DNA from: a virus
DNA length: 37,327 nt
IMG/VR virus record: IMGVR_UViG_3300025122_000063
Span: 1-37,327 of that record
Strand: one strand, 5' to 3'
Shown here: positions 1-37,327 of the stretch, one piece after another
How positions within the stretch are numbered: position 1 is the stretch's first letter
How the letters are laid out: each line of letters opens with the position of its first letter
The notes under the pieces: generated by a model
Database searches by the model: none
Seen by the model: only the letters and a program-made list of their open reading frames with translations
Told to the model about the DNA's origin: nothing
Translations under genes and position numbers: made by a program

Positions 1-55
1 CCATGCGAGAAAACTGCTGTTTTGTCATGTGTTTTCTTGCACTACGATAATGCAT
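1..55 (-). CDS. Partial copy of conserved phage protein (start only)
   Basis: The first 18 codons of the gene complete at 36943-37266 start here (ATG at 53-55) and run off the left edge. The DNA is identical to the right-end copy, so this is the same gene seen again because the molecule is circular or terminally redundant. It is not a second gene. Confidence 0.85.
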   Translation of the reverse strand, partial: MHYRSARKHMTKQQFSRM

Positions 56-97
56 TTTTTATAAAACTCCGCGTAGTTCGGTTAAGAACGTGTTATG
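1..97. repeat. Terminal direct repeat, left copy (97 bp)
   Basis: Bases 1-97 are identical to 37212-37308. The repeat covers the start of a backbone gene plus the hemi-attC beside it. It ends at the attC core box (position 98 is C here, T at 37309), after which the two ends carry different coding sequence. The simplest reading is a circular or permuted genome assembled slightly past unit length. Confidence 0.9.
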
Positions 98-98
98 C
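57..98 (-). other. Hemi-attC site at backbone boundary (left copy)
   Basis: Read on the minus strand, the box GCATAAC (92-98) is followed by TTCTTAACCG and a near-palindrome AACTACGCGGAGTT. No clear second core box precedes the next start codon. It looks like the outer half of an integron attC fused to the phage backbone gene, so it may work only as a docking side. The call as attC-derived rests on the core box and its position at the array end. Confidence 0.6.
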
Positions 99-392
99 GT
101 CATCCCAAGACTCTTTGTCTTCTTTAATCCAGCGACGAATATCTTTTTCTGCTTGAGCTAGACATTCTTCATGGCTCTTCCCTGTCCATGTATAACTACG
201 ATTCGGTCCAATTACATAGCAAGATAGCTCAATCTGGTACTCATCAGTAAATCGGTGAGGCCAAATTAGAGCTAGCCTGCCCTCGTAACTCTTGTGATGC
301 CCGTCCATTTTTATATTGTAATCAATCGCGTCAAACAGCTCTTTTCTAAGCTGCTCAAAACGCATAACAAAGCCATCAATCGGATTGTTCAT
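93..392 (-). CDS. Cassette protein, 99 aa, family duplicated in this genome
   Basis: A soluble, acidic/aromatic 99-residue protein of unknown function. It is a close paralogue of 5220-5519 (I count 11 differences in 99 residues). The motif WTGKSHEECLAQAE at about residues 68-81 and the central RFTDEYQI are conserved. The start is set by a strong GAGGAGG ribosome site shared by both copies. The stop TAA lies inside the attC core box GCATAAC. Upstream is the compact mini-attC at 410-436. Conservation of two copies in separate arrays suggests a selected function; I do not recognise it. Confidence 0.85.
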   Translation of the reverse strand: MNNPIDGFVMRFEQLRKELFDAIDYNIKMDGHHKSYEGRLALIWPHRFTDEYQIELSCYVIGPNRSYTWTGKSHEECLAQAEKDIRRWIKEDKESWDDA

Positions 393-409
393 TCGTCGTT
401 CCTCCTCAC

Positions 410-436
410 TCTCAACCGCTTATAGCGGGGTTATGC
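410..436 (-). other. Compact mini-attC between cassettes
   Basis: On the minus strand, core box GCATAAC is followed by the stem CCGCT-ATA-AGCGG and then GTTGAGA, which resembles the closing GTTRRRY box. The whole site is only about 27 bp, shorter than usual attC sites. An almost identical element lies at 5537-5563 before the paralogous gene. The two copies diverge immediately outside the GTTAT of the core box, as expected if this is a real recombination boundary. Confidence 0.55.
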
Positions 437-649
437 GGCACAAATACCGTATTTGTTATCACTACCTCGCCACTCTTCTAGTACCTCACAAATGTCAGCA
501 TTCCGTCCTATAGAAAAAGAAGTTCCGTTGAAGTTAAAACAGATATAAGCAACATCAAACTTCTCTGCCTTTAACTTAGCTTCTTCCACTGCTTGCTCAA
601 TAGTAGTGCCAGCTAAAAATTCTACGTTAATTGTCATATTACTTTTCAT
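431..649 (-). CDS. Cassette protein, 72 aa, unknown
   Basis: A small soluble protein beginning MKSNMTINVEFL. The start at 649 is chosen because GGAGG lies just upstream, while the longer frame would run through the attC. The pattern (TINVEFLAGTT, a helix rich in E/A/K, then FNFNGTSFSIG) resembles small prophage proteins with a beta-alpha-beta-beta look, but I cannot name the family. The TAA stop is embedded in the core box GCATAAC at 430-436. Confidence 0.75.
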   Translation of the reverse strand: MKSNMTINVEFLAGTTIEQAVEEAKLKAEKFDVAYICFNFNGTSFSIGRNADICEVLEEWRGSDNKYGICAA

Positions 650-658
650 GCTTCCTCC

Positions 659-715
659 GCATAACAAATAAATGTTTCGGACTGCTTTCAGCAGCCGCAA
701 ATTAAGGGGTTATAC
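659..715 (-). other. attC recombination site
   Basis: 57 bp. On the minus strand it opens GTATAAC and closes GTTATGC. The centre is an imperfect hairpin, CGG-A-CTGCT paired with AGCAG-CCG, which leaves a single unpaired A. Such extrahelical bases set strand choice in folded attC sites. The stop of the 717-983 gene lies just before the opening box, and the ribosome site of the next gene follows the closing box. Confidence 0.85.
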
Positions 716-716
716 T

Positions 717-983
717 TCATAAATATTCGTAATTGTGGGGGGTCATTATTGTCCACTGTTTACCATTTTTATCCTCAAATCTTGTCCATTTTTTACCACC
801 AGACAAAAAATCAGATTTAATACATATAATTTTCACATCTTTAAACACCCTTACACTTTCACCATTATCATTGATCATGTGTATATTTACATGCTCCCAT
901 CTTTCAGGGTTTCCGCAACCAGTTACACATAACAACGCAATCAAAATGGACAAAGCAAGAGTGCTTTTTTTTAAGTTTTTCAT
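717..983 (-). CDS. Cassette lipoprotein, 88 aa
   Basis: The N-terminus MKNLKKSTLALSILIALLC is a clear signal peptide, followed by lipobox VTGC (Cys23), so the protein should be lipidated and membrane-anchored. The mature part is about 66 residues with several Trp and Lys (KKWTRFEDKNGKQWTIM), compatible with a small beta domain. Function is unknown. Phage-borne small lipoproteins often act in superinfection exclusion, but that is only inference here. Downstream is the attC at 659-715. Upstream is a hemi-site, not a full attC. Confidence 0.8.
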   Translation of the reverse strand: MKNLKKSTLALSILIALLCVTGCGNPERWEHVNIHMINDNGESVRVFKDVKIICIKSDFLSGGKKWTRFEDKNGKQWTIMTPHNYEYL

Positions 984-1020
984 AATCTTTAATTCCTGTT
1001 TAGTTAATTAGTTTTTGCTT

Positions 1021-1043
1021 TGCCTTTTATCGCAAGGTTATAC
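1021..1043 (-). other. Hemi-attC site
   Basis: On the minus strand GTATAAC is followed by CTTGCGATAAAAGGCAAAG, whose ends can pair (CTTTGC/GCAAAG in part). No closing GTTRRRY box is found before the lipoprotein start at 983. The segment also contains the AAAAGGCAAA motif seen upstream of many backbone genes here, so phage leader sequence may have replaced half of the attC. Confidence 0.5.
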
Positions 1044-1223
1044 GCACTGATTCCTGTGCCTTTCTCTTTCTTCTTTACAGTTAGAGTGCTGGTAATCATT
1101 GTGCGCGTAATGCTTACTCCCATGCCAGCCACATTTATCACAAATATTTTGCAGGCTAAAGTCCATACCCTCCCCACTTCTAATTAAGCTAAAATCGTCT
1201 TGTATTTGTATTGTGCTATCCAT
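1038..1223 (-). CDS. Cassette zinc-finger-like protein, 61 aa
   Basis: A short protein with CDKCGWHG near residues 29-36 and later His and Cys residues (HYAHND, HSNC), which could form one metal site. The start ATG at 1223 is preferred over the GTG at 1232 because AAAGGTG sits about eight bases upstream. The TAA stop is supplied within core box GTATAAC. A regulatory or nucleic-acid-binding role is possible. I do not recognise the family. Confidence 0.7.
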   Translation of the reverse strand: MDSTIQIQDDFSLIRSGEGMDFSLQNICDKCGWHGSKHYAHNDYQHSNCKEERERHRNQCV

Positions 1224-1246
1224 TATTTTCACCTTTATTTAATTAC

Positions 1247-1304
1247 GCATAACAACCACTAGCAACGGACTTCGCTAGCTCGCCGCTGTAGTCTTAGGTT
1301 AGGC
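1247..1304 (-). other. attC recombination site
   Basis: 58 bp. The minus strand runs from GCCTAAC, a perfect RYYYAAC box, to GTTATGC, with an internal CTAGC/GCTAG hairpin. It lies between the stop of the 1307-1495 gene and the ribosome site of the 1223 start. Confidence 0.85.
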
Positions 1305-1306
1305 GG

Positions 1307-1495
1307 TTAGAGCTTCCCATTCCACAAATCTATATTCATCTTATTCATATCATGCAACTCTCTCTTAAAGTCACCGAAACACAAATAAAAAAAAGGCAGC
1401 ATAATTAAATATTGCGCTGGAATAGCCCATGAGCAAATAATAACCCTACACAGTAATACTCTAAACATCTCTAATATTTGTATATTTTTAAACAT
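1307..1495 (-). CDS. Cassette membrane protein, 62 aa
   Basis: A hydrophobic protein with one or two membrane spans between about residues 8 and 40 (FRVLLCRVIIC, YLIMLPFFYLCF) and a charged C-terminus. GGAGG precedes the ATG at 1495. Its first seven codons (MFKNIQI) and flanking bases, 27 bp in all at 1473-1499, are identical to the start of the cassette gene at 5790-5951, although the rest diverges. Function unknown. Confidence 0.7.
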   Translation of the reverse strand: MFKNIQILEMFRVLLCRVIICSWAIPAQYLIMLPFFYLCFGDFKRELHDMNKMNIDLWNGKL

Positions 1496-1518
1496 TCTCT
1501 ATACCTCCAATAGTTACC

Positions 1519-1591
1519 GCCTAACAACAAGTTCAAGCGGATTAAAACTGTTCGCTGCGCGGTTTTAACGCGCTTAACTCAAAGGTTATAT
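1519..1591 (-). other. attC recombination site
   Basis: 73 bp. The minus strand opens ATATAAC, continues with TTGAGTTAAGC and ends GCTTGAACTTGTTGTTAGGC. These arms closely match the classic arms of aadA-type cassette attC sites as I remember them. TTAAAAC/GTTTTAA pair inside. This is the most textbook-like site in the window. Confidence 0.92.
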
Positions 1592-1819
1592 TTACTCCCA
1601 CACGCCATGTCCTTGGTATTTTCCTTCTAAGAAATAGTGGTCGCACTCAAAAGAATAATACCCAACCCCATTACCAAGTCTGAGCAACTGATCAAATTCA
1701 ATTTTGCCGTCGTACTCAACCTTGGCGGGGCATTTACCGAAACTCGCTTCTACATCAACTTCGTTGAACTTAATCCCCATATCTTCAAAGTTTTTCTTTA
1801 GTATTTCGTAGTCGCTCAT
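1592..1819 (-). CDS. Cassette protein, 75 aa, unknown
   Basis: A soluble, acidic protein beginning MSDYEILKKNFED. The start at 1819 follows a GGAG site, whereas the longer frame to 1858 would be read through the attC. The C-terminal half is rich in aromatic and Gly residues (NGVGYYSFECDHYFLEG), suggesting a small beta sheet. Function unknown. The TAA stop is directly next to the opening box of the 1519-1591 attC. Confidence 0.75.
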   Translation of the reverse strand: MSDYEILKKNFEDMGIKFNEVDVEASFGKCPAKVEYDGKIEFDQLLRLGNGVGYYSFECDHYFLEGKYQGHGVWE

Positions 1820-1833
1820 AGAAATCTCCATAA

Positions 1834-1913
1834 ATATAACAATTATAAGCAGCAGCACTACGCTGCGCTCCGTTGGACAGCGCTACGCGCTGCCTCTGTT
1901 AAAGTGGTTATGT
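1834..1913 (-). other. attC recombination site
   Basis: 80 bp, the longest here. On the plus strand it runs from ATATAAC to GTTATGT, with nested inverted repeats GCAGC...GCTGC and GCGCT...AGCGC giving a strong GC-rich cruciform in an AT-rich region. Confidence 0.88.
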
Positions 1914-1920
1914 GTATGGC

Positions 1921-2232
1921 TTATGGGGCTATAGCGTCTATAGCCTCAAGATTATAAATGTGGTACTCGTCACCCCATTTCTGCATCGCTGCTTGATAAT
2001 TTATTCCATTACTGTCTTTTTTAAGATTAAACCAAACATACGCCCCGCCATATCCATTAACTCCAAGTTTTCCCCACTGATACCCTTGATAGCCCGTAAT
2101 CTTATAGCCTGATTCTGCAAACACTCGTTGTGCATTTTCTTTTACATCTTCTTTATTGCTGTAACTGCATCCACATAACAATGCAGTCAAAAGGACAGGC
2201 ACTAACAGTATTTTTTTTGTGGTAATTTTCAT
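1921..2232 (-). CDS. Cassette lipoprotein, 103 aa
   Basis: A signal peptide (MKITTKKILLVPVLLTALL) leads to lipobox LCGC (Cys22), so this is a second lipidated cassette product. The mature region is about 80 residues, has an early KEDVKENAQRVFAESGY helix and an aromatic/Gly middle (GYQGYQWGKLGVNGYGG), and ends AIAP. Function unknown; exclusion of competing phage or envelope change is a reasonable guess only. AGAGGCAAAACC precedes the start. Confidence 0.8.
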   Translation of the reverse strand: MKITTKKILLVPVLLTALLCGCSYSNKEDVKENAQRVFAESGYKITGYQGYQWGKLGVNGYGGAYVWFNLKKDSNGINYQAAMQKWGDEYHIYNLEAIDAIAP

Positions 2233-2260
2233 TGGTTTTGCCTCTGTTATTTTTAATTAG

Positions 2261-2279
2261 TGCAGGCCTAGTGCCTGCA
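2261..2279. other. Perfect 7-bp stem hairpin
   Basis: TGCAGGC and GCCTGCA flank a five-base loop in the leader of the 1921-2232 lipoprotein gene. There is no U-tract in the direction of transcription, so I do not call a terminator. It may be a leader RNA structure or an attC remnant. Confidence 0.5.
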
Positions 2280-2305
2280 TTTTACTGCTGGGGTTATTTT
2301 ATAAA

Positions 2306-2351
2306 ATTTAACAAAGGCGTTGGTTTTCGCCTCTGTTGCTTAGGGTTATGC
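2306..2351 (-). other. Degenerate attC site
   Basis: The minus strand opens GCATAAC and contains AACAGAGGCG paired with CGCCTTTGTT (one G.T pair), then GTTAAAT. The closing box lies at the stem edge rather than pairing with the opening box, so the fold is less canonical than in the other sites. Its position after the stop of the 2346-2507 gene fits an attC. Confidence 0.55.
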
Positions 2352-2507
2352 GCCAAGCTCAGCTAAACAACCAAGCAGAACAATCCTAAATAAATCTGGC
2401 TTGTCGCGGTGCCAGTTAGTGAGCGTATTTAAACTAACTCCGGTTATCTGGCTGACATGCGTAAGGCTTTTAAGCCCTACGCTTTTTGCTTGCTGTGATG
2501 GTGTCAT
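2346..2507 (-). CDS. Cassette HTH protein, 53 aa
   Basis: A small protein with a likely helix-turn-helix (SLTHVSQITGVSLNTLTNW, residues about 15-33), matching phage and plasmid transcriptional-regulator folds. Its ATG overlaps the stop of the upstream gene as TAATG, with GGAGGTGAAATA just before, so the two are translationally coupled as one cassette. The TAA stop lies in core box GCATAAC. It probably binds DNA; the target is unknown. Confidence 0.7.
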   Translation of the reverse strand: MTPSQQAKSVGLKSLTHVSQITGVSLNTLTNWHRDKPDLFRIVLLGCLAELGA

Positions 2508-2647
2508 TATTTCACCTCCAACACTTCATAATCCAGATTTAAGCTCAAGGCAAACAATCTAAAATCTTCCATGCTTTTTACTTCTTTTGTATTTACAAAT
2601 TCTTTGTTTAAGATTTTTGAGTAGGTTTTGTAAGTTACTTTAATCAT
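2507..2647 (-). CDS. Cassette protein, 46 aa, coupled to HTH gene
   Basis: A small basic protein (MIKVTYKTYSKILNKEF) of unknown function. The start at 2647 follows GGAG, and the longer frame would begin inside the promoter. It has its own strong promoter at 2682-2709 and overlaps the HTH gene by TAATG. A promoter, small protein and DNA-binding protein in one cassette resembles a small regulatory pair or toxin-antitoxin layout. That is speculation from arrangement only. Confidence 0.65.
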   Translation of the reverse strand: MIKVTYKTYSKILNKEFVNTKEVKSMEDFRLFALSLNLDYEVLEVK

Positions 2648-2681
2648 TTTGTTTTGCTCCAGTTCTCTAGTTGATGTAATC

Positions 2682-2709
2682 ATTATACCCAACTATTTAA
2701 AGGATACAA
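2682..2709 (-). promoter_or_regulatory. Cassette-borne sigma70 promoter
   Basis: On the minus strand, TTGTAT at -35 and a perfect TATAAT at -10 are 16 bases apart, about 35 bases upstream of the 2647 start. Because all genes to the left are co-oriented, it could drive the whole of array A. Confidence 0.75.
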
Positions 2710-2739
2710 GTATTATTTTAAATTATTTGTAAATAAAGC

Positions 2740-2802
2740 GCATAACAACTAGCAGCAAACGGACTGCGCGGAAACCGCTTGCCCTTGTGCAAAAGGTTAT
2801 AT
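2740..2802 (-). other. attC recombination site
   Basis: 63 bp. On the plus strand it runs from GCATAAC to GTTATAT, with GCAA-CGG/CCG-TTGC arms and single-base bulges. It separates the backbone gene pair rdgC/46-aa ORF from the first cassette of array A. Confidence 0.85.
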
Positions 2803-2937
2803 TTCCTCAACCCAAGTACAAAACCCAGGTAAATCAATAACAAGCACCGAAAGCCGCAAACCTTCAAGATATGAACTAACCAACCTTGAAGCGTATATTT
2901 CATTTGTTTCGATTATCCTGGTAACTAAATAGAGCAT
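2797..2937 (-). CDS. Small protein, 46 aa, between rdgC and array A
   Basis: The frame starts at ATG 2937, twelve bases past the rdgC stop, with a GGAG ribosome site, and ends with TAA inside core box ATATAAC. The product (MLYLVTRIIETNEIYASRLV...) has a mixed amphipathic character and no recognisable domain. No attC separates it from rdgC, so it may be backbone sequence whose 3' end has been fused to the first attC. A frame at 2718-2903 in another phase reads through the attC and is less likely. Confidence 0.65.
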   Translation of the reverse strand: MLYLVTRIIETNEIYASRLVSSYLEGLRLSVLVIDLPGFCTWVEEI

Positions 2938-2948
2938 ATTGCACTCCG

Positions 2949-3884
2949 CTAATCGTCAAAGCCGCCAAAAACAACAACAAGCTTGGAAAAAATATCGCTC
3001 ACTGAATCCATAAAGAGCAGGGCGGTCGCTTCGTATTCTGAGCGTTTATCCGCCTCTTGATCCTGACCTGAAAAATCTTCTAACTCTTCGACTTCATAAT
3101 CAAGATTTATCGACTTCAGTGCTAGATTATCTTTTAAATGAAAATCGGCTTTTATGTGTTCCGAAATAACCCACGTTAAATATAGTTGTTGCGGCACCAT
3201 GCCCATATCAAGTATTTCTGAAATAACCTGGCTATCAATATCTACGTGCTTGACTTTTGCGGTCTGCGCAAGGTCTAAAGGGCTTTTGAATATCGCTTCG
3301 CCTTTGAAATCTATGTAGCTTGGCTCAGTGTTTTCTTTTAGCCATTCGTTCATTATTACTTCAGGCCGATATTTTGTTTGTAAAGGAATTACCGGCAAGC
3401 TTCCTAAGCGCTCTCTTAGCTGCGAAGTGAATTCGTCGCACTTCTTGATAGAATCCTGATTAATAACAAGCAGCGCCTTTTCGTGGTCGATATAGGCTAA
3501 TGTTCTTCGTTCTTTGCATAGCGCACCGGGCAGTGCATCGACAACAACTTCCTCTTTAACAACTAAGCGCTCTTTTCTGGTAAGTTGTACGCCGGATTGA
3601 TCAAAAAGTGCATCGCAGCGTTTCTTCACTTCGCGTTTAATGCTTGCGTTGTCGATATTCCGGTACACCTCAACCATACAAATGACTGTGTATCGTGGCT
3701 CACCAGCAAAAGGAATTGGCATAATAAACGAATCTGATTGCTCGAAAGGGTGACACCAGCCAAGCGAGGAAAGCTGTGTTTTATGGGGTTCGGTTACTGG
3801 AAAATCATTTAACTCTGCGAGCTTTTCGCGTGTTACCGCTTCCATGTTTGAAATTGTGAAGCATGTCGCGTTTTTAAAGATCAT
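2949..3884 (-). CDS. rdgC: RdgC-like recombination-associated protein
   Basis: A 311-residue protein matching RdgC in length (E. coli about 303) and in pattern: an N-terminal MIFKNATCFTI strand, SSLGWCHPFEQSD at about 40-52, RKERLVVKEEVVVDALPGAL at about 102-121 and LGSLPVIPL at about 162-170. RdgC binds double-stranded DNA as a ring and limits RecA access. In a phage it may channel DNA ends to RecT-type annealing. It overlaps the upstream DUF1351-like gene by four bases (ATGA) and closes the recombination operon before array A. The start follows directly from that coupling. Confidence 0.85.
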   Translation of the reverse strand: MIFKNATCFTISNMEAVTREKLAELNDFPVTEPHKTQLSSLGWCHPFEQSDSFIMPIPFAGEPRYTVICMVEVYRNIDNASIKREVKKRCDALFDQSGVQLTRKERLVVKEEVVVDALPGALCKERRTLAYIDHEKALLVINQDSIKKCDEFTSQLRERLGSLPVIPLQTKYRPEVIMNEWLKENTEPSYIDFKGEAIFKSPLDLAQTAKVKHVDIDSQVISEILDMGMVPQQLYLTWVISEHIKADFHLKDNLALKSINLDYEVEELEDFSGQDQEADKRSEYEATALLFMDSVSDIFSKLVVVFGGFDD

Positions 3885-5086
3885 AGCTCACCACCAATAA
3901 CCTGACTGCGAAGCCATGCAGCAGCTTTTTCAGTGTTGCTGAAAACCTTAGTGGCTGAATTTAAAGCCAGCTCTGTTTCGTATTCGATTAATTTATGAAT
4001 ATTGCAGATTTTTTCCAAGTCATCTGCCAGTAAATTCAAAGCGCATATATCAGGCTGAGTTAATACAGGAATATCATTCGCGCCGGTTTCGTCTATTTGC
4101 TCTTCTTCTGCCTGATCAAAACCAGAGGCCATGCCGGATGTATCAATCACATTTTTAGGAGCTTCAACCGGATAGCCACCAATGCGCTTTTCACTTTCAG
4201 GTTTTATTTCTGGTTTGGCTGATTGCGTTTCTAGCTCCGGCTCTGGTTCGGCTGGCTTGTTGGCTTCTGCTAACTGCGCCTGCAATTCATCAATTTTCTT
4301 TTGCTGCGCCGCTGCTTCCTCTTCAACTATGCGGTCCTTTTTGGCCTGCTCTTCAGCTTCTTTTTTGCGCAAGGCTTCGGCTTCGGCTTCTTTTTGCTTG
4401 CGCTCTGCCTCAATTCTAACCTGTTCTAAACGCTGCTTTTCCATTGCGATTACTTGCGTTACTTGCGCATGTGCATTGGCCTTGTTTGTTTTAGCCTGCT
4501 CGATATGATCACCAAAATCATAGCCATCTAAATCAAACGCTTCGATTGCCTGTAAGTGGCCTTGTAATGCTTCCAGTGACATACCCGGTTGAATCTGAGC
4601 AAGGCTGACAGTTAGTGTAAGATTCTTTGTCCATAGCCGTTGCTGCTCTGCTAGTCGCTCTGCTTTGATGTCATCGATGCGTTGCTTTTCTGCTTTCAGG
4701 TCATCTTCAATTATAGAGATACTTTTACGGAGTTTTTTGCCAAGGTCGATAACCTTTGAACGAAAGGCATTCAATGGATCTTTAATTGCCTTTTCCTGCT
4801 TTTCGTTATTAGTTCGATGCGTTTTAACATCACTGATAGCAGCTGTTAATTCTTTGTAATCTTCCTTACTATCAACATCTAATTGTTTTAAGTGGCTGTA
4901 TTTTTTGCCGAGCGATTCAATTGATGATTCTGTTAAGTCATAAGTGACTGCTTCGGGATACTGGATAGCAACCGCGCTTGTATCGGTGGTTTTTGAAACA
5001 CTTGCTTTTGCCAATTGTGTATGGCCTTTTTCCTCAATGCTTGCGATTGTCTCTACTGACTGAACAGCCTTTTTTTCATTACTCAT
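3881..5086 (-). CDS. DUF1351-like coiled-coil protein
   Basis: 401 residues. Residues about 45-150 resemble the phage DUF1351 domain (a helical segment KDPLNAFRSKVIDLGKKL). A long Glu/Lys/Ala/Gln coiled coil follows at about 215-275, then a Pro/Glu-rich linker and a helical C-terminus. DUF1351 proteins are found beside phage recombinases, and a role in handling single-stranded DNA or the recombinase is inferred. It has its own promoter and operator at 5125-5167 and the AAAAGGCAAA leader before ATG. The intervening cassettes were therefore inserted in a natural operon gap. Confidence 0.75.
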   Translation of the reverse strand: MSNEKKAVQSVETIASIEEKGHTQLAKASVSKTTDTSAVAIQYPEAVTYDLTESSIESLGKKYSHLKQLDVDSKEDYKELTAAISDVKTHRTNNEKQEKAIKDPLNAFRSKVIDLGKKLRKSISIIEDDLKAEKQRIDDIKAERLAEQQRLWTKNLTLTVSLAQIQPGMSLEALQGHLQAIEAFDLDGYDFGDHIEQAKTNKANAHAQVTQVIAMEKQRLEQVRIEAERKQKEAEAEALRKKEAEEQAKKDRIVEEEAAAQQKKIDELQAQLAEANKPAEPEPELETQSAKPEIKPESEKRIGGYPVEAPKNVIDTSGMASGFDQAEEEQIDETGANDIPVLTQPDICALNLLADDLEKICNIHKLIEYETELALNSATKVFSNTEKAAAWLRSQVIGGEL

Positions 5087-5124
5087 AACATTTGCCTTTT
5101 GATTTAGTAATAACTTGAATTTAC

Positions 5125-5153
5125 ATATTAGGATAGTATTTGCAGAAAGTAAA
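5125..5153 (-). promoter_or_regulatory. Promoter for DUF1351-like gene and rdgC
   Basis: The minus strand shows TTTACT (-35) and TAATAT (-10) with 17-base spacing. The -35 box overlaps the operator-like dyad at 5148-5167, which suggests repression by a phage regulator. Confidence 0.6.
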
Positions 5154-5167
5154 GCTTATATATTACA
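5148..5167. promoter_or_regulatory. Operator-like dyad GTAA-N10-TTAC (site 1)
   Basis: The 20-mer AGTAAAGCTTATATATTACA is identical at 19 of 20 positions to 8931-8950, and its dyad recurs at 7525-7544. All three lie in front of leftward early genes, so they are likely operators for one repressor, perhaps the Cro-like protein at 8964-9200. Confidence 0.6.
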
Positions 5168-5171
5168 GAAT

Positions 5172-5225
5172 ATATAACACTGATTAGCACCGGACGCATT
5201 CGCGCCGGTGTAATACCTGTTATGC
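5172..5225 (-). other. attC recombination site
   Basis: 54 bp. On the plus strand it runs from ATATAAC to GTTATGC. TTAGCACCGG pairs with CCGGTGTAATA around a short loop, with unpaired bases near the tip. It marks the junction between array B and the DUF1351-like/rdgC backbone block. Confidence 0.9.
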
Positions 5226-5519
5226 GTCACCCCAAGATTCTTCGTCTTCTTTAATCCAACGCCTAATATCTTCTTCTGCCTGCGCTAAACACTCTTCATG
5301 ACTCTTTCCTGTCCAAGTGTGGCCACGGCTTGGGCCGATTACATAGCAAGATAATACGATCTGATATTCATCGGTAAAACGATGAGGCCAAATTAATGCA
5401 AGCTTACCCTCATAGCTTTTGTGATGCCCGTCCATTTTTATACTGTAATCAATAGCGTCAAACAGCTCTTTTCTAAGCTGCTCAAAACGCATAACAAAGC
5501 TATCAATCGGATTGCTCAT
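5220..5519 (-). CDS. Cassette protein, 99 aa, paralogue of 93-392
   Basis: Same length and start context as 93-392, with I count 11 substitutions (for example E55V and a K93E charge swap). The GAGGAGG ribosome site and mini-attC leader are conserved. Similarity stops at the core boxes on both sides, so this is a whole duplicated cassette, not a local gene duplication. The TAA stop lies inside core box GCATAAC. Function unknown. Confidence 0.85.
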   Translation of the reverse strand: MSNPIDSFVMRFEQLRKELFDAIDYSIKMDGHHKSYEGKLALIWPHRFTDEYQIVLSCYVIGPSRGHTWTGKSHEECLAQAEEDIRRWIKEDEESWGDA

Positions 5520-5536
5520 TCGTCGTTCCTCCTCAT

Positions 5537-5563
5537 TCTCAACCGCTTATAGCGGGGTTATAT
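5537..5563 (-). other. Compact mini-attC between cassettes
   Basis: Same structure as 410-436: an opening box (ATATAAC here), the CCGCT/AGCGG stem, then GTTGAGA. The outer neighbour differs from the other copy starting right after GTTAT. Confidence 0.55.
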
Positions 5564-5715
5564 TACTTTTCATCAGGGTTAAATTTTGGCCGACTAAAAT
5601 ACCAAGAAAAATATTTTTTCCGATACCTCAGAGCGTAATAAAAGTTAAACTCATAACCTATCGTCAGGCTTTTTACTGCTATAAATATCAATGTGTAATG
5701 TAATAACTCGCTCAT
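5563..5715 (-). CDS. Cassette protein, 50 aa, possible membrane anchor
   Basis: The frame starts at ATG 5715 with GGAG upstream and stops with TAA next to the ATATAAC box. The N-terminal part (ELLHYTLIFIAVKSL) could span or bind a membrane. The C-terminal half is basic and aromatic (RYRKKYFSWYFSRPKF). No family recognised. Its position between two attC-type sites supports it as a cassette gene. Confidence 0.65.
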   Translation of the reverse strand: MSELLHYTLIFIAVKSLTIGYEFNFYYALRYRKKYFSWYFSRPKFNPDEK

Positions 5716-5735
5716 CTTCTCAATCTCCTATCGTA

Positions 5736-5795
5736 ATATAACAACGCTCTCATGTCGGACACGCTACGCTTAGCCGCATAGCGCAAAGGTTATAC
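5736..5795 (-). other. attC recombination site
   Basis: 60 bp. On the plus strand it runs from ATATAAC to GTTATAC, with arms CGCT/AGCG and an inner GCTA...TAGC hairpin. Confidence 0.82.
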
Positions 5796-5951
5796 GGATC
5801 TCTCCTTTAAGCTTTGTATAACAATAAGCAGCAAACACAGCACAGACAAAGCAACGGGGAAAACTATATCTGCCAAATGTCCTTGATCTACTCTCCACAG
5901 GCAAGCATTGACAAGAAAGCCAAGCATAAATATTTGTATATTTTTAAACAT
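5790..5951 (-). CDS. Cassette membrane protein, 53 aa
   Basis: Starts MFKNIQIFMLGFLVNACLW and has a second hydrophobic stretch near residues 29-46 (VFPVALSVLCLLLIVIQ), so probably two membrane segments. The TAA stop is within core box GTATAAC. Its first seven codons plus flanks (27 bp, 5929-5955) are identical to the start of the 1307-1495 cassette gene, after which the two diverge. The genes share either ancestry or an exchanged 5' module. Function unknown. Confidence 0.7.
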   Translation of the reverse strand: MFKNIQIFMLGFLVNACLWRVDQGHLADIVFPVALSVLCLLLIVIQSLKERSV

Positions 5952-5975
5952 TCTCCATCTCCGTAATTAATAGCC

Positions 5976-6034
5976 GTATAACAACGGCATTAAAATCGAC
6001 CTCGTACCTCGGCGCTTTATGCCCAAGGTTATAC
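5976..6034 (-). other. attC recombination site
   Basis: 59 bp. On the plus strand it runs from GTATAAC to GTTATAC. GGCAT-T-AAA pairs with TTT-ATGCC, leaving one extrahelical T, with a further CGA/CG inner stem. Confidence 0.87.
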
Positions 6035-6037
6035 GGC

Positions 6038-6226
6038 CTAAATGTATTCTCCCGTGTCCAAATCAAAATCTACAACAGGTACATCTTCCCAGTTCAAATC
6101 TTTACCTCTAGGGCGGAACTGCAAGACTTGAGATTCTTCTTGCTTAACCATTCTTGCAGGCTCTCCAATAACCTCGGTAATCTCTGGTATGGTTTTAAAG
6201 CTTCTTAAAATTCTAAATTCGTACAT
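6038..6226 (-). CDS. Cassette protein, 62 aa, unknown
   Basis: A soluble, acidic protein (MYEFRILRSFKTIPEITEVIGEP...) ending VDFDLDTGEYI. The stop TAG lies three bases before the opening attC box, unlike most cassettes here, which use the TAA of the box. An AGAGGG ribosome site precedes the start. No recognised domain. Confidence 0.72.
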   Translation of the reverse strand: MYEFRILRSFKTIPEITEVIGEPARMVKQEESQVLQFRPRGKDLNWEDVPVVDFDLDTGEYI

Positions 6227-6255
6227 AATCTAACCCTCTTATTAATTCACGGCCT

Positions 6256-6303
6256 TTATAACAACCAAGTGCAGCGGATAAACCGCTGACTTCAAGGTTA
6301 TAC
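6256..6303 (-). other. attC recombination site (cleanest fold)
   Basis: 48 bp. On the plus strand TTATAAC, then AAGT-G-CAGCGG, loop ATAAA, CCGCTG-ACTT, then GTTATAC. The pairing is perfect apart from one unpaired G, the classic extrahelical base. It forms the upstream boundary of array B. Confidence 0.92.
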
Positions 6304-6582
6304 CCACGACCCCTGTGCAATAGCTAGAACATTATCAGACACTCCGAATCTATGCCTAAAATCAAACATGTAGTTTTTTTCTAAAACTGAAATAGTATTT
6401 CTGTGCTTGATCTTTCTGCCGGTTGCGCGCTTATCTTTAGTTAATACAGCGCCATGTTTTTTGCAAAACCTGATAACCTGGGTAGGCGTAACACCATACT
6501 CACGGCAGATAGCCGCGTTGGTCATTTTGTTTTTTAACCATCGCGGAATATCTTCTTTTTTTAGTGGTTTTTTATCGTTCAT
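6298..6582 (-). CDS. HTH DNA-binding protein, 94 aa
   Basis: A likely helix-turn-helix lies at about residues 19-39 (MTNAAICREYGVTPTQVIRFC), followed by a basic stretch (TKDKRATGRKIKHRN) and a helical C-terminus. The leader has the AAAAGGCAAA motif typical of backbone genes, but the TAA stop is inside the attC core box GTATAAC. This gene is therefore the backbone/array junction. It may be a regulator of the early operon or the first captured cassette. Confidence 0.75.
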   Translation of the reverse strand: MNDKKPLKKEDIPRWLKNKMTNAAICREYGVTPTQVIRFCKKHGAVLTKDKRATGRKIKHRNTISVLEKNYMFDFRHRFGVSDNVLAIAQGSWV

Positions 6583-6619
6583 TTAATTTGCCTTTTATTT
6601 TGAAGATAGGTTTTAAAAA

Positions 6620-7501
6620 TTATTCCTGCTCAGCTGCATCCGCCAGAAGCTTTGCTTTCTTTTCCAGAAAAAACGAATAAAGATTCTGATAATCTTCTGA
6701 TTCTTTATCGATTCCAGAAACACCGAGAGATGCAGAGTTCAAATCTTCGATAGTTTCAGAACTAACCATTGCCTGCATAATGTCATCAAAGCCCGGCGCT
6801 TCTTGTTGACCACCTTCCAGAACTTCACCGGTTGATGTATCAACAGTTTCCTTTTTGTCTGGAATATTCAGAGCAGATCCGCCTGGGTTGATTTCTTTAA
6901 GCTCGCGCTTTTCGGTCAACTCTTCAGGCGTATAAACGCCCATGATTACGTGAGGAGTGTAAAGACGCGCCCAGTATTTAAGGGCAAGATATGCGGCCTG
7001 CTGCTTAACACCGGCACCACTTTGATCCCATAAAGGGCTATTTTTTGTAGATACTGAGGCAGGGTAGAGCTTTTCGCCCCATGTGATTTCATCTTCACCG
7101 GCTAGTTTTGCACCAACGCGCACCCAGTCACTCTCATTAACATGTTTTTTATTGTTAACGATCCAAGGCCCCTCAGAATACTCATAATGAAAACGCCCAT
7201 CAATAGCGGTGCTGGAAGTGATAACAGAGTTTACCAGCTGGGCTTCATAGCCTAGATTACCACTTACAAGATGAGTTTTTTGAGCAACTACAAAAGGGTC
7301 CATACCCCATCGCATCGCCTGCATAGTTACAGCCATGCAATCAGCCGGACTGCCCGCGAGGTGTTGAGGTATGGTAGATTTACCGCCTGCCATAGTATTA
7401 GCAAACTGTTCAATCATTGCCATTTGTTGATTATTGGTAATATCTACAACGGGCGCTGCGTGGGTTTGTGTTGATACTTCTTGATTGTCGTTGCTTTCCA
7501 T
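6620..7501 (-). CDS. recT: RecT-family single-strand annealing protein
   Basis: 293 residues with hallmarks of RecT: an early Q/A-rich helix, MAVTMQAMRWGMDPFVVAQ at about 55-73, NLGYEAQLVNSVI at about 82-94 and KQQAAYLALKYWARLYTPHV with GVYTPEEL at about 166-194. RecT anneals complementary single strands exposed by an exonuclease. It lies next to the RecE-type nuclease and upstream of the DUF1351-like protein and RdgC, forming a full Red-like module. An AAAAGGCAATT leader precedes ATG, and an operator-like dyad at 7525-7544 lies upstream. Confidence 0.93.
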   Translation of the reverse strand: MESNDNQEVSTQTHAAPVVDITNNQQMAMIEQFANTMAGGKSTIPQHLAGSPADCMAVTMQAMRWGMDPFVVAQKTHLVSGNLGYEAQLVNSVITSSTAIDGRFHYEYSEGPWIVNNKKHVNESDWVRVGAKLAGEDEITWGEKLYPASVSTKNSPLWDQSGAGVKQQAAYLALKYWARLYTPHVIMGVYTPEELTEKRELKEINPGGSALNIPDKKETVDTSTGEVLEGGQQEAPGFDDIMQAMVSSETIEDLNSASLGVSGIDKESEDYQNLYSFFLEKKAKLLADAAEQE

Positions 7502-7524
7502 TTTAATTGCCTTTTGGTCTAGTT

Positions 7525-7544
7525 AGTAATAATTGTAGTTTACA
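7525..7544. promoter_or_regulatory. Operator-like dyad GTAA-N10-TTAC (site 2)
   Basis: AGTAA, ten bases, TTACA: the same half-sites and spacing as 5148-5167 and 8931-8950, although the middle differs. It lies between the exonuclease and recT genes and may regulate recT separately. Confidence 0.5.
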
Positions 7545-7570
7545 TTATGTTGATTTTAATTAACAGGTTT

Positions 7571-8527
7571 TTAAACCTTAGCCTTCACACTATCAAAGTG
7601 AGCGTATTGAGGAACACCGATTTTCTCAGCAATCCCGTTATTATAAAGCGGATATTCTTTTGTATCTCTAGCCAGTTTAATGGCGTTCAAAGCCTGACGG
7701 CGCTCTTCTTTGCCAAGCTGAAGTGAATCTTCATCAAGAACATAAACCATTGCCAGGTATGGCGGCTCTGGCTCAACACATAAAAACACGAATTGCTTAT
7801 CTGGATCACCGCCAAGAATCCGATCACCTTCAAGATAATGCGCGGCGCTTAGGTGATATTGCAGATTATGAATAGTTCTGGAAAACGCATTCTTTGAAAT
7901 ATCGCGTGTTGTTTTAAGGTCTGCCAAGCACCAATCAGTGCGCCAATCTGGTCGATACTTGCAGAGCATGTTAGTGCCTTTGTATGAGCCATCAAGATAG
8001 GTATCATCACCACCATTGTCGACATAATAACCAGATAGCTCTGGCTTTCCTGAATTGAATATCTCATCAACCAAGGGAAAGCTCATTATACTTTCAGTCA
8101 TACGGCTGCAATGCTCATATTGATCTGCAGTAATAATCGTTTTTCCTTCGTGCTCTTCGTAAAATTCCTTTTTAGCTTCTTTGTCAGATGCCTTTCTGCC
8201 AAACTTTGGCCCGATAATAATTTCACTGCCAAAGTCATAAGCCTCTAAGCACATTTTATGCGTAGCCGTGCCTAATCTCATAGCCTCGGTTTCTTCAAAG
8301 CTAACAGTCTTATTTAGATAGGCTTGATACAATGCCATAGCTTTTGTGGCGTATTTTAAAGAGCTGGAACTAATACCGCGCCCCGAATGATAGTCTTCGT
8401 TAGATATTCCCTCGAATAAACCCAGATTGCTTTCTGGTTCATCCGCTTCTACCTCTGGCAGTTTCTCGGTTTTAGGGAAGTTGTTTTCAGCGAGTGTTAC
8501 TTCTGTGTCGAAATCTTCGAAGTCCAT
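7571..8527 (-). CDS. RecE-type 5'-3' exonuclease (PD-(D/E)XK)
   Basis: 318 residues. Residues about 44-60 have NEDYHSGRGISSSSLKY, about 79-92 have AMRLGTATHKMCLE, and CLADLKTT near 201-208 fits the metal-binding D-x(n)-D-x-K core of RecE/DUF3799-like nucleases, followed by NLQYHLSAAHYL. It resects double-stranded ends for RecT. The ATG overlaps the upstream stop (TAATG), giving tight coupling to the small gene before it. Confidence 0.88.
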   Translation of the reverse strand: MDFEDFDTEVTLAENNFPKTEKLPEVEADEPESNLGLFEGISNEDYHSGRGISSSSLKYATKAMALYQAYLNKTVSFEETEAMRLGTATHKMCLEAYDFGSEIIIGPKFGRKASDKEAKKEFYEEHEGKTIITADQYEHCSRMTESIMSFPLVDEIFNSGKPELSGYYVDNGGDDTYLDGSYKGTNMLCKYRPDWRTDWCLADLKTTRDISKNAFSRTIHNLQYHLSAAHYLEGDRILGGDPDKQFVFLCVEPEPPYLAMVYVLDEDSLQLGKEERRQALNAIKLARDTKEYPLYNNGIAEKIGVPQYAHFDSVKAKV

Positions 8528-8718
8528 TAGAAGCGGTCCTCTTCAATAATAGGCGCAGAAGTACAACGACAATTAACGTGATCCGGATACCATTTTTTAA
8601 AAGTTTTTGACTCCCTTACAAATAATTTACCTTTTTTGCCGCCTGTTAAAAGCCAGATAATTATATCCAGTTTTTTTGCAGGGACTGCCATTTCATAAAC
8701 TACATCTTCAAATCTCAT
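8527..8718 (-). CDS. Small early protein, 63 aa, unknown
   Basis: The N-terminus MRFEDVVYEMAVPAKKLDIIIWLL is followed by a Lys-rich middle and a short Cys pair (NCRCTSAP). The start overlaps the upstream stop (ATGA), and two AAAGGCAAA repeats sit immediately before it. Part of the leftward recombination operon. No family recognised. Confidence 0.75.
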   Translation of the reverse strand: MRFEDVVYEMAVPAKKLDIIIWLLTGGKKGKLFVRESKTFKKWYPDHVNCRCTSAPIIEEDRF

Positions 8719-8900
8719 TTGCCTTTGCCTTTTTTAAATAAATCTTGTTGCTGAGCCTCTTCAAACGCCTTTAACCAAACCTGCCGCCATACCAAAGTTT
8801 TATAACCACAATCAGCAACAGTACCGCCGTGTCGCGCTGTTTCTTGCGCGTGGCGTATTGCTTTGTTGAAAGGCGACTGACTTGTTAAATTAATAGACAC
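8715..8900 (-). CDS. RMF/CrpP-like small protein, 61 aa
   Basis: The pattern A...A...G....DCGYKTLVWRQVWLKAFEEA (residues about 14-49) matches the ribosome modulation factor/CrpP-like family common in phages. The protein may bind the ribosome or RNA; the role in this phage is unknown. The start is a GTG at 8898-8900 with no visible Shine-Dalgarno. A promoter positioned at 8908-8936 would begin the transcript almost at this codon, so the mRNA may be leaderless. Confidence 0.6.
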   Translation of the reverse strand: MSINLTSQSPFNKAIRHAQETARHGGTVADCGYKTLVWRQVWLKAFEEAQQQDLFKKGKGK

Positions 8901-8907
8901 AAGTATT

Positions 8908-8950
8908 AATCTATATTACTATTAACCAATAGTAAAGCTTAAATATTACA
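8908..8950. promoter_or_regulatory. Divergent early control region with operators (site 3)
   Basis: TTACTATT-AACC-AATAGTAA (8916-8935) is a perfect 8-bp dyad. It overlaps the 20-mer AGTAAAGCTTAAATATTACA (8931-8950), which is shared with the DUF1351-like gene promoter. A leftward promoter can be drawn as TTTACT (8931-8936) and TAGATT (8908-8913), 17 bases apart. The region separates the leftward recombination operon from the rightward Cro-like/lysis genes and likely forms the early regulatory switch. Confidence 0.6.
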
Positions 8951-8963
8951 AAAGGTAAAAAAC

Positions 8964-9200
8964 ATGGGTCATAAAAAATACACATTTGCCGACTTTTTAA
9001 AGCAAAATATTATTCCAAAGGTTAAGTTAGCCGAGGCAATAGGGGTAACAAAGCAGCAAATAACCAATCTATCAAACTCTAAAACGCCTATTTTTGTTAG
9101 GTATAACAGCCGAACCGGTGCAATTAGTATCGTTCGACCTGCAATTCCTGAAACGGTTGTAAATTCTGGTAATATTAAACAATATCTTAACGAGGGTTAA
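8964..9200 (+). CDS. Cro-like HTH regulator, 78 aa
   Basis: A small protein with a helix-turn-helix at about residues 19-40 (KVKLAEAIGVTKQQITNLSNSK), typical of Cro/CI-like regulators. It is transcribed away from the recombination operon and sits beside the operator-rich region at 8908-8950, its probable target. AAAAGGTAAAAAAC precedes ATG. It may also control the holin and lysozyme that follow 2 bases downstream. Confidence 0.78.
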   Translation: MGHKKYTFADFLKQNIIPKVKLAEAIGVTKQQITNLSNSKTPIFVRYNSRTGAISIVRPAIPETVVNSGNIKQYLNEG

Positions 9201-9202
9201 TC

Positions 9203-9688
9203 ATGGCAATAGCAAGCTTATTAGTCGGCGCAGTATCTGCACTGGCACCAAAATTATTAGACCACTTCAAAGGCCGACAGGACAACAAGCAAGAGCTTGC
9301 AATGATGGCTCTACAGCTTAAAAGCGCTGAGAAAACAGCGGCCATGCAAATTGACATGACTGCTATAGCCGGAGCCGAAGCAAGCTACCAGGCAAGCCTT
9401 AGACATGATACCTCAGCAGGTAAGTTTGAAGGCCAAACTGGTTTCGGTCGATTCCTTGCAGATTTAATGGGCGCTTGGCGCTCTGCTATCCGGCCAGGCA
9501 TAGTATCGCTTTTTGTCTTGATGTATTGCGCGGTTAAGGCATGGACTTGCTACGAACTAAACGCGCAAGGTGTTGAAATAATGGGCATTATTGAGGAAAT
9601 ATGGACCTATCAAGATTGGGCGATGCTTGAGCTGACAGTAGGGTATTACTTCACAAATCGCGGTATTGAAAAGTATTGTGGTAAATAG
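9203..9688 (+). CDS. Holin (3-TM/GTA-type)
   Basis: 161 residues: a hydrophobic N-terminus (IASLLVGAVSALAPKLL), a charged helical linker, then SAIRPGIVSLFVLMYCAVKAW and a third hydrophobic segment before YYFTNRGIEKYC. This matches the 3-TM holin family of gene transfer agents and phages. Holins permeabilise the inner membrane so the endolysin can act. It starts two bases after the HTH gene and ends two bases before the lysozyme, forming a compact lysis unit. Confidence 0.82.
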   Translation: MAIASLLVGAVSALAPKLLDHFKGRQDNKQELAMMALQLKSAEKTAAMQIDMTAIAGAEASYQASLRHDTSAGKFEGQTGFGRFLADLMGAWRSAIRPGIVSLFVLMYCAVKAWTCYELNAQGVEIMGIIEEIWTYQDWAMLELTVGYYFTNRGIEKYCGK

Positions 9689-9690
9689 CA

Positions 9691-10200
9691 ATGAAGTTTA
9701 ATTTTTGGCCTTTTAAAAAAACGCCTGCATATCCTGACTGCCAGACACATCAGCAAATGGTTGTTAATGGTGATGGTAAAGCACTAATTAAAGTCAATGA
9801 AGGGTTAAGGCTTAAGGCTTATCGGTGCAGCGCTGGTGTATGGACTATCGGATATGGAGCAACCAGAGGCCTTGATTGTCAGACCGTGCAAAGCGGTGAC
9901 GAAATAACAGAAGGTGAGGCCGAAGCACTATTCAACCGTGATATTTTGGTGTTTTCATCTGGTGTTAGGAAGCTTTGCAAGGTTGATCTAAATCAAAACC
10001 AATTTAGTGCGCTTGTGTCGCTGGCTTATAATATTGGGCTAGGCAACTTCAGAGCATCGACATTATTACGCAAGTTAAATAGATCTGATTATGATGGTTG
10101 TAGCTCTGAGTTTTGGAAGTGGCGTAGGGCGAATGGAAAAATATTAGCCGGTTTAGTTGCCAGACGTGAAAAAGAACGTAAACTATTCATATCTGTTTAG
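9691..10200 (+). CDS. Endolysin, GH24 lysozyme
   Basis: 169 residues. The catalytic region VNEGLRLKAYRCSAGVWTIG gives the spacing Glu-8 aa-Cys-5 aa-Thr, the Cys variant of the usual E/D/T triad of phage lysozymes. NQFSALVSLAYNIGLGNF (about 106-123) and WRRANGK are typical downstream motifs. It cleaves peptidoglycan. The N-terminus lacks a clear secretion signal, so release probably depends on the upstream holin. A terminator follows at 10235. Confidence 0.93.
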   Translation: MKFNFWPFKKTPAYPDCQTHQQMVVNGDGKALIKVNEGLRLKAYRCSAGVWTIGYGATRGLDCQTVQSGDEITEGEAEALFNRDILVFSSGVRKLCKVDLNQNQFSALVSLAYNIGLGNFRASTLLRKLNRSDYDGCSSEFWKWRRANGKILAGLVARREKERKLFISV

Positions 10201-10234
10201 GTTATTTGCCTTTCCTTGCAGTGCTTGTTGAAAA

Positions 10235-10261
10235 GCCCGGTGTAAAAAGCCGGGTTTTTTT
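10235..10261 (+). terminator. Rho-independent terminator after lysozyme
   Basis: CCCGG, a nine-base loop and CCGGG are followed by seven T. It ends the rightward HTH-holin-lysozyme transcript before the convergent antirepressor operon. Confidence 0.88.
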
Positions 10262-10272
10262 ATTTGTCTGTT

Positions 10273-10941
10273 TTAATGCCTAACCTCCGCAACCTGTTTA
10301 TCTTCTGAATAACGCCTGGCGAAATACTCTACACCTTTAGCAGTCACCCTTGTTTGTTTTCTTAAACCGTCATGATGGCTAGTTTTTACAGAGAAATAAC
10401 CTTTCTGCAAATGCCTTGAAATTGGCGTAAGTATGCCGCTGTTATCACGATAAAGGAACTTATCAACAACCAGCTTTCTATTAAACAACTGAGGTGCAAC
10501 GCCTAGTATTTTGGCTGCATCGCGAAGGCAGTAAGACCCTGCCAGATCAACGTATTTATCAACAAATTCTACTTTTGGTTTATCTTCTTTAATTTTCGAT
10601 TCGAGGGCTTTATTTTCTTTTACCTGACAGAGTAGGTGTTCTAGTGCTGACTCGTAATCGGTTGGCAGTAATGATTGATTGCTCTCTAGTTGCTGCCATC
10701 GGTCAATTACTGCAGCTGTAAATTCTGGCGACAGCCTGGCAACCAATACGAGCGAATCACGTTTATCGAATATAGCTATCGGTATCATTCGGCCCCTGTA
10801 TTCGACCTCCTGAAATTCAGGGGTTAAAATTTGATCAATTTCGAGCTTTCTGGTTAGTTGGATAACGTTGTCGTGCCGCTTTTCGGTTAACTCTGCAATT
10901 TCACGGCTGGTCATTTTGCTGGTTTCGATAGAGCTCAACAT
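10273..10941 (-). CDS. Phage antirepressor, Rha-KilAC type
   Basis: 222 residues. The N-terminal Rha domain has MTSREIAELTEKRHDNVIQL at about 10-29 and YRGRMIPIAIFDKRDSLVLV. The C-terminal half (DLAGSYCLRDAAKILGVAPQLF, then GYFSVKT...TRVTAKGVEYFAR) is the KilAC/ANT DNA-binding domain. Such proteins counter repressors or alter host regulation during induction. It is the last gene of the operon rtcB-csrA-ASCH-like. AAGG lies about ten bases before ATG. Confidence 0.88.
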   Translation of the reverse strand: MLSSIETSKMTSREIAELTEKRHDNVIQLTRKLEIDQILTPEFQEVEYRGRMIPIAIFDKRDSLVLVARLSPEFTAAVIDRWQQLESNQSLLPTDYESALEHLLCQVKENKALESKIKEDKPKVEFVDKYVDLAGSYCLRDAAKILGVAPQLFNRKLVVDKFLYRDNSGILTPISRHLQKGYFSVKTSHHDGLRKQTRVTAKGVEYFARRYSEDKQVAEVRH

Positions 10942-10943
10942 TT

Positions 10944-11096
10944 TTATTTAGCCTTATGTTTAGTTATCTTACTAATCCGTTCACGCCCGAACCTGGCCAC
11001 CATGTCGGCGGCGAAGGTTTCACGTGAATCGTTGTCTTTGTCAATCACGCGGATTGCTTTTTTGTCGACTATTATTGTGTAGACGCTGGCCTTCAT
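10944..11096 (-). CDS. Small protein, 50 aa, unknown
   Basis: Starts MKASVYTIIVDKKAIRVID, four bases after the stop of the ASCH-like gene, and ends in a basic tail (RFGRERISKITKHKAK). The short spacing indicates coupling. A longer frame extending to 11186 lies inside the neighbouring gene in another phase and is rejected. Function unknown. Confidence 0.65.
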   Translation of the reverse strand: MKASVYTIIVDKKAIRVIDKDNDSRETFAADMVARFGRERISKITKHKAK

Positions 11097-11100
11097 TTGG

Positions 11101-11772
11101 TTAAATACGCTTAAACTCCACAACCCATACCCAAGGATTAGAATCCCATGATTCAGCGCCGTTGATTGAGCACCACAAAGAATCAAAGCTATTCTTTGCT
11201 ACAGCGAAAAAACCAGCACCCTCGTAGTTTTTCCAGCCCTTCAGTCCTAAAGCGTCAAAATACTCAACACCTTCCGCCTTTGCATCTTCCTCTGAAATAT
11301 CATTCAAGCGCTCTACTCGAATATCAACTATTTCCAGCTTTATCCTACAAAAAACTTTCTTCATGTGAATAGATGGCATCGCTATATGTTCATACCCAAA
11401 ATAATCAAACAGCTCTGGATAGAATTTATCTAAATCTAAAGACTTTCTATCGGCTGCGTAAAAGTAATTACCTTTTGGATTGTCGGTATTTTCACGCTTT
11501 ATAGTCTCGCGCACCCAAAGCACATCGCCAACTTTTCCGTATGGGCATTTAGGATAAATATATCTTGAGTTGTGGCTATGATGTATTAATTCAAATCCTT
11601 GTTTATCAAGAGATTCTCTTGCTTGATCTGTTAGCACTTGCGGTTTATCCATTGGAGCAAAAATACCCTCTGACGATGTTTTGGGCTTTATCACACGCCT
11701 AGTCTGATTTTTACGGCCATCCAATATCGCATTCACCATATCGCCATTAAATAAAATCGGTCTTTCTTTCAT
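11101..11772 (-). CDS. ASCH-like phage protein, 223 aa
   Basis: Contains a signature common in phage ASCH-like proteins: KERPILFNGDMVNAILDGRK at the N-terminus, TRRVIKP, CPYGKVGDVLWVRET near 85-99, RIKLEIVDIRVERLNDISEE near 143-162 and NPWVWVVEFKRI at the end. ASCH domains have a PUA-like RNA-binding fold. The specific target is unknown. Its ATG overlaps the csrA stop (TAATG), so the two are co-translated. Confidence 0.8.
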   Translation of the reverse strand: MKERPILFNGDMVNAILDGRKNQTRRVIKPKTSSEGIFAPMDKPQVLTDQARESLDKQGFELIHHSHNSRYIYPKCPYGKVGDVLWVRETIKRENTDNPKGNYFYAADRKSLDLDKFYPELFDYFGYEHIAMPSIHMKKVFCRIKLEIVDIRVERLNDISEEDAKAEGVEYFDALGLKGWKNYEGAGFFAVAKNSFDSLWCSINGAESWDSNPWVWVVEFKRI

Positions 11773-11951
11773 TATTTAAAATCCTTTTTTACAGATTTAG
11801 TTTGGTGATAAAGCTCTTCTCTCAAAATGACAACCTCATCCGGCGCATCAATACCAAGCTTCACCTGACCTTTATGAATGCCACAAACAGTGACCTCAAT
11901 ATCGTCACCGATCATTATTTTTTCGCCTACACGCCTGGACAATATCAACAT
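11772..11951 (-). CDS. csrA: CsrA-family RNA-binding regulator
   Basis: 59 residues matching CsrA over its full length: MLILSRRVGEKIMIGDDIEV, GQVKLGIDAP, and VVILREELYHQ with the conserved Arg-Glu-Glu. CsrA dimers bind GGA motifs in mRNA leaders and change translation and carbon metabolism. A phage copy may reprogram host mRNAs during infection. The start at 11951 follows AAGGAGAAAAGGAA; an 11-residue longer frame lacks support. It lies between rtcB and the ASCH-like gene in one operon. Confidence 0.93.
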   Translation of the reverse strand: MLILSRRVGEKIMIGDDIEVTVCGIHKGQVKLGIDAPDEVVILREELYHQTKSVKKDFK

Positions 11952-11965
11952 TTCCTTTTCTCCTT

Positions 11966-12049
11966 TTAGCAAGCCACAGCACAAATAAATAAAAACAGTG
12001 CGATGCCTGAGCCGATTTCTAGTTTGTTTTTTTTGATTGTGTTTAGCAC
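11966..12049 (-). CDS. Possible micro-protein, 27 aa, membrane
   Basis: A short GTG-initiated frame (12047-12049) directly after rtcB, with AAAGGT about eight bases upstream, overlapping the rtcB stop region. The product has a charged start (NTIKKNKLEIG) and one hydrophobic segment ending in Cys (IALFLFICAVAC), so it could be a single-span micro-protein. No homologue is known to me. It fills the otherwise empty gap between rtcB and csrA. Confidence 0.4.
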   Translation of the reverse strand: MLNTIKKNKLEIGSGIALFLFICAVAC

Positions 12050-12052
12050 TTT

Positions 12053-13267
12053 TTAACCTTTAATATTCACTATAGGCTTAATGTGAGCCACTACTTCAAC
12101 AAGGTCTTTTTGCAATTCCATGACATCAAATATGTTTTTGTACGCCATTGGCGACTCATCCAAAGTATCTTCTTTGACTAGCGCCATAACTCCATCCATT
12201 GTTTCTACAAAGTCATTCATATTTAGCTCACGCTTAGCTTGCTTTCTACCAAGAACACGACCCGCACCGTGAGAGCTTGAATATAGAGAATCTGGATTGC
12301 CTTTGCCGCGAACAATAAAAGAGCCATCACGCATATTTCCTGGTATTACGCCCATCATACCTTCCTCGGCATGAGTGGCACCCTTACGATGAATCCACAT
12401 GCCATCACGCTCAACAGCATGATTATGGTTACGATTTATAAGGTTCTCAAAGCCAAGCTCATAACAGCTTATATCTAAAACTTCAGTAATTACATTGACA
12501 ACACGCTTAATCATTTCCTCTCGATTAGCCAGCGCATAATCTAAACACCAGTTTAAATCTTGGATATAATCTTTGCCATTTTGAGAATTTACATCGAAAC
12601 CATAATGGCCTTCTTTTGGGCGTAACTTTCCGCGCTTCTTGTTGATCCAGTTTTCTCGAATGCGCTCATAGCCTTCTGGATTATGCTCTTTAACTTGCTG
12701 GTGAGTTTTATCGAACTCAATAATTAAATCATCAACATTACTTGATGCAACTGTCATATAATGGGCGGCTATACCATGACCAACTCCACGACTACCGGAA
12801 TGAATTACTACCCATACATTAAAATCTTCATCATAACCAATTTCTATAAAATGATTGCCGCCACCCAAAGAGCACAAGGCCCGCTGATAATCTTTCGCTT
12901 TAGCAATTTCTCGGCCTTTTTTAGTCAGCCCATCAAGAGAATATTCTGTCGTACTGCCGTTTTTATTGAATCCAACAGGAATAGCCTTGTAAATATTTTC
13001 AAAAATATCCTCCCTGTGTAACTGAAGAAGCTTTATATCAATACCTTCCAGCTTTAAAGCGCACATTCCACAGCCGATATCATAACCAACCCACGCCGGC
13101 AAAATAAAACCTTTAGTTGCTACAGCAGCCCCTATTGGCAGAGAATAGCCAGCGTGAGCATCTGGCATTAACGCACCATAAACAGAATAATCCTGATCCA
13201 TAGCGCTGTTAAACTGCTCTAGAGCTAAATCCTCTAATACTTCTGCGTAAATCTTTGTATTCTTCAT
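12053..13267 (-). CDS. rtcB: RtcB-type RNA ligase
   Basis: 404 residues, close to E. coli RtcB (about 408). Visible motifs: GYDIGCGMCA (metal-binding Asp and Cys), SLGGGNHFIEIG, VIHSGSRGVGHG, NRNHNHA, HRKGATHAEEG, PGNMRDGSFIVRGKGN and YSSSHGAGRVLGRK with the guanylylated His. RtcB joins 3'-phosphate or 2',3'-cyclic phosphate to 5'-OH RNA ends. In a phage the likely job is repair of tRNAs cut by host anticodon nucleases (inference). It leads the rtcB-csrA-ASCH-antirepressor operon from the promoter at 13309-13337, with an AAAAGGCAAAGCC leader. Confidence 0.95.
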   Translation of the reverse strand: MKNTKIYAEVLEDLALEQFNSAMDQDYSVYGALMPDAHAGYSLPIGAAVATKGFILPAWVGYDIGCGMCALKLEGIDIKLLQLHREDIFENIYKAIPVGFNKNGSTTEYSLDGLTKKGREIAKAKDYQRALCSLGGGNHFIEIGYDEDFNVWVVIHSGSRGVGHGIAAHYMTVASSNVDDLIIEFDKTHQQVKEHNPEGYERIRENWINKKRGKLRPKEGHYGFDVNSQNGKDYIQDLNWCLDYALANREEMIKRVVNVITEVLDISCYELGFENLINRNHNHAVERDGMWIHRKGATHAEEGMMGVIPGNMRDGSFIVRGKGNPDSLYSSSHGAGRVLGRKQAKRELNMNDFVETMDGVMALVKEDTLDESPMAYKNIFDVMELQKDLVEVVAHIKPIVNIKG

Positions 13268-13308
13268 GGCTTTGCCTTTTAGTTAGTTAAATAAAACAAT
13301 CAATACGG

Positions 13309-13337
13309 ATATTAGACGCAATTATTTAATAGATCAA
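13309..13337 (-). promoter_or_regulatory. Promoter for the rtcB operon
   Basis: The minus strand reads TTGATC, 17 bases, TAATAT, about 40 bases upstream of the rtcB start. It is divergent from the repressor-like gene promoter at 13370-13397, so the 158-base gap is a two-way control region. Confidence 0.65.
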
Positions 13338-13369
13338 TATAAATATTGTTTATATTTTTATGAGCTGCC

Positions 13370-13397
13370 TTGATATTGTTGTCAGGATTCATTATAT
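13370..13397 (+). promoter_or_regulatory. Promoter for the HTH/replication operon
   Basis: TTGATA, 16 bases, TTATAT, about 28 bases upstream of the ATG at 13426. It would drive the rightward genes from the HTH protein through the replication region. Confidence 0.6.
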
Positions 13398-13425
13398 TTA
13401 ATAAAAAATTACATGAGGCATAAAA

Positions 13426-13623
13426 ATGCACTTTGGCAGATCAGTAAAAAAAGCAATGATCGATAAAGATATCAGTTGCAAAGAGTTAGCCGCACAGCTT
13501 GAGGTAAATGACAACACGGTTTCAAACTGGCGTAAAAATGAAACACAAAGCGGCCAAGTAATGCAAAAGCTTGCTGACTTCTTTGAAATGACTGTGAGTG
13601 AACTTGTCTCTTTGGGTGAATAA
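13426..13623 (+). CDS. XRE-family HTH regulator, 65 aa
   Basis: A compact one-domain XRE protein: KAMIDKDISCKELAAQLEVNDNTVSNW (residues about 9-35) is the helix-turn-helix, followed by QVMQKLADFFEMTVSEL, the usual dimerising helices. The GAGGC site precedes ATG. It faces the rtcB operon across a shared control region and precedes the replication gene by three bases, so it may act as a Cro/repressor switch or autoregulator. No separate CI-like repressor with a cleavage domain is seen. Confidence 0.85.
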   Translation: MHFGRSVKKAMIDKDISCKELAAQLEVNDNTVSNWRKNETQSGQVMQKLADFFEMTVSELVSLGE

Positions 13624-13626
13624 ATA

Positions 13627-14595
13627 ATGGCCAGATCAAGAAATATTAAGCCAGGGTTCTTCAAAGATGCAAAAGTTGTTTCATGTTCATATGCGGCAAG
13701 ATTGTTGTTTCAAGGGCTTTGGTGTATTGCCGATTACAAAGGCAGATTTAAATATGAACCGCTTGAAGTAAAGATGGAAATCTTTCCTGCAGATGATGTT
13801 GATATCAATAAAATGATGGACGAATTAGCAGAAAAAAAACTGATCGAGTTTTATACCGATCACTCTGGTACTACTCTGGTGCAAGTTCGGGGCTTCGAAA
13901 AACACCAGAACCCACACATCAACGAGAAGCAAAATAGGGATAAAACACCAGCTCCACATCTACCAAGTAAAATGGAGTGTTTGGCCAAAATAACCGAATT
14001 AGACACAGAAAATTCCTTTCTACCTCAACAGGTTATAGATTCTCTGGTAGTACTCCGAGAGTACTCTCAAAACAACACAGGAGTGATCGGGCTGATTCCT
14101 GATTCCCTCTATACTGATTCCCTTATTAAAAACACTTTGTCCGAAACACCAAAAAAACCCAAAAAGACTAAACCAGAAAAAACAACTGAACCGTTCATAT
14201 ATCTTTTCGACATGTTTTGGGAGGCAGGATTAACCAAATCAAAAAAGAAAGATTCTTACCCAGCTTTCATCAAAGTACTGAAAACCAAAAAAGGAACAGA
14301 GCTAGAATTTACCAGCTTCCTTGTTAACGATATTAAGCAACGTATTAACAACCGGCAGAATGGATTTGAGGCTTTACTTCCAACAAGTTATTTGAATGGT
14401 GAGCGTTGGAATGATGATTATTCACTTGGCAGCGTTTCAGGATTTGATAACGGTAAAATTGGGAGTGGTAAAAACTATCAGACAACAACAGATGCATTCA
14501 ATGATAAATCGTTACTTGATTTTGATGAGCCGCCCGGGTCAACAGGTGACTTGGAACAAGATTTATTGAATGACCAACAAAATAGAAACCATTGA
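13627..14595 (+). CDS. Replication-initiation-like phage protein
   Basis: 322 residues. The N-terminal region (MARSRNIKPGFFKDAKVVSC, AARLLFQGLWCIADYKGRF, VKMEIFPADDVDINKMMDEL, VRGFEKHQNPHINEK) is the winged-helix-like domain found in many phage replication/O-like proteins. A variable linker with a Lys/Pro run (about 175-190) leads to a DnaT-like C-terminal helical region. It likely binds the phage origin and recruits host helicase. No helicase or loader gene is visible, so host DnaB/DnaC would be used (inference). Confidence 0.75.
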   Translation: MARSRNIKPGFFKDAKVVSCSYAARLLFQGLWCIADYKGRFKYEPLEVKMEIFPADDVDINKMMDELAEKKLIEFYTDHSGTTLVQVRGFEKHQNPHINEKQNRDKTPAPHLPSKMECLAKITELDTENSFLPQQVIDSLVVLREYSQNNTGVIGLIPDSLYTDSLIKNTLSETPKKPKKTKPEKTTEPFIYLFDMFWEAGLTKSKKKDSYPAFIKVLKTKKGTELEFTSFLVNDIKQRINNRQNGFEALLPTSYLNGERWNDDYSLGSVSGFDNGKIGSGKNYQTTTDAFNDKSLLDFDEPPGSTGDLEQDLLNDQQNRNH

Positions 14596-14620
14596 TTTTT
14601 AACAACAAAAGGCAAATATT

Positions 14621-14821
14621 ATGACTAAAAACCCATTATCTGATGGTGTTGTACCACTAAAAACCACACCAAAGAAATCCAGATCGTTATTTGATCAGGT
14701 ATCTAGGCTTGCGAGATTGCTTTCTGATGACGACCTGGAGAAGTTGAGGCAAGTGGCCTGCTCTATGCAGAAATCTCGCAAGCAACGGGCTGTAGTTAGC
14801 TCTCGTTGCAATTCTAAGTGA
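14621..14821 (+). CDS. Small protein, 66 aa, unknown
   Basis: The AAAAGGCAAATATT leader precedes ATG. The protein is basic with a central helix (LFDQVSRLARLLSDDDLEKL) and a Ser/Lys/Arg tail, so a small regulatory or DNA-binding function is possible. Its stop overlaps the GTG start of the next gene (GTGA). Confidence 0.7.
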   Translation: MTKNPLSDGVVPLKTTPKKSRSLFDQVSRLARLLSDDDLEKLRQVACSMQKSRKQRAVVSSRCNSK

Positions 14822-15030
14822 GTGGCTTACCTATGAACACAAAACAGCGTGTAACGCTCTTAAAGCAGCAGAACGGGTTTATACCTTGTTCTAAAAATTG
14901 TGGAAGTTGTTGTTTTTACCAGGCAGACGAAAACAAAGACGCTTCGACTGTAGGTGACTTGTGTGTCGTTGATCCTGAATTGCCGTTTAGGACTAGCCCG
15001 GATTCAACTTGTCAGAAGTGGTGTTTTTAA
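14818..15030 (+). CDS. Cys-rich small protein, 70 aa
   Basis: Six to seven Cys residues (PCSKNCGSCCFY, LCVV, CQKWCF) suggest a metal-binding or disulphide-rich fold. The start is GTG overlapping the upstream stop; an internal ATG at 14833 (MNTKQRV) is an alternative. The stop overlaps the next start (TAATG). Family not recognised. Confidence 0.7.
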   Translation: MSGLPMNTKQRVTLLKQQNGFIPCSKNCGSCCFYQADENKDASTVGDLCVVDPELPFRTSPDSTCQKWCF

Positions 15031-15173
15031 TGAATCGAGAGCAGCAAATAGAGTTATTAACCAAGCTGGCAGAAAAGGCTGATTTTGAAGCGTGGGAAAG
15101 TTTGACTGAGAATGAAAATAAATATCTTGAGTATTTACTTGAAAACAAAAGGCAGAGAAAAAATGAAACTTAA
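15030..15173 (+). CDS. Small helical protein, 47 aa
   Basis: Starts at the ATG overlapping the preceding stop as TAATG. The product (MNREQQIELLTKLAEKADF..., then ENENKYLEYLLENKRQ) is strongly helical and charged. It overlaps the start of the following gene by 11 bases. No function assigned. Confidence 0.6.
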   Translation: MNREQQIELLTKLAEKADFEAWESLTENENKYLEYLLENKRQRKNET

Positions 15174-15306
15174 ATATGATGATATAGAAATTGAATTAAC
15201 TGGAAAATCTATAGGGCTTGAGCAATTCGCATTTTGGTTAATAGAGAGAGAAGGCCGATTCCTAGATGGAGGCAACAACAATGAATTACAAAACAGTATG
15301 GATTAA
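15163..15306 (+). CDS. Small protein, 47 aa, unknown
   Basis: The start at 15163 is preferred because AAAAGGCAGAG lies upstream; the frame opens earlier at 15112 without a ribosome site. MKLKYDDIEIELTGKSIGL suggests a beta-rich N-terminus. It overlaps both neighbours, part of a dense stretch of coupled small genes. Confidence 0.6.
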   Translation: MKLKYDDIEIELTGKSIGLEQFAFWLIEREGRFLDGGNNNELQNSMD

Positions 15307-15697
15307 GTGGATAAATAACAACAACATGCACTCGCAGGCTAACTCAACAGGTTTTAGTAGCGACTCAATAGCCTATATCAACTCACTACCCGATGAAGAG
15401 CAGGCAGAGCCTATAGAAAAAGATATTGATTTTGAAAGAGTGCTTACTGGTGTTAAGGCATGTATGGATAGCAAGGATGGTGACTTAGACGCATTCTGTT
15501 ACGAAATGGCAGAAGCGCTATTTAAGCATAAGCAAGCATTATTTAAAGCACAAACCTCCACAATGCCAGATGAGCCAGAGAAGCTAGCAGAGAAATTTCA
15601 CGATATTTACGAAAAACTAGCGCCGTCATTTGGATATAATACAAAAAAGGCATCAGCTGTAGAGTGGTGCACGTACCTGTTCAGAATAAAAAACTAA
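15281..15697 (+). CDS. Phage protein, 138 aa, unknown
   Basis: The start MNYKTVWIKW at 15281 has GGAGG ahead of it. The middle is acidic (LPDEEQAEPIEKDIDFERV). The C-terminus, AEKFHDIYEKLAPSFGYNTKKASAVEW, resembles a tail motif shared by many small phage proteins of unknown role. It overlaps the preceding gene in another phase. Confidence 0.7.
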   Translation: MNYKTVWIKWINNNNMHSQANSTGFSSDSIAYINSLPDEEQAEPIEKDIDFERVLTGVKACMDSKDGDLDAFCYEMAEALFKHKQALFKAQTSTMPDEPEKLAEKFHDIYEKLAPSFGYNTKKASAVEWCTYLFRIKN

Positions 15698-15745
15698 TGA
15701 TTGCAACCTACGCAGAACTGCTCAAAGCCAGCAAAAGGAGTAATA

Positions 15746-15946
15746 ATGAAAAATCCAAACGAATACCAGAAAAGCCAACATGCAATGACAGTGAGCAGAA
15801 AGCAATTTAAGGCCGAATCAAAAACTAGCAAAGCCAAAGAGCAGGCAAAAATTGATCAACTAACAAAGGAGTTTTCTGGGCGTGTTGAGATTGTACCGAA
15901 TAAACTTCAGCCATCAATGCGATGGAATATGAAACACTTAAATTAA
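15746..15946 (+). CDS. Small basic protein, 66 aa
   Basis: The start MKNPNEYQKSQHAM has a perfect AAAGGAG site. The product is Lys/Gln/Ser-rich with a helical centre (KAEQ-type repeats) and no hydrophobic core, so it is probably a disordered or nucleic-acid-associated protein. Function unknown. Confidence 0.65.
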   Translation: MKNPNEYQKSQHAMTVSRKQFKAESKTSKAKEQAKIDQLTKEFSGRVEIVPNKLQPSMRWNMKHLN

Positions 15947-15958
15947 AAGGCATAAATC

Positions 15959-16117
15959 ATGTTTACAATAAGTGTATTTCAAGTAATCGGCTTCACCCTG
16001 GCAGCAATAATAACCCTGCAGGCCGTTTATAATATTGGTTTTTATAATGGTAGAAAATCTAAAATCAGAATGATCATTTCAGATCATCTTGAATTCCATG
16101 ATTTGCCGAAAAAATAA
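15959..16117 (+). CDS. Single-span membrane protein, 52 aa
   Basis: An AAAAGGCATAAATC leader precedes the ATG at 15959. Residues 1-27 form a membrane segment (VIGFTLAAIITLQAVYNIGF), then a basic turn (NGRKSKIR) and a short cytoplasmic tail. It sits just upstream of the terminase genes. Function unknown; a small inner-membrane or spanin-like accessory is possible but unproven. Confidence 0.65.
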   Translation: MFTISVFQVIGFTLAAIITLQAVYNIGFYNGRKSKIRMIISDHLEFHDLPKK

Positions 16118-16162
16118 CGCTGTGTAATAATTGTTCTAAATGGTTCAACGGGATAGTGTCCT

Positions 16163-16654
16163 ATGGCTAGTGGCCAAACCAAAGAGAGCAATCTGCAAAA
16201 AGCTTATCGTAAATACGATAAGTTTGTCAAAGAGTATCACTTGAACGGGAATAACGGTTCTAAGGCCGCTATTGCTGCAGGGTATGCGAAAGGATCAGCA
16301 AGGCAACAAGCCCGGCGGTTGTTGGCGCATGATTACGTTATCAAGGCACTTGCACAGCTCCGCGCAGATTCAGATGTTATCGCAGAAGATGAATTCAAGG
16401 TTTCACTTGAGCAGCGCTTAAGGTGGCTTTCAGAAGTTGCTGAAGAGGGTCTGCAAAAATATGCTGATTTTAAACTTGGTGAAACTGAAGCAGGCGATAA
16501 AAAACCATTCAACCTACATGCTGTTGTGAGTGCAGTAGCCGAACTAAACAAAATGTGCGGCACCACTGATAAGGAAAAAGACGCGCCACCACTAAGTATT
16601 TCTTTTGCTGTTAACGACTCAGTTGGTGAAGTTAAGGTCACGCATGGCAGGTGA
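16163..16654 (+). CDS. terS: Terminase small subunit
   Basis: 163 residues with the Terminase_2-type DNA-binding start: a helical YDKFVKEYHLNGNNGSKAAIAAGYAKGSARQQARRLL (seen across residues 18-53, helix-turn-helix) and the ...VIKALAQLRAD oligomerisation helix. TerS binds packaging sites and feeds DNA to TerL. It overlaps the TerL start by 11 bases. Confidence 0.88.
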   Translation: MASGQTKESNLQKAYRKYDKFVKEYHLNGNNGSKAAIAAGYAKGSARQQARRLLAHDYVIKALAQLRADSDVIAEDEFKVSLEQRLRWLSEVAEEGLQKYADFKLGETEAGDKKPFNLHAVVSAVAELNKMCGTTDKEKDAPPLSISFAVNDSVGEVKVTHGR

Positions 16655-17915
16655 ATTACAGCTTAGCGCACCACAAAACATTTTTTTAAACGGCTTAAAC
16701 AATAAATTCAACGCCTACGTTGGCGGATTTGGCAGCGGCAAAACCTTTGTCGGGTGTCTCGATATACTGATTTTTTTCTCAAAACATCCGAAAACAATTC
16801 AAGGATACTTTGGTCCAACCTATCCAAGTATTAGAGATATATTTTTCCCAACGTTTCAGGAAGCTGCAGAACTAATGGGTTTTACTTGTGACATAAAGGA
16901 GTCAAACAAGGAAATTCACGTATACAGGGGTATTGCTTACTACGGAACGGTTATCTGTCGATCAATGGATAAACCGAGCTCTATAGTTGGTTTTAAGATA
17001 TCAAGGGCGTTGGTTGATGAGATCGACACGCTACCAAAAGCCAAAGCAACAAACGCCTGGAATAAAATAATAGCCAGATTAAGGTTAAAAATTGACGGTG
17101 TTATTAATGGGGTAGGGGTGACAACAACACCAGAGGGGTTTTTATTTGTCTACGAAAAATTTGCAAAAGAGCCGACCGAACGCTATTCGATGGTTCAAGC
17201 CTCGACCTATGAGAACGAAAAATTCTTACCTGATGATTACATTTCGTCATTATACGAAACATACCCCGATAATCTGATCAGTGCATACATTAACGGCGAA
17301 TTCGTCAACCTAACCAGCGGAACGGTTTATATTCAGTTTGATAGGTCGCTAAATGATTGCAATGATATTGAGGATGGCGACGAACCTTTATACATTGGAA
17401 TGGATTTCAACGTTGGCAAAATGAGCGCTATTGTTCATGTCAAAAGGGATGGCGAACCTCGCGCAGTTGGTGAGCTAATAGGGCTTTATGATACGCCCGA
17501 AATGATCAGCGCTATTGAGAATAAATACGATAAGCCAGGCCGGTCAATTTGTATATATCCAGATCCACACGGCAACGCTAGAAAATCAGTCGGCGCGTCT
17601 GATACTGATATTAGTTTGCTTGAGGATGCCGGTTTTTCTGTTCATGTTGAGCACGGAAATCCGGCTGTTAGGGATAGAGTAAACTGCATGAATGCGGCTT
17701 TCTGCAATGGTGATGGCGATAGAATATACAAAGTTAATACCAGCTTATGCCCAATTTATACACAAAATCTTGAACAACAGGTATACAATGAGGCCGGAGA
17801 GCCGGACAAGAAGCAAGGCAAAGACCACGCCAATGACGCGGGCGGGTATTTTATTTTAATTGATTGCCCTATAATCAAACCAATTGCAAATATAAATGTT
17901 AAATGGGCTACTTAA
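16644..17915 (+). CDS. terL: Terminase large subunit (ATPase/nuclease)
   Basis: 423 residues from the ATG at 16644. Walker A is GGFGSGKT (27-34), Walker B ALVDEID, and the nuclease domain begins at YIGMDFNVGKMSA with later acidic motifs IYPDPHGNAR and DHANDAGGYF. It powers packaging and cuts the concatemer. The permuted ends of this window fit headful cutting, although that is not proven by the protein sequence alone. Confidence 0.95.
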   Translation: MAGELQLSAPQNIFLNGLNNKFNAYVGGFGSGKTFVGCLDILIFFSKHPKTIQGYFGPTYPSIRDIFFPTFQEAAELMGFTCDIKESNKEIHVYRGIAYYGTVICRSMDKPSSIVGFKISRALVDEIDTLPKAKATNAWNKIIARLRLKIDGVINGVGVTTTPEGFLFVYEKFAKEPTERYSMVQASTYENEKFLPDDYISSLYETYPDNLISAYINGEFVNLTSGTVYIQFDRSLNDCNDIEDGDEPLYIGMDFNVGKMSAIVHVKRDGEPRAVGELIGLYDTPEMISAIENKYDKPGRSICIYPDPHGNARKSVGASDTDISLLEDAGFSVHVEHGNPAVRDRVNCMNAAFCNGDGDRIYKVNTSLCPIYTQNLEQQVYNEAGEPDKKQGKDHANDAGGYFILIDCPIIKPIANINVKWAT

Positions 17916-19433
17916 ATGACTATAGATGTTAGGTTCACAAGCGACGAATACACCTATAATTTATCAATATGGACGCTGATTCGCGATTGCATAGCAGGCG
18001 AAAAACAAATCAAATCAAGAGATAGCGGCGCGGCACTTTCTCCGGTTTCAAGCAATCTCACAGATAGTACAGTTAATTATACCCCAATCGTATACCTGCC
18101 AATGCCAAACCCTACCGATACAAGCGCAGAGAATCGCGCCAGGTATGCCCAGTATCTGCAAAGAGCATCATTCTACGGCGCAACCAGCCGAACTCTTGCA
18201 GGTATGATGGGCATGGTATTTAAGTCAGCGCCTAAAGTTGTTTTACCTTCTGAAATGGAATATCTGAAAGATAATGTCGATGGCTCTGGTATTGGTATAA
18301 ACCAGCAATCACAAGAGCTCTCGCGCGATGTTGGATCAATTGGGCGCGGTGGTCTGTATGTTGATTATCCGCAAACGGACGGCCAAACATCGAAAGCCGA
18401 TGCAGAAAGCGGCGGTATTCAGGCAACTATCAATTTTTATGCAGCTGAATGTATTCTTGATTGGGATGTTATGAAAGTTGGCTCTAAAACGCTTCTGTCT
18501 TTTGTGAAGCTACAAGAAACAGTCAACACCAGAGACACTGAAACCCTGAAAATGGAAACAAAAAAGCAGTACCGGGTTTTAATGCTTGAAAAGCAAGATT
18601 CTGGCGAAACTGTTTATGTTGTTAAAGTCTACAACGATGCGGGAGAGCAGGAAGGCGATACCGTTGCACCAAAAACCGGTGATGGTTCATTCTGGAATCA
18701 TATACCTTTTTATTTTGTTGGATCGACAAACAATAGGCCAAATGTAGACGATGCACCACTACAAGAGATTGCAGATATCAACATTAAGCATTATCGCAAT
18801 AGTGCAGATTTTGAGGAAAGTAGTTTTACAGTTGGACAGCCAACATTGGCTGTATCTGGATTAACTCAGGCATGGGTGAAAGAGTTTTACCCGAACGGAC
18901 TTCCTTTCGGTAGTCGGGCGGCTTTATCGCTACCGAAAGACGCTTCAGCTGATCTAATTCAAGTTCAAAGCAACACAATGCCAGCCGAAGGCATGAAACA
19001 CAAAGAGGAACAAATGATCTCTTTAGGTGCTAGGTTGATTACCAATGGATCAGGCAACAAAACAGCTGAAGCTGCACGGATTGACTATGAAGCAGATTCT
19101 AGCGCCCTTTCAATTGGAATCAGCAACATAAACGATGCTTATGAATCTGCGCTTGATGACGTTGCTTTATACACCTATAAAACAGAGAGCAAGGCGCTAT
19201 CAGAATCAAAAGATATTGTTTTTGAATTAAATACTGACTTCTTAGCAGTTACTCTGACACCAGAGCAGGCCGAGGCATACATGCGGATTTGGCTTGGTGG
19301 TGCAATTGATAAGGATGTTTTAGACAGCGCTTACAAACGCGGCGGAATTATTTCAGACTCTAAAGATTTAGAAGAAATGAACGAGAATATCGATACTGCG
19401 CCCGTGAGTGCAGTTGATTTCGATCAAGAGTAA
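17916..19433 (+). CDS. Portal protein (DUF4055-like)
   Basis: 505 residues, directly abutting terL. The N-terminal YLPMPNPTDTSAENRARY and ASFYGATSRTLAGMMGMVF, the middle GRGGLYVDYP, and MISLGARLITNGSGNKTAEAA near 365-385 match DUF4055 portal proteins. The portal is the DNA entry ring and docking point for terminase and connectors. Confidence 0.9.
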   Translation: MTIDVRFTSDEYTYNLSIWTLIRDCIAGEKQIKSRDSGAALSPVSSNLTDSTVNYTPIVYLPMPNPTDTSAENRARYAQYLQRASFYGATSRTLAGMMGMVFKSAPKVVLPSEMEYLKDNVDGSGIGINQQSQELSRDVGSIGRGGLYVDYPQTDGQTSKADAESGGIQATINFYAAECILDWDVMKVGSKTLLSFVKLQETVNTRDTETLKMETKKQYRVLMLEKQDSGETVYVVKVYNDAGEQEGDTVAPKTGDGSFWNHIPFYFVGSTNNRPNVDDAPLQEIADINIKHYRNSADFEESSFTVGQPTLAVSGLTQAWVKEFYPNGLPFGSRAALSLPKDASADLIQVQSNTMPAEGMKHKEEQMISLGARLITNGSGNKTAEAARIDYEADSSALSIGISNINDAYESALDDVALYTYKTESKALSESKDIVFELNTDFLAVTLTPEQAEAYMRIWLGGAIDKDVLDSAYKRGGIISDSKDLEEMNENIDTAPVSAVDFDQE

Positions 19434-19440
19434 TTGTTAA

Positions 19441-20526
19441 ATGGCTGAGACCTCACCAGCGCTGACTAATGACGCAATCAGGCGGCAGGTATTGCTTGAA
19501 GGTGTTAAAGAAGATGAGCATAAGAAATTTGAGAAATTCCTAAAACAGCTTGATAAATCCATACGTGAAAGGCTTTCGGCAGAAGGCGAAACCATCGAAA
19601 GCAAAAAGCGCTTAAATGTACTACTTGCCGATGTCACCCAAATTCAGAAAGATATTTATTCGGATTATACAGGTCAATTTCAGCTAGATTTAGATGATAT
19701 TGCATTAACTCAGGCAGATCTTGAGGTTAAGGCGTTAAATGCTACTGTGTCCGATTTTGAATCAGTTAGGCCTAGTGAAAATCAATTACTAGCAGCATAT
19801 AAAAATAACCCTTTATCAGTTACCGGTAAAAGCCAAGGCTTGACGCTTAAGCCATTCTTAAAACAATACTCATCTGATCAGATCACATTCATTACCGGTG
19901 CAATCAATCAGGGTTTTGCTGAAGGGCAAACAATTAGCCAGATCACTAGGAATATTCGCGGTACCAGGGCGGCAAGGTTCAACGATGGACAGCTTGCAAT
20001 TATCAACCGCAATAATCGAATCATGGTCCGAACCGCTGTTCAGAATGCTGGAGAGCAAGCCAGGCAGCGCACATGGGTCAGCAACAAGGATTTGATCAAG
20101 GGCGTTGAATGGGTTTCTACGCTTGATTCAAGAACAACCAGTCAGTGTAGAGCGCTTGATGGTAGAGAGTTTCCAATAGATAAAGGACCGCGACCGCCAA
20201 TTCATTACGGCTGCCGGTCAACTGTAACCCCGATACTATCAGAAAAGTATGACTTTCTTGATAAGGGCGCAAAACGCCCAGCGAGGGGTGATAAAGGCCC
20301 ATCTACGGCAAGCACTGATACAACTTATTACTCTTGGCTTAAAACACAACCTGCAAGCTTTCAGGATGATGTATTAGGGCCGACACGCGGCAAACTGCTA
20401 CGCAATGGCGGCCTTACTTCAGAAGAGTTTTCAAGGCTTCAGCTAAATACAAATTTTAAGGCTCGCACTATTGATGAAATGAAACGGCAAGCGCCGGAGG
20501 CATTTAAAGAGGCTAATTTGGCATAA
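19441..20526 (+). CDS. MuF-like head morphogenesis protein
   Basis: 361 residues. The C-terminal half has the MuF signature: WVSTLDSRTTSQCRALDGRE, FPIDKGPRPPIHYGCRSTV (residues about 222-260). The N-terminal half is helical with Lys/Glu-rich segments. MuF proteins are minor head proteins injected or assembled near the portal. It follows the portal gene as in most siphoviruses. Confidence 0.9.
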   Translation: MAETSPALTNDAIRRQVLLEGVKEDEHKKFEKFLKQLDKSIRERLSAEGETIESKKRLNVLLADVTQIQKDIYSDYTGQFQLDLDDIALTQADLEVKALNATVSDFESVRPSENQLLAAYKNNPLSVTGKSQGLTLKPFLKQYSSDQITFITGAINQGFAEGQTISQITRNIRGTRAARFNDGQLAIINRNNRIMVRTAVQNAGEQARQRTWVSNKDLIKGVEWVSTLDSRTTSQCRALDGREFPIDKGPRPPIHYGCRSTVTPILSEKYDFLDKGAKRPARGDKGPSTASTDTTYYSWLKTQPASFQDDVLGPTRGKLLRNGGLTSEEFSRLQLNTNFKARTIDEMKRQAPEAFKEANLA

Positions 20527-20538
20527 TAGATAAAACGG

Positions 20539-20565
20539 TTTACAATATTTAATAATTGATATACA
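20539..20565 (+). promoter_or_regulatory. Possible promoter before scaffold
   Basis: TTTACA and TATACA lie 15 bases apart in the short gap before the scaffold gene. Spacing is short, so this is tentative; it could boost scaffold and capsid expression. Confidence 0.35.
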
Positions 20566-20576
20566 GGGGAGCAAAC

Positions 20577-21254
20577 ATGAGCCTTAACTTTGAAGGTTTA
20601 GAAGTATCTGAAGAAATTCAGGCGAAATTAATTGAGCAGGCTAGCGGCCTTACAGCTGGCTATGTTAAACAAGAAGAGTTCGACAAGGTTTTACATAACC
20701 GCGATGAGCTACTTGGTGAAAAGAAAACGGCGCAACAAAAAGCCAAAGAAGCTGAAGAGGCCGCAGAAAAAGCGAGACTTGATGCAGCTGCAAGCAATGG
20801 CGATGTTGACGCGCTGAACGCATCTTGGCAGGCGAAAAACGATGCACTTCAGCAAGAATTAGATACAACGAAACAGGGCATTAAGTCAGGTAAAATCAGT
20901 GATATTGCTCAAGGTTTCGTAAATCAAAATGTTGTAGATGACGCTTTTAGTCGCGATGCGATGAAAGGCGAATATGCAAAACGGTTGGATATCCGCGAAG
21001 GTAAGACGGTTGTACTGGATGCTGAGGGGAATTTAACCGCGCTAACAGTCGAAGATTTGAACAATGAATTTTTGTCTGCTAGTAAATTTAAGTCGCATTT
21101 ACTTGCGAGCAAGGCTGACGGCGGCGGTGCCGGTGGAGGCCAAAAAGGTGACAAAGGCGGTGCCGGAGTTCCTAAAACGTTGGCAGAGTGCAAGGGTGAT
21201 AAAGCTTTGGAAGCTGCTTATTTTAATAGAAATATGGGAATTACTCCAACCTAA
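20577..21254 (+). CDS. Scaffolding protein
   Basis: 225 residues starting MSLNFEGLEVSEEIQAKL with GGGGAG upstream. The middle is a Lys/Glu/Ala coiled coil (about 40-105), followed by a Gly-rich segment (ADGGGAGGGQKGDKGG) and a short helical C-terminus. Position between MuF and capsid, acidic coiled-coil composition and length all fit a phage head scaffold. Confidence 0.82.
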   Translation: MSLNFEGLEVSEEIQAKLIEQASGLTAGYVKQEEFDKVLHNRDELLGEKKTAQQKAKEAEEAAEKARLDAAASNGDVDALNASWQAKNDALQQELDTTKQGIKSGKISDIAQGFVNQNVVDDAFSRDAMKGEYAKRLDIREGKTVVLDAEGNLTALTVEDLNNEFLSASKFKSHLLASKADGGGAGGGQKGDKGGAGVPKTLAECKGDKALEAAYFNRNMGITPT

Positions 21255-21270
21255 TCAAAGGTACTAAATT

Positions 21271-22236
21271 ATGTTATCAGATATGATTGTTTTTAATGGC
21301 CAACTGCAAACTGCCGTTGTCGAAAAATTAACCCAAATGTCTAACCTGTTCAATGCTGCCTCTGGTGGTGCGTTGATTTTGGCTAATGCAGACAATATGG
21401 GTGACTTCACAGAGACTGCTTTCTGGGATAATGTGGGATCTTCTGCAATCCGTGATATGGATGTTTATGCGGCTCAATCTAGCGTATCAAACGTTGATCT
21501 TACACAAAGCCAAATCAATACGGTTAAAGCTGCCAAAGCTTTTGGCCCGGTTGCATGGACTCCGGCACAGTTAAGCTGGATTAACAAAAACCCAGGCGAG
21601 GCATTGAGCGTTATTTCAACGACTCTTGCACAGTCTATGCTTGAGGCGCAGGTCAATCGTGCTATCGGTGCAGGGGTTGCTGCAATCTCAAATGTTGCAG
21701 GCGCAACTAATGATATTTCAGCGAGTGCTGGTGTTACTCAAACAGCTCTAAATGATACTCACGCTAAATTTGGTGATAACTCGCAGTCATTGAGCTCTCA
21801 AATCATGACAGGCGCGGTTTATCATCAGTTGATCGGTCGCGCATTAGATAATGCTGATCAGTTGTTTAGTGAAGGCACAGTTACAGTAATTGATATTCTA
21901 GGTAAGCGCACAGTTGTTACTGATAGCCCAGATCTTTACGTAGCTGGTACGCCAAATAAGGCGCATGTGTTGTGCTTAACGCCTGGCGCTATCATGATTG
22001 AGCCTAATGGTGATTTTGTATCAAACATTGATACTCCAAATGGCCAGTTACAACTTGAAACCACTTATCAGGCGCAATGGTCTGAAAATATTGGTATCAA
22101 GGGTTATAGCTGGGATGAAACCAATGGTGGTAAATCGCCAATCACCGCTGAGCTGAACACCGGCTCAAACTGGGATGCGGAGCTGGCACTCAAAAACTCT
22201 GCTGGTGCAATACTGATTGCAGATGCTGATCAGTAA
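21271..22236 (+). CDS. Major capsid protein
   Basis: 321 residues beginning MLSDMIVFNGQLQTAVVEKL, with AAAGGTAC before the start. DMDVYAAQSSVSNVDLTQSQ and TVIDILGKRTVVTDSPDL are typical of a family of siphovirus capsid proteins with the HK97 fold. It lies after scaffold and is followed immediately by a strong terminator, as for highly expressed capsid genes. Confidence 0.88.
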   Translation: MLSDMIVFNGQLQTAVVEKLTQMSNLFNAASGGALILANADNMGDFTETAFWDNVGSSAIRDMDVYAAQSSVSNVDLTQSQINTVKAAKAFGPVAWTPAQLSWINKNPGEALSVISTTLAQSMLEAQVNRAIGAGVAAISNVAGATNDISASAGVTQTALNDTHAKFGDNSQSLSSQIMTGAVYHQLIGRALDNADQLFSEGTVTVIDILGKRTVVTDSPDLYVAGTPNKAHVLCLTPGAIMIEPNGDFVSNIDTPNGQLQLETTYQAQWSENIGIKGYSWDETNGGKSPITAELNTGSNWDAELALKNSAGAILIADADQ

Positions 22237-22248
22237 TTAGCATTATCT

Positions 22249-22275
22249 AAGGCGGTGAAAGCCGCCTTTCTTTTT
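22249..22275 (+). terminator. Rho-independent terminator after capsid gene
   Basis: AAGGCGG, a six-base loop and CCGCCTT are followed by TCTTTTT. A strong stem right after the capsid stop; it likely reduces transcription of downstream head-tail genes relative to capsid. Confidence 0.88.
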
Positions 22276-22304
22276 AAACCTTTTAATTTCGGAGAGCAAA
22301 AAGC

Positions 22305-22613
22305 ATGGCTAAAAAATCAAAACATAGAGCAAAACGAGTTTGGCTTGTTGACCATCCTTTGTTTCAATATAAAGAAGATGTTAAGGAACTAGCAGAACAG
22401 AACAGGCTTCGCATTGTTGACACTAAGCACAAAAATGGCCTAAATCCTCGAATTGATATTATTGCTGAAGATCCGCCAAAGCTTACAAAGAAAAGCAAAA
22501 AGCAGCTGGCAACCGATGAATCAGAGGCAGCTGCAGAAGCTGGACAAACTACATCAGGCGAATTGACAGAGCAGCAAGCAGCCGAACAAGAAGCGGCGCA
22601 AGCGGCTGAGTAG
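22305..22613 (+). CDS. Small head-associated protein, 102 aa, unknown
   Basis: The basic N-terminus (AKKSKHRAKRVW) and central WLVDHPLFQYKEDVKEL lead to an acidic Ala/Glu/Gln-rich tail (about 65-102). GGAGAG precedes ATG. It is isolated between two terminators (22249-22275 and 22644-22668). It could be a head-completion or internal protein; no clear family. Confidence 0.65.
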   Translation: MAKKSKHRAKRVWLVDHPLFQYKEDVKELAEQNRLRIVDTKHKNGLNPRIDIIAEDPPKLTKKSKKQLATDESEAAAEAGQTTSGELTEQQAAEQEAAQAAE

Positions 22614-22643
22614 TTTTGATTCTCTGAAAACAGTGTTAATATA

Positions 22644-22668
22644 AAAGGACTCTTGAAGTCCTTTTTTT
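22644..22668 (+). terminator. Rho-independent terminator
   Basis: AAAGGACT, a five-base loop and AGTCCTTT with a run of T. It lies after the 102-aa gene and just before the next gene's start. Confidence 0.85.
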
Positions 22669-22679
22669 ATGGGTGGTTT

Positions 22680-23162
22680 ATGGGAAAGTTTTTCGGTCGC
22701 GGTCGATTAAAGCTAAGCAGTTTTAGATCAAGTAGTTTTAGCTCTAAGTTAGGGCCAGAACTGCAAGCTAACTGGGATATGTCGCAAGGCCTCACAGGAT
22801 GGACAGCCGCAGGCGTTACGATGCAGGCCGTTACTGATAGTGGAGAGGATGCGGTTTTATTGACCGCTGTTGATGGAGTTGGTGATAGAGGGCATCTTTT
22901 TATATCCGGTTTGGAAATAGGGAAAACCTATCGATGCGCGGTAAAAACTAGGCGTGGAGCACAAGGCACGGAGCAAGACATACGTAATTTCACGTGGGGA
23001 ACGATACCTCAAACACCAGTAGACACATCGACATACAAGATATATGAATTTGATATTGTAGCAACCGCCACAGATGGTGCGTCAAGGCTTTATGCTGCCA
23101 CAGGTGGTGCTGTAGGTGATGAAATCTATGTTAGTGAAGTTTCAATAAGAGAGATTTTGTAA
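22680..23162 (+). CDS. Carbohydrate-binding-like beta-sandwich protein, 160 aa
   Basis: The start at 22680 (MGKFFGRGRLKL) is preferred over a TTG frame beginning inside the terminator stem. After a Ser-rich linker, LGPELQANWDMSQGLTGWTAAG and GLEIGKTYRCAVKTRRG resemble a CBM-like or jelly-roll sandwich. Located with the head genes, it may be a capsid decoration protein that binds surface glycans (inference). Its TAA overlaps the next ATG (TAATG). Confidence 0.6.
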   Translation: MGKFFGRGRLKLSSFRSSSFSSKLGPELQANWDMSQGLTGWTAAGVTMQAVTDSGEDAVLLTAVDGVGDRGHLFISGLEIGKTYRCAVKTRRGAQGTEQDIRNFTWGTIPQTPVDTSTYKIYEFDIVATATDGASRLYAATGGAVGDEIYVSEVSIREIL

Positions 23163-23842
23163 TGGCCGCAAAAAATAGAACAGATTTAAAGGCAGAAAAT
23201 GATGCGTTATTTCCTGACAATAATACTCAAGACATAACGCCAGCCAGAAAGCGGCAATATGATCAATCTGCAAGTGATTCAAATGTAAACCTAAAAGAAC
23301 CTGATACCGTTACGCAGGTTATTGAATCAAATATTAAGATTTTAGGAAGCCTTGAAGCTGGTTCATATATTGGCGATATATGCGCTAGAAATGATTTTTT
23401 ATCAAGCTCGACAGCTGGGTCGGTAGCATTAACAGCAGATGCGACACTACAATTAATTTTTGGTGGGTTAACATCTGGAACTGGTATCGAAATGGATGCA
23501 TCAGGGAATGTTACTTTTGATGAAGATGGCTGCTATCAAGTCAGAGCATTGATGAATGCAACAACAAGCACAAACCCGACAAGATCATTCTATTTTAGAA
23601 CAAAATTAGATGGCATTCCAGTTGGGCCAATACTGCAGTCTACGCTATCGAATTCTGGTTTTTCAGATACGATTGAGTATAGCGAAATATTAACAGTCAC
23701 GGCCGGTCAGGTTTTAACAGTTGAGGCAACTTGTGATGGGAACTCTTGCTCTTTAGCGCAAAGAGATCCATCAGGAACAACGGGATGGGATGACCCATCA
23801 GAAGCAATGGCACTCACTATTAATAAACTTCTTTTAGGTTAA
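23162..23842 (+). CDS. C1q/TNF-like jelly-roll decoration protein, 226 aa
   Basis: The N-terminal 60 residues are polar (ALFPDNNTQDITPARKRQY is a stalk-like motif seen in phage head-fibre proteins). Residues about 85-226 form a beta-rich C1q-like domain (DGCYQVRALMNATTS, RSFYFRTKLDGIPVG, EYSEILTVTAGQVLTV). It probably decorates the capsid or forms a head fibre. It is coupled to the preceding gene. Confidence 0.65.
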   Translation: MAAKNRTDLKAENDALFPDNNTQDITPARKRQYDQSASDSNVNLKEPDTVTQVIESNIKILGSLEAGSYIGDICARNDFLSSSTAGSVALTADATLQLIFGGLTSGTGIEMDASGNVTFDEDGCYQVRALMNATTSTNPTRSFYFRTKLDGIPVGPILQSTLSNSGFSDTIEYSEILTVTAGQVLTVEATCDGNSCSLAQRDPSGTTGWDDPSEAMALTINKLLLG

Positions 23843-23846
23843 TGTT

Positions 23847-24344
23847 ATGGCTCTTACAGTAGAAGATGGCTCTGTTGTAGCAAATGCTGATAGTTACTGG
23901 ACTTTAGTTGATGCGCAGACATTTTTAACAGGCGTGGGGCTAACAGATACTGCAATCGATGACGCGGCAATGGTGCGCGCTTATTATTACCTGACTTCAT
24001 TAGAGCAGCGCTATCAAGGCAGCCGAGTTAGCGCAGACCAGACCGGCAGTTTTCCACGGTATAATGTTTCTATTAACGGCTTTGCCTTTTCGTCTGGCTC
24101 GATACCTGATCAGCTAAAGCAAGCGCAGGCATATATTGCGTTTTATGAAGTTGAAACGCCAGGCGTTACCCAGCCAAACGGAAACGGCGCGCAAGTAACA
24201 CACGAAGAAATAAGCGGAGCCGTTGCCATTGATTATGCTGATAACGGTATCAGCTCCGATTCGTTTAATATTCCGGCTGTTAATGCGCTGGTTGATCAGC
24301 TATTCAAAACCACTAATACAGCATTGAGCGTTTTACGTGTCTAA
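23847..24344 (+). CDS. Head-tail connector, DnaT-like family
   Basis: 165 residues. MALTVEDGSVVANADSYWTL and AMVRAYYYLTSLEQRYQGSR match the phage 'DnaT-like' head-tail connector family, which despite its name is a head completion protein. It caps the portal. Order after the decoration genes fits. Confidence 0.8.
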   Translation: MALTVEDGSVVANADSYWTLVDAQTFLTGVGLTDTAIDDAAMVRAYYYLTSLEQRYQGSRVSADQTGSFPRYNVSINGFAFSSGSIPDQLKQAQAYIAFYEVETPGVTQPNGNGAQVTHEEISGAVAIDYADNGISSDSFNIPAVNALVDQLFKTTNTALSVLRV

Positions 24345-24696
24345 ATTTAACTACAGTAGATTACAGGCGACAGCTACCAGACTGATTGATAGATTCAGCG
24401 AAACCGATATATCTATTGAACGCACTGCAGCGCCGACCGTTGTAGATGGTGAAATTGTACCGCCTGCAGCACCGACAACAACCAGCGCTTCGGCTGTTGT
24501 GGTGCCATATACTGCAAATCAAATTGACGGGAACATAATTCAAGCTGGTGATCTACAGGTGTTTTTAGATAGCGCATACGAGCCATTAATTAACGACGTT
24601 TTTATTATTGATACCGACCGCTATGTCGCTCTAAACATTGAAAAATACAAGCCAAGCTCAACAGCACTGGCTTATAAAATACAGGTAAGAAAGTGA
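24337..24696 (+). CDS. Head closure protein, 119 aa
   Basis: A GTG start overlaps the preceding stop. The beta-rich protein (VVVPYTANQIDGNIIQAGDL, YVALNIEKYKPSSTALAYKI) fits small head-closure/stopper proteins by size, fold pattern and gene order. No unique motif. Confidence 0.68.
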   Translation: MSKFNYSRLQATATRLIDRFSETDISIERTAAPTVVDGEIVPPAAPTTTSASAVVVPYTANQIDGNIIQAGDLQVFLDSAYEPLINDVFIIDTDRYVALNIEKYKPSSTALAYKIQVRK

Positions 24697-25145
24697 CATT
24701 CGGTGTCGATGTTGGTGACTGGGTAAAAAAAGCAAAGCTTAATAATGAAGAGGTTGTGCGGTCGGTATCATTAAAATTATTTACGGGCATTATTAAAAGC
24801 AGTCCAGTCGATGAGGGTACATTCAGGAATAATTGGTTTGTTTCTGGTAATTCACCATCGAACGAGGTTTGGCCAAATAACTCAGGCGGAAGTGAAGGCA
24901 TTATTTTACAAAGAACAGAAACAAGCATAAAGCAGCTTGTAGATTGGACTTCCATCACTTTTACTAATAACCTGCCTTATGCAGAGGTCATTGAGTATGG
25001 CGGCTATCCGGTTGGTAATATTCGCGGCACTGAGTCAAAAGTCACGTTTCAAGGGTTCTCAAAACAAGCACCAAAAGGCGTGGTTAGAACAAACTCAAAA
25101 AGATTTAATTCTTTAATAGAGCAAGAAGCAAGAAAGGTTAGATGA
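24693..25145 (+). CDS. HK97 gp10-like tail completion protein
   Basis: 150 residues. SPVDEGTFRNNWFVSGN (about 32-48) and LPYAEVIEYGGYPVG are the conserved HK97 gp10-like motifs. The start GTG overlaps the preceding stop (GTGA). It helps join tail to head. Confidence 0.82.
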   Translation: MTFGVDVGDWVKKAKLNNEEVVRSVSLKLFTGIIKSSPVDEGTFRNNWFVSGNSPSNEVWPNNSGGSEGIILQRTETSIKQLVDWTSITFTNNLPYAEVIEYGGYPVGNIRGTESKVTFQGFSKQAPKGVVRTNSKRFNSLIEQEARKVR

Positions 25146-25558
25146 TGGCAGCAATAACTGAGATAAATCAGATACTTGTGAAAGCTGTTCAAGATGGAAG
25201 CTTTGGGCTTGATATTGCTTTTGAGAATATTAAATTTAATCCAAAAGGCAAAACAGCCTATATTGCATTATTCAATCTAAGATCACCAACCATAATGGCA
25301 GAGCTAGGTCCGATGGGCTGCGACTTACACACTGGCATCATGCAGATTGATGTTAATTATGAGCAGGGCGGCGGCATTGATGAACTGCTAGAAAAGGCAG
25401 ACGCTATAAACGCCATCTTCAAAAATGGTGCTACGTTTGCCGGTGCCAATGAAAATGTTAATATAACAAATGTGAGCGCTCTGCCTGCTGTTATTTCGCG
25501 TGGCTGGGCTACCGTATCAATGACAATTGAATACTATGTATTCAGCCAGAGGGTTTAA
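25142..25558 (+). CDS. Tail terminator (DUF4128-like)
   Basis: 138 residues starting at the overlapping ATG. ALFNLRSPTIMAELGPMGCD and GIMQIDVNYEQGGGIDELLE match DUF4128, the tail terminator family. It stops tail-tube growth at the tape measure's end. Confidence 0.82.
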   Translation: MMAAITEINQILVKAVQDGSFGLDIAFENIKFNPKGKTAYIALFNLRSPTIMAELGPMGCDLHTGIMQIDVNYEQGGGIDELLEKADAINAIFKNGATFAGANENVNITNVSALPAVISRGWATVSMTIEYYVFSQRV

Positions 25559-25560
25559 CA

Positions 25561-26730
25561 ATGACAACATGTAACAAGCCAGCAACAGGCGCAGCTAGCG
25601 CTATGTATTACGTCGAAGAGGTTACATGCGGCGTTACTCCAATTAGCCCAGCGTGGACACTGCTTCGCCGTACAAGTGGAAATCTACAGCTAACCAAAGA
25701 CACACTATCAAGCAACGAACTTGATGGATCACGCGACCGAGCAGATACACGCCTCGGACAAAATCAGACAAGCGGGGACATTGCTGTCGAAATGTCATTC
25801 GGTGCGCACGATGCACTTTATGCGGCGCTGCTTGGCAATACGTGGACCTCAGGAACCGATCAATCAACATTAAGTGTTGATGTGCTGGCTTCTGCTAAAA
25901 CCTTTACCCGCGCATCTGGTGATTTTACAACCGATTACAGCGCAGGCGATTTAGTTCAATTCCCAGGGCTGACAGGTAATAACGCTTTGCCATTCATTGC
26001 CACCACTGTAACAGCTCTTGTAATTACAGGTGCAGCCATTCCAGATGGACAGTTAGCCGATGAATCAACAGTTTCAACTGATATCGAAGGCGCAGACTAT
26101 TTGGAAATCGGTACTACAAATACCAGCTTTTCAATTTTAGAGCATTACCCCGACTTAGATAGCGGCGCAGGTGGTTATATTTTAACCGCTGGCGTTAAGT
26201 TCGTTAACCTTGCTTATAACATGGCAGTAAATGCCTTGAATACAGCGACATTTCAAACGCTTGGCTTGTCACAGGATATTGATGCGAGCTTGCCAGCTGG
26301 CTCAACATTCCCAACACCAACAAAGAATGAAATCTATTCAGGTGTTGATGGAACCATTCTGGCTGACAATGTAGCGATTGGTTTTGTTACTGGTGTTGAT
26401 GCAACTACCGACACCGAATCTAGTGCTCAATTTGAATTAGGCGATAATTCAGTGTCGTTTATTGAGCAGGGCCGTGTTTTATCTGATTTGACGCTTTCTT
26501 CATTTTTCACTGATTTTACGGAGCTTACAAAGTTTCAAGATGAAGATGAGGTCGCTTTAAATCTAATGATGCAATCAGCAGACGGCACTTTAGCCTTTGC
26601 CTATCCGCGCACGGTTTACACCTCTGGCGCGCCCGATGTTGCAGGCCCAGGGTCAATTGTTGCATCGTTGGCGGCTTCTGCCTTTGCACCAACCACCGGA
26701 ACAAGTATTAAAATTCAGCGTTTATCATAG
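25561..26730 (+). CDS. Major tail tube protein
   Basis: 389 residues with MYYVEEVTCGVTPISPAW and LRRTSGNLQLTKDTLSSNEL at the start and a C-terminal Ala/Ser-rich end, typical of phage tail tube proteins with an extra beta domain. It forms the tube of the flexible tail. Confidence 0.87.
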   Translation: MTTCNKPATGAASAMYYVEEVTCGVTPISPAWTLLRRTSGNLQLTKDTLSSNELDGSRDRADTRLGQNQTSGDIAVEMSFGAHDALYAALLGNTWTSGTDQSTLSVDVLASAKTFTRASGDFTTDYSAGDLVQFPGLTGNNALPFIATTVTALVITGAAIPDGQLADESTVSTDIEGADYLEIGTTNTSFSILEHYPDLDSGAGGYILTAGVKFVNLAYNMAVNALNTATFQTLGLSQDIDASLPAGSTFPTPTKNEIYSGVDGTILADNVAIGFVTGVDATTDTESSAQFELGDNSVSFIEQGRVLSDLTLSSFFTDFTELTKFQDEDEVALNLMMQSADGTLAFAYPRTVYTSGAPDVAGPGSIVASLAASAFAPTTGTSIKIQRLS

Positions 26731-26750
26731 TTGACCGGGTTAACTCCCAG

Positions 26751-26783
26751 GCTGCCAGTCGTGGTGCTCTCCGCGCTGGCAGC
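26751..26783. other. Long hairpin between tail tube and chaperone genes
   Basis: GCTGCCAG and CTGGCAGC, a perfect 8-bp stem around a 17-base loop, with no T-run. It is probably an RNA structure (processing or attenuation) rather than a standard terminator. Confidence 0.55.
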
Positions 26784-26819
26784 TGTCATTCAATTAGGAG
26801 AGCTTAGGAGAGCAAACCG

Positions 26820-27164
26820 ATGAAAGAATTTTTTACAGTTGAGGCGCATTCAAAGCCTAAAAAGCTTCCGTTATTCCTGCCTAATGGCGATAAATCAGAA
26901 CATTACATTATGGTGATTGGTGTTGATTCTACGCCTGCAAGAGAGGCAAAGGCTGAATCTATCCGGGCAATGGTAGGTGGCGACACATCAAAACAGGATG
27001 CGACAAACATCTGGATTTCCGGTTTCATTGAGTCATGGTCATTTGATGAAGATTGCACCAAAGAAAACAAACTTAAATTCTTAGAAAATGCGCCATCGAT
27101 TGCAGAGAAAATAGATATCTTTGCAAGCAATCATAATAATTTTGTAAAAAAGCAGAAACGCTAG
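26820..27164 (+). CDS. Tail assembly chaperone G
   Basis: 114 residues starting MKEFFTVEAHSKPKKLPLFL with two AGGAGAG repeats upstream. The protein matches G-type tail chaperones by position, just before the tape measure. Its coding region carries the slippery site AAAAAAG at its 3' end, through which a longer G-T product is made. Confidence 0.82.
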   Translation: MKEFFTVEAHSKPKKLPLFLPNGDKSEHYIMVIGVDSTPAREAKAESIRAMVGGDTSKQDATNIWISGFIESWSFDEDCTKENKLKFLENAPSIAEKIDIFASNHNNFVKKQKR

Positions 27165-27466
27165 TCGCTTATTGTAATAGCTATTTCCCATTACTGAAGC
27201 GCAGCGCGGATGGCGTAACAGTTCTGGAAAATTTGAAGGCTGCATCAAAGAGGGTTCATGTTCCAGAACTTGATTTTGATGAGCCAGATCGGGAAATAAT
27301 ATACATCCTTGATCACTTTTACGAGGTCAAGCAAGCAGCTGGCGTTAAAATTAGTTATACTGAATTGAAAAATTATTCAGAGATAATGGCGTTTAATTTG
27401 CAGCCATTCGAGAATGAGCTAATTATGAGAATAGACGGTATATTCGAGGCTTCTATAAGTGGTTGA
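26820..27466 (+). CDS. Tail assembly chaperone GT (frameshift fusion)
   Basis: Slipping -1 at A_AAA_AAG (27146-27152) continues in a frame open to 27466, adding AETLVAYCNSYFPLLKRSAD and the T domain (VPELDFDEPDREIIYIL...). The fused product would be about 215 residues. Programmed -1 frameshifting of tail chaperones is known from lambda G/GT. The T portion has no convincing independent start. Confidence 0.85.
27146..27152 (+). other. -1 frameshift slippery site
   Basis: The heptamer A_AAA_AAG is in the zero frame of the chaperone gene (codons GTA AAA AAG), four codons before its TAG stop. The -1 frame is open on both sides. Confidence 0.87.
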
Positions 27467-29252
27467 TACTGCCAAGCTAGTCGCAAGAGTTCAGACAAAA
27501 GGCGTTACAAAGGCAACGTCTGAGCTAGATAAATTCGATAAATCCGCCAATGAAGCTGAAGATAGTACCATTAATCTAGGCAAGGCAGCTAAAAAAGCAG
27601 GCGGTTTTATTCTTAAGGCTGGCGCGGTAATGGGGGCGGCCGCTACTGCTATGGTGCTGATAGCTAATCGCTCAGCGGATGCGCAACGGGAGTGGAAAAC
27701 CCTTTCTAATATTGCTGGCGACTCAATCACAGAATTTCAGGGCGCAGCATTTGCGGCTGAGCAGGTCGGAATATCTGCAGAAAAACTAGCCGATATATCA
27801 AAAGACACAAACGAAAAACTTGGTGAATTTATTGCAACCGGTGGCGGTGGCTTTAAAGACTTTTTTGAGAATGTTGCTCCTTTGGTTGGTTTAACCGCTG
27901 AAGAGCTGGAAGGGCTTTCTGGTCCTCAAGTATTAGGCAAAGTTAAAAACGCTATGGATGAGGCAAATGTTAGCCTCGAGCAGCAAAGCTTTTTCTTAGA
28001 GTCGATTGCGTCTGATACCACAAACCTGATACCACTATTGGCTAATGAAGGCGCAGAGCTTGAAAGATTAACTAATAAATACAACGAGCTAAATTCAAGC
28101 TTAGCTCTCACTGGAACTGCTGATAAGGCTATCAGTGAATTGGCAGAGGATTTTGACCTACTAGGAAAAACTGCTACAAACTCAATTAATTATATTACCG
28201 GAGTTTTAGCGCCTGATATCAGTAAGTTTATAAACTTTATAACTGCAGGCATGCCAAAAGCGACACAAGCAGTCGCTAACTTTTTTGATGAATTCCGAGA
28301 TCCTGAAAACAGGCAGTCCATATTATCTATACAGGAATCAATCAAAGATAATTTAAAAGAGATTGATAGAATTTCTCGGTTTGTTGAGGACCCAGGATCA
28401 GAAGAAAACGTTGTAAATCTTAGAAATGAAAATATAGAGCTTGAAAAACGACTGAAATTACTACAAAAAGAGGCTGAAATTGTAAGTGGTCCTGATGTTG
28501 GATTCAAAGAAACATTAGACGGTGGAGATCCGTTTGCAAAGGAGTTAGATAGAAGAAAAAAACAACAAGATGAAATAGATCAAAAAGAAAAAGAGCGATT
28601 AGACAAGGAACGTGAAAGCCTTGATCTAAGAAGAAAGATGGCAAGAGATTACGAGGATGCAGAGCTAGAGTCAGAACAAAATTTTCAGGATCGAAGAAAG
28701 GCGGCAATTGATCAAGGGTTCAATGATATTATCTCTTTGTCAGGAACTAAGAATAACACTCTGTTTAAAATCTCTCAAGCGGCTGCTATAGCGCAAGCAA
28801 CACTAAAAGCACCAGAAATAATACAAAATGCTTTAGCAGTTCCGCCTTATCCGCTGGGCGTGGCGCTTGCGGCGGCTGCAGCAATTTCAACCGGAGCAAA
28901 TATAGCTGCAATAGCCTCCACTAAGCCACCAAGCGCAAGAGCACAGGGCGGCCAATTTGATAGAGGTCAGGATTTATTAGTCGGTGAGAAAGGGCCGGAG
29001 CTTGTAAGGTTTAATAGTGGCGGCCGCATTGCAAATGCAACAGATACGGCAGGTATGGGCGGCGGCGGATCGGTGCCGGTTAAAATAATTAATCAAACAT
29101 CGGCGAAAATAGATAACGCACAAGCCACGCTTAGCAAAGGGGAGGTTGTTGTTATTGTGAGAGAAACCGTTAATAGTGATCTGCATAGCCCGAATAGCCA
29201 ATTAAATAAAGGGCTTGATTCGACACGCGACGCGCCGAGGCTTAGATCATAA
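27459..29252 (+). CDS. Tape measure protein
   Basis: 597 residues from a GTG. An N-terminal DTAKLVARVQTKGVTKATSE motif and membrane-like GGFILKAGAVMGAAATAMVLI (about 49-69) are followed by coiled-coil regions (about 275-420) and a Gly-rich C-terminal region (RAQGGQFDRGQDLLVGEKGP...). At roughly 0.15 nm per residue the tail would be near 90 nm (rule of thumb). It overlaps the GT frame by eight bases. Confidence 0.92.
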   Translation: MVDTAKLVARVQTKGVTKATSELDKFDKSANEAEDSTINLGKAAKKAGGFILKAGAVMGAAATAMVLIANRSADAQREWKTLSNIAGDSITEFQGAAFAAEQVGISAEKLADISKDTNEKLGEFIATGGGGFKDFFENVAPLVGLTAEELEGLSGPQVLGKVKNAMDEANVSLEQQSFFLESIASDTTNLIPLLANEGAELERLTNKYNELNSSLALTGTADKAISELAEDFDLLGKTATNSINYITGVLAPDISKFINFITAGMPKATQAVANFFDEFRDPENRQSILSIQESIKDNLKEIDRISRFVEDPGSEENVVNLRNENIELEKRLKLLQKEAEIVSGPDVGFKETLDGGDPFAKELDRRKKQQDEIDQKEKERLDKERESLDLRRKMARDYEDAELESEQNFQDRRKAAIDQGFNDIISLSGTKNNTLFKISQAAAIAQATLKAPEIIQNALAVPPYPLGVALAAAAAISTGANIAAIASTKPPSARAQGGQFDRGQDLLVGEKGPELVRFNSGGRIANATDTAGMGGGGSVPVKIINQTSAKIDNAQATLSKGEVVVIVRETVNSDLHSPNSQLNKGLDSTRDAPRLRS

Positions 29253-29725
29253 TGGCAACTTTTCCAAGTACGTTAAAACCGTCTATAACTAATGGCTACG
29301 GCTTTGGCGCGCCTGATAACGTAATCACCCAGCAAGTGCAGGGCGGTGACCCGCTTAACATGCTGGACTATAGAACCGGTCCGGTATCATTTAATGTTGC
29401 CATGGCATTAGATCCGCTAAGGTTACAAGTATTTCAGGACTTCTATTTTGGTAAAATTAATTCAGGTGCTGATAAATTTACAATGGTCTTGGATTCTGGA
29501 AACGGGCTTGAAGATCATACGGTTAAGATTGATACAACGTCACTGAGGTTTAATGGTGATAGAGCGCCAATATGGTCTGTATCTTTTACTATAATTGCAG
29601 AGACTACGCCATTTCAAGAAAACCCATTCGGAGGCGATTTGTCCGATTTATACGATGAGTATGGCAACGACTTACCAGCTTTATTAGAGCAGCTAGAAAT
29701 ACTTGCGCTGATTGATCTACCATGA
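29252..29725 (+). CDS. Minor tail protein (distal tail-like)
   Basis: 157 residues. PSTLKPSITNGYGFGAPDNV and RTGPVSFNVAMALDPLRLQV fit phage M-like minor tail proteins that join tube to tip. It overlaps its neighbours as TAATG and ATGA. Confidence 0.78.
   Translation: MATFPSTLKPSITNGYGFGAPDNVITQQVQGGDPLNMLDYRTGPVSFNVAMALDPLRLQVFQDFYFGKINSGADKFTMVLDSGNGLEDHTVKIDTTSLRFNGDRAPIWSVSFTIIAETTPFQENPFGGDLSDLYDEYGNDLPALLEQLEILALIDLP

Positions 29726-37327: not shown

Follow-up and report, generated by a model that had tools for sequence, protein, structure and literature searches.

Clusters of attC sites lacking an integron integrase (CALINs) have already been published for phages, and the integrase IntI1 was reported to recombine the attCs of phages TJE1 and PH101 in an assay (Qi et al., 2023, PMC9892861; here and below, statements on this article refer to its available portion). 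In that portion, the PH101 cassettes are described only as oriented in the same direction, and reversal is not mentioned. In this work, an array of this kind was analysed in a window of 37,327 bp, which is the whole of the IMG/VR virus record IMGVR_UViG_3300025122_000063. With a probability of about 85%, we consider that this phage carries an integrase-less, integron-type array of ~14 cassettes, which would be exchanged by IntI in trans and whose alleles would be blended by phage homologous recombination.

Results

The virus record contains genes for terminase, portal, RecT, ExoVIII, RdgC, and RtcB. Its contig ends overlap, with bases 1–97 repeated exactly at the right end, so the genome is probably near-complete. 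The genes for RecT and an exonuclease are located near the array. A search with TIGR02249 (IntI) was empty for this phage and for its sibling IMGVR_UViG_3300033388_002942. The phage therefore lacks a detectable intI gene, which a complete integron would have, and its array contains at least two attCs close together without IntI, which is the definition of a CALIN. A CsrA-family regulator (PF02599) is encoded by the phage at 11772–11984, and a CsrA-like ORF is also present in the sibling at 2247–2420. The early region of the sibling (1–4079: putative DNA methyltransferases, CsrA) differs from this phage up to 13582, where RtcB and other genes are the counterpart of the sibling's 1–4079; this sharp replacement adjoins a replication gene. 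Furthermore, two near-identical copies of a 19-bp motif, AGTAAAGCTTWWATATTAC, were found at 5148–5166 and 8931–8949 upstream of two leftward operons (0.04 expected by chance), and this motif probably serves the phage as an operator or as part of a promoter.

The R' boxes at 92, 430, 709, 1037, 1298, 1585, 1907, 2293, 2345, 2796, 5219, 5557, 5789, 6028, and 6297 delimit ~14 contiguous attC-bounded cassettes at 93–6297. All ORFs of the array are on the − strand, and many of their stops coincide exactly with the TTA of G/TTA (coding strand TAA/C; the slash marks the crossover). Besides the two copies of the 99-aa cassette described below, the simplest units have one ORF each: cassette 2 (431–709; ORF 431–649 of 72 aa, attC 659–715), cassette 4 (1038–1298; ORF 1038–1223, attC 1247–1304), cassette 5 (1299–1585; ORF 1307–1495, attC 1519–1591), cassette 6 (1586–1907; ORF 1592–1831, attC 1834–1913), cassette 12 (5558–5789; ORF 5563–5715, attC 5736–5795), cassette 13 (5790–6028; ORF 5790–5951, attC 5976–6034), and cassette 14 (6029–6297; ORF 6038–6226, attC 6256–6303). 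The gene following cassette 14 (6298–6582, HTH) likewise ends in a core box. Lipoprotein-like ORFs are present in cassette 3 (710–1037; ORF 717–983, attC about 927–1043, matched as a held-out site at 31.5 bits) and cassette 7 (1908–2293; ORF 1921–2232), where the attC at 2173–2299 was recognised by arm pairing, not by a model match, and has the R' box GTTATTT. In both, at 927–983 and 2173–2232, R'' (coding strand GTTATGT) encodes part of the predicted lipobox (ALLC...C). A gene-less mini-cassette (2294–2345) contains only attC 2306–2351. It is followed by cassette 9 (2346–2796; attC 2740–2802) with the ORFs 2346–2507, which is phage HTH-like and has relatives in marine phages, and 2507–2683. 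The large unit at 2797–5219 on the − strand (ORF 2797–2937, RdgC 2949–3884, a 401-aa ORF 3881–5086, attC 5172–5225) is cassette-like and may be a true cassette; alternatively, it may be a stretch of phage backbone that separates two arrays. Searches for cassette protein functions in Pfam, PHROGs, NCBIfam, PADLOC, and PDB sequences gave nothing useful, and the sole match of the cassette 6 protein among viral contigs was the sibling phage. The ORFs 1307–1495 and 5790–5951 of different cassettes have a common start, MFKNIQI, together with its DNA (30 bp, 97%), which also suggests that exchange has taken place inside the array.

The attC sites were detected in two ways. A scan of the 37-kb sequence for R''/R' pairs gave 11 sites, all on the + strand and all between 362 and 6034, with shuffled sequences yielding 0–7 for both strands. 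A covariance model was built on ten sites with the attCs of both 99-aa cassettes held out. It recovered these held-out sites and 924–1043, and outside the array it gave no other match in 37 kb. The same model also recovered the three published TJE1 attCs and the attCs of Shewanella phage M16-3. The focal attC (5489–5563, + strand) is a full site of 75 nt matched at 36.8 bits (E 1.7e-5) and overlaps the gene start, so that R'' (GCATAAC) is within codons 9–11, the loop contains the ribosome site, and R' is GTTATAT. The attC of the second copy (362–436, + strand) is also full and 75 nt long (36.4 bits, E 2e-5). The initial annotation had described the two cassettes as sharing coding sequence, ribosome site, and a mini-attC leader; the shared cassette is real, but the mini-attC was ruled out once R'' was found inside the ORF, the leader being only the right arm of the full attC.

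In all strong sites, the R boxes measure 7 bp and the L boxes 5 bp, the spacer is unpaired, and the left arm has extra bases; this combination of L boxes, spacer, and one-arm extrahelical bases was found in the array sites as in attCs generally. Nearly every site has its extrahelical bases on the left arm (21 bases left vs 6 right over the array), with 2306–2351 as a weak exception. The core GTTRRRY with a complementary R'' was found in 14 sites, mostly as GTTATRY or GTTAGGC and once as GTTATTT; the fifth base of GTTAT does not fit a strict RRR, which is also true of many control sites. Compared with shuffles, the bottom strands of 5172–5225, 6256–6303, and 2306–2351 form much better folds (z −4 to −5.4) and the other sites weakly better ones, and covariation across the ten aligned sites is modest. 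By blastn, the attCs had no match in plasmids, and an attC pattern search of bacterial genomes gave 8 scattered matches and no source integron. The attC model found no attC in related phages and 24 relatives chosen by portal or RecT; thus, the array is not a long-standing part of the phage backbone.

On the basis of the extrahelical bases and box consensus, the attC top strand is on the + strand, and the array genes are on the − strand, so their orientation is reversed, a feature that the initial annotation had missed. The ORF of a canonical cassette is oriented as its attC, whereas 13 of 13 sites are reversed here vs 0 of 30 in bacterial integrons. Among the controls, TJE1 has both attCs and genes on +, and M16-3 has both on −, beside IntI. 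The bacterial control included 274 sampled genomes of Gammaproteobacteria (the class of Legionella massiliensis), and IntI was above the cut-off in 103 of them. The array-side flanks from 20 of these IntI carriers were scanned, with attC matches accepted at E up to 1. All 30 attC matches were on the strand expected from intI, and the ORFs of their own cassettes were canonical (30/30).

Further viral contigs were chosen by attC DNA patterns and the attC model. PHROG matches (terminase, DnaB, DNA polymerase, RecT or Sak4, and others) support their phage nature. The reversed group consists of this phage, PH101, and the arrays G004, G005, G006, G007, G008 (two arrays), G010, and G014. In integrase-less phage arrays, this phage included, 44 of 50 sites had reversed own ORFs, and all viral sites scored, with TJE1, M16-3, and five doubtful contigs included, gave 49 reversed, 16 canonical, and 1 unscored; these counts rest on a simple ORF-calling procedure, sites of one and the same array are not independent, and arrays were grouped as reversed after the data had been seen. 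The 52.7-kb phage IMGVR_UViG_3300032277_000005 has no IntI and at least 13 attCs, which form two reversed arrays, one on each strand. In Pseudoalteromonas phage PH101, the attCs at 75500–79500 are on + and the annotated genes on −, which is also the reversed layout. No description of systematic cassette reversal in phages was found in the literature searched, which excluded most subscription papers and all preprints, so its novelty is not proven.

The focal cassette (5220–5557, − strand) includes the 99-aa ORF 5220–5519, whose stop TAA is the TTA of the core G5219/TTA, and its attC. The second copy (93–430, − strand) includes the ORF 93–392 (99 aa) with 89% protein identity to the focal ORF. 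In a gap-free alignment at offset 5127, the identity of the copies is 87% within the cassette and no higher than chance beyond it. This agrees to the base with the earlier claim that 93–392 and 5220–5519 are alike only between core boxes, and no similarity past these boxes was found. The copies match over 93–434, and the nearest flanking mismatches at 90 (left) and 435 (right) place the breakpoints at G92/T93 and G430/T431, within the ambiguity of the shared core (left TG/TTATGC, right G/TTAT). The two copies differ at 45 of 342 bp and in 11 amino acids. A recent duplication is ruled out by this divergence, and because it is mostly at third codon positions (29 of 44 coding differences), the copies represent old alleles. 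They are also mosaic, with an identity of 81% over 93–300 vs 96% over 301–434 (changepoint ~292, Fisher p = 1.4e-5); homologous exchange, or constraint, thus acted on the attC-proximal part. Two copies do exist as first annotated, but the pair is old and mosaic and not a simple duplication; judged from sequence, it probably represents two alleles of one cassette acquired on separate occasions. A counterpart in bacterial integrons, a possibility raised by the initial annotation, was found neither there nor elsewhere in the searches: the 99-aa protein had no relatives in phages, plasmids, viral contigs, or genome contigs, and hence there was no direct sign of a cassette moving from one genome to another. 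Its AlphaFold model (pLDDT 68) gave no significant match in a fold search.

The left boundary site (74–98, + strand; G92/T93) is attI/attG-like and not an attC. It acts like an insertion site, but without an adjoining intI and without an attC fold. At least three different sequences follow G92/T93, namely the 99-aa cassette in this record, an allele of cassette 2 in the sibling, and another cassette-like sequence at the right end of the record. At this right end (37212–37327, + strand), the 97-bp repeat is followed straight after GTTATG by a different sequence, TGTCTTGGTTGTCGATTTC, for which an exact search gave no match. Such divergence would be explained by an assembly branch between two cassette alleles of one population. 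The sibling is 100% identical over 35400–37308 and on to GTTATG at 97, past which it continues with cassette 2 in place of the 99-aa cassette. Its cassette 2 has 26 differences within 446–574, and over 575–2600 the two phages are identical. Because of the differences over 446–574, clean excision does not account for the sibling junction, and homologous recombination took part. Three sequences after one boundary are what site-specific cassette exchange predicts.

Discussion

Integrase-type mobility, as the initial annotation had proposed, is the best reading of these sequences, since R' boxes of attCs confirmed by the model form the edges of the cassettes and three sequences follow one G/TTATG boundary. 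The array (93–6297) is located in the leftward early operon of the phage, and on the coding (−) strand each unit consists of the attC as leader, the ribosome site, the ORF, and TAA, with the crossover directly after the stop. We hypothesize that the host, or a co-resident element, supplies an integron integrase in trans, and supply by the host is plausible because IntI is present in 103 of the 274 sampled Gammaproteobacteria. The integrase would fold the attC bottom strand and insert or remove cassettes at the left boundary and between attCs, and phage homologous recombination (RecT, exonuclease) would blend alleles within cassettes. Phage promoters upstream, on the right, would transcribe all cassettes. 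Moreover, the recombinogenic strand would be the coding strand displaced in transcription, which may favour attC folding. Because the crossovers fall between the stop codon and the next leader, cassettes could be swapped without breaking their operon neighbours.

It is rather unlikely that the array is a relic, in which the cassettes were acquired long ago by an integrase, the attCs are now inert, and all variation comes from phage homologous recombination. The lack of IntI, the encoded RecT and ExoVIII, and the clear homologous mosaicism of cassette 1 (changepoint ~292) and cassette 2 (446–574) would fit such a relic. However, paired R and L boxes with extrahelical bases have been kept in almost all sites, and one boundary with a 100%-identical flank is followed by three different sequences, whereas homologous exchange of unrelated cassettes needs homology on both sides and only the 6-bp core is shared. 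Much less probable is that the hairpins only resemble attCs and serve the phage operon as RNA leaders or in RNA processing. Their position as coding-strand leaders ahead of ribosome sites and the good folding of some of them would fit this, but the R''/R' core identity and the left-arm extrahelical bases argue against RNA elements, the model cross-matches published TJE1 sites and bacterial integron attCs on the right strand, and the hairpins had no match in Rfam. Least probable of all is an ordinary gene duplication by homologous or illegitimate recombination ending at core boxes by chance, which would account for two gene copies in one genome. The boundary alleles and the attC setting already contradict it; both edges are on R' boxes of confirmed attCs, and the copies are 13% diverged and located in different cassette neighbourhoods.

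The reversed layout is present in other viruses but not in the bacterial integrons checked, so phages may run a parallel pool of exchangeable genes. The chances are about even that phages keep their own pool of back-to-front cassettes, in which the recombinogenic attC strand doubles as the coding strand and the crossover is behind the stop, and exchange them via host integrases in trans. If so, the reversed polarity would keep the phage pool functionally apart from the bacterial one, as a bacterial cassette would be antisense in a phage array and a phage cassette silent in a bacterial integron. The reversed array would offer phages modular, scarless swapping of small accessory genes, and its boundary is polymorphic in a natural phage population. 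Orientation would also be a simple readable feature for telling phage from bacterial cassettes, and both the origin of reverse-oriented cassettes in bacterial integrons and the service of host integrases to phages become testable.

Comparison with known systems

The phage CALINs of TJE1 and PH101 are integrase-less like this array, and their sites were found by the attC model of this phage. Compared with the CALINs in the available portion of Qi et al. (2023, PMC9892861), the present array is longer (~14 cassettes) and, unlike them, has boundary alleles, seen in the sibling and in the same contig. Here the stop codons are in the core box, and the genes and their attCs have opposite orientations; according to the model PH101 is reversed too, whereas TJE1 is canonical. 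Shewanella phage M16-3 and Vibrio phage p16 also have integron parts in a phage genome, but both carry IntI, unlike this phage; the M16-3 cassettes are canonical, and the p16 attCs gave only weak model matches. From bacterial sedentary chromosomal and mobile integrons, this array differs in having neither intI nor Pc and in the opposite direction of its genes (0/30 bacterial sites reversed). On the other hand, it shares with them the attC anatomy, the G/TTRRRY boundaries, and small promoterless genes of unknown function.
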